DNA from: Engelhardtia mirabilis
GTDB lineage: Bacteria > Planctomycetota > UBA1135 > GCA-002686595
Direction: 5' to 3'
Assembly: GCA_007751255.1 (NCBI GenBank)
Contig: CP036296.1
Span: forward strand, 2,232,001 to 2,296,000
Length of the DNA: 64,000 nt
Below the pieces are notes generated by a model. The model was not told the DNA's origin. It worked only from the letters and a program-made list of their open reading frames with translations, and did no database searches. Below, in pieces: positions 1 through 64,000 of this stretch. The translations under genes and the position numbers were made by a program. Numbering within the stretch: position 1 is the stretch's first letter; each line of letters opens with the position of its first letter.

Positions 1-512
1 GAGGCGGAGTGCACGACTCCGGGCATGCCCGTCCAGGCGTAGGTCGCGAGCACGTTCAGCATCTGCCCACCGCCCGCCGCGATCATGTGCCGACCGAAGG
101 AGCGGCTGCAGTAGAAGGTGCCGTCGAGGACGATCCCGAGCACCGCTCGCCAGGCCTTGGCGGACAGCTTCTCGGCCGGGCAGACGAAGTTGCCGGCGGC
201 GTTGTTGACCAGGATGTCGACCTTGCCCTGCTTCTCGACGACGCGGTCGGCCAACTCGCGCACGCGGTCCGCCTCGCGCACGTCGACGGTCTCGGAGTAG
301 ACCCGCCAACCGGCGGCGTCGCCCTCTTCGAGCAGTGCTTGGTGATGCTCGGCGGAGCGGCTGGCGATCACCACGGTGGCGCCCAGGGCGGCCAGGCCGC
401 GACTGATCTGCAGGCCCAGCCCGGTGCCGCCCCCGGTGACGACGGCCACCTGGCCGGAGAAGAGGTCGGGGGCGAGGAAGCGGATGGCCTCGGGCGGGTC
501 GGACTGGCTCAT
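1..512 (-). CDS. SDR-family oxidoreductase, 2,4-dienoyl-CoA reductase-like (partial, C-terminus beyond window)
   Basis: The reverse strand reads from an ATG at 512 straight off the left edge, giving about 170 residues of a short-chain dehydrogenase. The dinucleotide-binding TGGGTGLG motif is at residues 26-33 and an NNAAG motif lies mid-chain. The stretch just before the edge (NVLATYAWTGMPGVVHSA) resembles the NADPH-dependent 2,4-dienoyl-CoA reductase/trans-enoyl-CoA reductase branch of the SDR family, which acts in beta-oxidation of unsaturated acyl-CoAs. The segment carrying the catalytic lysine lies outside the window. It is divergent, across 131 bp, from a CoA-thioester-pathway aldehyde dehydrogenase, which fits an acyl-CoA catabolism neighbourhood. 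SDR membership is secure; the exact substrate is inferred. Confidence 0.85.
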   Translation of the reverse strand, partial: MSQSDPPEAIRFLAPDLFSGQVAVVTGGGTGLGLQISRGLAALGATVVIASRSAEHHQALLEEGDAAGWRVYSETVDVREADRVRELADRVVEKQGKVDILVNNAAGNFVCPAEKLSAKAWRAVLGIVLDGTFYCSRSFGRHMIAAGGGQMLNVLATYAWTGMPGVVHSA

Positions 513-643
513 GGGGGCAGGGTGACAGACTCGCCCTGGCCGTGGAAGCTGCGCCGGAAGGCGTGGGGGCGACGGCGGATTCGGAGGCGGGGTCGGATAT
601 CCTGTTCGCCCCCGCGCCCGGCGCGCCACCCCCCGAGAGCCCC

Positions 644-2200
644 ATGATCAAGCTCGAGAGCTACCTCAGCGGCACCTGGCAGACGGGCCAGGGCGATCCC
701 CAGGTCCTGGTCGATCCGGCCACCGAGATGCCCCTGGCCGAGTGCGCCAGCGACGGCATCGACCGCGGCGCCGCCGTGGCCTACGCCCGCGAAGTGGGCG
801 GTCCGGCCCTGCGCGCCATGACCTTCGCCGAGCGCGCCGCGGCCCTGAAAGCCCTGTCCGGCGCCATCCACGAGCACCGCGAGGCGCTGATCGAGTTGTC
901 GATCCAGAACGCCGGTTCGACCCGCGGCGACGCGAAGTTCGACCTCGACGGCGCCACCGGAACCCTGGCGGCCTACGCCAGCTTCGGCAAGCGGCTCGGC
1001 GACCGGCCCTTCCTGACGGACGGCGAGGGCCAGCAGCTCGGCCGCACCCCGCGCTTCTGGGGCGAGCACGTGCTGGTGCCGCGCCCCGGCGTGGCGGTCC
1101 ACATCAACGCCTTCAACTTCCCGGGTTGGGGCATGGCCGAGAAGATGGCCTGCTCGCTCCTGGCCGGGATGCCGGTGATCGAGAAGCCCGGCACGCCGAC
1201 GGCTCTGATCGCCTACCGCATCGCGCAGATCGTGGTCGAGTCGGGCGTGCTGCCCGAGGGCGCCTTCCAGTTCCTAGCGGGCAGCGCGGGCGATCTGCTC
1301 GATCACCTGGGTCCGATGGACGTGGTCGCCTTCACCGGCGGTTCGAAGACCGCGGCGCTGATCCGCGGCCACGAGAACCTCGTGCGCCACAACGTGCGCG
1401 TGAACATCGAGGCCGACTCGCTCAACTCCTCGGTCCTCGGTCCCGACGTGGACACGGACTCAGAGCTGTACGGCGAGTTCCTGGCCAATGTGATGCTCGA
1501 CATGACCCAGAAGGCGGGTCAGAAGTGCACGGCGGTGCGGCGCATCCTGGTGCCCAAGGACATGGTCGAGAGCGTGGTCGCCGACCTGACCGCCGACCTC
1601 GAGCGTCAGAAGCAGGGTAGCCCCGGCGACAAGGACACCCGCGTCGGGACGCTCACCTCGAGTGGCCAACTGCGCGACGTGCGCGCGGGAATCGAGAGCC
1701 TGGCCGAGAACGGCCACGTGCGCTGCGGCGGCGCCGACAGCGTTGGCGATGCGGGCTACGGGATCCGACCGACGCTGATCGAGGCCATCGACGCCGACGC
1801 CGACACCTTCCACGAGTTGGAGGTCTTCGGACCCGTGGCCTCGGTCCTGCCCTACACCGGCGAAGCCTCCGAGGCCGTGCGCCTGGTCAACCGTGGCGGC
1901 GGTGGGCTGGTGGCGGCCGTCTACTCCGACGACGCCGATTGGACCACCGAGGTGACCCTGGGCATCGCCCCCTGGCACGGACGGGTCTGGATCGGCTCCA
2001 GTCGGGTCAAGGGTCAGTCGACGCCGCCCGGGTTGGTGCTGCCCCAATCGGTCCACGGCGGCCCCGGGCGCGCGGGCGGCGGCGAGGAGCTCGGCGCCCT
2101 GCGCGGGCTGTCGCTCTACATGCAGCGCACCGCGGTCCAGGGCTTCCAGGGTCTGGTCCAAAAGCGCTTCGGGGCACCAACCGCCGACAGCGAAGACTGA
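644..2200 (+). CDS. PaaZ-type aldehyde dehydrogenase (semialdehyde dehydrogenase of CoA-linked aromatic catabolism)
   Basis: A 518-residue NAD(P)-dependent aldehyde dehydrogenase. The ATG at 644 starts at [10 protein letters not shown], the usual beginning of the PaaZ/BoxD group. An upstream in-frame start at 542 would add 34 low-complexity residues. Visible active-site features are the [10 protein letters not shown] segment (Asn158), general base Glu256 in NIEAD, and nucleophile Cys295 in GQKCTAVRR. The sequence matches the dehydrogenase half of the phenylacetate-degradation protein PaaZ and the benzoyl-CoA-pathway enzyme BoxD. The C-terminal MaoC-like hydratase domain of full PaaZ (about 680 aa) is absent. 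It probably oxidises a ring-cleavage semialdehyde CoA ester, but no other paa or box genes are visible, so the substrate is uncertain. A TATCCT hexamer at 598-603 could be part of its promoter. Confidence 0.85.
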
Positions 2201-2218
2201 GCCCTCTCGCCACCCGGA

Positions 2219-2261
2219 CGCACTGCGCCCCGTCGGTCACGGACCGGCGGGGCGCTGTGCG
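2219..2261. terminator. Long inverted repeat between convergent genes, likely bidirectional terminator
   Basis: Arms 2219-2238 and 2242-2261 form a 20-bp stem with two mismatches and a 3-nt loop (ACG). It lies 18 nt after the aldehyde dehydrogenase stop and about 100 nt from the stop of the convergent HEAT-repeat gene. There is no T-run, so intrinsic termination efficiency is uncertain. Position and stem length favour a terminator or mRNA 3'-end stabiliser serving both genes. Confidence 0.6.
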
Positions 2262-2360
2262 TTCGGATGCCCTGGCAGCTCGAGCGCGGCCGCTCGAACG
2301 CGCTCGTTCGGACGCACTCGATCGGACGCAGCCGCCGGGACGCGATCAGTCGGTCGGAGA

Positions 2361-3560
2361 TCAATCCGGGGTGGTCGGCGCGGGCTGGTTGACCGGGTTG
2401 TAGGGCGAGTTCGCCCACCAGGCTTCCCAGTCCGACTTCTGGCTGCCGATGTCGACGCCGGCCAGGTGCTCGATCGATTGGCGCAGCACCTTGCGCTGCC
2501 GGGTCGACGAGCCGCCGCCCGAGACGCCGACGACGCGCACGTCCAGCACGGCGCCCGACACCAGGGTGTTGATCACCGGGTCGGCGATGGACGACCCCGT
2601 GGCGACCTCGACGTCGTAGTCCTGCACGTAGGCGGACTGGTTGCCAAAGAAGACGTAGCTGCGCGGCGGCGGCGCGTAGCTGCTCGAGCTCGAGGAGAGC
2701 AGCGCGTTGGTGAGCGGCGCGATCGCCTGGCTGTAGCCCATCGAGCCCAGGGCCTGGGCTGCATTGAAGCGCAGGTTCGCGTTCTTGGCGGAGAGGGCAC
2801 GCACCGCCGGCGCGGCCACCGCTGGATCGCCAACGAGGGACAGGGCCAAGGCGCTCTGGCGACGAACGTCCTCGTCCGGGTCGAGCAGGCTGCGCTCGAT
2901 CAACGGATTCGCATCCTGTCCCGGTTGTAGGCGTCGCAGCACCAGCGCCGCGAAGGCGCGGGTCGGAGCACGCTCGTCGCGCAGCTTCGCGAGCGCCGTC
3001 GAATGCACGAACTCCGGGTGCACGGCTTGTTCCAGTCGCCAGACGACGACTTCACGTGCGCTGGGCGGGAGCGGGCCGGCCTTGGCGAAGGCCTCTTCGA
3101 TCGACGCTTCGAGCGCGGTCTCCTCGAGCTCCCAGACCCGCGGCGGCGCGGGGAGGGGCAGGTCGATGACCAGGGATTCGCGCAGCTCGGCGATCAGGTC
3201 CAGGGCGCCGGCATGGTCGGGCTCGAGGACCAGGGCCCGGTCCAGGAGCTTGATCGCGTCGACACCCAGTCGCGCAGCCCAGGCCTTCGCCGCGATGGCC
3301 GCGAGTTCGTCGGCCGAGGCGTCGCCCCGGCGCGCGACCTCGCGCACCTGGCCCCGCACGTCATCGGTCGGCGCGGACCGCTCCGCGCGCAACGCGATGT
3401 GGGCCGTCGATTGGGCAACCCGGCCCTGGGACGCCGTGGCCGCTAGGGCGTCGCCGGAGAGAGCTCGGCTCGGAGGAACCCCGCCGGGGGCGCCCGAAGC
3501 GGTGGTCCCGGCGGCGACGAGGGTGAGCACGCAGATGGCGGTGGGCTTGGCGCTGAACAT
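2361..3560 (-). CDS. Secreted HEAT-repeat protein
   Basis: A 399-residue protein with an N-terminal signal sequence (MFSAKPTAICVLTLVAAG, then Ala/Ser-rich). A helical middle region (about residues 70-130, TPR-like in LLDRALVLEPDHAGALDLI) is followed by HEAT-type repeats at about 195-290 (DEDVRRQSALALSLVGDPAV; NLRFNAAQALGSMGYSQAI). A Ser-rich stretch follows, then a unique C-terminus ending in a Trp-rich segment. HEAT arrays are protein-binding scaffolds; no catalytic motif is seen. It starts 11 nt after the comEC stop on the same strand, so the two are probably cotranscribed. Its role, probably extracytoplasmic, is unknown. Confidence 0.8.
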   Translation of the reverse strand: MFSAKPTAICVLTLVAAGTTASGAPGGVPPSRALSGDALAATASQGRVAQSTAHIALRAERSAPTDDVRGQVREVARRGDASADELAAIAAKAWAARLGVDAIKLLDRALVLEPDHAGALDLIAELRESLVIDLPLPAPPRVWELEETALEASIEEAFAKAGPLPPSAREVVVWRLEQAVHPEFVHSTALAKLRDERAPTRAFAALVLRRLQPGQDANPLIERSLLDPDEDVRRQSALALSLVGDPAVAAPAVRALSAKNANLRFNAAQALGSMGYSQAIAPLTNALLSSSSSSYAPPPRSYVFFGNQSAYVQDYDVEVATGSSIADPVINTLVSGAVLDVRVVGVSGGGSSTRQRKVLRQSIEHLAGVDIGSQKSDWEAWWANSPYNPVNQPAPTTPD

Positions 3561-3571
3561 GGCATTCGAGG

Positions 3572-5950
3572 CTAGTCGAGCCAGCGCACGGGGTTGTCAT
3601 CGGACCTTGGTGCCGATTCGAGGACCGCGCGCAGGGGGCCCAGGGCGCCGGTGGAAGACCACCTCTGGCCCCTGCGGTCGAGCTCTCCGGCCATCGCTGG
3701 CCGCGCCGCGCCGCTGACCCAGACTTCCCGTGGCTCGACCTGGTCGAGCAGGGCGCAGACCGCGGTGCCGTGGGACCCGTGGTGGGGGAGCAACAGGATG
3801 TCGATCGGCGCCTGCAGGTGCCCTGCGGCCAGGCTGGCGGCCAGGCCCCCGTCCACCGCATCCCCGCACAGCAGCACCCGCCGACCACTCCACTGGACCA
3901 AGAGGCTGCAGGAGCCCTCGTTGCCCTCGCCGTCGCCACCGCGGATCAGGGTCAGCTCCAGGCCGCTCGGCGTGCACAGCCGCGCCTGTCCCGCCGGGCT
4001 CCCATCCAACTGGAGGTGTCGCGTGCTCCGTCCCTTCAGGTCGTCGTCCGTCCAGCCCAGGTGCCACTGCGGCTCGAGCCGCGTCGCGATCCACGGCGCC
4101 GCGCTGCGGTGGTCGTGGTCCGAATGGCTCAGGCACAGGTTGACCGACTGCACCTCCCAGGCGCGCATCAACGGCGCCAGGCCCTCGGACACGAGCCTAG
4201 GCCGATCGCGCGTCCCGGCGTCGAAGATCCAAGTCCCCGACCCCGGCGCGCGCAGGGCCACCGCCGTGCCATGCCCCACGTCGAGGGCAACGACCTCCAG
4301 TCCGCGCGGCCCCGGTCGCAGGGGCAGGACTAGCACCGCCGTCAAAGCCAGGGCGAACCCCGTCGTCGGAAGTCGCAGGCGAGTCGCCTCGCGCATCGCG
4401 AGCAGCGCGAACCAAGTCAGCGTTGCGAGCCAAGGCAACCAATGGGGACGGTCGTGCACCAGCCAAGGCGTGCCAGGCAACTGATCCATCAGGCCGAGCA
4501 GCGCGATCAGGCCGCGCTCGAGTGCGCCCGTGAGGTGAATGACCCAAACCCATCCGGTCCAAAGCGCGAGCCACAGCAGCGGCAGCAGCAGCGCGATGAT
4601 CGGAACGCTCAAGACCGTCGCCAGGATCCCCACCGGGGCGATCTCGCCGAAGGCGTTCCAGGCGACCGGCAGGGTGGCGACCACGGCGGCGACCGAACAA
4701 GCCACGCCCGTCACGAACCACGCCTGCAGGCGGTCGCGGGCGATCGAGGCCGCGATGATCGGTAGTGGGCGGTGCCAACGCAGCACTGCGACCGTGCGCC
4801 GCTCTTTCCCGCGCCGCAGGGCGAAGCTCGAGCTCAGTCGCGTCGCCGCGAGGAGGATGCCGAGGGTCGCCGCATAGGAGAGGGCGACCGACAGGGACTG
4901 GACCGCGCGCGGATCGAGGGCGCACTCGAGAGCCAGGGCTCCGCCCCAGATCGAGAGGGCGTCCGCCTGGCGACCCTTCCACGGAACGCCTACCGGACCC
5001 GGCAGGTGTCGCGCGGCCAAGATGGCGCCGAGGGCCAGGGCTGCTCGCACGACTGGCGGCGCCGCCCCCGCCACGAGGGCGAAGCCGCAAAGCCAAGCGA
5101 CCCGCGCCAGGTCCGCCACCAGCCGCGAGTGCCGCGCGCCGACCCCGACCAGGCGCGCGAGCCGCGCTGCCAGCGCTCCCAGGGGCCAGAGCACGACCGC
5201 GGCCAAGAGACCCACGTGCAGCCCCGACAGGGCCAATAGGTGCCGGGTGCCCGTGCGTGTGAACAGATCCGCCAAGTCGCGGTCGAGGTTGCGGCGGTCG
5301 CCGACCAGCAGCGCGCCGGCCAGCCCCCGGTCGGCGTCGAGGCCCAGCTCCTCACAACGCTCGACCAGGGCCCGCCGGACGCCGTCGATGCGTTCGCCGC
5401 CGGGCCGCCGGTCCGGCTCGCTGACCCGCACCAACTCGTCGATTGCCACGCGATGCATCCCCATCAGGTCCCCACGTCGACCCACGGAGCCCGGCTCGGG
5501 CCCTCGCACGAAGGCGCGCAGGTCCCCCGGGGGCAGCAGCAGCACCTCACTGCCCACCGCGGGCGCCGGTCCCTCGAACTCGAGCAGCCACGGGTGGGGT
5601 GGGTCGCTGCGAAGGCGCAATTGACCGCCCTCGGCGACGATGCGGCCGGCCACTGGCTCGGCCAACTGGACTGACCGGCTGATTCCCTGCTGGATCGGTG
5701 CCGGGGCGTCCACCGCCGCGCGGGCCGCGGACCCCAGCAGGCCTGCCAACGCCAGCAGCACGGCCGCGCGACCCCAGATCGCCAGTCCCAGGGCCAGGGC
5801 CGCGCAGCACACGAGCCAGATCGCGGCCGCGCCTCCGAGGAGCCGCACCCATTCGAGCCCCCAGGCCTGGCCCGCGGCCAGGACCAGGGCCGTCGTCAGG
5901 GCCGGCCGTGCGCGGAGCCCGCGCTCGATCCAATCGAAGACCGTATTCAC
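3572..5950 (-). CDS. comEC: ComEC/Rec2-family DNA internalisation protein
   Basis: A 792-residue polytopic membrane protein. The order is an N-terminal pair of TM helices, a soluble OB-like (DUF4131-type) segment, the competence core (GALLVGDRRNLDRDL, then TRHLLALSGLHVGLLAA), further TM helices, and a C-terminal metallo-beta-lactamase-like domain with LDVGHG, a HSDHDH metal motif and LLLPHHGSHG. This is the complete ComEC architecture: the inner-membrane channel passing single-stranded DNA during natural transformation. The GTG at 5950 is taken as start because the reading frame upstream runs through unrelated coaD/ridA sequence. It is divergent from coaD across 66 bp. No other competence genes are in the window. 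Confidence 0.92.
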   Translation of the reverse strand: MNTVFDWIERGLRARPALTTALVLAAGQAWGLEWVRLLGGAAAIWLVCCAALALGLAIWGRAAVLLALAGLLGSAARAAVDAPAPIQQGISRSVQLAEPVAGRIVAEGGQLRLRSDPPHPWLLEFEGPAPAVGSEVLLLPPGDLRAFVRGPEPGSVGRRGDLMGMHRVAIDELVRVSEPDRRPGGERIDGVRRALVERCEELGLDADRGLAGALLVGDRRNLDRDLADLFTRTGTRHLLALSGLHVGLLAAVVLWPLGALAARLARLVGVGARHSRLVADLARVAWLCGFALVAGAAPPVVRAALALGAILAARHLPGPVGVPWKGRQADALSIWGGALALECALDPRAVQSLSVALSYAATLGILLAATRLSSSFALRRGKERRTVAVLRWHRPLPIIAASIARDRLQAWFVTGVACSVAAVVATLPVAWNAFGEIAPVGILATVLSVPIIALLLPLLWLALWTGWVWVIHLTGALERGLIALLGLMDQLPGTPWLVHDRPHWLPWLATLTWFALLAMREATRLRLPTTGFALALTAVLVLPLRPGPRGLEVVALDVGHGTAVALRAPGSGTWIFDAGTRDRPRLVSEGLAPLMRAWEVQSVNLCLSHSDHDHRSAAPWIATRLEPQWHLGWTDDDLKGRSTRHLQLDGSPAGQARLCTPSGLELTLIRGGDGEGNEGSCSLLVQWSGRRVLLCGDAVDGGLAASLAAGHLQAPIDILLLPHHGSHGTAVCALLDQVEPREVWVSGAARPAMAGELDRRGQRWSSTGALGPLRAVLESAPRSDDNPVRWLD

Positions 5951-6001
5951 ACCCTGCGGACGGTCGGGAGCGCCGGTGGTTTCACCCGAACTTTCGATCC
6001 G

Positions 6002-6007
6002 TAGACT
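6002..6007 (+). promoter_or_regulatory. -10-like hexamer TAGACT before coaD
   Basis: TAGACT ends 9 nt before the coaD ATG, leaving no room for a Shine-Dalgarno sequence if it is a -10 box. An identical hexamer sits 8 nt before the gene at 52572. Called by eye; no clear -35 partner. Confidence 0.35.
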
Positions 6008-6016
6008 CGGGGCCCC

Positions 6017-6520
6017 ATGGCCGACGCAACCGACCGCCCGAGCCACGCCCTGTTCCCGGGCACCTTCGATCCGCCGACCTTCGGTCACTTGGACCTGATC
6101 CGCCGCGGCCTGGCGCTCTTCGATCGGGTCACGGTCGCCGTGGCCGCGCACCCCAGCAAGCACGCCAGCCTCACCGCCGAGGAGCGCATCGCCCTCCTGG
6201 AGGCAATCACCGCCGACCTGGAGGGCGTCGTCGTGACGCGCATCGAAGGCCTGGTCGTGGACGCCGCCGAGCAGCTCGGGTGTTCCCAGATCCTGCGCGG
6301 CGTGCGCAGCGGCACCGACTTCGACTACGAAGTCACCATGGCACGCACGAACCGCGAGCTGTTGCCGCGCATCGACACGGTGCTGTTGGTTCCGGACGCG
6401 CCCTACGCCCACATCACCAGCACCCTGGTGCGCCAGATCGCGGGCCTCGGCGGCAGCGTGCGCGCGTTCGTGCCGGCCGCCGTGGCCGAGGTGCTCGAGG
6501 CTCGCCGCCCAGGCGCCTGA
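6017..6520 (+). CDS. coaD: Phosphopantetheine adenylyltransferase
   Basis: A 167-residue nucleotidyltransferase of coenzyme A biosynthesis, transferring AMP from ATP to 4'-phosphopantetheine to give dephospho-CoA. It has the PGTFDPPTFGHLDLI motif near residue 14 (T/HxGH class), the LRGVRSGTDFDYE segment that contacts substrate, and the HITSTLVRQIAGLGGSV ATP-binding element (the usual ISSTxVR motif with S to T). Length is typical (about 160 aa). No Shine-Dalgarno precedes the ATG; a TAGACT hexamer ends 9 nt upstream, consistent with a leaderless or near-leaderless mRNA. It is followed closely by ridA. Confidence 0.95.
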   Translation: MADATDRPSHALFPGTFDPPTFGHLDLIRRGLALFDRVTVAVAAHPSKHASLTAEERIALLEAITADLEGVVVTRIEGLVVDAAEQLGCSQILRGVRSGTDFDYEVTMARTNRELLPRIDTVLLVPDAPYAHITSTLVRQIAGLGGSVRAFVPAAVAEVLEARRPGA

Positions 6521-6649
6521 GCCGTGTTCGAGCGTCGACCTTTCCTGCGCCTGGTCGCGGCCCTGTGCCTGGCGCCCTTCCAACGTCGCGCGGCCCGCGC
6601 CGCAGACGATCCGCTTCCCATTCATCCGACTCCCCCCGAAGCTTCCCCC

Positions 6650-7039
6650 ATGACCGAGCGCACCAAGATCCACTCCGACGGCGCCCCCGCCGCGATCGGC
6701 CCCTACTCCCAGGCGATCCGCGCCGGCGACACCCTCTACTGCTCCGGACAAGTGGCCCTCGATCCGAAGACCGGCGAGTTCCACGCGGGCACGGCCGCCG
6801 AGGAGGCGCGCCACTGCCTCGAGAACCTCAAGGCCGTGCTCGCCGCCGGCGGCTCGAGCTTCGACCGGGTGGTGCGCTGCACGGTCTTCCTGGTCGACAT
6901 GGCCGACTTCGCCGCCGTCAACGCGGTCTACGGCGAGTACTTCACCGGCGACACGCCCCCCAGCCGGGCCTGCGTCGCCGTGGCCCAGCTCCCCAAGGGC
7001 GCGCGGGTCGAGATCGACGCCATCGCCCTCTGCGGGTGA
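6650..7039 (+). CDS. ridA: RidA family enamine/imine deaminase
   Basis: From the ATG at 6650 the product is 129 residues, the normal RidA length. Hallmarks are IGPYSQAIRAGDTLYCSGQ, the central VVRCTVFLVDMADFAAVN region, and the C-terminal PPSRACVAVAQLPKGARVEID containing the substrate-binding arginine. RidA hydrolyses reactive 2-aminoacrylate and related enamines produced by PLP enzymes. The frame is open further upstream to a GTG at 6524, only 3 nt after coaD. That longer form would add a 42-residue Tat-signal-like leader (see findings). The cytosolic form is preferred because it matches the family. Confidence 0.92.
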   Translation: MTERTKIHSDGAPAAIGPYSQAIRAGDTLYCSGQVALDPKTGEFHAGTAAEEARHCLENLKAVLAAGGSSFDRVVRCTVFLVDMADFAAVNAVYGEYFTGDTPPSRACVAVAQLPKGARVEIDAIALCG

Positions 7040-7054
7040 TGCGGTGAGGTCCAC

Positions 7055-9040
7055 TTGAGCAGCCGCGCGGTCCTCGTCGCCTTCGCCCTGGCCCTGGGGA
7101 TCGCGGTGCTGCTGCTCGCAGGGCGGGGCCCGTCGGAGGAGGTTCCGACCGGGCCCGGGCTCGAGGCGGCGCCCCCAGTCGCGAGCGGGACGGCGGCCCT
7201 GGCCGAGCTGCGCGAGCGTGCCGCCTCCGAGGCTGTCGGCGAGCGGCGCGCCCTGGCGGAGCATTCGCCGCAGGCCGTCCCGGCGGGCGAGGTCCGGCTC
7301 CGATTCCGCCTGGTCGACTCCCTCGGCGAACCCCTCGCCGCGGCGTCGGTCGATCTGCGCGCGTGGCCGCGGGGCGGCGGCCCCGCCGAGGACTTGAGGG
7401 CCGTGCTCGAGGGCGACGGCGAGTACAGCGTTCGCGTCGATCGTCGCTTCGAACGGGTCGAGTGCACGGCCCGTGCTCCAGGGCGCCTGTCGGTCCTGTT
7501 CGTCGCCTCGCCGCCCGCTCAGGAAGCGGAGCACAGCTTCGAGTTGAAGCTGGTTCCCGCCGCGATCGTGCTGTTCTCGATCGTCGACGCAGAGGGTCAG
7601 CCGATCGATCGGGCCCAGGTGTCCGCGACGGCTACCGGGAGTCCGAGCGAGGACGAGCTGAAGCTCTCCGTGGTCGACGCCGAAGGGTTACTGAAGGGCG
7701 TGGGCGGCGAGCACGTCCGCCTCGAGGTCGCGAGCCCGCGACACGGCCGCGTGGTCCAGTGGATCGACCTGCCCTTCGATTCCGAGCCACTCTTCCTGGG
7801 GCCGATCGCGATCGGCGGGGGACAGCGACTCGACGGGCGCCTGACCGTGGACGGCGGCACGCCCCTGGCCTTCGTCGGCGTGACCGTGCGGGCCAGCTCC
7901 GGCGCGACGATGGCCGGTCTGGTCGAGGCGACGACCCGCACCGACGGGCACGGGCGGTTCACCTTCGCCAACCTCGCCGACGCGAACTTCCGGCTCACGG
8001 TGGACCCGCAGGTCGACCCCCTGGGTCTGATGGACGCCGACGTCACGCCTTCCACCGAGCCCGTGGTCGTGAATCGCAGCGCGTGCATCCTGCAAGTGAT
8101 CGGTGTCGATCGGATCGGCAATCGGTTGCAGCTCCAGCGGGTCAGCCTGGCCGAGACCGCGCAGGGGGCGAACCTGGCCGACCAGAGCTCTGCGCCGGAC
8201 TACATCGGTCAGGTGAACTTCGTCCTGCCACTGGACAGCCGATGGTTCCTGCGCGGAAGGGTCGAGCCTGCCGGAGACATGCGACGGGAACCCGGAGCGT
8301 TCCAGGAGCTGTCCGGCGAGGTCGAGATCCATGCCGAGTCGCAGCTCGAGCACGTGTTGCGATTCGAGGACGGCGACCTTTCGGCTGCGGTGGAGTTCTC
8401 GGTCGAGCGCAATGGAGAGGTCGGGCCGCTCGAGCTCACCGTCGCGTTCGAAGCGGACGACGGACATTCCCTTTCGCGCACGGGACGGATCGGCGCCGAG
8501 GCTTCGACGCTGCGCTTTCGGGACCTCCCCGCGGGTGCCTGGCGCTGGACCGCGCGCGTGGTGGGCGCTGACGGGAGCCCGCTCTCGGCGAGTCCGCGCC
8601 CTTCGCAGAGCTGGGCGAGCTCACGCCCGCTCCCGAGGGAGCTGCGCCTCGAGGCTGGGCTGGTCTCCACGGCCTGGCTGAACCTGAGCCGGGAGGAGCG
8701 GCTGCAGATCGACCTGACCGCGGTCCCCCGGGAGTCAGCGGGAGTTCCCGTGCAGGTCAGCGTCGAGCGGATCGATGGCGATCGCGCAGGGCTCCAGCAG
8801 CTGGCCTTCTCGACGGCGCACACCTTCGCCCTGACCGTCGCCTCCGACGGCGGCGACCCCGCGCGCGGCCTGTTGACCACCGGCCAGCTCTGGCAGACGC
8901 GCACACCCCTGGCGGTGGGGCTCTATCGTGTGCGTCTCGAGCAGGCGGATCGGGAGCCGCTCGAGTTGGAGGTCGACCTCGGCGACGGTCGCTTTCCGCG
9001 AGTCGAACCGGGCGATTGGCTCCTGCCCGACGGACGCTGA
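7055..9040 (+). CDS. CarboxypepD_reg-like secreted/anchored beta-sandwich protein (paralogue 1)
   Basis: 661 residues. The TTG start at 7055 is chosen because GGTGAGG lies just upstream and the protein then begins with a single hydrophobic helix (about residues 4-22, VLVAFALALGIAVLLLAG), an uncleaved signal-anchor or signal peptide. The remainder is predicted all-beta: a carboxypeptidase-regulatory-like repeat around residues 255-310 (TPLAFVGVTV, then TDGHGRFTFANL) and a C-terminal module with the family motif GLYRVRL. No enzymatic motif is present. It opens a tandem run of paralogues, with the next start 6 nt downstream. Family members usually act as extracellular adhesive or carbohydrate/protein-binding modules; the function here is not established. 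Confidence 0.8.
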   Translation: MSSRAVLVAFALALGIAVLLLAGRGPSEEVPTGPGLEAAPPVASGTAALAELRERAASEAVGERRALAEHSPQAVPAGEVRLRFRLVDSLGEPLAAASVDLRAWPRGGGPAEDLRAVLEGDGEYSVRVDRRFERVECTARAPGRLSVLFVASPPAQEAEHSFELKLVPAAIVLFSIVDAEGQPIDRAQVSATATGSPSEDELKLSVVDAEGLLKGVGGEHVRLEVASPRHGRVVQWIDLPFDSEPLFLGPIAIGGGQRLDGRLTVDGGTPLAFVGVTVRASSGATMAGLVEATTRTDGHGRFTFANLADANFRLTVDPQVDPLGLMDADVTPSTEPVVVNRSACILQVIGVDRIGNRLQLQRVSLAETAQGANLADQSSAPDYIGQVNFVLPLDSRWFLRGRVEPAGDMRREPGAFQELSGEVEIHAESQLEHVLRFEDGDLSAAVEFSVERNGEVGPLELTVAFEADDGHSLSRTGRIGAEASTLRFRDLPAGAWRWTARVVGADGSPLSASPRPSQSWASSRPLPRELRLEAGLVSTAWLNLSREERLQIDLTAVPRESAGVPVQVSVERIDGDRAGLQQLAFSTAHTFALTVASDGGDPARGLLTTGQLWQTRTPLAVGLYRVRLEQADREPLELEVDLGDGRFPRVEPGDWLLPDGR

Positions 9041-9046
9041 ACGAAC

Positions 9047-11008
9047 ATGCGAAAGATCCTGCTATCGCTCTTCGTCGCAATCGGCCTGTCCCTGGCTTGG
9101 CTGCTGTTCCGAGGATCGGGCGGCGATGAGCCCGCGCACGAGTCGCAGGCCGGCGCCGAGCGCGCGCGGGCGGGTGAATCGGCGGGTAGCGAGCTACCGA
9201 CGCTCCGCGATGCCCCCTCGATCGCGACGCCCACGTCCAGCACCGACGACGCCCGCGAGGTGGTCGAGCCGGCCGGCGCCGTGGCGGCGAGCCGCATCCT
9301 GACCGCGCAGTTCGTGGATCCCGACGGCGCGCCCGTCGAGGGCGTCGTCTTGACCCTGCTGGCGAATACCTTGAACGCCGCCAGCCCAGACGCGGTGCGC
9401 CTGGTCGACCACCGGGTCGTGGACGGCGAGGTCGAGGTGCCGATCGGCGACGACGTGACTCACGTCGTCGCGGCCGCGAGCGCGCCGGGCTTCTGCCCTC
9501 TCAATCACGCCCAATCCGTGGCCCAGGGCCCGCGGCCGCGATTGCGGTTCATGTTGCAGCCGGGCGGTGCGGCCCGCCTGCGGGTGGTCGACTCCGCCGG
9601 CACCGCCGTGGCCTCGCCGCGCTTCCAGTTCATGCCGAGCCCTGGTAGCGGCAACCTGAGCTTCACGCACGGCGGGGGCGAGGGCGAGTTCGTGCTGTTC
9701 ACCCGCGAGGGCGGGAACTTCGCCGTCGACGTCTCGCAACCCGGCTCGGGGTCGGCCCACCTCGACCTCCAACTGCACCCTCCGGACTCCCTTGACCTGG
9801 GCGACGTGGTCCTGGAGTCGGGGCCGACCTACCGCGGCCGCGTGCAGCTCGCCGACGGCACGCCGGTGGCGGGGGTGACCGTCGTCGCGGTCGACCCCGC
9901 GTCGCGGCCACCGCGCTTTCAGAACAACGGTGAGGCGCGGACGGACGCCGACGGGCGATTCGTGCTCGCCACCGACGCACCCGGTCCCTTCGAGGTCGCC
10001 GTCAGCGACGGCGACGATCCCTTCGCGACGACCTTCGTGATCCCGGACGCGGGCGACGGTGAGCTCGTGCTCAGCTCGCAGGCGATGTTCGTCGTGCTGC
10101 GGGCTCTGGGGCCCGACGGACCCCTACCCCTCGAGCGAGTGACGGGGACCTATCAACAGACCGACCTGCCCTTCCAGGAGTGGGGCACGCGGAGCCTGCC
10201 CAGCGGCCTGGACCGAGTGCTCGGCGGCGAGACGGAGTTTGCTGTGCTGCTGCCCACGGCGTTCCTCTGGAACTTCGCCGCCGAGGTCGCGGGCGCCGAC
10301 GGGGGCTACTTCGGCAAGCTGGAGTTCGACCGCCGCTCGAGGCGGGTCGAGCTGGACCTCCTGCCGAGCCTCGGCGCGGCGGACGGGACGATCGCGGTCC
10401 AGGTCGAGTTCGCGCCAGAGCTCGGGCCCGGGACCTTCAGCGTCAGCTTGTCCTGCGACGAGCTCGGACTGCAGCGCAGCGCGTCGATCGGAGGCCCCGA
10501 CGAGAGCATGGAGTTCACGGGGCTCCTGCCCGGCCGCTACGAGCTGTGGGCCTTTCCCCGCGAGAATGGAACCACTGGCCCGCGGCTGTGGACGGTCAAC
10601 CCCGCCAGCCTGATCGTCGATCTGGTCGCGGGCGACACGGCCCAGGCCCGTTTCGCCGTGGAGCTCGGCGGTTGGCTGGTGCTCGACCTGACCGACTTCC
10701 CACCGGTCCTGCCCAACGGCTCGGACACCGCCTGGGTCACCCTCGCGGGCGTCGACGAGCTGCGCTACGACGGCCGCGGGCTGGAAGCCTTCGAGCGCTT
10801 GAAGGACGACGGCGAGACCGATCGCGCGGACCTCAGCGACTTCCCGCGCTTCGGGCAACGCTGGCGCTCGAGCTCGGTGATCCCACCGGGCCTCTACACG
10901 GTGCGGGTCGCGGCCCGGGGCTTCGAGTCCTGGAGCGCCCAGGTCGAGATTCTCCCCGGCGCCGCCATCACGGTGCACCCCGAACCCAGAGAGCAGAGCG
11001 AAGAATGA
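9047..11008 (+). CDS. CarboxypepD_reg-like secreted/anchored beta-sandwich protein (paralogue 2)
   Basis: 653 residues with an N-terminal hydrophobic helix (MRKILLSLFVAIGLSLAWLL), a low-complexity Ala/Glu/Ser linker to about residue 80, then beta-sandwich modules. The clearest repeat is near residues 262-320 (GRVQLADGTPVAGVTVVAVD, then TDADGRFVLATDAPGPFEV). The C-terminal module carries PPGLYTVRVAARGF. It starts 6 nt after paralogue 1 and its TGA overlaps the next ATG (ATGA at 11005-11008), so these genes are translationally coupled. No catalytic residues are recognised; an extracytoplasmic structural or binding role is inferred. Confidence 0.8.
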   Translation: MRKILLSLFVAIGLSLAWLLFRGSGGDEPAHESQAGAERARAGESAGSELPTLRDAPSIATPTSSTDDAREVVEPAGAVAASRILTAQFVDPDGAPVEGVVLTLLANTLNAASPDAVRLVDHRVVDGEVEVPIGDDVTHVVAAASAPGFCPLNHAQSVAQGPRPRLRFMLQPGGAARLRVVDSAGTAVASPRFQFMPSPGSGNLSFTHGGGEGEFVLFTREGGNFAVDVSQPGSGSAHLDLQLHPPDSLDLGDVVLESGPTYRGRVQLADGTPVAGVTVVAVDPASRPPRFQNNGEARTDADGRFVLATDAPGPFEVAVSDGDDPFATTFVIPDAGDGELVLSSQAMFVVLRALGPDGPLPLERVTGTYQQTDLPFQEWGTRSLPSGLDRVLGGETEFAVLLPTAFLWNFAAEVAGADGGYFGKLEFDRRSRRVELDLLPSLGAADGTIAVQVEFAPELGPGTFSVSLSCDELGLQRSASIGGPDESMEFTGLLPGRYELWAFPRENGTTGPRLWTVNPASLIVDLVAGDTAQARFAVELGGWLVLDLTDFPPVLPNGSDTAWVTLAGVDELRYDGRGLEAFERLKDDGETDRADLSDFPRFGQRWRSSSVIPPGLYTVRVAARGFESWSAQVEILPGAAITVHPEPREQSEE

Positions 11009-12381
11009 ACGGCGGCATGCGGATCGGATCGGGTTTGGTCATCGCCTGCGTACTCGGTGGGGTCCTGTGGACCCTGCTCGGCGAGGGCGAGGAGGGCGCG
11101 GGCGAGGCGGCCGTCGTCGCACCTGTGGATGTCCCGAAGGAATCGCCGATCGAGGCCGAGCTGGCGACGCCCGAGGCGCGCAGGCCGGCGGCGCCCGTGC
11201 CCGTCGAGGCTCGGCCGGACGAGCCGCCGGAAGTGGCGGAGTCTGTTCCCCCGGGCGACGGACTGCCGCTGGCCGGACGGGTGGTCATGGTCGATGGTCG
11301 CGGGCTGCCCATGGTCGATGTGCACGCGCCCGCGCTCGATCTGCGCGCGCTGACCAGCGCCAGTGGCGAGTTCCGCATCGAGGGACTCGAACCCGGTGAG
11401 GTCGAGTTGGAGGTCGGTAGCTCCCGTTCCGGCACGGGCGACGGCTACGAGATCGTCGGTCGGCGCACCTTTCGCGCCGGTGACGAGGCCGTGGAGCTGG
11501 TCGTGCGCGCGTGTCTGCTGCGGGTGCGTGCGGCGGACGAGTCGGGTGCTCCCGTGGCGTTCAACTCGGTCGAGGTGACCGATGTCGGCGACGACGGCTA
11601 CCTGAGTTCGATCCTGTCGTGGTCGTCGGGGGGCGGGGCGCAGTTCGCGGACCTGCCGGTGCCGGTGGATCGCAACCTGCGAGCGCGGGTCCAAGGGGCC
11701 GCTGGGAGCTTCGCCGGGCTGGTGCACACGCCAGTCGCGGGGGGCGCCGTGGAGGTGGTGCTCGAGGTCGACTCCCCGAGCATGGCGACCTTGGAGTTGG
11801 CCCTTGGCGGACCCTTGGACCGGGTCATCGGCGCACGACTCGACGTCAGCCTCGTGAACCTCGATCGAGACGACCGCATCGACCAATCCGACGCGCTCTC
11901 CGAGCGGATCCTCATCCCGGGCCTGACCACCGGGCTGCACACGCTCGAGGTCTCCGTCGCGCAGCCCCAGGGCACTCGCCAGTCCCAGATCTTTGCCCTG
12001 GTCGGCGCGCCAGCCGAGATCGAAGTGACCGGCACCGGGCGCATCCCGATCGCGCTCGAGTTGGTGCCGGGGGGGGAGCTCGAGCTGGTGCTCTCCGCCG
12101 ACCTCGACTTGCTGCCGAGGGAGATGCTCCCCGTCGTGGTTCAGGTCGAGGTTCGCCCTGAGGGGCGTAGCGAGGCCCTCGACCTGCGCTGGACGGGTTG
12201 GCACGGCGGTGGCGCCGTGAGCCGTCCGACGATCGGCGGGGGCTGGGTCGCTGACCGCTCCCTCCCCCCCGGGCGCTACGACGTACGGGTGCAGGCCGAG
12301 GGCTTTCGCCCTTCGCAGACCACGGCTAGCGTGGTCGGGGGCCAGGCCTGCAAGGTGGCGATTGAACTCCTGCGGGAATGA
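11005..12381 (+). CDS. CarboxypepD_reg-like secreted/anchored beta-sandwich protein (paralogue 3)
   Basis: 458 residues from the ATG at 11005, which overlaps the preceding stop by 4 nt. An N-terminal hydrophobic helix (residues 6-25) is followed by a Glu/Ala/Pro-rich linker and a well-formed carboxypeptidase-regulatory-like repeat at about 92-150 (LAGRVVMVDGRGLPMVDV, then SGEFRIEGLEPGEVELEV). The C-terminus carries PPGRYDVRVQAEGF. It is clearly closest to the next gene: both share LAGRVVMVDG, SFRIE/EFRIE and an AGDEA(V/I) stretch, indicating recent tandem duplication. Function unknown beyond a predicted extracytoplasmic beta-sandwich protein. Confidence 0.8.
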   Translation: MNGGMRIGSGLVIACVLGGVLWTLLGEGEEGAGEAAVVAPVDVPKESPIEAELATPEARRPAAPVPVEARPDEPPEVAESVPPGDGLPLAGRVVMVDGRGLPMVDVHAPALDLRALTSASGEFRIEGLEPGEVELEVGSSRSGTGDGYEIVGRRTFRAGDEAVELVVRACLLRVRAADESGAPVAFNSVEVTDVGDDGYLSSILSWSSGGGAQFADLPVPVDRNLRARVQGAAGSFAGLVHTPVAGGAVEVVLEVDSPSMATLELALGGPLDRVIGARLDVSLVNLDRDDRIDQSDALSERILIPGLTTGLHTLEVSVAQPQGTRQSQIFALVGAPAEIEVTGTGRIPIALELVPGGELELVLSADLDLLPREMLPVVVQVEVRPEGRSEALDLRWTGWHGGGAVSRPTIGGGWVADRSLPPGRYDVRVQAEGFRPSQTTASVVGGQACKVAIELLRE

Positions 12382-12394
12382 CCCGTTGGATCCA

Positions 12395-13834
12395 ATGATG
12401 ATGTCGAACAACCACAGGCGCACAGCGGGCGGCACGCTGGCGGTCATCGCGGGGTTGGTGGTCGTCGTGTCCTTCGCCATCTGGGCTCTGGCCGGCGCGG
12501 GACCCGGCGAGGGCGGATCGGCCGTCCCCGGCGCTGCGGCCGCGTCTTCGCAGCCGGAATCGGAGGCCGCTCTCTCCCCTCCGCTCGCGCCCAGAGCACA
12601 GGCCACGGCCACCATCGGGACTGGCTCTGCGTCTGCTCGCGTTGCAGCCGTGGTCGAAGACGAGCAAGAGGTCGTCGAAGCTCCGATGAGCACGCCGCCG
12701 CAAACCGCGGCCCTGGCCGGGCGGGTTGTGATGGTGGATGGCCAACCGGTTGCGAGCGTGACGGTCCGCGTCGAGGGGCTGGGTCTGCACCAAGCGGTGG
12801 CTGGCGACGGGAGCTTTCGCATCGAGGAAGCGCCGCTCGGTCAGCACCGACTGTCCGTCGGGACCGGCGAGCGGGACGGCGGCTTCGAGCTCATCGGTCC
12901 GGACCACTTCGACGCCGGCGACGAAGCGATCGTGTTGGTGGCGCGCGTGAGCCAAGTGACGTTCACGGCGCAGGACCGCGATGGCGCGCCCGCCCTGTTC
13001 CGCTCGCTCAGCCTGGAGGTCACGCCGCACGACGGCACGCCCATGGGCGGGGGCGGCGCCTACTCCTCGCGGGAGCGGTCGTCGACGACCAGGGCCCTGC
13101 CGCCGAACTGCACCGTGCGCGCCTGGGCCAAGGGCTCGCAGGGGATCTTCGCGGGGACGATCGAGACGCCCCTCGACGGCGGCGCGCTGGACCTGGTGTT
13201 GCGATCGGACTCCGAGGACACGGCCACCCTGGAGTTGCGGGTGAGTGGTGGGATCGAGCGCCTGGTCGAGCCCCGGGTTCACCTGCGCGTGAGAGGTCTC
13301 GATGCGCACACCTACATCGCGGCGGAGCAGGCCCTGGAGCGCACGATGTTGGTACCGGGTCTGGCGCCCGGTCGCTATTCGTTGGAGGTCTCGCTGATGC
13401 AGGCTTCGGGCACCGAGCCTGAAGAGGCCCTGGCCTTGACCGGTCTGCCCCGCGAGTTCGAGATCGAAGGACCGGGGCCGATACCGATCGACGCGGTCCT
13501 CGCACCTGGGGCGTTGGTCGGGCTGGAGCTGGTTCCGAGCGACTCGTGGACCGCCGAGGGCGGGGCCGAGGGCGCGGTGACGGTCGAGGTGACGCCGCAG
13601 GGGGCGGAGCGGCCGCTGGAGATGGAGTGGTGGCAGGTCACCGACGCGCCCTTGATCCAGTGCGCCTTCGACATGCCTCCGGTCGGTGTGCGCGTGCGCT
13701 CCGACCGTTCCCTCGCGCCGGGGGCCTACGAGTTGCGGGTCGAGGGCGAGGATTTTCAGCCCTTCATCCAGGACTTCGAGGTCGGCGTTCAAGGCGGGCT
13801 GGTGGAGCTGCTGGTGCCCTTGGTCACCAAATAG
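12395..13834 (+). CDS. CarboxypepD_reg-like secreted/anchored beta-sandwich protein (paralogue 4)
   Basis: 479 residues from the first of three consecutive ATG codons at 12395, 13 nt after paralogue 3. The signal-anchor helix is at about residues 13-34 (GTLAVIAGLVVVVSFAIWAL). An Ala/Ser/Glu linker leads to the repeat around 110-170 (LAGRVVMVDGQPVASVTVRV, then GDGSFRIEEAPLGQHRLSV). The C-terminal module has APGAYELRVEGEDF. It is the sister of paralogue 3, so its start and domain limits follow from that alignment. No catalytic motif is seen. Confidence 0.8.
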   Translation: MMMSNNHRRTAGGTLAVIAGLVVVVSFAIWALAGAGPGEGGSAVPGAAAASSQPESEAALSPPLAPRAQATATIGTGSASARVAAVVEDEQEVVEAPMSTPPQTAALAGRVVMVDGQPVASVTVRVEGLGLHQAVAGDGSFRIEEAPLGQHRLSVGTGERDGGFELIGPDHFDAGDEAIVLVARVSQVTFTAQDRDGAPALFRSLSLEVTPHDGTPMGGGGAYSSRERSSTTRALPPNCTVRAWAKGSQGIFAGTIETPLDGGALDLVLRSDSEDTATLELRVSGGIERLVEPRVHLRVRGLDAHTYIAAEQALERTMLVPGLAPGRYSLEVSLMQASGTEPEEALALTGLPREFEIEGPGPIPIDAVLAPGALVGLELVPSDSWTAEGGAEGAVTVEVTPQGAERPLEMEWWQVTDAPLIQCAFDMPPVGVRVRSDRSLAPGAYELRVEGEDFQPFIQDFEVGVQGGLVELLVPLVTK

Positions 13835-13866
13835 AACGGGGGTGTAACCGATCTCGAGCGGGTCGG

Positions 13867-13872
13867 TAGATT
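13867..13872 (+). promoter_or_regulatory. -10-like hexamer TAGATT before the 13885 lipoprotein
   Basis: TAGATT ends 12 nt before the ATG at 13885, in the same placement as similar hexamers before several other genes in the window. No convincing -35 element. Confidence 0.3.
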
Positions 13873-13884
13873 CGGAGCGAGGCC

Positions 13885-15084
13885 ATGGCGCTCTTCACCC
13901 CTCCGCATTTGCCGCATCCGATATCGCTCGTACCGAGTGCGCTCAGCCGGGCATCGTCGGTGCGTGCTCTGCTCGGATCGTGCAGCCTCGCTCTCGTGGG
14001 CTGTCTATCGCCGGCCGATCCGGCGAAAGCTCCGCAGTCGCGCGACCAGGACGAAGCGGCGCCGGTTCGAGAAGGTGAACTCGACGGCGCGAGCGAGCAA
14101 CCGGTTCCAGCCGCGGACCTCTGGCGCGGCGAGCGGCCCGATCGCATCGCCGGTCGATTGATCGACGTCGAGGGCGAGCCCCTGGCGGGGATCTGGATCG
14201 GAGCCAGGGCCCAGGACCTCTACCCGCGGCCGGGGCGACTGTCAGCGCACACGGAGACTTCGGCGACGGGTGAGTTCGCGTTCACGGGACTAGCGCAGGG
14301 CGAGTACACCCTGTCGATGCTCGCGCCTGGAGCACCGGTTGCGCTGACCGTGCGCAACGTGTCGACCGACTCCCTGGAGCTGGTCTTCGGGATCGTCGAA
14401 CCGATGCCTGCCGACCCGCTCCAGTACCACTCGCATGCCAATCCCCTGAGTGGCGCGGTCGCACAGGTGGAGTTGGATGAGAACGGACGCGTCCCCGCCG
14501 ACTTCGATCCACGCTCGGCGAGCTTGAGCTTCGAGTGGACCGCTGACGAACCCGGAAGGGGTCAGTTCCTCGAACTCGAGATCGAGGACCTCGCGTCGGG
14601 GATCGGCGGGCCCTACTTGGGCGAGCTGCAGCGCAACGGACTCGTGCAGCGGGACCTCTTGCCGGGTGACTACCGCTGCAGTTGGCGGTTGCGCGGCGAC
14701 TGGCACGTCGGAATGACCTACGTCGCGGGGGACGCCGAGGCTCGGGTCAGCGTCGGTGCCGAGGAGCAGGCGCGGGTTCCGGTTCAGCTCGAGGTTGGTG
14801 GCTTGATCAGGCTCGACCTGGGTTCGGAAGCCAAGGCGGCACGGACCTCGAGCACGGGCACGATCGAGGGCTGGGCGAGGCTCAGGCCCCAGGGACAGGC
14901 TGATTGGATCCAGACTCCGATCACGGTCGCGGGGCGCGAGCTGTTCGTGGGCCGCGTGCATCCGCCTGGCCTGTGGGAGCTCGAATGGCATCCTCCATTG
15001 GGTGAGGAGCCGATTGTCGAGGTCCTGGAGGTCCGGCCCCGCGAGACGGCCGTGTTCGAGGTCGACTTGCCCGGGCCGCGCTGA
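13885..15084 (+). CDS. CarboxypepD_reg-like lipoprotein (paralogue 5)
   Basis: 399 residues. Unlike its neighbours it carries a lipoprotein signal: a long N-region followed by LLGSCSLALVGC, with the acylated cysteine at about residue 40, so it is predicted to be membrane-tethered by lipid. A carboxypeptidase-regulatory-like repeat spans about residues 90-145 (GRLIDVEGEPLAGIWI, then SATGEFAFTGLAQGEYTLSM). The C-terminal module has HPPGLWELEW. A TAGATT hexamer ends 12 nt upstream and the gap from paralogue 4 is 50 nt, so it may have its own promoter. Function unknown. Confidence 0.78.
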   Translation: MALFTPPHLPHPISLVPSALSRASSVRALLGSCSLALVGCLSPADPAKAPQSRDQDEAAPVREGELDGASEQPVPAADLWRGERPDRIAGRLIDVEGEPLAGIWIGARAQDLYPRPGRLSAHTETSATGEFAFTGLAQGEYTLSMLAPGAPVALTVRNVSTDSLELVFGIVEPMPADPLQYHSHANPLSGAVAQVELDENGRVPADFDPRSASLSFEWTADEPGRGQFLELEIEDLASGIGGPYLGELQRNGLVQRDLLPGDYRCSWRLRGDWHVGMTYVAGDAEARVSVGAEEQARVPVQLEVGGLIRLDLGSEAKAARTSSTGTIEGWARLRPQGQADWIQTPITVAGRELFVGRVHPPGLWELEWHPPLGEEPIVEVLEVRPRETAVFEVDLPGPR

Positions 15085-15288
15085 GAGGGCGACGCGGCCC
15101 TCCGGCTGTGGTTCCGGCTGCCGCCCGGTCCTGTCGACAAGGCGTCGTCGCGGCGCAGCCGAGAGCGGGGTTCCCATCGAGAGGACGCGCCCACCGAGGC
15201 GCGCGAGGGCAGGGCCGATCGACTCCGGAGCGTGGATTGCGAGGCTTCGATGGCCTCGGGCGCGTCCGGGGCAGTTCCTCCATGCATC

Positions 15289-17262
15289 ATGTCCACCATG
15301 GTCACCCGCTCAGCCATCGCTGTCCTGGCCTTGGCCCTCGCGCTTGGGCTGGGCTACCTACTCTTCTCTCCGTTCGGGGACGGCTCCACGGACGGCGCGG
15401 CCATCGGCGCGGCGCCGGACGTCGGTCGCACGTCGCGGACCGTCGAGGCCAGAGGCGGTGGGACGCCGGCCCTGCGCTCGGCGACGTCGCGGGAGCTCCA
15501 GTTGCCAGGTAACAGCGAGACCCAGCGCGAGGCGGCCCCCGTTGCGACGGCGGATGCTGAGCTCGCGGCGAAGAAAGGCGTCCTGGCGCGCATCGTTGTC
15601 GTGGATGTCGATGGCGCGCCCATCGAGGGTGCGTGGTTGGACGTGGCTCGCTTCAGCGACAGCTTCGTTCAACTCGACACACTGCTGTCGGCGGAACCCA
15701 TACCCTCGTCAGGCCTTCTCGAGCAGTCCATCGACGCGCAACCCGAGGACCTGCTGGCGGTGCGCGCCGGTGCGCCGGGCTATCTTCCGCAGTTCGCGAG
15801 GCTGCCGTGGACAGGGGATCGCGTCGAAGCTCGCCTGGAGTTGAAGCGGGGAGCGACGGTGGTCGGCCGCATGGTCGACGTCGGCGGAGCCCCCCTCGGC
15901 GGGGGATGGGTGCGCTTCGATCCGATCGGTGAGGACCGTGATCCGATCTTCCGTCAGGTGATCATGCCCCGCGACGGCTACTTCGCGGTGCAGGCTCCCG
16001 ATCCGGGGGGCTATCAGGTCAGTGCCGAGCTGATCGGTCTCGGCACGAGCGCGCAGGTGCGCGTCCGCATCGATTCCTCGGCCGAGAGTGACGTGGGCAC
16101 CCTGACCCTGGTCGGGCCCGGGTCGATCGCCGGTCGTACGGTGTTCCCGAGCGGTGAACCGGTGCCCGGCTTCGGCCTGCGGCTCGAGGCGATCGGGGCG
16201 CAGGGCCTCGGCTTCCGGTCGGCCGTGGTCGAGACGGACGAGGAGGGTGGCTTCGTCTTCAAGGGCCTGGCCCAGGGGCGGTACGACCTCACGGGCCAGG
16301 ACCCCAGTGTGCCGGTGGACGCGCCCATCGCATCGACCGGCATGGGGGACGTCGAGGTCGTCGTTGACGCCTGGCTGCTCACGATCGGAGCGCTCGACGA
16401 AGCGGATCGTCCGGCGCTCTTGGCCAAGCTCGAAGCCGTCCCGCGCTCGACCGTCGACGCGGCGCCGTCCACCGCACTCGAGCTGCCCTTTCTCGCCAGG
16501 TCCCAGCTCTTCTCCACGCCCGTGGTGCAGACCGAGCAGTTGGTCGCGAGGCTCCCGCTCAAGTTCACCGCCGAGGACGAGGCCGGAGCGCACTACTTCG
16601 GGCAGGTGGACGTGGACCTGCTCCCCGGACGCCACGGGGTCGTGCTGAGGCCCTGGGATCCGTCCCTGGCTTCCTTGCGTGTGCGCGTCGGTGGCAGCGG
16701 CGTGCCCGAAGGAGTCGCGATCAGCGCCAGTCTCCAGCCCCTCGCCGAGGGCGCCTTCACCTGGGGGGCGAGTGACGAGGGGCAATCGGAGTTCATGCTG
16801 AGCGGCCTGACGCCGGGCCGCTACCTGGCGAACTTCTCCGTCTCGGGCGACGACATGCTGCTGCTCGAGGGCTCCGGCGTGGAGCTGGAGCTGACGGCCG
16901 GTAGCGAGCAGACGGTCGACATCGCGATCGTCGCCGGCGGTCAGCTCGAGTTCGAGTTCGCCGTGGCCGGACTGGACGACCAGGCCGCACTCGGACTCGA
17001 GCGCTCGGCGGTGGGGAGGATCCGTGCAGCCGGAGAGCTCGAGTGGCAGCCGCTGCTGCTGAATCTCGTCCGCGACGACGGCGGTGTCTCGGTCGTCGCC
17101 AAGGCCAGGTTGGGGCAACGCTACGAGCGCTACGGCGTGCTGCGCGCCGGCAGCTACGAGCTCGAGGTCGAGGCCACCGGCTTCACCAGGCACAACCGGC
17201 AGCTCACGGTGATCCCCGGCGAGACGAACGTCGTGCGGGTCGAGCTGGTGCAGGAACCCTGA
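15289..17262 (+). CDS. CarboxypepD_reg-like secreted/anchored beta-sandwich protein (paralogue 6)
   Basis: 657 residues from the ATG at 15289; an ATG three codons later (15298) is equally possible. The helix SAIAVLALALALGLGYLLF anchors or exports the protein. Repeats are visible at about 195-250 (GRMVDVGGAPLGGGWVRF) and 280-335 (GRTVFPSGEPVPGFGLRL, then TDEEGGFVFKGLAQGRYDL). The C-terminal module has RAGSYELEVEATGF. It is most similar to the following gene in length, linker and repeat placement. The 204 bp upstream hold no gene or clear hairpin. Confidence 0.8.
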   Translation: MSTMVTRSAIAVLALALALGLGYLLFSPFGDGSTDGAAIGAAPDVGRTSRTVEARGGGTPALRSATSRELQLPGNSETQREAAPVATADAELAAKKGVLARIVVVDVDGAPIEGAWLDVARFSDSFVQLDTLLSAEPIPSSGLLEQSIDAQPEDLLAVRAGAPGYLPQFARLPWTGDRVEARLELKRGATVVGRMVDVGGAPLGGGWVRFDPIGEDRDPIFRQVIMPRDGYFAVQAPDPGGYQVSAELIGLGTSAQVRVRIDSSAESDVGTLTLVGPGSIAGRTVFPSGEPVPGFGLRLEAIGAQGLGFRSAVVETDEEGGFVFKGLAQGRYDLTGQDPSVPVDAPIASTGMGDVEVVVDAWLLTIGALDEADRPALLAKLEAVPRSTVDAAPSTALELPFLARSQLFSTPVVQTEQLVARLPLKFTAEDEAGAHYFGQVDVDLLPGRHGVVLRPWDPSLASLRVRVGGSGVPEGVAISASLQPLAEGAFTWGASDEGQSEFMLSGLTPGRYLANFSVSGDDMLLLEGSGVELELTAGSEQTVDIAIVAGGQLEFEFAVAGLDDQAALGLERSAVGRIRAAGELEWQPLLLNLVRDDGGVSVVAKARLGQRYERYGVLRAGSYELEVEATGFTRHNRQLTVIPGETNVVRVELVQEP

Positions 17263-17284
17263 GTCCAAGTCGGAGCGCACATCG

Positions 17285-19240
17285 GTGAAGAACACGCTCT
17301 ACGGCCTCGTCGCGGCCGCGATGGTCGCCCTCTGCTGGTGGGCCCTGGCGGGGAGCCGTCCGGACGCCGAGGTCCCCGCTCGAGCCACGGACGCGGCCGT
17401 GCAGGGGTCTTTCGCGACCAGCGACGGTGACTCGGGCGGGGGCGGCGTCGCCCTGGGAGAGGCGAGCCTGGCCACGATCAGCCCGGTGGGCGACGCAGGG
17501 GAAACGTCGATCGAACGGCGCGCGACGACCGCGTCCCTCGGCCCCACGCCCGCCGCTGACGGCATGCTCGAGATCCGCGTGGTCGAGGCGGGTCGCGGCG
17601 TCGCGATCGGGAGTGCGCGCGTCGACGTCTACCTCACCGGTCCAGGCGGCGATCCCTCGGAGATGCTCGTCAGCGGCGGGACGGCCGCCGAGGACGGCAC
17701 CCTCCTGATCGACGTCGACCTGCCCGCTGAAACAGCCCTCGCCGCACGCGCGGTGGCCGAGGGCTTCACGCCGGGTACCGCACGTCTACTCTGGCGCCCC
17801 AACCCCGGTTCGCCGAGGCCGCTCGAGGTCTCCCTCGCGCGAGGGGCGACCTTGGTCGGTCGATTGTTCGACGGGGCGGGCGAGCCGCTCGGGAATGGCC
17901 GCGCTCACCTGGAGCCCCTGGCGACAGGTGGAGACGATCACGACTTCAACCTGCCGTGCCTCCGCGACGGCAGCTTCGCGGTGGCGCCGCCGGCCCTCGG
18001 GGAATTCGAGCTGCTGGTGTCGAAGACTGGTCTGGGTACCTCGCCGCTCGTTCCGATCCGGATCGAGGCGGGTGAGCTGATCGACCTGGGTGACCTCGCG
18101 ATCCTTGGATCCGGGGTCCTGGAGGGACGCGCCCAGTTCCCCGACGGCTCCCCTGTGCCTGGTCTATCCATCCGCGCCATGCCGAGCACGGGGCAGGCAC
18201 CCGGCGGGCAGGGTTTCACCCGCGGTCAAGTGGGGACCCAAGCGAGCGGCGCCTTCTCGATCGCTGGCCTCGCACCGGGTCTCTACGACCTCGAAGCCAG
18301 CCCGCACACCCACGTCGCGGTACAGCGCATGGAGCGTGTGGTCGCACCCTCGCGCAATCTGGTGGTGACCTGCGAAGGCTGGCTGGTGGAGATCACCGCC
18401 CTCGACGACGGGGGCCAAGTCGTCGCCATGGACGAGCTCGAGATCGGTGCGATCGACCACGCGGCAGCGGGCTTCGGGGCCATCTCCAAGCGCCTGGGCT
18501 CAGCCACCAGTCACACCGCGCTCTTGCCCAGGACGGCACTGCTGCTGCGGGCCAAGGACACGCGGGGCCGCGTCTTCGTCCACCGGCTCGCGGCCGACCT
18601 GCCATCCGGTCACCACACCGTCGAGCTGCGTACCGACGACCCGACCCTCGCCAGCGTGCGCGTGCGAGTCACCGGCGAGGGCCTGGTCGGTGAAGAGCGC
18701 TTGTCGGTGATGCTGCTTCCAAGGGGTGAAGGGTCGATCGCCACGGAAGCCGGCTCCCCCGGCGCCTCGGAGCTGATCGTTCAGGGCCTGACTCCCGGCA
18801 CCTATTACGTCCGCTCCTCCGTGCTCGACGCTCGGTTCTCGGTCGCCGACGCCGAGCCCGGGCAGATCGAGGTCCGCGCGGGCGAGCAGGCGACGATCGA
18901 CGTGCCGACCTCCCACGGCGGTCGCCTGGAGTTCGTCGTTCGCCTGGCGGATGCGGGAGACGACAGTTCGCAGGCGGCCAGCCTGCCGGTCGAGATCCAC
19001 CTGCGCGGCGCCGGGGAACCGGATTGGACGCGCAGCGCCGCCGAGTGGGCCAATGCCTGGGGCGGGGTGACCACGAGCATGTCGGGGCGCCTGGTGGCCC
19101 CCTTCGGACTGGGCCTGATGCTCGTGGGGGACTACGAGGTCAAGCTCGAAGTCGAGGGCTATCGCTCCGAGATCGTCGCAGGCAGGGTGCTCGCCGGACA
19201 GGTCACCCCGGTGGCGGTGGACCTGGTCCGCGCGCCTTGA
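17285..19240 (+). CDS. CarboxypepD_reg-like secreted/anchored beta-sandwich protein (paralogue 7)
   Basis: 651 residues from a GTG at 17285 that gives MKNTLYGLVAAAMVALCWWAL, a signal-anchor helix; upstream purines are weak. It shares organisation with paralogue 6: repeats at about 195-245 (GRLFDGAGEPLGNGRAHL) and 280-335 (GRAQFPDGSPVPGLSIRA, then ASGAFSIAGLAPGLYDL), and a C-terminal VGDYEVKLEVEGY. The alignable modules and 22-nt spacing indicate tandem duplication and likely cotranscription. Enzymatic motifs are absent; a surface or periplasmic binding role is inferred. Confidence 0.8.
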   Translation: MKNTLYGLVAAAMVALCWWALAGSRPDAEVPARATDAAVQGSFATSDGDSGGGGVALGEASLATISPVGDAGETSIERRATTASLGPTPAADGMLEIRVVEAGRGVAIGSARVDVYLTGPGGDPSEMLVSGGTAAEDGTLLIDVDLPAETALAARAVAEGFTPGTARLLWRPNPGSPRPLEVSLARGATLVGRLFDGAGEPLGNGRAHLEPLATGGDDHDFNLPCLRDGSFAVAPPALGEFELLVSKTGLGTSPLVPIRIEAGELIDLGDLAILGSGVLEGRAQFPDGSPVPGLSIRAMPSTGQAPGGQGFTRGQVGTQASGAFSIAGLAPGLYDLEASPHTHVAVQRMERVVAPSRNLVVTCEGWLVEITALDDGGQVVAMDELEIGAIDHAAAGFGAISKRLGSATSHTALLPRTALLLRAKDTRGRVFVHRLAADLPSGHHTVELRTDDPTLASVRVRVTGEGLVGEERLSVMLLPRGEGSIATEAGSPGASELIVQGLTPGTYYVRSSVLDARFSVADAEPGQIEVRAGEQATIDVPTSHGGRLEFVVRLADAGDDSSQAASLPVEIHLRGAGEPDWTRSAAEWANAWGGVTTSMSGRLVAPFGLGLMLVGDYEVKLEVEGYRSEIVAGRVLAGQVTPVAVDLVRAP

Positions 19241-19280
19241 CGGGGTCGGCACTTCGACCCGCGGTCGCGCGAGACGAGGG

Positions 19281-19286
19281 TAGGAT
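19281..19286 (+). promoter_or_regulatory. -10-like hexamer TAGGAT
   Basis: TAGGAT ends 8 nt before the GTG at 19295; no Shine-Dalgarno fits between them. Same arrangement as at 19854 and 52558. Confidence 0.35.
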
Positions 19287-19294
19287 CGGCACCG

Positions 19295-19780
19295 GTGAAC
19301 GAGCTCGTGATCAAACCCGCGCGAGGCCTCTTCAGCCGCGACCTCGAGGTCTCCTTGGGCGGCCGCAGCATCACGATCCTGGAGCGCCGGGCCTTCCAGC
19401 GATCGGCGCCCTTCGACCTGGCCGGCGCCACCTACGCCATCGCCCGCAAGGGCTGGACCAGCGGCCGCGTCGAGTTGACCCGCGCAGGCTCGTTGGTGGC
19501 CTTTGCCGAACGCAAGTCGGCCTTCTCCAGTCGCCAGCACGTCACCCTGCTCGAGCCCTCCGAGATCCCCGGAGGAGCCCTGGTCCTGCGCAGCAAGGGC
19601 TTCTTCAGCTCGACCAGCGTGGTCGAGGCCGGTGACGTGCAGCTGGGCGAGATCGTCCGTCGGGGCCTGTTCAAGTCCGGCCTCATCCTGCGTGTCGACG
19701 AGCGGGTGCCGCCGGCGGTGGCCGTGCTCCTCGGCTTCATCGCGACCGTGCAAGTGGAAGATCAGCAAAGCGGAGGCTGA
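19295..19780 (+). CDS. Small beta-rich protein with hydrophobic tail (LURP/tubby-like?, member A)
   Basis: 161 residues from a GTG. It has no signal peptide. It reads as alternating short beta-strands (LEVSLGGRSITILERR, YAIARKGW, GALVLRSKGFFSSTSVV) followed near the C-terminus by a hydrophobic segment at about 139-152 (PPAVAVLLGFIATV), which could be a tail anchor. It aligns along its whole length with the gene at 19867 (RGLF/RGLL near the start; a second copy of the strand pattern; the same hydrophobic tail). The fold pattern recalls the 12-stranded LURP-one/tubby C-terminal barrel, but that is a weak inference. It lies inside the CarboxypepD_reg-like cluster. Confidence 0.7.
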   Translation: MNELVIKPARGLFSRDLEVSLGGRSITILERRAFQRSAPFDLAGATYAIARKGWTSGRVELTRAGSLVAFAERKSAFSSRQHVTLLEPSEIPGGALVLRSKGFFSSTSVVEAGDVQLGEIVRRGLFKSGLILRVDERVPPAVAVLLGFIATVQVEDQQSGG

Positions 19781-19853
19781 GAGCGCCGATCCGCCGGCGC
19801 CGCTCGAATCCCCATCGAGGCCGTGCCCTTCGAATCGCGCGCGCCCGGCCGCG

Positions 19854-19859
19854 TAAGAT
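19854..19859 (+). promoter_or_regulatory. -10-like hexamer TAAGAT
   Basis: TAAGAT ends 7 nt before the ATG at 19867, a spacing that would put the transcription start at or next to the start codon. Confidence 0.35.
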
Positions 19860-19866
19860 CGGCGCC

Positions 19867-20373
19867 ATGCAGAGCCTCGAGTTTCGCTGCCGCGGGCTGT
19901 TGGCCCGCCACTACGACGTCCTCCGAGACGGCCGCAAGGTCGCGCTGCTGGATCGATCCGTTTGGGGGGAGGGCGCGACGATCGAGCTGGAGGGAGTCGA
20001 CTACCAGATGCGCGCGCGCGGCTTTCTCCGCAGCGAGATCGATCTGGCGCGAGGCGGCGAGTTCCTGGTCAGCGCCGTGCGCCCATCGGTTTGGTCTTCG
20101 ACATTCGAGCTGCGCGACCTTCATCCCGAGCTCGCCTTCACCGGTACGGGTGAGGAGCTCGAGGACCTCATGCTCACCAGGTCGTCGCTCTGGTGCTCCA
20201 GCTACGAGATCAACTGTGGGCGCCGGCGAATCGGTTCGATGACCAGGACGAGTCTTTGGTCCCGCGGTGCGGTGCTCGAGTCGCGCGAGGAGCTACCCCT
20301 GGTTCTGGCGGTCTTCATCGGCTCCGTCGTGATCTCCCTGTGGGCGCGCCAAGCCGCTGTCGCGGCGACCTGA
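19867..20373 (+). CDS. Small beta-rich protein with hydrophobic tail (LURP/tubby-like?, member B)
   Basis: 168 residues, a divergent homologue of the preceding gene. The shared pattern is an RGLL segment near residue 9, DGRKVALLDRS against GGRSITILERR, a second strand set with WCSSYEINCGRRRIGSM, and a C-terminal hydrophobic helix at about 143-161 (LPLVLAVFIGSVVISLW) followed by a short basic tail, i.e. a plausible C-tail anchor. Two cysteines occur in the middle. No family was recognised with confidence. A TAAGAT hexamer ends 7 nt before the ATG. The 278 bp downstream, to 20651, contain no supportable gene; a TAGACT hexamer lies at 20542-20547. Confidence 0.7.
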   Translation: MQSLEFRCRGLLARHYDVLRDGRKVALLDRSVWGEGATIELEGVDYQMRARGFLRSEIDLARGGEFLVSAVRPSVWSSTFELRDLHPELAFTGTGEELEDLMLTRSSLWCSSYEINCGRRRIGSMTRTSLWSRGAVLESREELPLVLAVFIGSVVISLWARQAAVAAT

Positions 20374-20651
20374 GGCAGGGGGAGGTCTGGCGTGCGGGCC
20401 TGGACAGGGCGAGTCGGCTGCACTGGGCTGGGCCGCGCCCAACTCTTCGCAGCCCCCTGTCCGCGCGCCGGCTCCGAAGGGCGCTGGGCCGCAGACGACG
20501 AGTCTTCTCGCAACTGCCGTCGACCTCCTCGGGGGTCGCACTAGACTCGCTCGAACCGGGGTCGTTGCGCGGTTCCGGGATGCTTCGAGTCAGGCCGTCG
20601 TCGGGTCGATCCCGGCGCCCCCCCTCGAGGCCGGTTGCCGGCCCTTCCGCC

Positions 20652-22172
20652 ATGCGAATTCTCTGGGTACTGCTCGGCTTGCTGGTGCTCGTCGGCGCGT
20701 GCCTGCTGCTGCCGAGGCACGCTGGGGAGGAGCTCGACGCGGCACGGCCTGAATCCGGGGTGACCGCGTCCCGACCCCCCGAGCCTGAGGGGGCCTCGAC
20801 GTCGGTTGCTCGTGGGATTCCAATGGTCCCGAGCAGCACGCGCCAGGTTGTAGCGATCGCGGAAGTCGGTGCACCCTCGCCGCCAACCTCGCCGGTGGTC
20901 GTCGAAGCAGGCGACGACTCTGCCACGGAGCGCGTCCCGCTCGAGTTGTTCCTGCTGGAGGTTCGCGTGGTCGACAGTCGGGGATTCGACCTCCCGGGGG
21001 CCGTTGTGGAGGCGCGAGCCTCGCACCAGACATCGACCAGCGTCTGGCGACTCGACGCCGAGGCCGCGGCGGCCTTCTCGGCCCGCACCACCGCGGATGT
21101 CTCGAGCGACGCAAGGGGTTGGACCCGGCTCGCCAGCAACTGGCGTCCAGCCGAATCCACGCCATCCACGAGCTACCGCTCCAGCCGATCTTCGCTGAGG
21201 GTCGAGGCCGGCGGCGTTCACCGCCTGGCCCTGTGCGCCACGGGCTCGCTCGAAGTCACCCTGCGCGCCGAGGCTCCCGGCTACCTGTTCCGCTCCGCTG
21301 AGCCGATGGTGATGGGGCCCTTCACCGAGCAGGTGCTGGTCCTCGATCGCGCGCCCGTCGTCCGCGGCCGGATCGTGGACGAGTGGGGGACCGCCTTGGA
21401 GGTGGGGGCCCTGCACGTCGCCTGCCAACCCGGTCTGCCCGACGACCCGCGGGCTCGCACCGACACCCTGCGCCTCGCCGTCGACGCGAGCGGCCGCTTC
21501 GAGGCCAGCTTGCCGGTTGCGAGCCGCGTCGACCTGCGCCTGTCCTCTCCCGGCCACGGCTACTCCGCGACGACCTCGATCACGGCCAGTCCGCAGGGCG
21601 AGTACGACCTCGGCGACGTGCAGGTGGGCGGATCGGCGGCCATCCGTCTGCGCCTCGAGTTGGCGGACGGCACCCCCCTGGCCGGGAGGCTGGTGCGCCT
21701 CGAGTCCCTCGACAGCCCTCCACGCCTGGCGCCGGTGCATCGCACCACGGACTCCGCCGGTCGGATCGAGTTCCGCGGCCTCGCTGCGGGCTCCTACGCG
21801 ATCGCGCCCACGTCCCTGACCGGGCCGATCGAGCCGATCCGGAGGGCTGCGGTCGTCGGCGCACGCGAGGAGACCGCGATCGTGGACGCCCTGCTGGTCC
21901 AGTTCGAGCTCGCCGAGCAACCCGATGGGCGCACAGGTTCGTCGCCCCTGAGCCTGGTCGTGACCCCATTCGGAACCGGTGCGGGCGGCCCCTACCCGCG
22001 CACCATCAGGCTGGGAGAAACCCTGCTGCTGCCCGGCGGCGTCGAGATGCACGTCGCGGCCCAGGGGGTGACCGGGATCGGCTACGAGGGCATCGTCAAC
22101 GCCGGGCTCCCATCGGGACGGCGTACGATCCTCTTGAGCAGGGTCGCCCGCGGCCCGCTGGACTCCGAATGA
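20652..22172 (+). CDS. CarboxypepD_reg-like secreted/anchored beta-sandwich protein (paralogue 8)
   Basis: 506 residues from the ATG at 20652, where a hydrophobic helix begins (MRILWVLLGLLVLVGACLLL). Its GAC could also serve as a lipobox-like site. A Pro/Ser/Glu linker is followed by three beta modules, with regulatory-domain-type repeats near 235-290 (GRIVDEWGTALEVGALHV, then DASGRFEASLP) and 325-380 (ADGTPLAGRLVRLESL, then DSAGRIEFRGLAAGSYAI). The C-terminus is more divergent (PGGVEMHVAAQGV). It is the last plus-strand member of the cluster, 45 nt before the TPR gene. Function unknown. Confidence 0.78.
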   Translation: MRILWVLLGLLVLVGACLLLPRHAGEELDAARPESGVTASRPPEPEGASTSVARGIPMVPSSTRQVVAIAEVGAPSPPTSPVVVEAGDDSATERVPLELFLLEVRVVDSRGFDLPGAVVEARASHQTSTSVWRLDAEAAAAFSARTTADVSSDARGWTRLASNWRPAESTPSTSYRSSRSSLRVEAGGVHRLALCATGSLEVTLRAEAPGYLFRSAEPMVMGPFTEQVLVLDRAPVVRGRIVDEWGTALEVGALHVACQPGLPDDPRARTDTLRLAVDASGRFEASLPVASRVDLRLSSPGHGYSATTSITASPQGEYDLGDVQVGGSAAIRLRLELADGTPLAGRLVRLESLDSPPRLAPVHRTTDSAGRIEFRGLAAGSYAIAPTSLTGPIEPIRRAAVVGAREETAIVDALLVQFELAEQPDGRTGSSPLSLVVTPFGTGAGGPYPRTIRLGETLLLPGGVEMHVAAQGVTGIGYEGIVNAGLPSGRRTILLSRVARGPLDSE

Positions 22173-22217
22173 TGCTCGCGCCGACCTTGTGCGGCGCACC
22201 CAACCAATCGAACCACC

Positions 22218-23474
22218 ATGCTCTGCACGATCCTGCTGCTCGCTGTCCTCTCCTCGAGTCCGGTCCAGGACTCGACCCCCTCGACCACAGCTGAGCGCGC
22301 CATCGCCCTGGCCCAGGGGGGCGACTGCGCGGCCGCTTTGCCCCTGCTCGACGTGGCCATCGATGCCGCGCCCGACGCCGTCGACCTGCGGCGTTGGCGC
22401 GGGCACTGTCGCAACCTCTTGGGCGACTACGCCGCCGCGCTCGAGGACTACGACCGCGCCCTGGCCCTCGACGACACCGATCCCTGGACCCACTACGCGC
22501 GGGCCATGTCCCTGCACAACCTCGGGCGACTGGACGAGGCGGTCGCCGGGTACACGGCGGCGATCGAGCGCAGCCCCGACTACCTCAAGGCGATCCAGTG
22601 GCGCGCGTTCACGCAGATGCTCTCAGGCCAGTATCGCGCCGCCCTCGCCGACTACGACCGCGCCCTGGGGCTCGCGCCTAATGACGCGTGGACGCTCGAG
22701 AACAGAGCCCAGACCAAGGTGCGCCTGCGCGACTTCGAGGGGGCGGAGGGGGACTACACCGCGCTCGAGACCGCGTACCCCGACGAGGGGCTCTTCGCGC
22801 TGTACGTAGCCCTGGCCCAGACCCTGGCGGGGGAGCTCGACCAGGCGCGCGTGGGCTTCGACCGCCTGCTCCGGCGCGATCCGGAGGCGGACGGCCACGC
22901 GGCCCTGTGGCGCTGGTGGGTGGACGGCGATCGGGCCCGCGCCGAGCGTGAGCTGCGCGCCTGGCGGGGCGAGCGCCAGGGCTGGGAGGCACTGGTCGCG
23001 GATCTGCTCCTGGGCCAAGGCTCGATCGAGCGGCTCGAGGCCCACCGCCTGGCCCAGCCCGCGCAGGAACAGGCGGGCCTCGCCTGCGAGCGCGACTTCT
23101 ACCAGGGCCTGGCACTGAGGGCCGCGGGACTGGGAGCGCGGGCTGTTCCGGCGCTGCAGGCGGTGATCGCCTCGAACCAGCGCGCAAGTTGGGAGTGGGA
23201 CGCCGCACGAATCGAGCTGGGCTCCCTCGCGGCGGAGCTGGGACGCCCCTCGGCCCTGGGGTTCGAACTCGGGGAGGACGGGAAGGTGAGCCGCCTCGGG
23301 GCCGTCGCCGCCGGGGCGGGACTCGAGATCGGCGATCGAGTGCTCTCGCCGACCCCGGCCGCGCTGGCGGAGAATGAAGCCGGCTTCGGCGCGGGTCAGA
23401 TCCTGACCCTGATCGTCGAGCGCGGCGACCGCTCCCTCACGATCGAGGTGCCGATGATCGTGGCCCGGGGCTGA
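22218..23474 (+). CDS. Exported TPR-repeat protein with C-terminal PDZ-like domain
   Basis: 418 residues. A short signal sequence (MLCTILLLAVLSSS) is followed by at least four tetratricopeptide repeats at about 25-215 (AALEDYDRALALDDTDPWTHYARAMSLHNL is spread over two helices; similar units before and after). A less regular helical region leads to a C-terminal PDZ-like segment at about 340-415 (LGFELGEDGKVSRLGAV, AGLEIGDRVL, LIVERGDRSLTIEV). TPRs and PDZ domains both bind peptides, so this is probably a periplasmic scaffold. No protease catalytic domain is present. The -10-like TACACT lying just after its stop belongs to ychF. Confidence 0.82.
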   Translation: MLCTILLLAVLSSSPVQDSTPSTTAERAIALAQGGDCAAALPLLDVAIDAAPDAVDLRRWRGHCRNLLGDYAAALEDYDRALALDDTDPWTHYARAMSLHNLGRLDEAVAGYTAAIERSPDYLKAIQWRAFTQMLSGQYRAALADYDRALGLAPNDAWTLENRAQTKVRLRDFEGAEGDYTALETAYPDEGLFALYVALAQTLAGELDQARVGFDRLLRRDPEADGHAALWRWWVDGDRARAERELRAWRGERQGWEALVADLLLGQGSIERLEAHRLAQPAQEQAGLACERDFYQGLALRAAGLGARAVPALQAVIASNQRASWEWDAARIELGSLAAELGRPSALGFELGEDGKVSRLGAVAAGAGLEIGDRVLSPTPAALAENEAGFGAGQILTLIVERGDRSLTIEVPMIVARG

Positions 23475-23547
23475 CGCTACACTGCGCGGCTCGGCCGACC
23501 CCGTCAGGGTCCGCGCTAACCCCTCCGCCAGCCCCTCCCGATCGCCC

Positions 23548-24642
23548 ATGAGCCTCGCCGCAGGCATCGTCGGACTGCCCAACGTGGGCAAGTCGACGAT
23601 CTTCAACGCCATCACCTCCGCGGGCGCCGAGAGCGCCAACTACCCCTTCTGCACGATCGAGCCCAACGTCGGCATCGTCGACGTGCCGGACGCGCGGTTG
23701 GAGGTGATCCACGGATTCATCAAGACCGATCGCGTCCTACCGGCCTCGGTCAAGGTGGTGGACATCGCGGGCCTGGTGAAGGGCGCCTCCACCGGTGAGG
23801 GTCTCGGGAACAAGTTCCTCGGCAACATCAAGGAGACCGACGCGGTGCTGCACGTGGTGCGCTGCTTCGAGAACTCCGACATCGTGCACGTGCACGGGAC
23901 GATCGACCCGCGGGCGGACATCGAGGTGATCGAGCTGGAGCTCGGCCTCGCGGACCTCGAGACCTTGAACAAGGCCCACGAGCGCGTCTCGAAGAAGGCC
24001 CGCGCCGGCGACAAGGACTCGATCTTCGAGCGCGACACCTACGACGTGGCGCGCCAGCACCTGGAGGCCGGTGGCCAACTGCGCGCCCGCGAGTGGTCCG
24101 ACCGCGAGCGCGCCGCCCTGCGCCCGCTGTTCCTGATCACCATGAAGCCGGTGCTGTACGTGGCCAACGTGGCCGACGACGACTTGGCCGGCGAGTCGCC
24201 CCTGGTCGGCGCGGTACGCGCCCACGCCGAGGCGACCGGTTCGGGCGTTGTGGTGCTCTCCGGCGACATCGAGGGCGAGATCGCCGGTATGGACCCGGCC
24301 GACCGCGCCGAGTTCATGGCCGACCTCGGTCTCGTCGAGTCCGGCCTCGAGCGCCTGGCCCACTCCACCTACGACCTGCTCGGCCTGCAGACCTATTTCA
24401 CCGCCGGCGAGAAGGAGATCCGCGCCTGGACCATCCAGCGCGGCTGGACCGCGCCCAAGGCGGCCGGGGTGATCCACACGGACTTCGAGAAACTCTTCAT
24501 CCGCGCCGAGGTCTACTCGGTCGATGACCTGGTGCAGTTCAAGACGGAGGCCGCCATCAAGGCCGCCGGCAAGCTGCGCGTCGAGGGGCGCGAGTACGTC
24601 ATGCGCGAGGGCGACGTCTGCCACTTCCTGATCGGGAAGTGA
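23548..24642 (+). CDS. ychF: YchF/OLA1-family ribosome-associated ATPase
   Basis: 364 residues, the normal family length. The P-loop GLPNVGKST is at residues 8-16, followed by switch and G3 residues (VDIAGLVKGASTGEGLGNKF) and the non-canonical NVAD in place of NKxD, which is why this GTPase-fold protein prefers ATP. A coiled-coil insertion lies at about 120-170. The C-terminal TGS domain begins near YFTAGEKEIRAW and ends DVCHFLIGK. YchF is a conserved translation-linked ATPase implicated in redox/stress responses. A TACACT hexamer at 23478-23483 may be its -10 box. Confidence 0.95.
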   Translation: MSLAAGIVGLPNVGKSTIFNAITSAGAESANYPFCTIEPNVGIVDVPDARLEVIHGFIKTDRVLPASVKVVDIAGLVKGASTGEGLGNKFLGNIKETDAVLHVVRCFENSDIVHVHGTIDPRADIEVIELELGLADLETLNKAHERVSKKARAGDKDSIFERDTYDVARQHLEAGGQLRAREWSDRERAALRPLFLITMKPVLYVANVADDDLAGESPLVGAVRAHAEATGSGVVVLSGDIEGEIAGMDPADRAEFMADLGLVESGLERLAHSTYDLLGLQTYFTAGEKEIRAWTIQRGWTAPKAAGVIHTDFEKLFIRAEVYSVDDLVQFKTEAAIKAAGKLRVEGREYVMREGDVCHFLIGK

Positions 24643-24810
24643 GCCGGCCGGGGCGCTCGGATCCCCATCGGGGGCGGGTGGGGTGGTCGCAGATCGCCCC
24701 TGGCGGCGCCCAGGGGGCCTGGTCCAACCGGATTTCCAGGGCGCTCGCGGATCGGGCGGCAGTCGGCTAGGGTGGAAATCGACACCCGCTAGCCCCCCTC
24801 GACCGACTGC

Positions 24811-25674
24811 ATGCAAGCAACTTCCATCCACCCTGCACCCTGGGCCGAGCTGCGACCGACCGAAGGGCGTGGTGAGGCCTGGCGACAGGCCCATCGCGCC
24901 GCCTTGGTCATCGGCGAGGTCGGGATGCTCTGGGGCCAGACCATGGCGGACCACCGCCACCTGGCCACGACCTACCTCCACGGCCCCCGCGCGCTGGTCG
25001 GCTGCCGGATCCGCGGCGAGCGCGACTTCCACGTGGGGCTGCGCCTGGCCTCGCCGGGCTTCGTGGTGCTCGACGACAAGTACGCCGTCTTGCAGACCTT
25101 CGATCTCGTCGGTCGGACGATCTTCGAGGCGCGCAAGTGGCTCCTGGAGCGGGCCGAGAAGCTCGTCGGCGGTCCGGCGCGCAACGAGGCTCACCTGGAC
25201 GCGAGGCTCGACGCCCACCCCCTGATGGAGGGCGCGCCCTTCGGCCGGGGCTGTGAGGAGGGCTTCTGCGAAGTCGATCGGGCCTACTCCAACGCGGACG
25301 CGGTCCTGCGTCGGATCCTGGGCGACATCGCGCCCGGTACGGCGGTGCGCTGTTGGCCGCACCACTTCGACATCGCCGCGCTGGTGGAGCTGGACTCGGA
25401 CGGCGACGAGCCCATGACGATCGGGCTGGGCATGGCGCCCGCGGACGATCGACAGGACCGCGCCTACCTCTACGCCTCGCCCTGGCCCCATCCGCGCGCC
25501 GGAACCGTCCTGCCGCCCCTGGCCCATGGCACCTGGCTCGAGGACGGCGCGCCCCTGGCCGTGCTGCCGATCTACAAGGTGGCGGAGGCCGGCAGCGGTG
25601 CCCTCCAGGCGCGCATGGCGGAGGAGTTCCTGCGCTCGGCCTACGAGGCCTGCGAGCAGGCGCTCGAGGGCTGA
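24811..25674 (+). CDS. Conserved hypothetical protein (family not recognised)
   Basis: 287 residues, cytosolic in character, with no signal or TM segment. An N-terminal half of mixed helix (WGQTMADHRHLATTYLHGP) leads to a Cys/Gly patch (FGRGCEEGFCEVDRAYSNAD) and a C-terminal half with conserved-looking aromatic/His motifs: RCWPHHFDIAALVELD, IGLGMAPADD, YLYASPWPHPRAG and LPPLAHGTW. The repeated His, Trp and Asp residues suggest a metal- or cofactor-binding enzyme, but no family can be named. It stands alone between ychF and the convergent histidine operon. Confidence 0.72.
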   Translation: MQATSIHPAPWAELRPTEGRGEAWRQAHRAALVIGEVGMLWGQTMADHRHLATTYLHGPRALVGCRIRGERDFHVGLRLASPGFVVLDDKYAVLQTFDLVGRTIFEARKWLLERAEKLVGGPARNEAHLDARLDAHPLMEGAPFGRGCEEGFCEVDRAYSNADAVLRRILGDIAPGTAVRCWPHHFDIAALVELDSDGDEPMTIGLGMAPADDRQDRAYLYASPWPHPRAGTVLPPLAHGTWLEDGAPLAVLPIYKVAEAGSGALQARMAEEFLRSAYEACEQALEG

Positions 25675-25691
25675 GTCGATCGCGGGTCTCG

Positions 25692-25734
25692 CCCTCGTCC
25701 GCCGCTCGTGTGAACCGCGCAGCGGCGGCGAGGG
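25692..25734. terminator. Inverted repeat at the end of the histidine operon, likely bidirectional terminator
   Basis: Arms 25692-25706 and 25721-25734 pair over 14 bp with a single bulged T and a 14-nt loop. The repeat sits in the 128-bp gap between the stops of the convergent gene at 24811 and hisD. No T-tract follows on either strand. Confidence 0.5.
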
Positions 25735-25802
25735 TGTACGCGGGCGGGAGCCGCAACGGCGCGGGCCTGCCCGATGCCGGAACCTTCGGCCCTTCGGGCT
25801 CT

Positions 25803-27089
25803 TCAACCGGCGAATGAGGAGGCTCGACGCCCACCGCCATGGCGAAGCTCGGCGGCGCGCGCGTGGCCCTCGAGGCCTTCGACGCGCGCCAGGCTGGCGG
25901 CGTCGTCGACGAGCACCTGGGCGGCCTTCGGATCGCTGATCCGAAGCTGGGTGCGGGCACGCAGGAACGTCGACACGCTGAGCCCGGCCTGGTGCCGCGC
26001 GCTGCCGCCGGTGGGCAGCACGTGGTTGGGCCCGGCGCCGTAGTCGCCGAGGACCTCGGCGGCGAGCTCGCCGACGAAGAGCGAGCCATACCTACGCAGG
26101 CGTGAGGCCACGGCCTCCGCTTCGCCGACGCAGAGCTGCAGGTGCTCGGGGGCGAGGCGCTCGCACAGGTCGATGGCCTCTTCGAGGTCCGCGGCTGCGA
26201 CGCAGAAGCCGGAACCGATCGCCGCGCACGCGGTCGCCGCGGTGCTGAGGCCATCGAGTTGGCGTTCGAGCTCGTCGTTCACCGCTCCGAGGTCGCAGCC
26301 AGGCAGCGCGATCAGGATCGGCAGGGCGTCCTCATCGTGCTCGGCCTGGGCGATCAGATCCGCGGCCACGCAGGCCGGATCGGCGCCCCCGTCGGCGACG
26401 ACCACCAGCTCCGAGGGACCGGCCAGCATGTCGATCGCGACGCGACTGGAGACGAGCTCCTTGGCGGCGGTCACGAAGCGATTGCCCGGGCCGACGATGG
26501 CCTCACAGGCAGGCAGCGGACCGGCGCCGGAGGCCAGGGCCGCGATGGCCTGGGCACCGCCGGCGGCGAGCAGGCCGTCGGCCCCCGCGATCGCGGCGGC
26601 GGCGAGGGTCGCGGGCGCGGGCTTGGGAGAGGCCACCCAGACCCGCTCCACGCCGGCCACCTTGGCGGTCAGCGCCGTCATCAGCACCGACGACGGCAGT
26701 GGGTGCCGGCCGCCGGGGGCGTAGCAGCCCGCGGACGCCAGCGGCACGAAGCGGTGGCTCGCCACGCAGCCGGGGATCGCCAAGTCCACGTCGGCCAGGG
26801 CTTCCCGCTGGGCGCGGGCGAAGGACTCGATGCGCGCGGCCGTCCGCTCGAGCAGCGCGCGAGTCCGCACGTCGAGTGCATCGCGGGCTCGCTCGAGGTC
26901 GGCCCGTGACCAGAACAGCCGCGCTCCGGGTTCCAGGTCGCCCAACTTCTCGGACCAGGCCCGAAGCGCGGTTTCTCCACCGCCGCGGACCTCGTGCAGA
27001 ATCTCACGCGCCACCTCGCGGGCCGCCGGGTCGACGGGCTCGCGATCGAGGCCGGCCACGTCAGCGGGGGTGATTCGTCGCAGCATCAT
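25803..27089 (-). CDS. hisD: Histidinol dehydrogenase
   Basis: 428 residues. It catalyses the final two NAD-dependent oxidations from L-histidinol to L-histidine. Family signatures present are SAGCYAPGGRHPLPSSVLM, VGPGNRFVTAAKELV, IDMLAGPSELVV, the zinc-ligand region AQAEHDED and LAPEHLQL, and the C-terminal GLSVSTFLR. The start is ATGATG at 27089-27084; the first ATG overlaps the hisA/IE stop by 4 nt. It is the distal gene of the operon, immediately after the HisI-HisE part of the upstream fusion protein, the same relative order as the domains of fungal HIS4. Confidence 0.95.
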   Translation of the reverse strand: MMLRRITPADVAGLDREPVDPAAREVAREILHEVRGGGETALRAWSEKLGDLEPGARLFWSRADLERARDALDVRTRALLERTAARIESFARAQREALADVDLAIPGCVASHRFVPLASAGCYAPGGRHPLPSSVLMTALTAKVAGVERVWVASPKPAPATLAAAAIAGADGLLAAGGAQAIAALASGAGPLPACEAIVGPGNRFVTAAKELVSSRVAIDMLAGPSELVVVADGGADPACVAADLIAQAEHDEDALPILIALPGCDLGAVNDELERQLDGLSTAATACAAIGSGFCVAAADLEEAIDLCERLAPEHLQLCVGEAEAVASRLRRYGSLFVGELAAEVLGDYGAGPNHVLPTGGSARHQAGLSVSTFLRARTQLRISDPKAAQVLVDDAASLARVEGLEGHARAAELRHGGGRRASSFAG

Positions 27090-28363
27090 CGCTCGGCTCC
27101 GGTCCTGTTCGGCTTGGCGTCGCCCGGCCGGCGGCTGACGCGCAGGGCCCGCGCATCGAGGGCACGCTCGACATCGGCCAAGGGAACGCCGGCGGCGCGC
27201 AGCTTGGTCAGGGTGAAGAACAGCACGTCGGCGGCTTCCTGCACGACCTCGTCGCGACCCTCGGCGGCGATCAACTCCTCAACCTCCTCGCGCAGCTTGG
27301 CATCGAGCAGCGCCGGGTCGTCGAACAACCGAGCTGTGTAGGAACCGTCGGGCGCCGATGCCCGTCGTTGCCGAAGCGTCGTTTCGAGTGCCGCCAGGCC
27401 TGTGGCGTCCCCGAAGCAAGTCGCGGTCCCCCGGTGGCAGAAGCCGGCGCCGGTCTGGCGCACGATGAAGCGCAGGGCATCGCGGTCGCAGTCGACCTCG
27501 ACGCGCAGCAATTCTTGGGTGTCGCCGGAGCTCGCGCCCTTGACCCACAACCCGCGCCTGCGCGAGTGGTAGGCGCCGACACCCCCGTCGATCGCCGCGC
27601 GGACCGACTGGAGATCGGAGTAGGCGAGCCCGAGCGCTCGACCCGTCTCGTCGCAGACCACAGTGGGCCACAGGCCGTCGGGCCGATCACTGGAGAGCGG
27701 CGCGGTGAAGCCCTCCGCCAGATCCAACCGTCCGGTGTAGAGCGCCATCCCGACCTGGGCGTCGATCCCCAGGCGGTCGAGCACGGCCACGTCCGCGGGC
27801 GTGGTGACGCCGCCGGCGTAGGTCAGTGAGCGGTCGCCGGCCGCAGCGCGCAGGCTGCGCGCCAAGGTCTCGTCGACGCCGCCGAGCCGGCCCTCGCGTT
27901 CGACCACGGTGACCAGGAACCCGGACACGAAGGGCGCCAGCTCGGCCATGCGTTCGGCCACTCGGGAGCCGGTGCCGACGGTCCAGCCCTCGACCACGAC
28001 CTCGCCGTTGCGGGCGTCGAGGGCGGCGATCACTCGCTCGCGGGGCAGCTGGCCCAGGAACTGGGGTGTCGCGGCGGTGCCGACGACGACTTGCTCGGCC
28101 CCGCGGTCGAGCCAGCGCCGCGCCGCCTCGACCGAACGGATGCCGCCGCCGACCCGGACGGGGCCGAGGTCCACGAGCTCATCGATCAACGCCGTGTTCT
28201 CACCCGCGCCCAGGGCCGCATCCAGGTCGACCACGGCCACGGGACCGACCCGCGCAAAGCGCTGCATCAGCGGCCGCGGATCGCCCGCCTCGAGCTCGAG
28301 GACCGCGCCGCCGATCAACTGCACGGCCTGGCCGCCCTGCAGGTCGATGCTGGGCACGATCAC
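27086..28363 (-). CDS. Three-domain HisA-HisI-HisE fusion enzyme
   Basis: 425 residues from a GTG at 28363 (GGAGGTG upstream) that overlaps the hisF stop by 4 nt. Residues 1-220 are a HisA (ProFAR isomerase) TIM barrel with SIDLQGG (Asp7), GGGIRS, ALDARNG (Asp116), YAGGVTT and MALYTGRLDLAE. The usual TDIxxDGT stretch is replaced by TVVEREGR at about 152-159. Residues 225-318 are HisI (PR-AMP cyclohydrolase) with SRRRGLWVKGASSG, metal motif DCDRD at 291-295, and FCH and TCFG cysteines. Residues 320-415 are HisE (PR-ATP pyrophosphatase) with LLDAKLREEVEEL and EAADVLFF. HisIE fusions are common; fusion to HisA is unusual. It would perform steps 2, 3 and 4 of the pathway. Confidence 0.93.
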   Translation of the reverse strand: MIVPSIDLQGGQAVQLIGGAVLELEAGDPRPLMQRFARVGPVAVVDLDAALGAGENTALIDELVDLGPVRVGGGIRSVEAARRWLDRGAEQVVVGTAATPQFLGQLPRERVIAALDARNGEVVVEGWTVGTGSRVAERMAELAPFVSGFLVTVVEREGRLGGVDETLARSLRAAAGDRSLTYAGGVTTPADVAVLDRLGIDAQVGMALYTGRLDLAEGFTAPLSSDRPDGLWPTVVCDETGRALGLAYSDLQSVRAAIDGGVGAYHSRRRGLWVKGASSGDTQELLRVEVDCDRDALRFIVRQTGAGFCHRGTATCFGDATGLAALETTLRQRRASAPDGSYTARLFDDPALLDAKLREEVEELIAAEGRDEVVQEAADVLFFTLTKLRAAGVPLADVERALDARALRVSRRPGDAKPNRTGAER

Positions 28364-29142
28364 GGCCGCACCTCCACGCCGCCCTCGAGCAGGACGCGCT
28401 TGACGTCGGCGACGGTGAAGTCGCCGTCGTGGAAGAGCGAGGCGGCGAGGAGCGCCTGGGCTCCGGCGCGCGCGGCGGACACGAAGTCCGCGGGGGTGCG
28501 CGCGCCGCCGCTGGCCACCACGGGCACCGAGACCGCCGCGGCGACGCGTTCGACGAGGTCCAGGTCGTAGCCCTCGCGCGTGCCGTCGCGGTCGATGCTC
28601 GTGAGCAGGATCTCGCCTGCGCCCATCGACGCGACCTCGCGCGCCCAGGCGACCGCCTCGAGCTCGACCGCCCGGGTCGCGCTGGCGACGCGTACGCGGT
28701 ACGCGCCTTCGACGCGCTCGGCGTCGATCGCCACCACGATGCACTGGGTACCGAAGCGCTCGGCCAGGCGCCCGACGAGGGCAGGATCCGCGACCGCGGC
28801 GGAGTTGACGGCGACGCGATCGGCCCCGGCGTCGAGCAGGGCGCCGGCGGACTCGAAGTCGCGAACGCCTCCGCCCACGGTCAGGGGGATGCCCAAGCGC
28901 TCGCGCACGCGGCGCACCGTGCGCAGCTCTGCCTGGCGTTCCTCGATGGTGGCGGAGACGTCGAGCATCACGATCTCGTCGGCGCCGGCGGCCTCGTAGC
29001 GCGCGGCCAGCTCGGCCGGGTCGCCGGCGTCGCGGAGCCCTTGGAACTTGACGCCCTTGACCACTCGGCCGCCGCGCGTGTCGAGGCAGGGCACGACGCG
29101 GCGCGCCAGGCCCGAGGTCCGAGCTTCGCCTCCGACGATCAC
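28360..29142 (-). CDS. hisF: Imidazole glycerol phosphate synthase, cyclase subunit
   Basis: 260 residues; TIM-barrel subunit that joins PRFAR and ammonia from HisH into imidazole glycerol phosphate plus AICAR. Motifs seen are VVPCLDTRGGRVVKGVKF (catalytic Asp21), LTVGGGVRDF, VVAIDA with the second catalytic Asp, LLTSIDRDGTREGYD and VVASGGA. The start is a GTG at 29142 with a strong GGAGGTGA Shine-Dalgarno 3 nt upstream; it overlaps the hisH stop by 4 nt. An N-terminal extension of about 10 residues precedes the barrel. Its partner HisH is the immediately preceding gene. Confidence 0.96.
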   Translation of the reverse strand: MIVGGEARTSGLARRVVPCLDTRGGRVVKGVKFQGLRDAGDPAELAARYEAAGADEIVMLDVSATIEERQAELRTVRRVRERLGIPLTVGGGVRDFESAGALLDAGADRVAVNSAAVADPALVGRLAERFGTQCIVVAIDAERVEGAYRVRVASATRAVELEAVAWAREVASMGAGEILLTSIDRDGTREGYDLDLVERVAAAVSVPVVASGGARTPADFVSAARAGAQALLAASLFHDGDFTVADVKRVLLEGGVEVRP

Positions 29143-29813
29143 GAGTCACCTCCGCACAGGGCTGCTGACGCCGTGCGTCGGCGAACGCTCGAGCGCTCGA
29201 GCCAGCGCTCGATCAGCGCGGCGCCGAAGGCTCCCGACAGCTCGGGGTGGAACTGGCAACCGAGCACGGCACCGCGCTCGAGGGCGGCGATGTACGGCCC
29301 CCCGTGGTCGGCCCAGGCGACGCGCCAACCCACGGGTCGCTCGGTCAGGCGATAGCCGTTGGCAAAGGCGGCCCAGCCTGTCTGCAGCAGCTCGCAGTCC
29401 GGGTCCGCCTGGATCCGGTTCCAACCGATCTGCGGCCGCAGGACGCCGTCGGGGAAGCGATTGACCCGCAGGTCCAGCAGGCCGAGCCCGCGATAGCCGC
29501 GCGCTTCCTCGCTGGTCGTGGCCAACAGCTGCAGGCCGAGGCACACCGCCAGGGTCGGCGCGCCGGCGCGGATGCGGTCGGCGAGGGCCTGGTCCAGCTC
29601 GGCCAGGCGCAGTTGCTCCATCCCGGCCGCGAAGCTGCCCACGCCGGGCAGGATCAGCGCGACCGCATCGCGCACCTCTTGCGCCGTCTCCGCCACGCGC
29701 AGTCCGATTCCAAGGCGCGCGAATGCAGCACGCAGGGAGGCCACGTTGGCCACTCCCGTCCGGACCAGGTCTACGACAGGCGGCGAGGCTTCGGGTTCGT
29801 TCGAGTCGTTCAC
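29139..29813 (-). CDS. hisH: Imidazole glycerol phosphate synthase, glutaminase subunit
   Basis: 224 residues; class I glutamine amidotransferase supplying ammonia to HisF. The catalytic triad is visible: nucleophile Cys91 in VCLGLQLL, and His189 with Glu191 in CQFHPELSG. The oxyanion-strand LPGVGSFAAGM near residue 56 and the IGWNRI segment are as in HisH. The N-terminus is about 10 residues longer than usual before VVDLVRTGVANV. Both ends overlap neighbouring genes by 4 nt (GTGA with hisB upstream and with hisF downstream), which should couple production of the two synthase subunits. Confidence 0.95.
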   Translation of the reverse strand: MNDSNEPEASPPVVDLVRTGVANVASLRAAFARLGIGLRVAETAQEVRDAVALILPGVGSFAAGMEQLRLAELDQALADRIRAGAPTLAVCLGLQLLATTSEEARGYRGLGLLDLRVNRFPDGVLRPQIGWNRIQADPDCELLQTGWAAFANGYRLTERPVGWRVAWADHGGPYIAALERGAVLGCQFHPELSGAFGAALIERWLERSSVRRRTASAALCGGDS

Positions 29814-30433
29814 AATGATCCCTTCGCGCTGGGGACGGGGTTGGTCTCGCCGGCGAACTCGCCCGGCAAGGGGTCCGCGGCAACGGCCTGGCGCAGGCAG
29901 CGCGCGGTGGCCTTGAAGGCGGCCTCGACCTTGTGGTGATCGTTGGCGCCGCGCAGCACGTCCACGTGCAGGGTCGCGCGCATCGCCACGGCCAGGGATT
30001 GGAGGAAGTGCGTCGCGTTCTCGGTGGCGAGGGCGCCGATGCGCTCGCGCACCAACTCGAGCTCCACCCGCGCGAAGGGCCGCCCGGAGAGGTCCAGTGC
30101 GACCTGGGCCAGGGCTTCGTCGAGGGGCACCAGGGCCCAGCCGAAGCGCCCGATGCCGCGCCGCTCGCCCAGGGCCGCGTCGATCGCCTGACCCAGGGCC
30201 AGGGCGCAGTCCTCGGCGGTGTGGTGGTCGTCGACCTCGAGGTCGCCGCGACAGGTCAAGCTCACGTCGATGCGCGAGTGCAGGGCCAGGCTCGCGACCA
30301 TGTGGTCGAGGAAGCCGATGCCCGTCGAGACCTCGGCCGCGCCGCTGCCGTCGAGGACCACCCTGCACTCGACGGAGGTCTCGCGGGTGCTGCGCGTCAC
30401 CTGCGCGCTACGAGGGACGGTAGTCGCGCTCAC
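29810..30433 (-). CDS. hisB: Imidazoleglycerol-phosphate dehydratase
   Basis: 207 residues, the monofunctional form without an N-terminal histidinol-phosphatase domain. Manganese-binding motifs characteristic of the enzyme are present: FLDHMV, DDHHTAEDCALALG and the C-terminal NDHHKVEAAFKATARCL. It converts imidazole glycerol phosphate to imidazole acetol phosphate. GTG start at 30433 overlapping the hisC stop by 4 nt. Because the bifunctional form is absent, the histidinol-phosphate phosphatase step must be encoded elsewhere. Confidence 0.96.
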   Translation of the reverse strand: MSATTVPRSAQVTRSTRETSVECRVVLDGSGAAEVSTGIGFLDHMVASLALHSRIDVSLTCRGDLEVDDHHTAEDCALALGQAIDAALGERRGIGRFGWALVPLDEALAQVALDLSGRPFARVELELVRERIGALATENATHFLQSLAVAMRATLHVDVLRGANDHHKVEAAFKATARCLRQAVAADPLPGEFAGETNPVPSAKGSL

Positions 30434-31524
30434 GAGCGCGCCTCCAGGCCCGCGCGGGCTCCGCTCAGCTCGCCCAGGGCGCTGTCCAAGGCCGCGGCCA
30501 GGCGCGCCGACCCCGGATCGTCGACGGGCACCGATATCCGCAGCAGGTCCGCCAGGTCCGCGCGTCCCTCGAAGCGTCGCACGAGCACGCCCCTGGCGCG
30601 CAGGGCCTCGAAGAGCTCGGTCGCGCGAGGCGTCCGCACGCCGACGAAGTTGCCGCCGCTGGGCGGCGCGTCGATGCCGGCGGCGATCAGGCGCGCGCGC
30701 AAGCGCTCGCGCTCGGCCCGGATGCGTCGGATCGCCGATTCGGTCGGAAGCTCGAGGTCGATGGCCGCCCGGGCAAGGATCAGGGCCGGACTGGAGCAGG
30801 GGTAGGGCGGTGCGACGGCCCTGATGGCCGCGATCAGATCCCGCGGGCCCAGGGCGTAGCCCACCCGCAGCCCCGCCAGTCCCAGAGCCTTGGAGAGCGT
30901 GCGCAGCACCACCACGTTGGAGCGGCCCAGTGCCGCGGCCGTCGGGTCATTGGCGCCGAACTCGACGTAGGCCAGGTCCAACAGCAGCGGGTCCGGCGCG
31001 CAGGCGTCGGCGACGGCGAGGACATCGTCGATGCCGGCCTCGCCACCGGTGGGGTTGTTGGGCGTGACCAGGGCGGCCACGGCCCCGGGCTCCGCCGCCG
31101 CCTCGGCAAAGGGATCGCGGGGGAAGGCCCCGGCGCTCCACTCGACGGGGAACAGCGCGGCACCGAGCAGCTCGGCGCAGGCCGGGATCATGGCGAAGGT
31201 CGGCGCGGTGTGGACGAAGCGCCGACCCGGGACCACGAAGGCCGCAGCGAAGGCCGCGATGGTCCCGTCGCCGCCGGTGGTCACGAGGACCTGTTCGGGA
31301 TCCACGCCGTGCAGTTCGGCCAGGCGCGCCTCGAGCTCCGACTTGTCGGGGTAGCGACGCAGGTCTTCGGGGTCGAGTGCGACCAGGGACCTCGAGAGCT
31401 CCGCGGGCGGCGCCGGTCCCTCGTTGCCATCCAGGCGCAGCAGCCCCTCGCCCTGGGGGCGGACGGGTGCGTCGTCCATGCGCGCTCGCGTGGTTCGATT
31501 CGAGTTCATGGCAGTCGAGCTCAC
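30430..31524 (-). CDS. hisC: Histidinol-phosphate aminotransferase
   Basis: 364 residues; PLP-dependent fold type I aminotransferase converting imidazole acetol phosphate to histidinol phosphate. Motifs seen are LRLDGNEGPAPP at the start of the fold, YPDKSELEARLAEL, VTTGGDGTI, TPNNPTGG, DLAYVEF and the PLP-lysine segment TLSKALGLAGLRVGYALG. The GTG start at 31524 overlaps the hisG stop by 4 nt; an internal ATG five codons on is an alternative. The order hisG-hisC-hisB is a common bacterial arrangement. Confidence 0.94.
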   Translation of the reverse strand: MSSTAMNSNRTTRARMDDAPVRPQGEGLLRLDGNEGPAPPAELSRSLVALDPEDLRRYPDKSELEARLAELHGVDPEQVLVTTGGDGTIAAFAAAFVVPGRRFVHTAPTFAMIPACAELLGAALFPVEWSAGAFPRDPFAEAAAEPGAVAALVTPNNPTGGEAGIDDVLAVADACAPDPLLLDLAYVEFGANDPTAAALGRSNVVVLRTLSKALGLAGLRVGYALGPRDLIAAIRAVAPPYPCSSPALILARAAIDLELPTESAIRRIRAERERLRARLIAAGIDAPPSGGNFVGVRTPRATELFEALRARGVLVRRFEGRADLADLLRISVPVDDPGSARLAAALDSALGELSGARAGLEARS

Positions 31525-32399
31525 GCGACGATCTGCGACAGGGCGGAGACGACCACGTCGCTGCCGCCGCGGGCCTTGCGCGCGGGGATCAAGCGCGGCA
31601 ATGCGGAGCGCGGCACCGCCGCCTTGACCGCGTAGCCGCTGCCGCCGAAGAGCTCGGCGATGGTCGGTTGGCGCATGCAGGGCAGGACCTCGACCACGGC
31701 GTCGAGGCGATCGACGGGGACGTTGACCTCGAGCATCACGCGGCCGCGCGCCTCGATCACCGAGCCGATCACCAGGGCCAGGTCGCGCACGCGGGCGGCG
31801 CGGCCCTCGTCGTCGAGCACGGCGCGGCTGGCGTAGAGCCGGGTGCTCGATTCGACCAGGGTGTCGAGCACCACCAGACCGTTGGCGCGCAGAGTTGCGC
31901 CGGTCTGGGTGATGTCGCAGATCAGGTCGGCGTCCTCGGGCGGGAAGACCTCGGTGGCCCCGTTGGAGCGCACGAAGGTCGCGTCGAGACGGCGTCCTTC
32001 GATCCAGTTCGCCGTCAGTCGCTCGAACTCGGACGCGACCACCAGCGGCCGGCGGGGCAGGGCACCGTCCTCCAGCAGCTCCGCCGGGGCCGCGGCCACC
32101 AGGCGCACCGGATCGAGGCCGGTGTCGAGCAGTTCGACCACGTCGGCGTCCAGCTCGGCCACCCAGTCGGCCCCGGCGAAGCCGACGTCGCGCGTGCCGC
32201 TGTGCAGCATCTCGACCACGGTCCGCGGCTTGAGGACCTTGACCTCGAAGCCCGGGCCCACGGTGGGGCGGTAGTTGCGGCTGGAGGCGCGCACGGGCAG
32301 GCTGCCCTCGGCCAGGAGCCTCCAGATGCCCTCCTGCATGCGGCCCTTGGGCAGGGCCAGGCGCAGGTCGTCGTCAGCTCGTCGGGGTGCAGGGTTCAC
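31521..32399 (-). CDS. hisG: ATP phosphoribosyltransferase, long (regulated) form
   Basis: 292 residues; first, committed step of histidine synthesis (ATP + PRPP to PR-ATP). The N-terminus reads LRLALPKGRMQEGIWRLL. The PRPP-binding region is DLICDITQTGATLRANGL, followed by VESSTRLYASR. About 80 further C-terminal residues (VMLEVNVPVDRLDAVVEVLPC and onward) form the ACT-like domain of the long form, which confers allosteric histidine inhibition without HisZ. GTG start at 32399. The gene is preceded by a leader peptide and attenuator hairpin (32475-32607), so expression is likely controlled by histidyl-tRNA charging as well as enzyme feedback. Confidence 0.95.
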   Translation of the reverse strand: MNPAPRRADDDLRLALPKGRMQEGIWRLLAEGSLPVRASSRNYRPTVGPGFEVKVLKPRTVVEMLHSGTRDVGFAGADWVAELDADVVELLDTGLDPVRLVAAAPAELLEDGALPRRPLVVASEFERLTANWIEGRRLDATFVRSNGATEVFPPEDADLICDITQTGATLRANGLVVLDTLVESSTRLYASRAVLDDEGRAARVRDLALVIGSVIEARGRVMLEVNVPVDRLDAVVEVLPCMRQPTIAELFGGSGYAVKAAVPRSALPRLIPARKARGGSDVVVSALSQIVA

Positions 32400-32474
32400 G
32401 GGGATCGTCGCTGGTCGGGGGTGTCGGTCGGTCCTGGAGCCGACGGAGCGCGACGACGGGCGATCCCCGAAACG

Positions 32475-32505
32475 CGCAACGCCGGCCCGAGGGGCCGGCG
32501 TTGCG
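32475..32505 (-). terminator. his attenuator terminator hairpin
   Basis: Perfect 14-bp GC-rich stem (arms 32475-32488 and 32492-32505) with a 3-nt loop, 75 nt before hisG in the direction of transcription and 27 nt after the leader-peptide stop codon. Only a short CGTTTCGG follows, so the U-tract is poor, as is usual at this GC content. Its 5' arm (32492-32500) can instead pair with 32548-32556, inside the leader peptide, over 9 bp with one G-U pair. That is the expected antiterminator. Confidence 0.75.
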
Positions 32506-32532
32506 GTGTTCGTGGGTCGTGAAGAGGACGGC

Positions 32533-32607
32533 CTACGCGCTCACCGGCGCCAGCCCGCAGAGCGCGGGATGGACGTGGTGATGGCGATGGGTCGGGGCGG
32601 TCTTCAC
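32533..32607 (-). CDS. Histidine operon leader peptide
   Basis: A 24-codon ORF from GTG 32607 to TAG 32533. Residues 7-13 are H-R-H-H-H-V-H, i.e. five histidine codons in seven, matching the regulatory peptides of ribosome-stalling attenuators. Codons 14-18 contain a small self-pairing CCCGC/GCGGG element, and codons 18-20 (GGG CTG GCG) can pair with the 5' arm of the downstream terminator. Stalling at the His codons under low charged tRNA-His would expose codons 18-20 for antitermination. Translation through to the stop would mask them and permit the terminator. The start codon lies 8 nt after a -10-like hexamer and lacks a Shine-Dalgarno, so it may be translated from a leaderless mRNA. Confidence 0.8.
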   Translation of the reverse strand: MKTAPTHRHHHVHPALCGLAPVSA

Positions 32608-32615
32608 GGCGCGAG

Positions 32616-32644
32616 AGGATGGGACGGGACCGGGAGCGGGTCAA
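32616..32644 (-). promoter_or_regulatory. Candidate promoter of the his operon
   Basis: TTGACC at 32644-32639 (5 of 6 to the sigma70 -35 consensus), a 17-nt spacer, then CATCCT at 32621-32616 as a weak -10. The position, directly before the leader peptide GTG, is as expected. The -10 match alone is poor (3 of 6). Confidence 0.5.
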
Positions 32645-32702
32645 CCGCTCGAATCGAGATTCGGAAGCGTGGGCAGAACGGCACGCCCGTCACCTGGACA
32701 GC

Positions 32703-34700
32703 TCAAGGCCACTCGGGGACGGCGACGTCCGCTTCGAAATTGGCCCAGAACATCAGCTCGGTTCGCGTCTGACGGCCCTCGATCACGTCGAAGGGCGCCG
32801 ACCGGGTCGTGCCTCCGCGCCAAGTCAGCTCCACGCGGTAGCTGCCGGGGACGAGCGGCAGGTGGGGCTCGACGAGCAGCAGTCCCTTCTGCGTCGGCTC
32901 GCTGTTGCGCGGACCGACGACGAATGCGGGGCCGTCGCCCATGGGAACCACGCGCAGGAGCCCCGCGAGGACCTCGGCGGGCGAGATGTCGGTGACGAAG
33001 GCGACGCCACCTGCCGGATTCAGGGTGATGGCGCGACTCACGGTCTCGCCGGCGGAAAGGGTCACATCGATCCAGTTGGCGGCGGCAGAGGACTCCCAGA
33101 CCTCACCGGGGTCGGCCCACATGGCCGCATCCGACTGCTCCAGCACGACGCGGTAGCGCCCGGCGGGTAGCGACAGCTCCGCCCGGCCCGAAGGCGGCAT
33201 GATCAGGTCGTCGGCCACCCAGGTCCCCGAATCGAGGTCGAGCACGCTGCAATCGACGTAGGAGCGCAGCCCCTCCGGCAGCTCCGTGTCGCCCGGGATG
33301 TACTCGATCGTCAACTGTGCGCAGCGCTCCGGCTCGGGAAAGCGCAGCACCAGCGGCGATGGAGGCAGGGCCCCGACGTCGACCGTCGCCGAGGCGACGC
33401 CCCGGGTCGGGCTGAACAGGCTCAAGCGGTGCCTGCCACCGGTGCGAAAGGAGATCCAAGTAGCGTCGTCGCCGTATCCGATCGCGCCGATCGACCCGAC
33501 CTCGCTCAGCTCGCCGATGCCGAGCCGGGAACCGAGCTCGTCCCAGCGCAGGGTGATACGGTCCCCGTAGAGCAACGCCAACTCGTGGCCACCGATGCGG
33601 CCGATCTGCAGCCTTTGGCCGTCGTGGGTCTCGGCCCGCACCTCCAGGAGCAGCGGGCGAGCGACGATCGTCCCCACGTTCGACGGCGCCTCCACCTCGT
33701 GGGGCAGGAGCAGGGCGTACTGGTCGGCGAACGATCCGTCCGGGTCGGCCCCTGCCAGGCGATAGGGACCGGGGCGCAGGCCCGTGAACTCGAACTCGCC
33801 GTCCTCGTCGGTGGTGGCCGGCGCGCAGAGCCTGCCGCCCAGTGGGTGATCGTCGTCGACGCTGAGGGTGCCCGCGCCCAGGGCTTCGATGCCGAGGTCG
33901 TAGTCGGCCAGGGGCTCGCCCAGCCCGTCGACCACGCGCCCGACGACCGTCGCGCCGACCAAGCGCAGGACCACGGGTGCTTCAAGGTCGCTCGCATCGA
34001 TCCACGCGGTCGAGCCGAGCCGGTCGTGGGAGGCCTTGAGCCGCGGGTTCTTGGCGCCGACCGCGACCTCGAAGCGACCACGGACATCGGTCTGTTCGTT
34101 GGCCAGCATGCTCAAGGGCTCGTTGCCCTCCAGCCACACGTCGGCCTCCGGCACCGGCCGCCCGGCGAAGTCGACCACCCGCCCGCGAACCGTGCGGCCC
34201 AGGGCCACCAGGAGTTCGACCAGGGGCGGTTCGTCTGCGGTGGCGGCGACCGCCGGAACCCGTTCAGCGCGAGTCGAATAGTGGCCCAGGGCGCGCACGT
34301 CCAGGATCGTCCCGTCCATCAGCGCCGCGCGCGGTAGCGCGAACTCGAGCATCGAACGCCCGGCGGCGTCCGTGCGCCCGTGTGCGATGGGGTCGTCGCC
34401 GAGCAGCACCTCGACCTCGACGTCGGGGCGCGGGATGTGCTGCTCGCGTCGACTGCCGCGGGCGAAGACCTCGATGTGTGCTGTGATCTGACCCACGGCG
34501 AGATCGCGGCGTAGTGCCTCCGAGGGGGCGGCGGCTGGCGACTCGGTCAAGCCGGCCATAGGCGCGGCGCCGCGCGAAGTGGGGAGGGCGGCAGTCGCCG
34601 AGGATGCGGGTGCAGCGTCTCCACCTCGATCGGCGAACCACAGGACGGCGACAAGGGCCAGGATCACCGCGGCGCCAATGAGGATTCGCGACGCCCTCAC
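32703..34700 (-). CDS. CarboxypepD_reg-like secreted/anchored beta-sandwich protein (paralogue 9)
   Basis: 665 residues from a GTG at 34700 with GGAGG 9 nt upstream. The signal-anchor helix spans residues 5-23 (RILIGAAVILALVAVLWFA). Regulatory-domain-type repeats lie at about 160-215 (GRVVDFAGRPVPEADVWL, then DVRGRFEV) and 250-310 (GRVVDGLGEPLADYDLGI, then TDEDGEFEFTGLRPGPYRL). The C-terminus has VPGSYRVELTW. The start overlaps the stop of the short repeat ORF by 4 nt (GTGA), suggesting an operon with the genes at 34697 and 35017. It is followed after 95 nt by the his leader, so read-through from this gene into the his operon is possible. Confidence 0.8.
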   Translation of the reverse strand: MRASRILIGAAVILALVAVLWFADRGGDAAPASSATAALPTSRGAAPMAGLTESPAAAPSEALRRDLAVGQITAHIEVFARGSRREQHIPRPDVEVEVLLGDDPIAHGRTDAAGRSMLEFALPRAALMDGTILDVRALGHYSTRAERVPAVAATADEPPLVELLVALGRTVRGRVVDFAGRPVPEADVWLEGNEPLSMLANEQTDVRGRFEVAVGAKNPRLKASHDRLGSTAWIDASDLEAPVVLRLVGATVVGRVVDGLGEPLADYDLGIEALGAGTLSVDDDHPLGGRLCAPATTDEDGEFEFTGLRPGPYRLAGADPDGSFADQYALLLPHEVEAPSNVGTIVARPLLLEVRAETHDGQRLQIGRIGGHELALLYGDRITLRWDELGSRLGIGELSEVGSIGAIGYGDDATWISFRTGGRHRLSLFSPTRGVASATVDVGALPPSPLVLRFPEPERCAQLTIEYIPGDTELPEGLRSYVDCSVLDLDSGTWVADDLIMPPSGRAELSLPAGRYRVVLEQSDAAMWADPGEVWESSAAANWIDVTLSAGETVSRAITLNPAGGVAFVTDISPAEVLAGLLRVVPMGDGPAFVVGPRNSEPTQKGLLLVEPHLPLVPGSYRVELTWRGGTTRSAPFDVIEGRQTRTELMFWANFEADVAVPEWP

Positions 34701-35020
34701 CGGATCGCCTCCGCTGACTGGCGGCGATGGGCGGGGGGCGTCGGCTCCACGGCGCGGAGAACCTCGGCGCGGAGAACCACGGCGCGGAGAACTTCTGCGC
34801 GGAGGACCTCAGCGCGGAGAACTTCTGCGCGGAGTACTTCAGCGCGGAGGACCTCTGCTCTGAAGACTCCGGCGCGAACGGGCGACTGTCGTTCACCGAC
34901 TTTCGACGGCCCCATCTGGCAGGCCGTCGTAACTCCTCTTGGCGCGGTCTCACCGGGCGTCATCGCATACCCTGATGCGCCGTCGACCAGCCGACTCACC
35001 GTGGCGACACGGGTCATCAC
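34697..35020 (-). CDS. Short ORF with pentapeptide-like (AEVLR) repeats
   Basis: 107 residues (start GTG 35020, or ATG 35017). Its start overlaps the stop of the upstream gene by 4 nt and its stop overlaps the start of the downstream gene by 4 nt, which favours a genuine cotranslated gene. The C-terminal half is about eight tandem copies of a five-residue unit (A-E-V-L-R in most copies), encoded by a 15-bp DNA repeat. The unit loosely fits the pentapeptide-repeat pattern (small, acidic/amide, hydrophobic, x, x), but eight copies are few for a stable beta-helix. The repeat is open in other frames too, so a non-coding minisatellite remains possible. No function can be assigned. Confidence 0.4.
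   Translation of the reverse strand: MMTRVATVSRLVDGASGYAMTPGETAPRGVTTACQMGPSKVGERQSPVRAGVFRAEVLRAEVLRAEVLRAEVLRAEVLRAVVLRAEVLRAVEPTPPAHRRQSAEAIR
34751..34870. repeat. 15-bp tandem repeat (8 units)
   Basis: Eight contiguous 15-bp units from 34751 to 34870, plus-strand consensus GGCGCGGAGAACYTC with degenerate first base and middle. The first seven differ at 1-3 positions; the last is more diverged (TGCTCTGAAGACTCC). Because 15 is a multiple of 3, expansion or contraction would keep the overlapping minus-strand ORF in frame. It lies 50-170 bp upstream of the gene starting at 34700. Confidence 0.9.
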
Positions 35021-36753
35021 TGATTGCGGGCCTCCGACGAGGCGCTGCCACCGGCCGTTCCGGTGTCAGCCCGCAGGTGAAGTACGAGGCTGCGTACCTC
35101 CCCGGGTCCGAGTTCGACAACCTCTTCGGCCGTCGCTCCAGTTGCGAACAGGCCCTTCTTCGCTCGAACGCTCAGGGACCCGGCGGGCACGGCGACAGAC
35201 GCCGGTCGACCGACGTAAATCACCTCCAGCGCCACCATCTCGCCCGATCCCGAGTCGCTGATCGTGACGACGGTCGGCGCCGTGGAGGGGGCGGCCGGGT
35301 CCTCGTCGACCTGCAGGTCGAGCCGAGCCGGGGCGTGTCGTCGCTCGAACTGCAACTCGATCGACTGCATCGAGTTCTGGGGGGTGACCAGGGCTTCGGC
35401 GATGGCGACGCCCCACTTCGGGTGGGCAGCGACCACTCGATAGGCGCCGGGTTCGGCGAGCAGGAACCGGGGCGGGCCCACGCCCGGAAGAACCGCAGGA
35501 CCGGACCTGGCGCGCGACGAGTGACCTGTCGCGTTCGCTCCGGATGCAATCGGCAAGATGGTCACGATCGGCGGTCCGTCCTGGTCGAGGTCGTCGAGAC
35601 CAGCAAAGCGCTGCGCGGACTCGAAGGCCAGGCTCGACCCGTCCCAGTCGAGCAGGTTGACCTCGATCTGCCGGCGCGCCACGACCATCTCGAGCGCGAC
35701 GTTCGGCGGCCGGATCAGTCCGCCGTCGAAGACTTCGCTCTCACGGCCCCAACTCGCGGACAGCTCGAACTCGCCGTCACCCACGCGCGGTACCGAGAAG
35801 AAACCGTTCGCGTCCGAGGTCGTCTTGGCCTCGCTCGCGCCTCCGAAGGCCTCGAGCCGTTGCAAGTCGTCCCACTCGGCGCCAGCCGGTGTCAGCGTTA
35901 CTCGCCAACCCGGGACGGCTCGCCCCAGGGGATCCACCAGGCGACCAGCGACCGAGTTCCAGCTCCGCAGCCGGATCTCGAATGTCGCGTGCGGATCGAT
36001 GCGCTCGGGATCGACTGGAGTCAGAGCTGACCAACTCTCGCCCGGTGTGGCCTGGAGGAAGCGGACCCTCGGGAACCGCTCGGCGTCGAAGTGCATCAGG
36101 CCGAAGAACTTCTGCGACGAGAGCGCTTGGATCCACTGACCCTCAGCGTCGTAGGCGCGCACGGCCGAGGTTGCGAACGAGCGGCCGGACAGGTCCACCA
36201 CCCGGAAGCGGATCGAGCCACCGGGCACGGCGCGGGCGGTGCCCGAGAGGCGCTGCACACCGCCGAGCTCCGGCACCTTGGCGGAAAGGGCCGTCATCCT
36301 GGATTGATAGCCGGGGGAGTCGACAACGAGATCCAGTTTCAGTGACTCGCCGCCGGCCGAGCTCGCCGGTGCCTCGAAGGACAGCGCCGCGCGTCCGGAG
36401 CGGTCGGACACCCCCCGCGCCATGGCGACGCCCTCGTGCTCGACGCGAACCGCGATCCCGCCCACGCGCTTGCGGAAGTCCTCGCCGGTGGTCGTGACCG
36501 ACACTTCGATGCGTCGTTCCGTCGGAAGGGGCGCCCCCTCCGATCTGCGGAGGGTCTCGACCGTAGTCGAGTTCGAAGCAGGCTCGAGCCCGGCGGCGGT
36601 TGCCGCTCCGAGCACCTCGTCCCGGGCCGACTCCGGGAACGGACCGATCGGGCAAACCGGAGCCTCGGCTACGCCCCCGACCGGAGTCAGCCACAGGGCA
36701 AACCCGATCCAGAGCACCACGACGAGGGCGGTCATCAGGCTGAGCAATCGCAT
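35017..36753 (-). CDS. CarboxypepD_reg-like secreted/anchored beta-sandwich protein (paralogue 10)
   Basis: 578 residues from the ATG at 36753, which begins a signal-anchor helix (MRLLSLMTALVVVLWIGFAL). Beta modules include a transthyretin-like early domain (GGIAVRVEHEGVAMARGV, then SDRSGRAALSF at about 105-125) and a regulatory-domain repeat at about 270-330 (GRLVDPLGRAVPGWRVTL, then SDANGFFSVPRVGDGEFEL). The C-terminal module is less canonical (VPAGSLSVRAKKG). Its stop overlaps the next short ORF by 4 nt (GTGA). Divergent in sequence from the plus-strand members, but the same architecture. Confidence 0.78.
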   Translation of the reverse strand: MRLLSLMTALVVVLWIGFALWLTPVGGVAEAPVCPIGPFPESARDEVLGAATAAGLEPASNSTTVETLRRSEGAPLPTERRIEVSVTTTGEDFRKRVGGIAVRVEHEGVAMARGVSDRSGRAALSFEAPASSAGGESLKLDLVVDSPGYQSRMTALSAKVPELGGVQRLSGTARAVPGGSIRFRVVDLSGRSFATSAVRAYDAEGQWIQALSSQKFFGLMHFDAERFPRVRFLQATPGESWSALTPVDPERIDPHATFEIRLRSWNSVAGRLVDPLGRAVPGWRVTLTPAGAEWDDLQRLEAFGGASEAKTTSDANGFFSVPRVGDGEFELSASWGRESEVFDGGLIRPPNVALEMVVARRQIEVNLLDWDGSSLAFESAQRFAGLDDLDQDGPPIVTILPIASGANATGHSSRARSGPAVLPGVGPPRFLLAEPGAYRVVAAHPKWGVAIAEALVTPQNSMQSIELQFERRHAPARLDLQVDEDPAAPSTAPTVVTISDSGSGEMVALEVIYVGRPASVAVPAGSLSVRAKKGLFATGATAEEVVELGPGEVRSLVLHLRADTGTAGGSASSEARNQ

Positions 36754-37152
36754 CACTGGCGCGCGTCGCGCACCGACCTTAGTCGCCGGGGGTCGAGGGC
36801 AACCGTCGGCGCCGCGGATTTGGGGTGCGCCACCCGACCGATCACGCTCCAGAGGCGGGTCCGCGCCCGAACCGAGCTCGCGGACCCGGCGCGCAGGCCC
36901 CAACCAGCCCGAGGAACAGCCAGCGAAGAGCCGGAGATGGGCCTGGCCGACCTCGATCGGCGGAACCAGGCCGAGGGCAAGGCGGCCGGTGTCGACTGCT
37001 TCGACGCTTCGGACTCGCGTCGACGCCCCGCTACGATCCGGACCTCGGTCGTCGTCACTCTCAGCGCTACACTCGTGTCCGCCTGTCTCCCCGTCACACG
37101 AAACCGCCACGCGCTCGCTGGTCAGGCCGAGACCAGCCATACGCTCAACACC
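36754..37152. other. Non-coding interval of about 400 bp
   Basis: Lies between the divergent starts of the genes at 36753 (minus) and 37153 (plus). Open frames cross it in several phases but none has a plausible protein beginning here. No strong hairpin, tandem repeat or promoter was seen. Confidence 0.5.
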
Positions 37153-37452
37153 ATGCCGTCGCCGCTCAAAGACGCCGATGACCGACGTCCCGGTGAGTTC
37201 TACGAGGATTGCGCGTATCACCCATGCCTTTGCACGGCAACCGACATGGGGACAGTCGATGGGATTTCCCTCGTGGACGGCTCTTATCCGCGCAACTGCG
37301 GAGTTCCCCACTGCGGCGTTCGGAAACTGACCTTCGAGGAGGCGGTTCAGTGGCGCCTTCACGGTCCAGCAGACCTGCCGCCAGAGGTCGAGGCTCAGAT
37401 GACCGATGCCCAGAAGTGTTGGCTGAAGCCCGCCAATGACAATCGCGTCTGA
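37153..37452 (+). CDS. Small Cys-rich conserved-looking hypothetical protein
   Basis: 99 residues from the ATG at 37153. The composition differs from the shadow frames around it: ordinary amino-acid balance, a cysteine/histidine pattern in the first half (EDCAYHPCLCT, then PRNCGVPHCGVRKLT), followed by a helical, acidic C-terminal half (FEEAVQWRLHGPADLPPEVE). The Cys and His spacing suggests a small metal-binding (zinc) domain. It is the only plus-strand gene between 34.7 and 52 kb, flanked by CarboxypepD_reg-like genes on the other strand. No family was recognised; the start could lie a little upstream, since the frame stays open. Confidence 0.6.
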   Translation: MPSPLKDADDRRPGEFYEDCAYHPCLCTATDMGTVDGISLVDGSYPRNCGVPHCGVRKLTFEEAVQWRLHGPADLPPEVEAQMTDAQKCWLKPANDNRV

Positions 37453-37636
37453 CCATGGGCCGTGGCGAGCCGTTCCGGGCGCACACAGCCTGTGCTCGCA
37501 CTCGCAGGCCGGCACACGTCTTCGTTCCGCGTAGGCGGTGCCGCGCTCCGGAGTCGCCGGAGGGCTTGCCAGAATGGGCGCACCGGGCGCGCCCGTGTTC
37601 CCTGCTTGCGAATCATCCGGGCCAGGGTCCTCACGC

Positions 37637-39649
37637 TCAGAAGCGGGCCAAGTCACGCAGCGGGTCGGGGTTCTGCTCGAGATCGACCCGCAGGGCGGTC
37701 GCTTCCCCGGCTCGGATCTCGACCGTTCCCGTGAATCCCAGGTGCCGCGGCACGCGTACGCGCAGTGCGTACTTCCCCGGGGGCAGGGTGACCCGTTGGG
37801 GGTGTAGGGCGGCGCCCCAGTCGAACAGCTCGTGCAGCTCCTCGGCCGAGAGTGCGTCGGCCAGGCTCTCGTACTGGGCCACCAGCGCGGTGAGCTGCTC
37901 GGGTTCCAGCCGCACTCGCGCGACGTCGAGTTCGAGGGTCAGGGGCGAGGCCGACGAGCCTAGAGGCGTCAGCACGACGTGCCCGTGCAGGTCGCGCGCG
38001 AACCAGCCGTGTCCGTCCTGGGCTCCGCCCGCCGGCGTGAGGTAGCCGGGATCGATCGGGGCCAGGGTCACGCCCAGGGCCAACTCACCCGCCGGCGGCA
38101 GGTCCGCGCGCACGGTGGTGATCTCGCTGGTGACGACCTCGAACTCGAGTCGCCGCCACAGTCCGTGGGTGCGCGAGGGGCTCCAGTTATCGCCGCCGCC
38201 GAAGCCCTCCGGGCTCAGCTCCACGTCGTAGGAGGCGTCGGGCAGCTCGAGCCGGGTGCCGGAGCGCGGGGCGAAGGTGCCCTCCTGGACGATGCGTTGG
38301 GACGGCGCGTGGCGTATGCGAAAGCGAACCTGGCCCGGGACCGCGACGTCCTCGGCCAGGCCCAGGTCGAGGGTTCCCGTTCCGGTCGGCGCGATGAGCG
38401 GCACGTCGAGCTCCAGGGGCAGCGAGGGCTCGATGCCAGCGGGGATGCGCGCGAAGGCCACGGAGCGGTCGGCGTTAAGGAAGGAGACGACCAGCTCCTC
38501 GCCCAGGGGCAGGAGCGCGGTCACGGAGCCGTCGGGCTGCTCGACCGCCCCGATCGGCGTGCGCTCGGAGGACGCGACGCGCTCGATCCGCAGCAGGGAG
38601 TAGCTCGCGTCGAGATCCAGAGACTCAGGTCGGGCCGAATCGACGCGAGTGGGCTGCCAGTTGCCCTGGCCGTCGACCGGACGGATGCTCGCGGGGCAGA
38701 AGTTCAGGCTCGCGTCAAAGCTGTCTGCATCGATGGCGAGTGGCGTGTCCGTCAGGAGCCTGCTGCCGAGCAAGGGGTTCGACGTGAACAGTTGGACCGC
38801 GTCGGACGCAGGCGCCAAGAGCTCGAAGGCTCCGTCGCGATCGGTCACCGCCAGGGGGTAGCCGTACAGCAGGCCCGCCTCGCGCTGCGGGTCGAGGGCG
38901 CGGCCCGACTCGATCAGCCAGGCCAGGTCCTGGGGAACCTCCGCGGGCAGGGCCACCAGCGTCAGGCCGACGAGGGGCTCGCCCAGGGCATCGGTCAGGA
39001 GGCCCGCGATGGGACGCCGCTCGCCGAAGCGCAGGTCGGCGCCGCTCGCACCGGGGGCGATCGTCACCGGACCGGCCAGACCGAGGCGCGCGCTGTAGCC
39101 GACCAGCTCCAGGCCGCGATGACCCGCCAGGTGCAGGCGAAAGCCGCCGGTCGCGCGCGACGGCGCGGTCGCCACCGCCGAGGGCCCCAGGTCGAGCGAG
39201 CCGGCCTTGCCGACCGCGGTGACCTGCACGCCCTCGACGGGCAGGCCGTCGGCATCGGTGACGCGACCCTGGAGCGTGACGCCGGGCAGGGCGACCACCC
39301 GCAGGGTCACCAGGCGCCGCTGACCGGCCCGCAACTGCCCGAAGCGCGGGCGCGCCTGCCAGCCCGGCTCGTCGACCATGGCGCGTAGGACCGAGTCGGG
39401 ACCGATTCGGTGCTCGGGGATCGAGACGCGGGTGCGGGCCACACCCTGCTCGTCGGTGACGAGCACGGCCAGGGGCTCGTCCGCGAAGCTGAGGGACACC
39501 CGGCGGCCGGGCACCGGCTCCCGGCCCTCCTCGCGCGTGTCCGTGGTCAACACCACCACGTCGACGTCGAGGGAATCTTGGCGGCCGTCTCGAGCGACGG
39601 CGGCTGAGACGAGGGCGGCGAGCAGCAGCAGAACGGGAACGCGAATCAT
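37637..39649 (-). CDS. CarboxypepD_reg-like secreted protein (paralogue 11)
   Basis: 670 residues from the ATG at 39649. A typical cleavable signal peptide (MIRVPVLLLLAALVSAAVA) distinguishes it from the signal-anchored relatives. An early transthyretin-like domain (VPGRRVSLSFADEPLAVLVT) is followed by regulatory-type repeats at about 125-180 (GRVTDADGLPVEGVQVTAV) and 215-275 (LLTDALGEPLVGLTLVAL, then TDRDGAFELLAP). The C-terminus carries the family motif PPGKYALRVRV. The 32-nt gap behind the metallo-beta-lactamase gene allows cotranscription. No enzymatic motif is seen. Confidence 0.78.
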   Translation of the reverse strand: MIRVPVLLLLAALVSAAVARDGRQDSLDVDVVVLTTDTREEGREPVPGRRVSLSFADEPLAVLVTDEQGVARTRVSIPEHRIGPDSVLRAMVDEPGWQARPRFGQLRAGQRRLVTLRVVALPGVTLQGRVTDADGLPVEGVQVTAVGKAGSLDLGPSAVATAPSRATGGFRLHLAGHRGLELVGYSARLGLAGPVTIAPGASGADLRFGERRPIAGLLTDALGEPLVGLTLVALPAEVPQDLAWLIESGRALDPQREAGLLYGYPLAVTDRDGAFELLAPASDAVQLFTSNPLLGSRLLTDTPLAIDADSFDASLNFCPASIRPVDGQGNWQPTRVDSARPESLDLDASYSLLRIERVASSERTPIGAVEQPDGSVTALLPLGEELVVSFLNADRSVAFARIPAGIEPSLPLELDVPLIAPTGTGTLDLGLAEDVAVPGQVRFRIRHAPSQRIVQEGTFAPRSGTRLELPDASYDVELSPEGFGGGDNWSPSRTHGLWRRLEFEVVTSEITTVRADLPPAGELALGVTLAPIDPGYLTPAGGAQDGHGWFARDLHGHVVLTPLGSSASPLTLELDVARVRLEPEQLTALVAQYESLADALSAEELHELFDWGAALHPQRVTLPPGKYALRVRVPRHLGFTGTVEIRAGEATALRVDLEQNPDPLRDLARF

Positions 39650-39681
39650 CGAGCGGTTGGCGGTGGGAGAGGCCCCGCCGC

Positions 39682-40422
39682 TCAGCGCTTCACGCGACTG
39701 CCCGGCACGAGGTCGAGCGCGCCCGATTCCTCGAAGCGCACCTGGCACTTGGTGCCGCCATCGTAGTCGCGGGCCTCCACCAGCAGGCGGGCGGGCTGGC
39801 CGAAGGCCGTGCAGGGCTCGTCGCGCAGGTCATCGACTCCGCGCCAAGCGCGCACGAAGGGGTTCGACTCCCACTCGGCGCCGATGGTGGTCTCGTCCAC
39901 GTGACCCGGGTTGACCAGGGTGCCGTGGGGCAGGGCCATGAGGGTGCCCATGACCGACTCGCGCAGCTCTTCGAAGGTCCCGTGCCCCGGCGCGCGCGTG
40001 CCGCCGACGCTGCCCTTGAACAGGGTGTCGCCGGTGAAGACGCGGGACTCGTTGACCAGGAAGGCCAACTGGCCCTCGGTGTGCCCGGGGATGTGGAGCG
40101 CGCGCAGCACCAGGTCGCCCGAGCGCAGCTCCTCGCCCGCGGCGAGCTCGCGGTCCAGGTCTCCGAAGAGCTCTGCCTCCGCGGCGTGGCCGCAGATCGG
40201 GCAATCGAAACGCTGCTTGTAGTCGGCGTTGTGGGTGACGTGGTCGTGGTGGTGGTGGGTACACAGCACGTGGGTCACGGTCAGGCGGTGGGCCTCGATC
40301 GCGGCCAGGATCGGCTCCATCGGACCACCCGTGTCGATCAGCACCCCGTGCCCGCCGGGGCGATCGCCCACGAGCCACGTGTTCGAGAGCCAGCGGGGAT
40401 CGAGGCTGCGTTCGACGATCAT
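39682..40422 (-). CDS. Metallo-beta-lactamase-fold hydrolase, glyoxalase II-like
   Basis: 246 residues. The dinuclear metal-site motifs are intact: THHHHDH near residue 56 (HxHxDH), IPGHTEGQL, FTGDTLF with the bridging Asp, and NPGHVDETTIG with the final His. The GHxxxTTIGxE signature and overall length match small glyoxalase II-type thioester hydrolases. Two cysteines (DCPICGH) form an unusual small insertion after the metal loop, and there is an extra C-terminal strand (about 30 residues) past the core. The ATG at 40422 overlaps the stop of the S9 peptidase gene by 4 nt. The substrate is not determinable. Confidence 0.88.
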   Translation of the reverse strand: MIVERSLDPRWLSNTWLVGDRPGGHGVLIDTGGPMEPILAAIEAHRLTVTHVLCTHHHHDHVTHNADYKQRFDCPICGHAAEAELFGDLDRELAAGEELRSGDLVLRALHIPGHTEGQLAFLVNESRVFTGDTLFKGSVGGTRAPGHGTFEELRESVMGTLMALPHGTLVNPGHVDETTIGAEWESNPFVRAWRGVDDLRDEPCTAFGQPARLLVEARDYDGGTKCQVRFEESGALDLVPGSRVKR

Positions 40423-42995
40423 CGCTGTTGCTCCGAGGCGCCGCCGCGCAGGTGCTCCTCGAACAGTTGCAGGATGCGGCTGTACTCGTCGCGCCAGCTC
40501 GCGGGTTCCTCGAAGCCGTGGGCCTCGACCGGGTAGAGGGCCAGCTCCCAGCCGTCCTTGCCGAGATCGATCAACTTCTGCGCCAGTCGGATCGAGTCCT
40601 TGGCGAGGACGTTGTCGTCGACCATGCCGTGGCAGATCAACAACGGGTCGGCCAGGCCCTCGGCGAACTCGATCGGCGAGGAGCGCTCGAAGGCCTCGGG
40701 ATCGCGCTCCGGCGTGTTGAGGATGTTGGCGGTGTAGCCGTGGTTGTAGTGGGCCCAGTCGGTCACGGGCCGCAACGCCGCCCCGGCCGCGAAGACCTCG
40801 GGCGCCTTGAACAGGGCCATCAGCGTCATGAAACCGCCGTAGGAGCCTCCGTACAGGCCGACGCGTTCGGGATCGACCCCGTGGTTCGCCACCAGCCACT
40901 CGACCCCGTCGACCAGGTCCTCGAGCTCGGGCGTGCCCATCTGGCGGTAGATCGCCGTGCGCCAGTCGCGGCCGTAGCCGGCGGAGGCGCGGTAGTCCAT
41001 GTCGAGCACCACGTAGCCGCGCCAGGCCAGGAGGCTGTGGAACATGAACTCGCGGAAGTAGCTCGACCAGCCGTGGTGCGCGTTCTGCAGGTAGCCGGCG
41101 CCGTGCACGAACAGCACCGCGGGGCGCTGGCCCGCGGCGGCGGCGACCTCGGCGGGGGGCAGGTACAAGCGCGAATGGATCGGACGACCGTGGTTCGAGG
41201 GCACCGCCACGAACTGTGGTGCGACCCAGGGCAGGGCGGCCCACTGCGGCTCGACCGTGAAGGTCATGCGCTTGGCCTGGGCGCCGGGCCGCGCTTCCTG
41301 CAGGTACAGCTCGGTGGGGCGCAGGGCGCGGTCGTTGTCGAGCAGCAGCCACTGGCCGTCGGGCGAGAGCACGAAGCCCGTGCGCCCGTCCAGGTCCGTG
41401 ATCTGCTCGGCGGCACCGGTCTCGGTGTCCAGTCGCCACACGTCGTAGATCCCCGGGTCGTCGACGTTGGCGCGGTAGTACAGGTGCGGCGTGGTCCAGG
41501 AGGGGCTCACTCGGCTGACCTCGAAGGCGCCGGAGGTCATCGCCGCGCCCTCGCCCGTGGTCGGGTCCCACAGGTACAAGTGGCTGTAACCGCTCGCCTC
41601 CGACAGGAACCACAGCCGCCCGTCGTCGAGCCAATCGCTGTCGCGGAAGCCGCCGTTGACCCAGGCCTCGTCGTGCTGGTGGTGGATCAGGCGCAGCGTC
41701 GGGGTGCTCTCCTCGCCGGGGGGAGGCGTCTCGAGCGCGACCAGCCACAGGTCCTTGTTGTCGTGGGAGCGCAGGGTGGTCACGGCGCGCCGCGAGTCGG
41801 GGGACCAATTCAAGCTCCCCGCGGTCACGGGGCGGGGCTTGGCGGCGGGGGCTGCGGCGGGCTCATGGCGCGAGTTGTCGCCCTCGGTCGCGTCGCCTTC
41901 ATCGTCGCTCTCCTCCTCGCTCGCCTCGCCGGGCGGCTCCTCGTCGAGGAAGGCCAGGGGGTCGTCCGTGATCATCGGCAGGTCGCCGAAGTCGAACTCG
42001 TAGAAGCTGCGACCGGCGGCGTCGACGAGCATCAGGCGCGTGTCGTCGCGCTCGGAGTAACCGACGTGCGCGCGCACGGTGCGGTTCTCGACCCAGCTCG
42101 AATCGGTCACGAACTCCGGCATCGAGTCGCGCTTGCCGCCCGAGGACTTCGACTTGGTGACCTCCAAGGCGAGCCAGCGCCCGTCCGGAGACAGGCTCCT
42201 CGACAGCTCGCGCCAACCCTTGCCGACGTAGATCGGCCCCGGGGGGCGAGTGGGGTCGGCGTCGCGCAGCTCCTCAGCCCGCTCGCGCCGCCGCTCGTTC
42301 CGGGCGCGCTCGTCGCGCACGCTGGCCAGCAGGCGTTCCTGCTGGAGGGCCAGGTAGTCGCGGTCCTCCGCCTTCTCGTCGCCCTCGGCCTCGGGGTCGT
42401 CGGCGTAGCTGACGTCGACCAGCTCCCACTCGAAGCCGTCGGTCAAGTCCCGGGCCAGGAGGTCGCCGCCGCGCTCGAAGACGATCGCGTCGACGCCCTC
42501 GAGGGCGAGGGTCCCGTCGTCGAGGAAGCCGATCGGCCGCTCGTCGACGGAGGTGCGCGTCAGGACGCGCTCCTGCCCGGTGCTGCGGTCGAGCAGGATC
42601 AGGTCGCCGTGGCGCTCGAAGAGCTTGCGCGCCCGTTCGCGATCGAAGACCCCACCCCGGCCGGGGACCAGGCCCAGCTCCTCGTCGGGCAACCGCCGGG
42701 TCTCGCCGCTGATCAGGTCGACCTGGAACAGGTCGGTCAGGCCGAAGTCGTCGGCGCGCTCGCGTCGGTAGTAGAAGGACAACGAGTCGTCCGCCCACAT
42801 GGCCCCGCTGGGGGAGCGAGCGATCCACGCGGGATCAGCCATGATCCGCTCGAGGGTCAACTCGCTCGCGGCCGCGCTGGCCGGAGCCTGCTGCGGCTCG
42901 GAGACAGCTGTTCCCTGGGTCGCCAGTGAAGCACAGGCCGGGAGCGGTGCCGCGCCGGCGGCGAGGACCATGAGCGTCGGAATCAGAGGGCGCAT
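40419..42995 (-). CDS. S9 family prolyl oligopeptidase/dipeptidyl peptidase
   Basis: 858 residues. The N-terminal export signal ends LPACAS, possibly a lipobox with an atypical proline. A beta-propeller (DPP4-type) domain spans about residues 50-590 with repeated SPDG/SPDS blades, interrupted by an acidic, low-complexity insertion at about 355-385. The alpha/beta hydrolase domain follows with the nucleophile in GGSYGG, Asp in GMVDDNV and His in EAHGF, a complete catalytic triad. Such enzymes cleave dipeptides or oligopeptides outside the cytoplasm, plausibly feeding a peptide transporter such as the opp system at the window end. Stop overlaps the next gene by 4 nt. Confidence 0.92.
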   Translation of the reverse strand: MRPLIPTLMVLAAGAAPLPACASLATQGTAVSEPQQAPASAAASELTLERIMADPAWIARSPSGAMWADDSLSFYYRRERADDFGLTDLFQVDLISGETRRLPDEELGLVPGRGGVFDRERARKLFERHGDLILLDRSTGQERVLTRTSVDERPIGFLDDGTLALEGVDAIVFERGGDLLARDLTDGFEWELVDVSYADDPEAEGDEKAEDRDYLALQQERLLASVRDERARNERRRERAEELRDADPTRPPGPIYVGKGWRELSRSLSPDGRWLALEVTKSKSSGGKRDSMPEFVTDSSWVENRTVRAHVGYSERDDTRLMLVDAAGRSFYEFDFGDLPMITDDPLAFLDEEPPGEASEEESDDEGDATEGDNSRHEPAAAPAAKPRPVTAGSLNWSPDSRRAVTTLRSHDNKDLWLVALETPPPGEESTPTLRLIHHQHDEAWVNGGFRDSDWLDDGRLWFLSEASGYSHLYLWDPTTGEGAAMTSGAFEVSRVSPSWTTPHLYYRANVDDPGIYDVWRLDTETGAAEQITDLDGRTGFVLSPDGQWLLLDNDRALRPTELYLQEARPGAQAKRMTFTVEPQWAALPWVAPQFVAVPSNHGRPIHSRLYLPPAEVAAAAGQRPAVLFVHGAGYLQNAHHGWSSYFREFMFHSLLAWRGYVVLDMDYRASAGYGRDWRTAIYRQMGTPELEDLVDGVEWLVANHGVDPERVGLYGGSYGGFMTLMALFKAPEVFAAGAALRPVTDWAHYNHGYTANILNTPERDPEAFERSSPIEFAEGLADPLLICHGMVDDNVLAKDSIRLAQKLIDLGKDGWELALYPVEAHGFEEPASWRDEYSRILQLFEEHLRGGASEQQR

Positions 42996-43088
42996 GGGCG
43001 GGATTGTGCCCCAAGCAACCGGTGCCGACGAGGTTTCGGTGGGGAGCCGGGGGCCGCTGTCCGGCGCTCCCCCCGGCCCTGCCCGCGC

Positions 43089-45224
43089 TCAGTCCGACAG
43101 GGCGCCGAGCAGCTTGAACAGGCTCGTGCCCACGAAGTAGTAGGTGCGGTCCTGGTCGACGCTCAAGTCCTGACCCACGCCGACGAACAGCAGCCCGTCC
43201 CAGAAGCGCAGCTGCACGCCGAGGCCGAACTCGGCGCCCTCGTCCACGTCCAGATCGACCGAGGCGGCGTGGACGCCGAGCCCCGGATCGAGCCAGTTCA
43301 CGAACTTGCCCCAGCCGCTCTCCGGCTGCCGGTAGCGGTAGTGCCAGCTCGCCATGGCCGCCACGTTGGGCTTCCACTTCTGCGCCGAGTCCGGGCCGGA
43401 ATCCCCGCGCACGAAGATGGCTTCGCCACGCACGCTGCGCCGCCAGCCCATCCAGGTCACGCGGAAGTCGAACTCCTCGCGCTCGAGCTGCTCGCCGTCG
43501 TCGCCGAGCGTCTGCACGACCACGCGTACACGGTCTCCGATGTCGACGTTCGAGCCCAGCTCGACCAGACCCTCGCGCAGGTCGTCGAGCCTGCGGGGCA
43601 GGCTGACGCCGTCCCCCGCTGCCACGGCGCTCGCGGCCGCTTCCAGGTTGCCGCTGGTCAGCTTCAGCACCGCGGCCGCCTTGGTGACGACGTCGACCCA
43701 CGGCCCCACGTCGTCCAACCAGCCGTCGATCCCGACCCTGAGGGACTCAGGCACCAGAACGGCGTAGGCCGCATCGGCGTCCGCTGCGCTCAGCTCCGCG
43801 ACGAGGTTACTCAGGTCGTCGATCTCATCGGGAACGTCCCGGGCCGCATCGAGGGCGGCTTTCAGCTTGTCCCTGGTCGCCTTCGCCTCGTCGATCAGCT
43901 TCTTCGCGAGGTCCGGCAGGGGTGAATCGTGGCCCTGGAGCAGGTCCGCGATCTCCCTCCTCACGTTGAGCCTGGTGATCTTCTTGCCCGTTGCGACCAG
44001 GGCGTGGACCGAGTCCGCGGCCTGGGCCGTGGCACCGACGAACGCCACCAAGGCGTCGCGAGCTTCGCGCGCAGCCTCGAGCGTCGGCGGCTCGCCGTCC
44101 GCCGCCGCGGGAATCGGAATGCCCTCGAGCGCCTGCTTGGCCCGCTCCAAGGTGAGCTGCACGGCGCGCAGCTCGTCACCCCCCGTGGCCGGGACCGGGA
44201 TGCCCTTGAGGGTCTGCGACAACGCGTCGGCGAGTTCGTCGACTACGTCGCGCAACTGACCGCCGAGGTCGCCACCGGTCTCGACCAGCTCGCGAATGCG
44301 CTCGTCGATGTCGTCCAGGACCACCGTCGCCTTGCGCGCTTCGTCGAGCTCGCGCACGACCCGCTCGCGAGTCTCCGCCGAGAAGCTGAAGCCGAGGTTC
44401 TTCGGCGCCGTCGAGGACGCGCCTTGGATGTCGTCGTAGTTGCGAACGTGGAGTCGCACGACGTCGTCACCGGACCCGTCGGCGAAGGCCGAGACCATGA
44501 CTCGCACCTGTCCGGCGTCGTCGAGAGTGTCCCTGACCGCGCGCCGACGCTCAGCGAGCCGCTCCGAGAAGTAGCCCGAGTAGCCGGCGAAAGCCGTGCT
44601 GCCGTAGGCACCGAGGAACTCGTCCAGGGGCGCAATGGCGGTGTCGTCGAGCTCGGAATCGTCCAAGAGCACGGATTCGTCCGCGAGGGCCCCGTCGTCG
44701 AGTGCCCCGTCGCCAAGACCGAAGAATGCCTTCTGCCGCGCCTCGAGTTCTGGCTCGAGCTCGAACAGTAGCGCCTTGGCCTCTTCCGCCAAGGGATCGA
44801 TCGTCTTGACGTTGAAGTCCTCGGCCTCTTTCACCAATGCGCCGAGGGTTCCGCCATCGCGTGCGGCGACGATGCGCTCGGACAGGTTGGCCGATTCGAC
44901 GGCGAAGGTGTCGAGCAGCGCGAGCCAACTCTGGATCGTTGTCCAGGTCTCGTCGGCGACCGGCGTCCGCCCGCGAGTGGGCCCATTGGACGCGAAGTCG
45001 ACGACGATCATCGAGTTGCGGTCGACGTAGCCACCTGGCCGAACCAAAAAATCCTTGGCGTCGGCCGGAAGGTTGGCGGGGCGTTCGTAGAGCGCGAACT
45101 CGACCGGGCCGACGTGGCCGTCGAGCGTCGCGCCCGAGGGAGTGGACGCGCAGCCGCCGAGGAAGGGCAGGAAGCAGAGTGCGCCGACGAGGGGCGCGAT
45201 CTGTGTTGCTCGTTGGGTCTGCAT
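43089..45224 (-). CDS. Large lipoprotein of unknown function with central helical region
   Basis: 711 residues from the ATG at 45224; a TTG one codon earlier is possible. The signal ends FLGGC with the acylated Cys at residue 25. After a beta-rich N-terminal region comes a long predominantly helical, heptad-rich section (about residues 90-520; for example RERVVRELDEARKATVVLDD). It includes two copies of a segment around KGIPVPA and EGIPIPA, suggesting internal duplication. The C-terminal about 170 residues are beta-rich and aromatic (WGKFVNWLDPGLGV, LGVQLRFWDGLLFVGVG), resembling outer-membrane barrel strands. No family was recognised. The TGATG junction with the preceding small gene implies coupling. 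Confidence 0.72.
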   Translation of the reverse strand: MQTQRATQIAPLVGALCFLPFLGGCASTPSGATLDGHVGPVEFALYERPANLPADAKDFLVRPGGYVDRNSMIVVDFASNGPTRGRTPVADETWTTIQSWLALLDTFAVESANLSERIVAARDGGTLGALVKEAEDFNVKTIDPLAEEAKALLFELEPELEARQKAFFGLGDGALDDGALADESVLLDDSELDDTAIAPLDEFLGAYGSTAFAGYSGYFSERLAERRRAVRDTLDDAGQVRVMVSAFADGSGDDVVRLHVRNYDDIQGASSTAPKNLGFSFSAETRERVVRELDEARKATVVLDDIDERIRELVETGGDLGGQLRDVVDELADALSQTLKGIPVPATGGDELRAVQLTLERAKQALEGIPIPAAADGEPPTLEAAREARDALVAFVGATAQAADSVHALVATGKKITRLNVRREIADLLQGHDSPLPDLAKKLIDEAKATRDKLKAALDAARDVPDEIDDLSNLVAELSAADADAAYAVLVPESLRVGIDGWLDDVGPWVDVVTKAAAVLKLTSGNLEAAASAVAAGDGVSLPRRLDDLREGLVELGSNVDIGDRVRVVVQTLGDDGEQLEREEFDFRVTWMGWRRSVRGEAIFVRGDSGPDSAQKWKPNVAAMASWHYRYRQPESGWGKFVNWLDPGLGVHAASVDLDVDEGAEFGLGVQLRFWDGLLFVGVGQDLSVDQDRTYYFVGTSLFKLLGALSD

Positions 45225-45592
45225 CAAACTGTCTCGGTGGCGAGCTTGTAGGCCTTGCGGAGCCAGGTATCGCTCAGCGCGCTGCGACCGGTCATGACGA
45301 AGGCGGTGGAGCCGCCCTTGTTGAAGAAGACACCCTTGGGAGCCGAGTTGCCGAGGGGCTCGCCGTTGGCCATGCGGCGATCGGACGTCCAGCCCTGGGG
45401 CCGAGCGGCATCGGTCCAGGTCAGGGAGTCGAGCTCCGCGGCGTCACTCAGCAGGAACAGATCGAGCAACTTGTGCTCGCTGAGGTGGAACTTGGCGGTC
45501 TTCCAGGCTCCGGAGGCCTCGTTCCCGAAGGTCACGTAGACGATGTTGGTTCCGCCTTCGATGGCGGCCGCGATGTTGGTGAGGGTCGTCAT
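45224..45592 (-). CDS. Small hypothetical protein coupled to the large lipoprotein
   Basis: 122 residues from the ATG at 45592; alternative in-frame starts lie at 45613 (ATG) and 45670 (GTG). The protein appears soluble and globular (NIVYVTFGNEASGAWKTAKF; HKLLDLFLLSD; a Gly/Ser-rich loop GGSTAFVMTGRS) without signal or TM segments. Its TGA overlaps the lipoprotein ATG by one base. Family not recognised. A TTGACG element lies upstream, just inside the longest frame, which mildly favours the shorter starts. Confidence 0.6.
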   Translation of the reverse strand: MTTLTNIAAAIEGGTNIVYVTFGNEASGAWKTAKFHLSEHKLLDLFLLSDAAELDSLTWTDAARPQGWTSDRRMANGEPLGNSAPKGVFFNKGGSTAFVMTGRSALSDTWLRKAYKLATETV

Positions 45593-45766
45593 GGCAGTCG
45601 ATTGGTCAGGCATCGCCGGTTGGTAAGGCGTCACAGCGAGCGTCAAGCTCAGATCGCGTGGTGTGGGCACGGAGGTCCGCTCACGATCAACTCTTCTAAC
45701 GGTCGGCGTGGTCGAACCGATCGGGCCCGCGCCGATTTAGCCGCCAAGGCTGTCCCCCCGTGCGCG

Positions 45767-46903
45767 CTAGCGCAGGTAGGGATCCCAGGGGATTCCCATG
45801 CTCGGGTCGGTCAACTGCCGCACGTCCGGGAGCAGCAGCTCGGCAATGGCGCGCTCGACCTCCACGGCGGTCTGGCTGAAGCGATCGACGACGACCCGCG
45901 CCCCGTTGGCCTTGGGCCGCAGGAACAGCACTTCGAGGGCCTCGCCCTCGACCGGTTGGATCGTGAGCGTGGCGTCGGGGCGCTCGAGGGCGCTCGGTTG
46001 CACGCTGCGCGGATCGATCGGCGCCGCGAAGGTCGCGTGGGCCAGGAACAGCTCGAAGCCGGTGGCCAGCACCGGGTGGGCTGCCGCGGACTCGCCGGTC
46101 TCCGCGTCGACCACGGTCCAGGTGCCCGTTGGCCGACCGTCGGGGCCTGGGGGGCCCGGTGCGGCCTCGCGGCGCAGCTCGAAACCGGACCCGTCGGCCC
46201 GATCCACGAAGACCCGCGCGATGCCGCTGCGGAAGCCCGGCCAGGCGTTGGGGATCACGTGGCGGTCGATCAGCGGAGGTGTCGGCAGGCCGACGACCGG
46301 ACGCGAGGTGAACCGCAGGCCGGCGGCCAGATCGCGATCGAGCTCCAGCACTTCATCACCGCCGATCCGACGCGCGAAGACGCCACCGCGTGCGAGGGAG
46401 CGCCCCAGGTCGACGGCGAACAAGACGTCGCGTTCCTCGTCCTTCAACACGTCGACGCCGTGCAGCGAAACGCGCACGCAGGCCCCGGCGTCCAACCCGT
46501 ATTCGGCGAGGGTCGGATCGTCGGCCGCGAGGTCGGCCACTCGCACCACGCCCTTGGCGTCGATGACGCTCTGCACCAGACCGAGCACGGCGTCCTGGTC
46601 CGCTACCAGAGCCAGGTGTGTGGTGCAGCGCCACAGTCCCGACACGCGCGCGTAGAAGAACGACTCGCGGCCCCCGCGGCCGTCGGTGCGCTCGACGGTC
46701 ACGGCGGCGACGGGGACCATCACCTCGCCACGCTCGTCGAACAGTCGACTCGAGGGGCGATCGACCAGGGCCGCGACTTCGCTCCCGCCGGCACGGCTGT
46801 CGGTGTCGCGTTGGGTCAGACTGGCGCTCCAGCGGCGCAGGCCGATGGCGAGCGCGGCGAGCGCGACCCAGAGTGCGAACAGGCGCAGTCGGGAGCGTCC
46901 CAT
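45767..46903 (-). CDS. DUF4340-like membrane-anchored protein of the ABC operon
   Basis: 378 residues from the ATG at 46903. An N-terminal TM helix (RLRLFALWVALAALAIGLRRW) is followed by a mostly beta extracytoplasmic region (for example YGLDAGACVRVSLHG, FRSGIARVFVDRADG). Position and layout, one TM helix then a large periplasmic part as the last gene after a GldG-like subunit, match the DUF4340 proteins that accompany Gld-type ABC transporters. Its start overlaps the GldG-like stop (TGATG). Assignment rests on context and general sequence character rather than a diagnostic motif. Confidence 0.68.
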   Translation of the reverse strand: MGRSRLRLFALWVALAALAIGLRRWSASLTQRDTDSRAGGSEVAALVDRPSSRLFDERGEVMVPVAAVTVERTDGRGGRESFFYARVSGLWRCTTHLALVADQDAVLGLVQSVIDAKGVVRVADLAADDPTLAEYGLDAGACVRVSLHGVDVLKDEERDVLFAVDLGRSLARGGVFARRIGGDEVLELDRDLAAGLRFTSRPVVGLPTPPLIDRHVIPNAWPGFRSGIARVFVDRADGSGFELRREAAPGPPGPDGRPTGTWTVVDAETGESAAAHPVLATGFELFLAHATFAAPIDPRSVQPSALERPDATLTIQPVEGEALEVLFLRPKANGARVVVDRFSQTAVEVERAIAELLLPDVRQLTDPSMGIPWDPYLR

Positions 46904-49900
46904 CAGAGCGGCCCTCCATTGCGCTGCCGCGTGGCGCGACGCATCCGGGCGGCCGCCAGCAGTCGCAGGGCCAAGCCGATGACGAGCACCCCGGCGGGGC
47001 CGCCCGCGAGGACCGCGACGCGCCAGGCCAGGCGCTGGTCCGGCTCCACGTACTCGAGTCCACGGGGCACGTCGCGACGCGCCGTGAGCGCGGCGACCTC
47101 CGGCGGCAGGGTCAGGTGGGCGACCGCGTTGACCAGGAAGTGGTCGCTGCGGAAGCCACCCTCGAGCAGCCAGCGGTTCTTGAAGCACTCCGATGCGCCG
47201 ATCAGGACCAGGTCGCCCGCTCCGGGCGCTGGCGCCAGGGGCGCGGGATCCTCGGCGGTGCCCGGTCGCAGGGGCTCGGCCGGCAGGGGAAAGCGGCCGC
47301 GCAGGCGCACGGCGAGGTTGCGCCGTCCCTCGTACTCGCCGTCCGGCGGACCTTCGAGCACGTCTTGGGGCAGGTCGCCGCCCTCCCAGTCGAAACTCCA
47401 ACTGCGCTCGCTGGTCTCGATCAGGACCTCGCTCTCGAGGCCCAGGGCTGCCAGGCGCTGGGGGTCGAGGTCGATCGCGTTCGCGAAGGGCAGGGCCAGG
47501 TCGCCCACGCCGCCCATCATCGGCGAGTTCGCGTAGTCGGCGCTCGAGGCGCGGATCAGGAAGGGCAGGGCCGAGGCCTGGGCCTCGTAGTCCCGCTGGT
47601 TCGTCTCACGATTGACCTCCGTCGCCAGGTCGGCGCTGAACTTGAGCTCGTCGAAGACCACGGTGCGCTCGAGCTCCACGCCGAACTCCGGGAACCACAG
47701 CTCGTCGATGTCGGCGGACTGGGGCTGGGGCCAGTAGGCCAGCTCGAACTCGCGACCGCGGTAGCGCTGGGGGATGATCCGGAAGTGCTGCGCTGCGACC
47801 AGCGCCGAGCCGCCTCCATGCAGGTGGTTGGCGAGGGCCTCGAGGACGTACCGCACGTCCCGGCGCGGCTGCAACCAAACCACGGTGCGCGTGCCCTCGG
47901 GCAGGGTCAGGTGCGAGGGCCCCTCCGGCGCCGGCTTGTTGTCCACGTGCTCCACATCGAACCCCGCCCGCTCGAGGGCGCCCCGCGCCAGGCTGTAGAC
48001 GTCGGTGCCGCTGGGCGCGAAGAGTTGGCGCAGTTGGTACTCGGTGTGGGCCTCGGCGGGGGAGAGGCGCGGCAGGTCGCTGGCCAGGGCGACGACGGGC
48101 CGCTCGCCCGTGCCCAGGCGCCAGAGGGCGAAGGCGACGCGGAACTCGGTGTCCTCGAAGGACAGGGCGTCGGGGAAGGCCAGACGCTCGACGCGCCCGC
48201 CCGCGCGCAGCTCGAGGGTCGCGAAGATCGAGCGCACGGTGGTCGCGCCACCGTCGGTGGTGCGCGTGCGGAAGGGCGCGATCCCGCGCTCGGCCAGGCC
48301 TCCGAGGGCATCCGCTTCGAGCTCTTCGGGCACCGTGCGGGTCAGCTCCACGCCCTGGGCCGAGCCCGCCAGGTCCGCCAGCCGACGGGTCGCCGAGCGG
48401 GCGGCGGCGCGCATGCGCGGCGGCAGGTCGGCCTCCCGCGACAGGATCCACTCGAGCTCGAGGCCTCCCGACGAGGCAGCCTGCTCGGCCAGCTCGATGG
48501 TGACCTCGGCCGGTCGATTGAGGCCGTCGCCGGAGAAGTCGGCTCCGACCCCCGCGGGCTCGAGCATTCGTCCGAGGCCTCCCAGAGCGAAGCCGACTGC
48601 AACGAGACCACCGATCAAGAGCAGCGGGCGCATTGAGCGTTCGACGCTCTGTCCGCGCGGTCGCAGGGCGCCGCGCAGGAGCGCGATCAACAACACCAGC
48701 GCGGGTCCCAGTCCGACCACCGCCGCGCGCCAGGCCAGGCGCTCGGATCCGGTCAACTCCGGCAGGGGTTGCGGGCGCGGGAAGTCGGCCCGCGCCATCA
48801 CGAGGCGCTCGTCGCTGGTCAACTCGTCCAGCAGGATCGAGACCAAACGGCGGTGGGCGTAGCCGCTGGAGTCGAGGAACTCGTCGGCGAAGGGACTCGC
48901 GGAGGCGGCTGCGACCACCGAGCCCTCGAAGCTGGTCGGCGGCGAGAGCAGCACCAGCAGTGGTTGCTTGGGCAGGTTGCGCCCCGACTCGGGCACCAGG
49001 GCCGAGACGCGCAGGGGTTCGGGGTCGGTGATCTCGGCCAGGCCCGGCAGGGACCAGGACAGCTCGGAGCTGGTGGCCAGGACCTGAGCCTCGAAGCCGC
49101 GCTCGGCCAGGGCCTCACCGTCGAGCTCCAGGGGCGACGGCGTGGCGAACAGCAGGTTGCCGTTGGGTTGGCCAGGCAGCCCGCGGAAGTCCTGGTTGGG
49201 CGCGATGCAACGGAACAGGAAGGGCACCGGCACCGCTTGACCGTCAAGGATCAACGACTCGCAGCGGCGGTCGAAGACCGGGCTCTCGACCGCGCGCAGG
49301 CCGAAGGTCGCCCACAGGGCCTGGACGTCGATGTCGCGCGGTCGCAGGTCGACCGCGGCCTCGTCCTCCACCGTGCCGAATTCGCCGGCGCGCGCGCTGG
49401 CCGCGATCACGAGCCCGCGCCCCTGCGCTCGCCAACGCTCGACCGCGTCGAGCCTGGCGGCGGTGGGGGCCGTGGGCTGCATCCAGAACAAGAGGTCCGC
49501 GTCGTCGGGCAGGCTCGCGCCGCCGTCCAGGTCCACGTCGAGCACCTCGCCGCGCTGGGCCAGGGCGCCGCGCAGTTGCGAGAACCCGCTGGGCGCGGCG
49601 AAGGCGATGCGCGGTCGCGCCGGCTCCTCGAGCTGCTTCAGGTGCGCGCAGATCAAGGACTGCAGGCGCGGGAGGTGCTCGGGCAGGAGGCCGTTGACCA
49701 CCGCCGCGTCGCGCGCGCCCAGGGAGATCTCGAGCGTCGACCAGACCTCGCGTTCGGTCCAACCGTCGCGCTGGACCGTGCGCACGCGGAAGGGCGCCAG
49801 GCGGCGCTGGGTCGCGAAGGCGGCGACCTCGGGCCGCTGGGCCGGGTCGACGATCTCGAACCGCACGCGCTCCGGCGCCACCTCGCGGATGGCCTCGAGG

Positions 49901-50154
49901 ACCTCGAGCACGCCGCGCTCGAGGTGTCGCAGCTCGCTCGGCATGCTGGCCGGCTCGCTGGCGTAGTAGACGATGCGGACCGGATCGGCCAGCTCCTCGA
50001 GGAAGGCGCGGTTGCGGTCGTTGACGTCGCGCAGGCGCAGGTTGCCGACCTCGATCGAGGCGTTCTTCTGGCGCGCGACGTCCACGGCACCGCTCACGAC
50101 GGCACCGAGCAGGCCGAGGGTGATCAGGCTGGCGAGGAGGGCTCCGGGCTTCAT
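46903..50154 (-). CDS. Double-length GldG-like ABC auxiliary subunit
   Basis: 1083 residues from the ATG at 50154, which begins a TM helix (GALLASLITLGLLGAVVSGAV). A GldG-type (ABC_transp_aux) extracytoplasmic module follows (PVRIVYYASEPASMP, VRFEIVDPAQRPEV, LLFWMQPTAPT), ending in TM helices near residue 490 (WRAAVVGLGPALVLLIALL) and 525 (RPLLLIGGLVAVGFALGGLG). A second module then repeats the scheme (LPEGTRTVVWLQPRRDV, LVAAQHFRIIPQRYRG) and closes with WRVAVLAGGPAGVLVIGLALRLL. Ordinary GldG proteins are about half this size, so this looks like an internal duplication or fusion of two subunits. The permease stop overlaps its start by 4 nt. Confidence 0.8.
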   Translation of the reverse strand: MKPGALLASLITLGLLGAVVSGAVDVARQKNASIEVGNLRLRDVNDRNRAFLEELADPVRIVYYASEPASMPSELRHLERGVLEVLEAIREVAPERVRFEIVDPAQRPEVAAFATQRRLAPFRVRTVQRDGWTEREVWSTLEISLGARDAAVVNGLLPEHLPRLQSLICAHLKQLEEPARPRIAFAAPSGFSQLRGALAQRGEVLDVDLDGGASLPDDADLLFWMQPTAPTAARLDAVERWRAQGRGLVIAASARAGEFGTVEDEAAVDLRPRDIDVQALWATFGLRAVESPVFDRRCESLILDGQAVPVPFLFRCIAPNQDFRGLPGQPNGNLLFATPSPLELDGEALAERGFEAQVLATSSELSWSLPGLAEITDPEPLRVSALVPESGRNLPKQPLLVLLSPPTSFEGSVVAAASASPFADEFLDSSGYAHRRLVSILLDELTSDERLVMARADFPRPQPLPELTGSERLAWRAAVVGLGPALVLLIALLRGALRPRGQSVERSMRPLLLIGGLVAVGFALGGLGRMLEPAGVGADFSGDGLNRPAEVTIELAEQAASSGGLELEWILSREADLPPRMRAAARSATRRLADLAGSAQGVELTRTVPEELEADALGGLAERGIAPFRTRTTDGGATTVRSIFATLELRAGGRVERLAFPDALSFEDTEFRVAFALWRLGTGERPVVALASDLPRLSPAEAHTEYQLRQLFAPSGTDVYSLARGALERAGFDVEHVDNKPAPEGPSHLTLPEGTRTVVWLQPRRDVRYVLEALANHLHGGGSALVAAQHFRIIPQRYRGREFELAYWPQPQSADIDELWFPEFGVELERTVVFDELKFSADLATEVNRETNQRDYEAQASALPFLIRASSADYANSPMMGGVGDLALPFANAIDLDPQRLAALGLESEVLIETSERSWSFDWEGGDLPQDVLEGPPDGEYEGRRNLAVRLRGRFPLPAEPLRPGTAEDPAPLAPAPGAGDLVLIGASECFKNRWLLEGGFRSDHFLVNAVAHLTLPPEVAALTARRDVPRGLEYVEPDQRLAWRVAVLAGGPAGVLVIGLALRLLAAARMRRATRQRNGGPL

Positions 50155-51005
50155 GCGCGGGAGATTCGCAGCACGAGGGCGTTGGCCCACAGCAGGGCCG
50201 CCGAGAGGCCGACGAAGTAGAGCACCGCGGGCAGCTCGACCAGGCCGCGCACGAAGCTTTCGTAGGGCGGCAGGACGGCCAAGGTGTCGTACAGCGTCGA
50301 GCCGATCGTGAGGCCGGGGAAGAGTCCGTCGAGGACCGAGACCACCCGTTCGTCGCCAACCAGCACCAGGGCGATGCCGGCCACCGTGGCCAACACGTAG
50401 GCGACGATCTGGTCACCGGTCAGGGCCGAGGTGAACATCCCCAAGGCCAGGAACATGGCGCCGAACAGCACCAGGCCCAGGTAGCCGGAGACGATGCGTC
50501 CGACGTCGGGGTCGCCGAGGACGCCGATCATGATCGGGATCGGCAGGGTGCAGGCCAGGAACACGCCGTACAGGGCCAGGGCCGCCGCGAACTTGCCGAG
50601 CACCGCTTGGGCCGGTCGGATCGGCAGGGTCAAGAGCAGCTCGATCGTGCGCTTCTGCGCCTCCTCGGCCCACAGGCGCATGGTGATCGCCGGCAAGAAC
50701 ACCGCCAAGAGCAGCGGCAGGAGATCGAAGAACGGCGTCATGTCCGCGCGGCCGGCGAGGAAGAACTCGTTCATGAAGATCGAGCCCGCCAGCGCCACGA
50801 AGGCGATCGTGTACACGTAGGCGATGGCCGAGTCGAAGTAAGCGCCGAGCTCTCGTGTGGCGATCACGCGCACGCCACTGAGGAAGCCGGGGGCGGGGCC
50901 GGTCGCGCTGGCGCGCCCCGTCGCGGATGCCGCAGACGGTGCAGTCGATTGCGCCATTGCGGTTGCCGCGCTCTGCGCGTCAGGTCGGGGGGCCTGGTCG
51001 CTCAC
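50151..51005 (-). CDS. ABC-2/GldF-type transporter permease
   Basis: 284 residues. An Ala-rich, presumably cytosolic N-terminus of about 40 residues precedes RVIATRELGAYFDSAIAYVYTIAFVAL. About six TM helices follow (for example MTPFFDLLPLLLAVFLPAITMRLW, LALYGVFLACTLPIPIMIGV, LGLVLFGAMFLALGMF). The conserved EEAQKRTIELLLTLPIR loop is the coupling segment of ABC-2 permeases of the GldF type. The GTG start overlaps the ATPase stop by 4 nt. It forms the membrane channel with the ATPase at 51002 and the GldG-like subunit. Confidence 0.9.
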   Translation of the reverse strand: MSDQAPRPDAQSAATAMAQSTAPSAASATGRASATGPAPGFLSGVRVIATRELGAYFDSAIAYVYTIAFVALAGSIFMNEFFLAGRADMTPFFDLLPLLLAVFLPAITMRLWAEEAQKRTIELLLTLPIRPAQAVLGKFAAALALYGVFLACTLPIPIMIGVLGDPDVGRIVSGYLGLVLFGAMFLALGMFTSALTGDQIVAYVLATVAGIALVLVGDERVVSVLDGLFPGLTIGSTLYDTLAVLPPYESFVRGLVELPAVLYFVGLSAALLWANALVLRISRA

Positions 51006-51781
51006 GCCGCACCTCCACCGGGGCGCGCGCCGCCGCGCAGGGCCGCCTCGCGGCCGCCCGAGCGCTCTTCGACGATCTCGAGCACCAGCCGCTCGAGGTC
51101 GATGCCGCGCTCAGCGGCCTGGGCGCGCAGGTCGTCGAGCTTCGCGTCGGCCAACAGCCGCCCGCGGTTGATGACCAGGATGCGTTCGCAGATGGCCGCG
51201 ACCTCCGACAGGATGTGGCTCGAGAAGAGGATCGCGCGGCCGGGTGCCAGCTCGTGGATGAAGTCGCGGAAGGCGACGACTTGCAGCGGATCGAGGCCGT
51301 GGGTGGGCTCGTCGAGCAGGAGCACCCGCGGGTCGTGGATCAGGCTGGCGGCCAGGCCGATGCGTTGGCGGTAGCCCTTCGAGCACTGGTTGACCCGCTG
51401 GCGCAGGACGTCCTGCAGCGAGCAGGAGGCCACGACCCAGTCCAGGCGCTCGGCCAGGCGCGGGCCGAACAGGCCCCGGGCCTTGCCCATGAAGCGCAGG
51501 AAGTCGAACACCCGCATGGTGTCGTAGAGGGCGTTGTGCTCGGGCAGGTACCCGAGCTCGCGCCGCGCCTCGAGGGCCTCGCGTTCGACGTCGAACCCGG
51601 CCACCCGCAGCGACCCCGAGGTCGGCGGAAGCCAGGTCGAGATCATCTTCAGGACGGTGCTCTTGCCCGCGCCGTTGGGGCCCAGGAAGCCGACGACCTC
51701 GCCCGCGCCGAGGCGGAACGAGACGTCGTCGACGGCAAGGGCGCTGCCGTAGCGCTTGGTGACGTGCTCGACTTCGATCAT
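51002..51781 (-). CDS. GldA-type ABC transporter ATP-binding protein
   Basis: 259 residues. Walker A GPNGAGKST is near residue 34. The Q-loop region LGYLPEHNALYDTMRV is typical of GldA/ABC-2 ATPases. The signature is QCSKGYRQRIGLA (C-S-K-G-Y in place of LSGGQ, usual for this group), Walker B is VLLLDEPTHGLDP, and the H-loop is SSHILSEV. A TATGAT at 51819-51814 upstream is a good -10 candidate. First gene of a four-gene overlapping operon (ATPase, permease, GldG-like, DUF4340-like). Such systems serve gliding motility in Bacteroidetes; in other phyla the substrate is unknown. Confidence 0.93.
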   Translation of the reverse strand: MIEVEHVTKRYGSALAVDDVSFRLGAGEVVGFLGPNGAGKSTVLKMISTWLPPTSGSLRVAGFDVEREALEARRELGYLPEHNALYDTMRVFDFLRFMGKARGLFGPRLAERLDWVVASCSLQDVLRQRVNQCSKGYRQRIGLAASLIHDPRVLLLDEPTHGLDPLQVVAFRDFIHELAPGRAILFSSHILSEVAAICERILVINRGRLLADAKLDDLRAQAAERGIDLERLVLEIVEERSGGREAALRGGARPGGGAA

Positions 51782-51813
51782 GGGAGTCCCGGCGGCTGAG
51801 CGCGGGGCCCGAG

Positions 51814-51819
51814 ATCATA
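51814..51819 (-). promoter_or_regulatory. -10-like TATGAT upstream of the ABC operon
   Basis: On the minus strand TATGAT (5 of 6 to consensus) ends 32 nt before the ATG of the ABC ATPase at 51781. No good -35 partner is seen at 16-18 nt. Confidence 0.4.
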
Positions 51820-51900
51820 GGCGAGGAGGGCCTCCCGATCCCGTGAGCGCCGGTGTCAACGATGGTCGGTCGCCGATCCGGCTCGCCGAGGGTTGTCGGG

Positions 51901-52068
51901 TCAGGCTGCGCGCTTGCCGGTGCAGCCAGCCGCGCACCTCGCCCGCCGCTGCTCTCGACGACGGCGGACGAGGTCCGGGGCCAGCTCGAGGGGCACCGCC
52001 AGCAACAGGCAAAGGCCGGCCCCGAGTCCGAGCAGGAGCAGTCGCACGAGTCCCGGGCGGTCTTGCAT
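51901..52068 (-). CDS. Possible 55-residue single-pass membrane miniprotein
   Basis: ATG at 52068 to TGA at 51901, too short for routine gene calling. The N-terminal half is one convincing TM helix (LVRLLLLGLGAGLCLLLAVPL), followed by a very basic C-terminus (RRRREQRR, then Cys, Gly, Lys), a positive-inside pattern. It lies 119 bp upstream of the ABC ATPase on the same strand. No Shine-Dalgarno is visible, so the call is tentative. Confidence 0.3.
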   Translation of the reverse strand: MQDRPGLVRLLLLGLGAGLCLLLAVPLELAPDLVRRRREQRRARCAAGCTGKRAA

Positions 52069-52571
52069 GGAGGGTTCCCCGGCCGGCGCGACGCGCGCCG
52101 AGCCTTCGGAGCGGACACTACGGCGCACCAGGTCCGATCTGCCCCACGGGTCGGCGGGGTTACGGGCGGGTGACGAGATGCGGATCCGAGCGGTTCGCGG
52201 TCTGGCGGGGAGACGGCCGAGCATCCGGACTCGGAGCGACTCCTCCAGCACCGAGGCTGCTCGCTCGTGCCACCACGGATCGGAGCTCTCCGACGTGCTC
52301 GGCGCCTTCGATCGGAAGGCCGGGCAGCATCCGCGACCCGACCGCCAGAGGCCCCGTCGCGCCACCTCGCGAGGGCGCGACGTGGATCGGTCCTCGTGCA
52401 CGCCTCTCGCGCTGCCGGAGCTCAGCTCCGCGCTGCGTCCCGGCCCCGGCGGCGGCGGTTCACCCGTGGGCCCCACAGCGACGACCCCTGCTCGGCACGA
52501 ATAGCGCGGGTCGTCACGGACCGTGGTTGCTGCCGACGATCTTTGGAAACTGGACCCTAGACTCGCCAAGC
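52069..52571. other. Intergenic interval of about 500 bp
   Basis: Together with 51782-51900 this separates the divergent ABC operon and GT87 gene. Open frames cross it but lack sensible starts and resemble shadow frames. No RNA gene, repeat or strong hairpin was recognised apart from the -10-like hexamer at its right end. Confidence 0.5.
52558..52563 (+). promoter_or_regulatory. -10-like hexamer TAGACT before the GT87 gene
   Basis: TAGACT ends 8 nt before the ATG at 52572, the same hexamer and nearly the same spacing as before coaD. No Shine-Dalgarno lies between. Confidence 0.35.
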
Positions 52572-53900
52572 ATGTCCGCCGCGCTTTCCCAACGCCCGTC
52601 GCCCTGGCACTGCCGGGCCTTCGTCGTCCTCGCGATCCTGCTGCTGCTGATCGCCGGGCGCGGTTGGGAACGGGCGATCTCCGAGCGCGGCAACGACCTG
52701 ACCATCTACTTGGACGCAGCCGCCGCGATGGCTGGCGGCTCGCTGGTCTTCGACGTCGACGGCTATATCTACCTTCCGTTCTTCGCCGCCCTCTTGGCCT
52801 GCCTCGCATGGTTGCCGGTGGCCCTACAGGCAGCGATCTGGCAGCTCGCCAGCTGGGCCTGCGCGGTGGGCGGCCTGGTCGGCGCGGCGCGGCTGGTTGA
52901 CCCCGCCGGGCGTTGGCCCTGGCTCGGCTGGGTCACGACCCTCGTGACCCTGCGACTGTGGGACTCGAACCTCTCCTACGGCCAGGCCAACGCCTTCACC
53001 TTCGCGGCGCTGATCGGCGCCCTGCACTGGATCGTCGCCGGTCGTGGCGGACGCGCAGGGGCACTGATCGGGCTGGCGGCGGCCTACAAGGTGCTGCCGG
53101 GGATCGGGTTGGTTCTGCTGCTGGTGCGTCGCTCGGTGCGCGGTCTGGGCGTGGGCCTGGCGACCTTGGTCGGACTCTCGCTGCTGGTGCCGCCCCTGTT
53201 CCTCGGATGGGCGGGCTCGCTCGACGCCCATCGCGATTGGTTTCACGTCGTGGCGGAGCCCTACCTGCGTGGCGGCCAGGCCCTGCTCGAGGCCCGTCCC
53301 TACGTGGCCGGACAGAGCCTCTTGGCCAGCGCCTACCGCACCCTGGCCGCGACGCCGGTGACCAACTCCGATCCCGCGGCCCGCGCGGCCCTGGCCGAGT
53401 TGGATCCGGGGCTGGTGCATGGAGTCGTGCGCGGGCTGGTGGCGGCGCACTTCTTGGCGCTGTTGTTCGCGCTCTGGCGTCGACGCGACCGCACCGATGC
53501 CGAGTCCGTGGCCTGGGCCGGGGGCCTGACCCTTTGCACCGCGCTGATCGCGGGACCCCTGGTGCATAAGGCCCACGTGTGCTGGGCCGCCCTCGGCTTC
53601 GCGGTGTGCTTCGCCCGGGCGGCGGACGCCCGAAGCGCGCGGGCACGGGCGTTGGTGCTCGTGCCCCTGGGCCTGTCGACGCTGCTGATCTCGGCTACGA
53701 CCGCGCTGCTGTGGGGCACGGACTCGGCCCAGCAGCTCGTCTCGCGCAACGCGATCTATCTGGGCGTCGAGCTGCTCTGGCTGTTGTTGCTGTACCTCGG
53801 CCCGCCGCCGCCGACGGACGGTCGAACTTGGAGCGCGACGGGGCACTCGCGCTCAGCCGCCGGCCAGCAGTCCTTGGAGCTGGTCGAGGTCGAGCACTGA
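52572..53900 (+). CDS. GT87 (DUF2029)-type integral membrane glycosyltransferase
   Basis: 442 residues with about 10-12 predicted TM helices. Features of the GT-C fold family GT87 are an early TM helix followed by an acidic loop (SERGNDLTIYLDAAAAMAGG), YIYLPFFAALLACLAWLP, the loop SNLSYGQANAF, and AAYKVLPGIGLVLLLVRRS. These enzymes use polyprenyl-phosphate-linked sugars, usually mannose, at the extracytoplasmic face. The last 48 nt overlap the 3' end of the convergent SPFH gene. It appears monocistronic, with TAGACT 8 nt before its ATG. Confidence 0.85.
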   Translation: MSAALSQRPSPWHCRAFVVLAILLLLIAGRGWERAISERGNDLTIYLDAAAAMAGGSLVFDVDGYIYLPFFAALLACLAWLPVALQAAIWQLASWACAVGGLVGAARLVDPAGRWPWLGWVTTLVTLRLWDSNLSYGQANAFTFAALIGALHWIVAGRGGRAGALIGLAAAYKVLPGIGLVLLLVRRSVRGLGVGLATLVGLSLLVPPLFLGWAGSLDAHRDWFHVVAEPYLRGGQALLEARPYVAGQSLLASAYRTLAATPVTNSDPAARAALAELDPGLVHGVVRGLVAAHFLALLFALWRRRDRTDAESVAWAGGLTLCTALIAGPLVHKAHVCWAALGFAVCFARAADARSARARALVLVPLGLSTLLISATTALLWGTDSAQQLVSRNAIYLGVELLWLLLLYLGPPPPTDGRTWSATGHSRSAAGQQSLELVEVEH

Positions 53901-54905
53901 CGGCACGCCCTCGTCGCCGGGGTCGAGTTGGACCCGCTCGATCGTCAGGCCTTGTGCCGCGCGGCGCGCGAGGAACGCTTGTCCGCCGGGGCGGGCGAGG
54001 GACTCCAGGCGCAGGCGCTGTGACTCGGCCTGGGCGTCGGCGACGGCGCGTTGGCCCGCGGCTTCCGCCCGAGCCAGGGCGCGCTCGGCCTCGGCCTTGA
54101 TCGTCGCGGCCTCGAGCTTGGCCTGGCCGACTCGCTGCTCGAGGTCGCGCTCGACCTCGGCTCGACGCTGCGCGCGTTCCAGCGACGAATCGGCCAAGAG
54201 GCGGGCCAGCTCGGTCTGAGCCTCCTGCTTCAGTTGCTCCAGCTCGCGTTGGACCCGCTCGACCGCGTCGGAGGCCTCGGCCCGGCGCAGGTTCTGGACG
54301 GCCGACTGCTTCTGCTGGAGCTTCTTGGTGTATTCGAGGCTGAACTCGACGTCGAGCAGCACCAGGTCCACCAGCTCCACTTCGAGCGGCGCGAGGGCCT
54401 CGGCCAGGCGCGGGCTCATCTCGTCGAGCACGCCCCTGCGCGCCGCGACGTCGAACCAGTCTTCCGAGCCCAGGCGCGCGAGCTCGGTTCGCGCCACGTC
54501 CTCGATCACGTCGCGCACGCGTTCGGGCAGGCGCTCGTCGAGTCCGCCGGCGACCACCGACCAGGCTCGGCCGGGCGCGATGCGCCACAGGGCACTGGCC
54601 GCGACGCGGGCGGTCTGGTCGTCGCTGGTGCGGATCTCGAGCGGCTGCCCCTCGTCGCCCAGGTTGAAGCTGGCGTCGCGCGTGCCCGCGGGCAGCAGAC
54701 GCCATTGCGAATCGCCGGGTGCGACCCAGTGGCGACCCGCCTCGTACTCGACGGGGATCACCCCGCGGCTGTCGTCGACCAGTACGCCGACCATTCCCAC
54801 GGGCACCCAATGCAGGCAGTTGGCGACCAGGGCTCCACCTGCGAGCGAGAGGGCGAGACCGCCCAGGCCTCCGGCCCACAGGACCCCTTCGATCGCGAGC
54901 CTCAT
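53853..54905 (-). CDS. SPFH/Band-7 domain membrane protein (second of a pair)
   Basis: 350 residues. An N-terminal TM helix (IEGVLWAGGLGGLALSLAGGALV) is followed by an SPFH domain at about 30-200 (VPVGMVGVLVDDSRG, ASALWRIAPGRAWSVV, VDLVLLDVEFSLEYTKK). A long Glu/Ala/Arg coiled coil at about 195-310 and a short C-terminal tail complete it. SPFH proteins oligomerise on membranes and organise microdomains or regulate proteases (HflK/HflC-like). ATG overlaps the upstream SPFH gene stop by 4 nt. Its 3' end overlaps the convergent GT87 gene by 48 nt. Confidence 0.87.
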   Translation of the reverse strand: MRLAIEGVLWAGGLGGLALSLAGGALVANCLHWVPVGMVGVLVDDSRGVIPVEYEAGRHWVAPGDSQWRLLPAGTRDASFNLGDEGQPLEIRTSDDQTARVAASALWRIAPGRAWSVVAGGLDERLPERVRDVIEDVARTELARLGSEDWFDVAARRGVLDEMSPRLAEALAPLEVELVDLVLLDVEFSLEYTKKLQQKQSAVQNLRRAEASDAVERVQRELEQLKQEAQTELARLLADSSLERAQRRAEVERDLEQRVGQAKLEAATIKAEAERALARAEAAGQRAVADAQAESQRLRLESLARPGGQAFLARRAAQGLTIERVQLDPGDEGVPSVLDLDQLQGLLAGG

Positions 54906-55960
54906 CGGGCGTCCTCCTCGCCGCGACGCGGCGCGATCTCGAAGCGGACCATCGCGAGCCTCTCGACCAGGGCTTCACGTACCGCCAGGTCGCCGTGCTC
55001 GGCGAAGGCGTCGACGGTCGAAGCCAGCGACTCGGCCTGGGCCTGACCCTCGGCCAAGGTGTTGGCGGCCAGGGTCGCGAGCTCGGTCGTGCGCGACGCG
55101 GCCTGGAGGCCCAGGGCCGTGGATCGGCGTTGGGCCTCGTCGAGGATCTGGGCCACGGTTTCGTCCTGCTGGCCCTCGAGCACAGCCAGGGCTTCCTCCT
55201 GCTGGGCGGCCGCCAGCTCCAGCTTGGCGCGCGTCTTCTCGAACAGGGCGCCGCGCTGGGCGGAGAAGCCCTGGCGTTCCGTGGCCAGGCGTTCGGCCTC
55301 CTGCTCGAAGAGCTTGCGCTGCTCGATCGCCGTCTCGTACTCGCGGTCGAAGCGCGGCTTGGGCGCCGTGACCTGGATCAGCTCGAGTCCGTGTCGCTGC
55401 AGGTGCCGCGCCAGGTCGGCGCGGGCCAGCTCGAGCGCGTCGCGGGCGCGCAGGGCGTCCGCCACCTCCTCCGACTCGAGCACCCCGTAGGCGTCTCGCA
55501 TGGCGCCGGCCGCCAAGGCTGCCACGCGGCCCGGCTGGTGGGGATCGCCGGCTCCGCCATCGGCGAGGGCCTGCGTGATGTTGTCCGGGTCGACGCGCCA
55601 ATGGACCTCGAGCTCCTGCATTTGCAGCACGCTGCCGTTGCGCGCACGCACGCGCAGCGCCTCGCGCCGGTCGGAGCTGGCTTCGTCGTCGTTGGCATCG
55701 GCGCCGAAGACGATGCGTCGCGGCCGCAGGTCGACGACCTGCGCCTGGACGAGGGGTGCCAGGATCCGGTGATGACCGGCGCGGACCAGAATTCGCGGCT
55801 CGTCGCCGGGGGAGCCGGCGAGCACTGCGGCCTCGCCCGGTTCGAGGTCGACCGCGAGCCGAGTCTCGGTCAGAGCGATCGTCGTCAGGATCGTTCCGGG
55901 AACGGCGAGCGACAAGGCCAGGGCGATAGCGGCGACGGTTGTTGTCGTGGATCGGGACAT
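54902..55960 (-). CDS. SPFH/Band-7 domain membrane protein (first of a pair)
   Basis: 352 residues from the ATG at 55960 (MSRSTTTTV). A TM helix (AAIALALSLAVPGTILTTIAL) precedes an SPFH domain at about 30-210 (LEPGEAAVLAG, LQMQELEVHWRVDPDNI, LIQVTAPKPRFDREYETAIEQ spread over the last strands) and a coiled coil to about 320 rich in Gln/Glu/Ala. With the next gene it forms a two-subunit pair reminiscent of HflK-HflC, translationally coupled by ATGA. An associated FtsH is not in the window. The 185 bp on its upstream side, to 56146, hold no gene. Confidence 0.86.
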   Translation of the reverse strand: MSRSTTTTVAAIALALSLAVPGTILTTIALTETRLAVDLEPGEAAVLAGSPGDEPRILVRAGHHRILAPLVQAQVVDLRPRRIVFGADANDDEASSDRREALRVRARNGSVLQMQELEVHWRVDPDNITQALADGGAGDPHQPGRVAALAAGAMRDAYGVLESEEVADALRARDALELARADLARHLQRHGLELIQVTAPKPRFDREYETAIEQRKLFEQEAERLATERQGFSAQRGALFEKTRAKLELAAAQQEEALAVLEGQQDETVAQILDEAQRRSTALGLQAASRTTELATLAANTLAEGQAQAESLASTVDAFAEHGDLAVREALVERLAMVRFEIAPRRGEEDAR

Positions 55961-56145
55961 CGGTGCCTCGAGCGAGTGGGGGAGCCCGCGGGGCGTGTGC
56001 CAGCGGTCGACCCCGACCCTAGGACCGTCCGAACCCGGACGCGTGCAGAACCTCACCTGGTTACCGGGAGGTGACGCGACGGCGTTACCAGCTCGTGACC
56101 TCGGCAGCGCTCAGCCGACGACCGATCTTCGTCACCCGAGGTGTC

Positions 56146-56577
56146 TCAACCCGCGGGCAGGAACACCGAGCGCGCGTAGGCGCCGATCAGGTCCGCCAAG
56201 TCACCGAAGGCGTCGCGATCGATCGACTTGACCACGTATGCGGCGACCTGTCGGTCATAGGCTCGGTCGATGTCGGCGGCGAGAGTCGACGAGGAGAAAA
56301 CGAACACTACCGATCTGCGCAGCAGCGGGTCGGCGCGCAGGTGCTCCAGGAACTCGATACCGCCCATGCCCGGCATGTTCAAGTCGAGCACCAGCAGGGG
56401 CAGGCACTCGCGTCTTCGGCCCTGGTCGCGCAAATGCTCCAGTGCCCGTTGACCGTCGCTGGCGCTGGCGAGGTTGACCTCGTCGTCGCGTTTGACCAGT
56501 GCTCGGCGCAGGGCCGAGACGTCGATCGGGTCGTCTTCGATCATCAGGACCGAGAGCTGGGTCTGGAGCTTTCTCAC
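56146..56577 (-). CDS. Single-domain response regulator (Rcp1-like)
   Basis: 143 residues from the GTG at 56577, which overlaps the histidine-kinase stop by 4 nt; a longer frame to 56622 would lie inside the kinase. The receiver hallmarks are the acidic pocket Glu14-Asp15-Asp16, phospho-acceptor Asp65 in VLDLNMPG, Ser95/96 in FVFSSS and Lys117 in YVVKS. The long beta4-alpha4 region and absence of an output domain resemble Rcp1-type regulators paired with sensor kinases. It is presumably phosphorylated by the adjacent ethylene-receptor-like kinase and acts through protein contacts. Confidence 0.92.
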   Translation of the reverse strand: MRKLQTQLSVLMIEDDPIDVSALRRALVKRDDEVNLASASDGQRALEHLRDQGRRRECLPLLVLDLNMPGMGGIEFLEHLRADPLLRRSVVFVFSSSTLAADIDRAYDRQVAAYVVKSIDRDAFGDLADLIGAYARSVFLPAG

Positions 56578-57749
56578 CCCAAGATTGTCGTCTGTTCGCT
56601 GCTTCCTGATCCGATCGGCCACAGGAAACAGAAACGGGCGCCCCTCGGTTCGGCGGGCTCGACCCAGATTTTCCCGCCCTGGATCCGCACGTCACGAGCC
56701 GCGAGGGCCAATCCCATCCCATCGCCGACAGCACCGTCGGAAAGGCGCGCGAACATCTCGAAAATGTGCTCGCGGCTCCCGGGGGGGATCCCGGGATCGT
56801 CGTCTTCGACCGTGAACCGATAAGCGTCACCTTCGCGGTTGGCGCCCACTCGAATCGAACCCTGGTCTCGATCGTGGTGGGCGACCGCGTTCGCGATCAG
56901 GTTCTGCAGTACCCGTTGCAGCGGAGCCCGGGGTGCCTCCAAGTCGGGCAGGTGCCCATCGATCTCGAGACGGAAGCCCGCTGGCGCGGCAACCTGCTTC
57001 CAGGTCTCCTGCACCAGGTCCCGGGTGCAGACACGCTCGAGCTCCACGCCTCCAGAACCCGAGCGTGAGTACTCCAAGAGGCCGCGCACCATGCGCTGCA
57101 TCTGGAGCGAACGCTCGCGTAGCTGACGCAGATGCTCGCGGCCGGCCTCGGACAGGCTCTCGGCCTCGTCCTCCTCGATGAAACCCGCCAGCAGGTACAT
57201 GCCTCGCAGCGGGGCTTGCAGGTCGTGCGCGGCCGCGGAGGCGAAGCGGTCCAGGTCGTCGTTGCGATTGGCCAGCTCGCGCCGGGCCTGCTCCCGCTGC
57301 TTGACTTCGCCTTCGAGCCGATCGGAAAGGGCTGCGCGGCCGGGGAGGTCGAGGGCTCTGGGGAGGGTCGTGATCAGCGCACCCACGGTGACCCCGGAGA
57401 CGCTGGCCGTCACGACCTTGAACAAGCCGGACAGGCGGTACCACGGATGCCAGAAGAGCGTCGCCTCGATCAGGTGAGTCGCGCCGCAGGCGAAGATGAA
57501 GGCGACGAACAGCCACGCCACCCGCGGAAAGGGCAGGTCGCGACGTCGCATGGCAAAGACGGCGATGACCGCCGGAATGGCGAAGTAGGCGGCGAAGGTG
57601 GCCGTGTCCGCAAGGATGTGGATCCAGCCCTCCAGACTGGTCCAGTTCCCGCAGTGCCAGCGGGCCGGGAAGTCAGAGGTGTCGAAGAGCTTCGTGAAGA
57701 AGTCGACGAGCGAACCGGTGTCACGGTCGGCCATGGGGAAAGGGTCCAT
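56574..57749 (-). CDS. Sensor histidine kinase with ethylene-receptor-like transmembrane domain
   Basis: 391 residues from the ATG at 57749; an ATG at 57734 is an alternative. Residues 40-125 form three TM helices matching the plant/cyanobacterial ethylene-binding domain. Asp48, Tyr55, Ile58, Pro59, Ile85, Cys88 and His92 (in CGATHLI) correspond to ETR1 Asp25, Tyr32, Ile35, Pro36, Ile62, Cys65 and His69 with identical spacing. Lys111 in KVVTA matches ETR1 Lys91. There is no GAF domain; a short coiled coil leads to the kinase core with H-box AAHDLQAPLRGM, N-box LIANAVAHHD, DDDPGIPPG and GDGMGLAL. Copper and ethylene binding are predicted, not shown. The cognate regulator follows with a GTGA overlap. 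Confidence 0.9.
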   Translation of the reverse strand: MDPFPMADRDTGSLVDFFTKLFDTSDFPARWHCGNWTSLEGWIHILADTATFAAYFAIPAVIAVFAMRRRDLPFPRVAWLFVAFIFACGATHLIEATLFWHPWYRLSGLFKVVTASVSGVTVGALITTLPRALDLPGRAALSDRLEGEVKQREQARRELANRNDDLDRFASAAAHDLQAPLRGMYLLAGFIEEDEAESLSEAGREHLRQLRERSLQMQRMVRGLLEYSRSGSGGVELERVCTRDLVQETWKQVAAPAGFRLEIDGHLPDLEAPRAPLQRVLQNLIANAVAHHDRDQGSIRVGANREGDAYRFTVEDDDPGIPPGSREHIFEMFARLSDGAVGDGMGLALAARDVRIQGGKIWVEPAEPRGARFCFLWPIGSGSSEQTTILG

Positions 57750-58022
57750 TGTGGACTTGGGGCTCAGGTCGCCCGAGCCGGAATGCCGAGCACTGTAGTG
57801 CGGACCACGGATTGCTACCCCCGAGACTCCCGGCCAGGGCTCTGCCCCGAGCAGGACGCAAGGGTTGGACGGATCCCGCGCCTTGCGCAATGTCTCTGGG
57901 GAAGGAGTCCGCAAGACAATCCATTTAGCGTCCAGGGCGCGGGGTCGAACCGGGCTGGCCTCAGGGCGCGCTGAAGGTGCCCTAGATCTTAGGATTGTCA
58001 ACCTCACCCCGCCCCTCGAACC

Positions 58023-59132
58023 ATGCCCGAGGCCAGCATCGACCGATCACGGGACGATCGACCCGTTGTGCTCTACGTCGACGACGATTCCGTCGACGTC
58101 GCGAGCGTCCGTCGCGCGATCGATCGCAGAGGGTTGCCGCTCGATTTCCGAAGCGCGCCCGATCTCGCCACGGCTCGGCGAATCCTTGACGAGTCGGAGG
58201 TCGCGCTGATGCTCGTGGATCAGAGCCTGGGGGATGGGCGCGGGATCGACTTGCTCAAGTCGATGCCAGGCATCGCTTCGATCATCTTGACCGGGGGCGG
58301 CTCGGAGGAGCTGGCGGCGGAGGCCCTGCGGCGCGGTGCGGCGGACTATGTTGTCAAGCGTTCGGATGGGAGTCACCTGGACGGCCTGCTGGGCAGCATC
58401 ATGGCGACCCTGGGCAGCCTGCGCGCCGAGCGGGCGAGGGCCGAGGCGGCGCGGGACCTGGCCGACGCCTATCGAGAGTTGGAGGTCGTGACGCAGGGGC
58501 TGGATCGGGCGCTCAGCGCACCGTTGCAGCGATTGGAGGAGCTCGGATCGAGACTGCGAGAGCAGCTCCCCCCGCAGTTCGAGGAGGCGCGGGCGAGCAC
58601 TGCCGAGATCGAAGCGATCGGACGTGGCGGCTTCGAGGTGGTGCGGCAGCTCACTCGATTGGCGACCCTCAACCCGAGTGCCGAGCAATCTTGTCGGGTC
58701 GAGTTCAGCGACGTCGTTCGTCGAGCCGCCCGCCGCATTGCGATCGACTATCCCGATCGCGTCGAGGTGATGTTGGACGCCTCCCACCCGATTCAGGCGC
58801 GGCCCAATCAACTGCAGATGGCGATCGAGAGCGTGTTGGAGTTCGCGGCCAAGCACCGGCACCCGGACGGTCGCCCGGTCTCGGTCCTGGCGACCTGCGA
58901 ATGCGACGAGGACTGGGTCGAGATGCAGTTCATCGATGGTGGCATCGACATCGGCCGAATCGATCGCGACGAGGTCTTCACGATCTGCGGCCGCGGGGAC
59001 CTCGGCAGCGCCACGCCCGAACTCGCCGTGTTCGATCGGGTGGCGCGGCTGCACGGGGGGACGGCTCGGGTCGACGACGGGATCGACGGCTTCGCCTGCT
59101 TCAGGCTCCGAATTCCGCGCTCGCCGCGCTGA
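58023..59132 (+). CDS. Receiver domain fused to a degenerate histidine-kinase-like module
   Basis: 369 residues. The N-terminal receiver (about 14-125) has acidic residues 20-22, phospho-acceptor Asp66 in LMLVDQSLGDG, a TGGG loop and Lys in YVVKRSD. A coiled linker follows, then a kinase-like region in which the H-box histidine is replaced by Arg162 (DRALSAPLQRL where active kinases read HDLxxPL). The ATPase N-box asparagine also appears lost (IESVLEFAAKH), and the G-box (FIDGGIDIGRID) is atypical. It therefore looks like a phosphorylation-sensing pseudokinase. It is divergent, across 273 bp, from the ethylene-receptor-like kinase/response-regulator pair, implying a joint pathway. Confidence 0.82.
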   Translation: MPEASIDRSRDDRPVVLYVDDDSVDVASVRRAIDRRGLPLDFRSAPDLATARRILDESEVALMLVDQSLGDGRGIDLLKSMPGIASIILTGGGSEELAAEALRRGAADYVVKRSDGSHLDGLLGSIMATLGSLRAERARAEAARDLADAYRELEVVTQGLDRALSAPLQRLEELGSRLREQLPPQFEEARASTAEIEAIGRGGFEVVRQLTRLATLNPSAEQSCRVEFSDVVRRAARRIAIDYPDRVEVMLDASHPIQARPNQLQMAIESVLEFAAKHRHPDGRPVSVLATCECDEDWVEMQFIDGGIDIGRIDRDEVFTICGRGDLGSATPELAVFDRVARLHGGTARVDDGIDGFACFRLRIPRSPR

Positions 59133-59151
59133 ACTCGCGTCGGAGTTTGCG

Positions 59152-59550
59152 TCAGTCGCCCAGACCGACCACAGCGAGCAGGGTCACCACCAGCACCAGC
59201 AGTGTGGCCGACTCGAGCAACAGACCTCTCAGGAGTGCGCGGCTCCCGCGCCGTTCCACACGGCGGGTCCGGGGCCGGCCGCGGGGGTCGCGTTGGGGCT
59301 CACCGTCGCTGTCGACAAGGGGAATCCTGCGACCGTTGCGCCACAGCAGCAGCATGGTCAGGGGCGAGGCCAACAAGCCCGTGGCGGCCGTCGAGATCCA
59401 GATCGACCACCAGACCGAGCGCATCTCGATCTGGTCGGGGGCGGTGAACGCCAGGCCGATCGCGATCGCGAGGCTGATCGTGCCCACCAGCCGCGGCAAC
59501 AGCAGCAGGGTCGGCGAGAGGGGGTCGGGGAGCGGGGCCGGGTCGGTCAC
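59152..59550 (-). CDS. Small membrane protein, three predicted TM helices
   Basis: 132 residues from a GTG at 59550. TM segments lie at about 15-36 (TLLLLPRLVGTISLAIAIGLAF), 45-70 (VWWSIWISTAATGLLASPLTMLL) and 108-130 (ALLRGLLLESATLLVLVVTLLAVVGL), with a polar, highly basic loop at about 70-105. It begins 54 nt after the HEAT lipoprotein gene on the same strand and is convergent with the pseudokinase gene, 19 nt away. No family was recognised; possibly an accessory protein of the lipoprotein upstream. Confidence 0.65.
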   Translation of the reverse strand: MTDPAPLPDPLSPTLLLLPRLVGTISLAIAIGLAFTAPDQIEMRSVWWSIWISTAATGLLASPLTMLLLWRNGRRIPLVDSDGEPQRDPRGRPRTRRVERRGSRALLRGLLLESATLLVLVVTLLAVVGLGD

Positions 59551-59604
59551 GTGTTCAGCGCGGTCGATGGGGAGTACGGGCGATCGGGAGCGGGTCGGTG
59601 CGCC

Positions 59605-60327
59605 TCAGCGCACCGCGGGCGGGTGGAGCTCGAACCACTTCTCGTAGGACGCGAAGTCGTCGCCGAAGTCGGCCTTCGCGAGGCGCGCGAAGTGGTGGCG
59701 GTAGGGCAGGGCTCCGACGGACCCGGCGTCCGCCCAGCGTCGGCCGGCGTCGAGCAGGATCGGCAGGCCCACCGGGTCCCCGAGCTGGGCCAGGGCACTG
59801 GCCGCCGCCTCGGACACGGCCGGGTCGCGGTCCTCGAGCGTCTCACGCAGGGCCGACTTGGCCTCGACCCCGCTGAGGTGCGCGACCACCTCGCAGCCGA
59901 ACACGCGCCAGCGGGGATCCAGGTCGTAGAGCAGCGAGACGACGGCCGAGACCGCCCGCGGGTCGTCGGCGCCGTTGACCATCTGGGCCAGGTACAGGCC
60001 GGGAACGCCGTCCGGTGACACGGCGCCGAGGCTCGCGTCGCGCCGGTCGACCAGGGCAGCCAGGACCTTGGGAGCCGGCGGGCGGCCGGCGCGCTCGCTC
60101 CAGTCGCGGACGGCCCCTGTATCACTCGAGCTGAGGGACTGGACCAGTCCGCGCAGGTAGTCTCGCGCGGCCTCGAGCTCCGCGTCCGTCGCCGGCGCGG
60201 CGTCCATGGCGGCCAGCTCGGAGAGGCGTTCCCGGTTGTCGACGGGGTCGTCCTGCGACGCCGCGCAGCCGACGGCGAACGGCAGGACGGCGAGTCCGGC
60301 CAGGAGCGATCGGTGGGCGCGAGTCAT
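59605..60327 (-). CDS. HEAT-repeat lipoprotein
   Basis: 240 residues from the ATG at 60327. The signal peptide ends FAVGC, a good lipobox with the acylated Cys at residue 21. HEAT-type helical repeats occupy about 95-205 (DPRAVSAVVSLLYDLDPRW, KSALRETLEDRDPAVSEAAA, SALAQLGDPVGLPILLDAG). It ends with a Tyr/Phe-rich tail (FASYEKWFELHPP). Predicted to be lipid-anchored and to act as a protein-interaction scaffold; similar in composition to the HEAT protein at 2361. Divergent from the small lipoprotein-like gene at 60501. Confidence 0.82.
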   Translation of the reverse strand: MTRAHRSLLAGLAVLPFAVGCAASQDDPVDNRERLSELAAMDAAPATDAELEAARDYLRGLVQSLSSSDTGAVRDWSERAGRPPAPKVLAALVDRRDASLGAVSPDGVPGLYLAQMVNGADDPRAVSAVVSLLYDLDPRWRVFGCEVVAHLSGVEAKSALRETLEDRDPAVSEAAASALAQLGDPVGLPILLDAGRRWADAGSVGALPYRHHFARLAKADFGDDFASYEKWFELHPPAVR

Positions 60328-60500
60328 GGGGCGATGTTGGCGTGGGGGCGCGGCAATTGCACCCGCCCAGGCGCGGTACCGGGAGCGTAACGACCCGGAA
60401 GCGGCGGCGCGCCGCGCCGCTGGGGGCGCTAGTCTCGACGGCCGTGGGTGGCCCACGCAGTGCGATCCCCGCGCAGAACCGATTGTCGAAGGAACGTCCC

Positions 60501-60866
60501 GTGATTCGCCGTCGCCGTCCGATCGCCTCGATCCCCCTCGCGCTCCTCCTGTGCTGCGCCTGCGCCGCGACGCCGCCGACGGACAGCGCCGGGGCTGCCT
60601 TCGACCGGGCGACGAGCTACGCCTTCACCGGAGCCGATGGAGAGCTGCATCCGGTGCCGCTGGACGGGGACGAAACCCTGTTCGAGGCCTGGGCCGGGGC
60701 CGTGGGGCAGGGGTGGATCGAGCGCTCCACCACGCGGCTCGTGCTGGTGCGCGGGGAGGGCGAGGACGCCCTGGTGATCGCGGTCGACGTGGCGCCGATG
60801 CTCGCGGGGGACACGACGTTGAACGTGCTGGTGGCCGCCGGGGATCGGATCGGACCGGACCGCTGA
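60501..60866 (+). CDS. Small exported, possibly lipid-anchored hypothetical protein
   Basis: 121 residues from a GTG at 60501 with AAGGAA 7 nt upstream; the open frame extends further upstream but without plausible coding. The N-terminus is Arg-rich, then hydrophobic (IASIPLALLLCCACAA), compatible with a signal peptide or a cysteine-rich lipobox. The mature part is small and beta-rich (ATSYAFTGADGELHPVPLDG; RLVLVRGEGEDALVIAVDVA). No family was recognised. It is convergent with oppF, 28 nt apart; a GC-rich hexamer inverted repeat lies in that gap. Confidence 0.62.
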   Translation: MIRRRRPIASIPLALLLCCACAATPPTDSAGAAFDRATSYAFTGADGELHPVPLDGDETLFEAWAGAVGQGWIERSTTRLVLVRGEGEDALVIAVDVAPMLAGDTTLNVLVAAGDRIGPDR

Positions 60867-60894
60867 GGCGCGCGGGCGGCGGCGCGCTGGGGGC

Positions 60895-61920
60895 TCAGCC
60901 GCCGACCGGGACGCGCGCCTCCTCGAGCTGCACCAGGTGGCAGGAGGCCTCGCGGCGGCCCGCCCCGGCCAGGGCCGTCAGGTGCGGCTGCTCGGTGGAG
61001 CAGCGCTCGCCCTCGACCTCGCCGCGCAGGTGACAGCGCGGGTGGAAGGAACAGCCCGAGGGCGGGTTGAAGGGCGAGGGCACGTCGCCCTCGAGCACGA
61101 TCCGGCGCCGCGCGCGCTCGACCACCGGGTCTGCGACGGGGATCGCCGACAGGAGCGCCTTGGTGTAGGGGTGGCGCGGGTTCTCGAACAGCTCGTCGCG
61201 GTCGGCGATCTCGACGATGCGGCCCAGGTACATCACCGCCACGCGCTGGCACAGGTGACGCACCACGGCGAGGTCGTGGGCGATGAACAGGTAGGCCAGG
61301 CCGAAGCGCTCCTGCAGGTCGGCCAGGAGGTTCAGGATCTGGGCCTGGATCGACACGTCCAGGGCGCTGACCGGCTCGTCGCAGATGATCAGGTCGGGCT
61401 CGAGCGCGAGGGCGCGCGCGATGCCGATGCGCTGACGCTGACCCCCCGAGAACTCGTGGGGGTAGCGGTTCACCTGACGCGGGTTGAGGCCCACCGCGTC
61501 GAGCAGTGCCAGGGCCCGCAGGCGCCGTTGGCGGGGCTTGACCGTGCGGTGGATGCGCAGGGGCTCGGTCAGGATCGAGCCTACCGTCTGGCGCGGATCG
61601 AGGGAGGCGTAGGGGTCCTGGAAGATCATCTGCATCTTCCGGCGGTAGGGCAGCATGCGGCGGCGCGAGAGGCCGACCAGCTCGTTGCCCTCGTAGCGGA
61701 TCGAGCCGCTGGTGGCGGGGTGCAGGCCGACCACCGCGCGGGCGGTGGTGGACTTGCCGCAGCCGGACTCGCCGACCAGGCCCAGGGACTGGCCGCGCTC
61801 GACGGCGAAGGAAACCCCGTCGACCGCGTGCAGGTAGCCCGCGGGTTCACCCCAGATGCCCTTGTGGCCAACGGGGAAGTGCTTGTGGAGGTCGGTGACC
61901 TCGAGCAGCGGACGGCTCAT
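60895..61920 (-). CDS. oppF: Oligopeptide ABC transporter ATP-binding protein OppF-like
   Basis: 341 residues. Walker A is GESGCGKST. The Q-loop region [15 protein letters not shown], signature [16 protein letters not shown], Walker [13 protein letters not shown] and His in FIAHDLAVV are all intact. The C-terminal oligopeptide-transporter extension contains [14 protein letters not shown] and downstream Cys residues, the Fe-S/Cys motif typical of Opp/Dpp ATPases. It hydrolyses ATP to drive import of oligopeptides. ATG at 61920 overlaps the oppD stop by 4 nt; last visible gene of the operon. Confidence 0.95.
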
Positions 61921-63002
61921 CGTTGGACCTCTTCGGCGCTGTTGGTCGGGGCGGGCAGGGAGGCCCTGGAGTCGAGCAGCAGGCGGTCGAGCTCGAAGCA
62001 GGCGCTGTAGCGGCGATGGACGCCCTGGCCCTCGCCGGCAAGCTCGAGCGGCGGCTCGCTCTCGCGGCAGCGCTCGTTCGCCAGGGTGCAGCGCGGGGCG
62101 AAGGAACAGCCCGGCGGCAGGTCCGCCAGGTCCGGCGGCTGACCGTCGATGGAGAACAGGCGCTTACCCGGCGAGCCCTCCAGGGTCGGGATGCTGGCGA
62201 GCAACCCGCGGGTGTAGGGGTGCATCGGCTGGGCGAAGAGCGGGTCGGCGGGGGCCTTCTCGACCACCCGACCGGCGTACATCACCTGCACCCGATCGAC
62301 CATGCCGGCGACCACGCCCAGGTCGTGGGTGATCAGCACGATCGCCGTGCCGTGCTCCGCCTGCAGGCGCTGCATCAGCTCGAGGATCTGGGCCTGGATC
62401 GTGACGTCCAGGGCCGTGGTCGGCTCGTCGGCGATCAGCACCTTGGGGTTGCAGAGCAGCCCCATGGCGATCATCACGCGTTGGCGCATGCCGCCGGAGA
62501 GTTCGTGGGGGTAGGCCGCCAGGCGCTGCTCGGGGTTGGGGATGCCCACGTTGTCCAGGGCCGCCGCGCAGCGCGCGCGCGCCTTGCGCCCGCGCAGGCC
62601 CTCGTGGATCGCGAGCACCTCGCCCAGCTGCTTGCCCACCGTCAGGAGCGGGTTCAGGGACGTCATCGGGTCCTGGAAGATCATCGACAGCGCGCCGCCG
62701 CGGATCTTCCGCATCTGCCGCTGGGGCAGGGTCAACAGGTCGCGGCCGTCGAACAGCACCTCACCGGACTCGACCACCGCCGGCGGCATGGGTAGAAGGC
62801 CCATGATCGCCAGGCTGGTGACGGACTTGCCCGAGCCGGACTCGCCCACGATGCCCAGGGTCTCGCCGGGCTCCAGGGTGAAGCTGACGTCGCGCACGGC
62901 GCGCACGGCTCCGATGTGGGAGTCGAAGCGCACGCCCAGGTTGCGCACGTCGAGGACGGGCTTGGTGTGGTGCACGGCGATCGTCGTTTGGTCGTCGGCC
63001 AT
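61917..63002 (-). CDS. oppD: Oligopeptide ABC transporter ATP-binding protein OppD-like
   Basis: 361 residues from the ATG at 63002, 2 nt after the oppC stop. Walker [25 protein letters not shown], signature [16 protein letters not shown], Walker [13 protein letters not shown] and LITHDLGVV are present. The Opp-type C-terminus has [17 protein letters not shown]. It pairs with OppF as the heterodimeric motor. The order oppC-oppD-oppF on one strand is canonical; the binding protein and oppB must lie upstream, outside the window. Confidence 0.95.
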
Positions 63003-63004
63003 GG

Positions 63005-64000
63005 TCAGTCCTTCCCTCGCAGCTTCGGGTCGAGGGCGTCGCGCAGGCCGTCGCCGAGGATGTTGAGGGCCAAGAGGGTCGAGCCCATGGCCATGGCCGG
63101 GAAGACCACGACCCACCAGAAGGTCTTGACCGCGCTGATGGCCTCGGTGCCGTCCACGGCCAAGAGGCCCCAACTCACCTTGGGTGGCTCGACGCCCAGG
63201 CCCAGGAACGACAGGAAGGCCTCGAATAGCATCACCGCCGGGATCGTGAGGGTCAGGTAGACGATCACGATCGAGAGCACGTTGGGCACCAGGTGCACGA
63301 ACAGGATGCGCGGCGTCGAGGCGCCCAGGACCCGCGCGGCTTCCACGAACTCCTGGTTCTTGAGGCTCAGCACCTGGCCGCGCACGACGCGCGCCATCGT
63401 CAGCCAGTAGATCGCGCCGATGACCACGTAGAACACGGTCATGTAGCCGATGCCGTAGTCCGCCAGGTCGGTGCGGTACTCGTTGATCAGGGTGATCAGG
63501 AAGATCACCACGAAGATGAACGGCACCGAGTACAGCACGTCGACGATCCGCATCATCAGGTTGTCGGTGCGGCCGCCCACGAGCCCGCTGAAGGCGCCGT
63601 AGGTGACGCCGATCAACAGCGAGCAGAGGGTCGCGACCAGGCTGACCTGGATCGAGATGCGGCTGCCCCAGACGATGCGCGCGAGCAGGTCGCGGCCCTT
63701 GTTGTCGGTGCCGAGCAGCGGCCCGGTCTGCCACAGCCCGAAGACCTTGGTGCGCACCCAGACCAGGGCGCGGTCCAGGGGATTGAGGTCCCAGATGCCG
63801 TCCAGGTGGGACATCTCCAGCAGCGCCGCGCGCGAGCCGCGGGAGGCGATCTCGGCGCGCACGGCGCGGGCCAGGTCCGCGTGGTTGTGACCCTCTTGGC
63901 CGATGGCGGGGACCGCTTGGCGTCGCACGACGATCGAGCGCTCGCCGTCCTGGGAGACCACCTGGAGCTCGGACAGGTGCTGCAGGTCGATCTGATCGGC
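63005..64000 (-). CDS. oppC: Oligopeptide ABC transporter permease OppC-like (partial, N-terminus beyond window)
   Basis: The frame is open from the right edge, giving 331 residues up to the stop, so the true start lies outside. A long hydrophilic region precedes the permease core; the edge-proximal sequence (SIVVRRQAVPAIG and onward) fits the extended soluble N-region seen in some OppC proteins. The core starts at LLGTDNKGRDLLARIVWGSR. It has about five TM helices and the EAA loop EFVEAARVLGASTPRILFVHL that docks onto OppD/OppF, ending GDGLRDALDPKLRG. It forms the inner-membrane channel with OppB. An internal GTG at 63961 is unlikely to be the start. Confidence 0.93.
   Translation of the reverse strand, partial: ADQIDLQHLSELQVVSQDGERSIVVRRQAVPAIGQEGHNHADLARAVRAEIASRGSRAALLEMSHLDGIWDLNPLDRALVWVRTKVFGLWQTGPLLGTDNKGRDLLARIVWGSRISIQVSLVATLCSLLIGVTYGAFSGLVGGRTDNLMMRIVDVLYSVPFIFVVIFLITLINEYRTDLADYGIGYMTVFYVVIGAIYWLTMARVVRGQVLSLKNQEFVEAARVLGASTPRILFVHLVPNVLSIVIVYLTLTIPAVMLFEAFLSFLGLGVEPPKVSWGLLAVDGTEAISAVKTFWWVVVFPAMAMGSTLLALNILGDGLRDALDPKLRGKD

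What the first reader, a model, noticed from the sequence alone, without database searches (positions are those of the whole stretch)
27086..28363. HisA-HisI-HisE trifunctional fusion with eukaryote-like sequence features, followed directly by hisD
One 425-residue protein joins the HisA TIM barrel to HisI and HisE. From memory of yeast sequences, the HisIE part is strikingly HIS4-like: DRPDGL at the start, ALxFIVxQ then GFCH, SYTxRLF, ALLDAK and a terminal RRxGDAKP. The HisA part has the HIS6-like GGVDE in place of the bacterial TDIxxDGT segment. The next gene, overlapping by 4 nt, is hisD, reproducing the HisI-HisE-HisD order of fungal HIS4, whose N-terminus before the cyclohydrolase is otherwise unexplained and could be a decayed HisA. 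This lineage may preserve the bacterial configuration from which HIS4 arose or was acquired.
Basis: partly seen in the sequence, partly recalled or inferred. Interest (0 to 1): 0.78.

Follow-up and report, generated by a model that had tools for sequence, protein, structure and literature searches.

The report
Bacterial three-in-one histidine enzyme, HIS4-like
This bacterium makes three consecutive enzymes of histidine synthesis as one protein, and part of yeast's HIS4 enzyme appears to belong to the same protein family, which may explain the so far unexplained front end of HIS4.

Summary
In detail: window 28363-27086 (minus) encodes one 425-residue HisA-HisI-HisE protein; hisD overlaps it by 4 nt. 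It is the genome's only HisA, HisI and HisE. The fusion is widespread in bacteria (80 kept loci, chiefly Planctomycetota, Myxococcota, Pseudomonadota by record title) and is mentioned in print (2021, 2024).

The HIS4 link is partly right. Fused lineages bracket HIS4, so its ancestor probably carried HisA in front. Direct similarity of the HIS4 N-terminus to HisA is only suggestive: 2 of 200 unrelated natural controls score as high, 0 of 240 chimeras.

Two claims fail. HIS4's HisD groups with plant and E. coli HisD, not with this operon's, so the shared hisD order is not common descent. The HIS6-like GGVDE occurs in 3 of 83 fusions.

New here: five bacterial genomes with HisA-HisI-HisE-HisD in one frame, and a locus ordered HisHF, HisA-I-E, HIS4-class HisD, the order listed for Acanthamoeba's seven-activity protein.

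The parts
27086..28363 (-). hisA-hisI-hisE fused gene, 425 aa, GTG start
27692..28363 (-). HisA (ProFAR isomerase) domain, residues 1-224; D7, D116 and T152 conserved
   Evidence: Pfam His_biosynth 2-213; D116 and T152 invariant, D7 in at least 90% of 51 fused proteins. That these match the catalytic residues of Thermotoga HisA is recalled.
27404..27691 (-). HisI (PRA-CH) domain, about residues 225-320, starting at SDRPDGL; D291, C292, C309, H310 and C316 invariant
27086..27403 (-). HisE (PRA-PH) domain, about residues 321-425, with the RRPGDAKP tail, and stop codon
25803..27089 (-). hisD, overlaps the fused gene by 4 nt
28360..29142 (-). hisF, overlaps the start of the fused gene by 4 nt
29139..29813 (-). 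hisH (glutamine amidotransferase); GTG start inferred
   Evidence: Pfam GATase 3.5e-11; hisH by operon position
29810..30433 (-). hisB, dehydratase part only
   Evidence: Pfam IGPD 3.8e-60, no phosphatase domain
30430..31524 (-). hisC (class I/II aminotransferase)
   Evidence: Pfam Aminotran_1_2 3.1e-40; hisC by operon position
31521..32399 (-). hisG, with the C-terminal regulatory domain
   Evidence: Pfam HisG 7.2e-32 and HisG_C 1.1e-16

Best explanation
The gene encodes a working trifunctional enzyme for three consecutive steps of histidine synthesis: HisE (step 2), HisI (step 3) and HisA (step 4), in the polypeptide order A-I-E. It sits in a seven-gene operon hisG-C-B-H-F-(A.I.E)-D whose genes overlap by 4 nt. 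It belongs to one bacterial family in which this fusion arose early and spread, probably by transfer of operon blocks. Fungal HIS4 most likely took its HisIE module from this family, so its ancestor carried HisA in front. The unexplained HIS4 N-terminus is then most simply what is left of that HisA after a separate HIS6 took over the step. HIS4's HisD module came from another HisD lineage. Shown: architecture, conserved residues, sole copies in the genome, occurrence across bacteria. Supported by trees and signatures that rest on recalled fungal sequences: the HisIE kinship and the separate source of HisD. Inferred: enzyme activity, any channelling, spread by transfer, direction of transfer, and the fate of HisA in HIS4.
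For: Three Pfam domains over cut-off in one ORF. Catalytic-type residues conserved across 51 fused proteins. The own genome has one match each to PF01502, PF01503 and PF00815, and one HisF plus this HisA (the third PF00977 match is a 56-position fragment). HisF lies within 300 nt upstream in 74 of 80 named loci; HisD lies within 600 nt downstream in 57 and is fused in 2. The HisIE tree splits 62 fused rows plus 2 HIS4 rows from 24 separate rows at 100/99, and holds 54 core fusions plus HIS4 at 99/96. All 13 core signature columns within HisIE are shared by both HIS4 rows when rows are left untrimmed, including the extra residue of GFCH and the RR of the tail (14 of 14 with trimmed rows). S. 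cerevisiae HIS4 HisIE is 52% identical to the window and K. phaffii 44% over a longer stretch; the 20 listed plasmid-collection hits of the K. phaffii query are 28-38% identical. HIS4 N-terminus against HisA profile: 0 of 400 column shuffles, 2 of 200 unrelated natural pairs and 0 of 240 chimeras reach the real score; the alignment is collinear.
Against: AU tests do not reject HIS4 outside the fused family: p 0.094, 0.102 and 0.118; whether HIS4 lies inside the core or is its sister is undecided (0.557 against 0.486). The bootstrap had not settled and S. cerevisiae HIS4 has an unusual residue make-up there. Anchored column shuffles reached the real score in 2 of 400. The HIS4 N-terminus hits neither Pfam His_biosynth nor any HisA among solved structures. 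No enzyme activity was measured.
Confidence: 0.68

Rival explanations
1. An ordinary bacterial fusion; the HIS4 resemblance is shared ancestral sequence or convergence, and the HIS4 N-terminus is an unrelated later addition.
For: AU tests leave room. 2 of 200 unrelated natural pairs reach the N-terminal score, and no sequence library searched links the N-terminus to HisA.
Against: 13 of 13 signature columns within HisIE, among them an insertion and a tail; a 100/99 split. Convergence on all of these is unlikely.
Confidence: 0.2
2. HIS4's HisIE descends from the fused family, but its HisA was lost outright and the present N-terminus is a new domain.
For: The N-terminus is short (144 and 191 residues before the junction in the two recalled sequences), lacks the ALD motif of the fused HisA in both, and is weakly conserved; the 2007 paper found no homologue (named section read).
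Against: Collinear profile match just before the conserved junction, including the LPLIDDL start of recalled S. cerevisiae HIS4 against VPSIDLQ.
Confidence: 0.27
3. The bacterial fusion was acquired from eukaryotes.
For: The HisIE tree is unrooted, so direction is not proven.
Against: Fused proteins are diverse, operon-borne and include deep bacterial branches (8 non-core rows), while the two HIS4 rows are a single twig.
Confidence: 0.04

Closest known systems
HisA/HisIE multifunctional proteins noted in a sequence network (PMC8102479; passages and section 5 read) and HisA/F-HisIE fusions in four archaeal metagenome assemblies (PMC11237513; passages read)
   Same: ProFAR isomerase (HisA or HisA/F), PRA-CH and PRA-PH in one protein; the 2021 paper already places some of them and HIS4 near Myxococcales-related sequences
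   Different: The passages seen do not describe the operon, the signatures, the HIS4 N-terminus or a HisA-I-E-D protein; the 2021 passage names Gammaproteobacteria and Spirochaetia as carriers
Fungal HIS4 (HisI-HisE-HisD with an N-terminal region)
   Same: HisIE subtype, DRPDGL junction, GFCH insertion, RRxGDAKP tail (recalled sequences)
   Different: In HIS4 HisD is fused and of another lineage, and no intact HisA is present
Acanthamoeba 1,682-aa histidine protein (PMC6029752; one section and passages read)
   Same: Listed order synthase/cyclase (HisH/F), HisA, HisI, HisE, HisD matches the operon order H-F-(A.I.E)-D
Bacterial HisIE and separate HisA (E. coli type)
   Same: Same three domains and reactions
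   Different: Separate genes; the 24 separate HisIE rows lack the signature residues, with at most 2 of 24 rows matching at any column

Membership tests
Bacterial HisA-HisI-HisE fusion family | HisA, HisI and HisE in one frame | tested here: met
Bacterial HisA-HisI-HisE fusion family | Groups with other fused proteins in both HisIE and HisA trees | tested here: met
   HisIE 100/99 with HIS4 inside; HisA 88/82
NCBIfam HisA equivalog TIGR00007 | Score over 228.95 bits | tested here: not met
   141.3 bits; the domain is nevertheless over the Pfam cut-off
NCBIfam HisIE equivalog NF002747 | Score over 187 bits | tested here: not met
   119.3 bits
NCBIfam HisE domain TIGR03188 | Score over 42.7 bits | tested here: met
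   64.7 bits
Fungal HIS4 | HisD on the same polypeptide | tested here: not met
   Separate overlapping gene; met in five other bacteria
Fungal HIS4 | HIS4-type HisIE signature columns | tested here: met
   13 of 13 within HisIE untrimmed, against two recalled HIS4 sequences
Fungal HIS4 | HisD of the HIS4 lineage | tested here: not met
   HisD tree, quick method
Fungal HIS4 | N-terminal region homologous to HisA | tested here: inconclusive
Eukaryotic-type HisA (HIS6, TIGR02129) | Score over 229.3 bits; GG[VI]D segment shared by the family | tested here: not met
   44.1 bits; GG[VI]D is in the window but in only 3 of 83 fusions
Enzymatic function of the three domains | Catalysis of steps 2, 3 and 4 | not testable with these tools
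   Only residue conservation seen

The most novel reading that the evidence does not exclude
The N-terminal region of fungal HIS4, of unknown function in the 2007 survey, is a decayed HisA barrel. HIS4 then descends from a bacterial HisA-HisI-HisE protein of this family, joined to a HisD of the plant/E. coli class as in locus L082. Acanthamoeba's seven-activity protein would be the surviving intact version of the same block.
Probability: 0.48. Interest if true: 0.74.

Novelty: new member of a known kind. Interest (0 to 1): 0.52.

Why it matters
HIS4 is a textbook yeast gene, yet the origin of its front end and of its domain order is unexplained in the papers seen. A bacterial family that carries HisA exactly where that front end sits gives a concrete, testable answer, and the five bacterial HisA-HisI-HisE-HisD proteins show that the HIS4 domain order is not confined to eukaryotes, unlike in the 2007 survey. 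The HisD result warns that a matching gene order can mislead: HIS4 appears to be a mosaic.

Tried and rejected
Rejected: HIS6-like GGVDE as a shared feature (3 of 83). Rejected: hisD order as common descent. Led nowhere: two viral-contig scans for HIS4 relatives, a plasmid search for fungal HIS4 (606 records, all under 60% identity; the 20 listed are bacterial), a Pfam scan and a PDB profile search of the HIS4 N-terminus. AU tests were indecisive; a site-by-site look showed large gains and losses at scattered columns, which I read as noise from the constrained searches. Structure prediction was not obtained, so no fold comparison was made. Frame lengths suggested that G530 had a HisA-I-E-D fusion; one search showed two separate frames, so it was dropped. 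A literature search for fusion names found 62 papers with a term; in the 20 listed only 'hisaie' occurs, in papers on viruses, gut cells and the like, and none is on histidine genes by its title.

The signature test used rows trimmed by the profile match, which makes end columns look absent in separate HisIE. Repeated with rows extended by up to 20 residues it gave 17 columns: 13 within HisIE, all shared by both HIS4 rows (D226 dropped out), and 4 in the HisA tail, where the HIS4 rows had been cut and so were not tested.

Rows dropped or chosen before trees: duplicate loci and matches covering under about 150 profile positions were left out, and 146 HisIE rows were cut to 84 by a 68% identity filter before four reference rows were added. 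For one search, 33 operon HisD rows were hand-picked besides the window, and 26 other loci were asked for. For one search the rows were hand-picked; for L122, L164 and L181 were removed from them (two long branches, one duplicate). For one search, 24 of 54 core rows and 6 of 8 non-core fusions were used.

Full report
What is there. On the minus strand at 28363-27086 the window encodes a single 425-residue protein with HisA, HisI and HisE domains, each over its Pfam cut-off. It is part of a compact operon, hisG-C-B-H-F-(A.I.E)-D, with 4-nt overlaps between neighbours (coordinates, domains; the hisH start at 29813 is inferred). NCBIfam equivalog cut-offs for HisA (141.3 of 228.95 bits) and HisIE (119.3 of 187) are not reached, so it is a divergent subtype; the HisE domain model TIGR03188 is reached (64.7 against 42.7). 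The genome has one PRA-CH match, one PRA-PH match, one histidinol dehydrogenase, and one HisF plus this HisA (where a third match covers only 56 model positions). The fused protein is therefore the only source found for steps 2, 3 and 4, in an assembly rated 90.5% complete.

How it works. The three activities are consecutive: HisE removes pyrophosphate from PR-ATP, HisI opens the ring of PR-AMP, HisA isomerises ProFAR (established pathway knowledge). In 51 aligned fused proteins D116 and T152 of HisA, and D291, C292, C309, H310 and C316 of HisI, are invariant, and D7 is nearly so. I recall D8, D127 and T164 as the essential residues of Thermotoga HisA; the match in position is my reading. I infer a working trifunctional enzyme; equal amounts of the three activities and possible channelling are inferred benefits, not shown.

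How common it is. A scan of named genomes confirmed 287 loci encoding a relative and kept the best 80, all of them nearly full-length one-frame fusions. By record title these are 22 Planctomycetota, 19 Myxococcota, 17 Pseudomonadota, 14 unassigned, 2 each Sumerlaeota, Spirochaetota and Armatimonadota, 1 Bacteroidota and 1 labelled archaeon. The scan patterns came from the window protein, so it favours close kin, and titles of metagenome assemblies can be wrong. In even draws, single matches spanning at least 395 residues occur in 16 of 192 genomes of one class and in 20 of 294 of the window's phylum, my counts from the listings. HisF is within 300 nt upstream in 74 of 80 loci; HisD is within 600 nt downstream in 57, fused in 2, not within 600 nt in 17, and off the contig in 4. 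Of the 17, 12 are titled as Alphaproteobacteria or families of that class.

Bacterial proteins with the HIS4 domain order. In five genomes HisA, HisI, HisE and HisD lie in one open frame: L034 (a Polyangia assembly) and L088, and L232, L234 and L235, from three more of the 58 genomes drawn from L088's order. A fourth candidate there, G530, turned out to be two frames. In 57 genomes of L034's order no second case was listed. All five are metagenome or unnamed assemblies, but five separate genomes with different distances between HisE and HisD speak against sequencing error. The 2007 survey reported no prokaryotic HIS4-like protein.

The HIS4 question. My recall of the sister gene HIS6 was exact over 260 residues, and the S. 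cerevisiae length agrees with print (799), while the K. phaffii one is one residue short (843 against 844). With these, S. cerevisiae HIS4 HisIE is 52% identical to the window. In an 88-row tree all 62 fused rows and both HIS4 rows are split from all 24 separate rows, the plant enzyme among them, at 100/99, and HIS4 sits with 54 core fusions at 99/96, inside further fused branches (84/83 and 94/92). The bootstrap had not settled, and S. cerevisiae HIS4 has an unusual residue make-up. Columns that are at least 90% one residue in the core and at most 10% in separate HisIE number 14 with trimmed rows and 13 within HisIE with untrimmed rows; both HIS4 sequences have the core residue in all of them, including an inserted F in GFCH and the RR of the tail. 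Eight of the 13 or fewer separate fused from separate proteins in general; at G245, G307, F308, R411 and R412 none of the 8 non-core fusions has the core residue. Against this, AU tests did not reject HIS4 as sister to all fusions or with the separate enzymes (p 0.094, 0.102, 0.118), and they do not decide between inside and beside the core (0.557, 0.486).

Because fused lineages lie on both sides of HIS4 in that tree, the simplest history has HisA in front of HIS4's HisIE. The 2007 paper describes that N-terminal region as 160-220 residues with no detectable homologue. A two-sequence HIS4 N-terminal profile matches the fused HisA profile with score 24.2, in register (residues 37-100 against 33-113); the single sequences alone give almost nothing (13.7 and 18.8). 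No column shuffle of 400 reached 24.2, but 2 of 200 unrelated protein pairs did; among seven his-family profiles HisA scored highest, and HisF, a known relative of HisA, gave only 15.7. Anchored on the HisIE part, 0 of 240 natural chimeras (best 527.3 against 528.0) and 2 of 400 shuffles reached the real score. Pfam and PDB sequence searches found nothing. I rate this as suggestive, not shown.

HIS4's HisD is closest to plant HisD among solved structures and falls with plant, E. coli and 6an0 HisD in the tree, apart from a clade that holds 32 of the 34 operon HisD rows (quick method, recalled HIS4). So the hisD next door is not the source of HIS4's HisD. The HIS6-like GGVDE is in 3 of 83 fusions. 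HIS6-type HisA, together with one bacterial HisA of the window's phylum (L176), forms a long-branched sister to the fused HisA (98/83), which is weak evidence of kinship and not of descent.

A closer bacterial parallel. Locus L082 encodes HisH-HisF as one 494-residue protein, then HisA-HisI-HisE (424 aa), then a HisD that groups with HIS4, plant and E. coli HisD, an aminotransferase (HisC) and a phosphatase-like plus dehydratase protein (HisN-HisB). Acanthamoeba's 1,682-residue protein is listed as synthase/cyclase, ProFAR isomerase, PRA-CH, PRA-PH, histidinol dehydrogenase, ATP phosphoribosyltransferase (the figure was not seen), the same order for the first five. Robust corals also have a HIS4-like protein (PMC6214176, passages read). 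These fit an ancestral HisA-HisI-HisE-HisD block in eukaryotes, but no protist or coral sequence was examined here.

What is already in print. [quoted passage not shown] A 2024 paper reports HisA/F-HisIE fusions in four archaeal assemblies (passages). In the listings of searches and in the passages I read, nothing links the HIS4 N-terminus to HisA or describes a bacterial HisA-I-E-D protein; I did not read most listed papers, and most subscription journals are outside that library.

Verdict. A real and widespread but little-described fusion, new only as a member; the HIS4 link gives it interest, and a handful of database sequences would decide it.

Noticed in passing
G000 and 40 relatives in its order: Only 4 of 41 genomes have a PRA-CH match and 7 of 41 a histidinol dehydrogenase match, though several genomes exceed 5 Mb; much of this order seems unable to make histidine, with the caveat of incomplete assemblies. 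Three further same-family genomes in another draw do carry the fusion (G377, G406, G479).
   Followed up: partly
L082:4503-10790: HisH-HisF fused in one ORF beside HisA-I-E, with a HIS4-class HisD, HisC and a HisN-HisB fusion: a mosaic his locus.
   Followed up: partly
L176 (G245:C131:2500-4500): A bacterial HisA in the window's phylum that groups with yeast HIS6 and 9fcf at 100/100.
   Followed up: no
L107 and L166 (both from G113): One genome carries two HisA-I-E fusions, 65% and 33% identical to the window's.
   Followed up: no
L087: A HisA-I-E fusion on a contig labelled Halobacteriales archaeon; it groups with bacterial fusions, so misbinning or transfer.
   Followed up: no
G006, G030, G034: Histidinol dehydrogenase-family matches without a PRA-CH match; those of G030 and G034 are partial.
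   Followed up: no
window:23548-24642 (+): An ORF with the YchF-type GTPase domains (PF06071 and PF01926).
   Followed up: no
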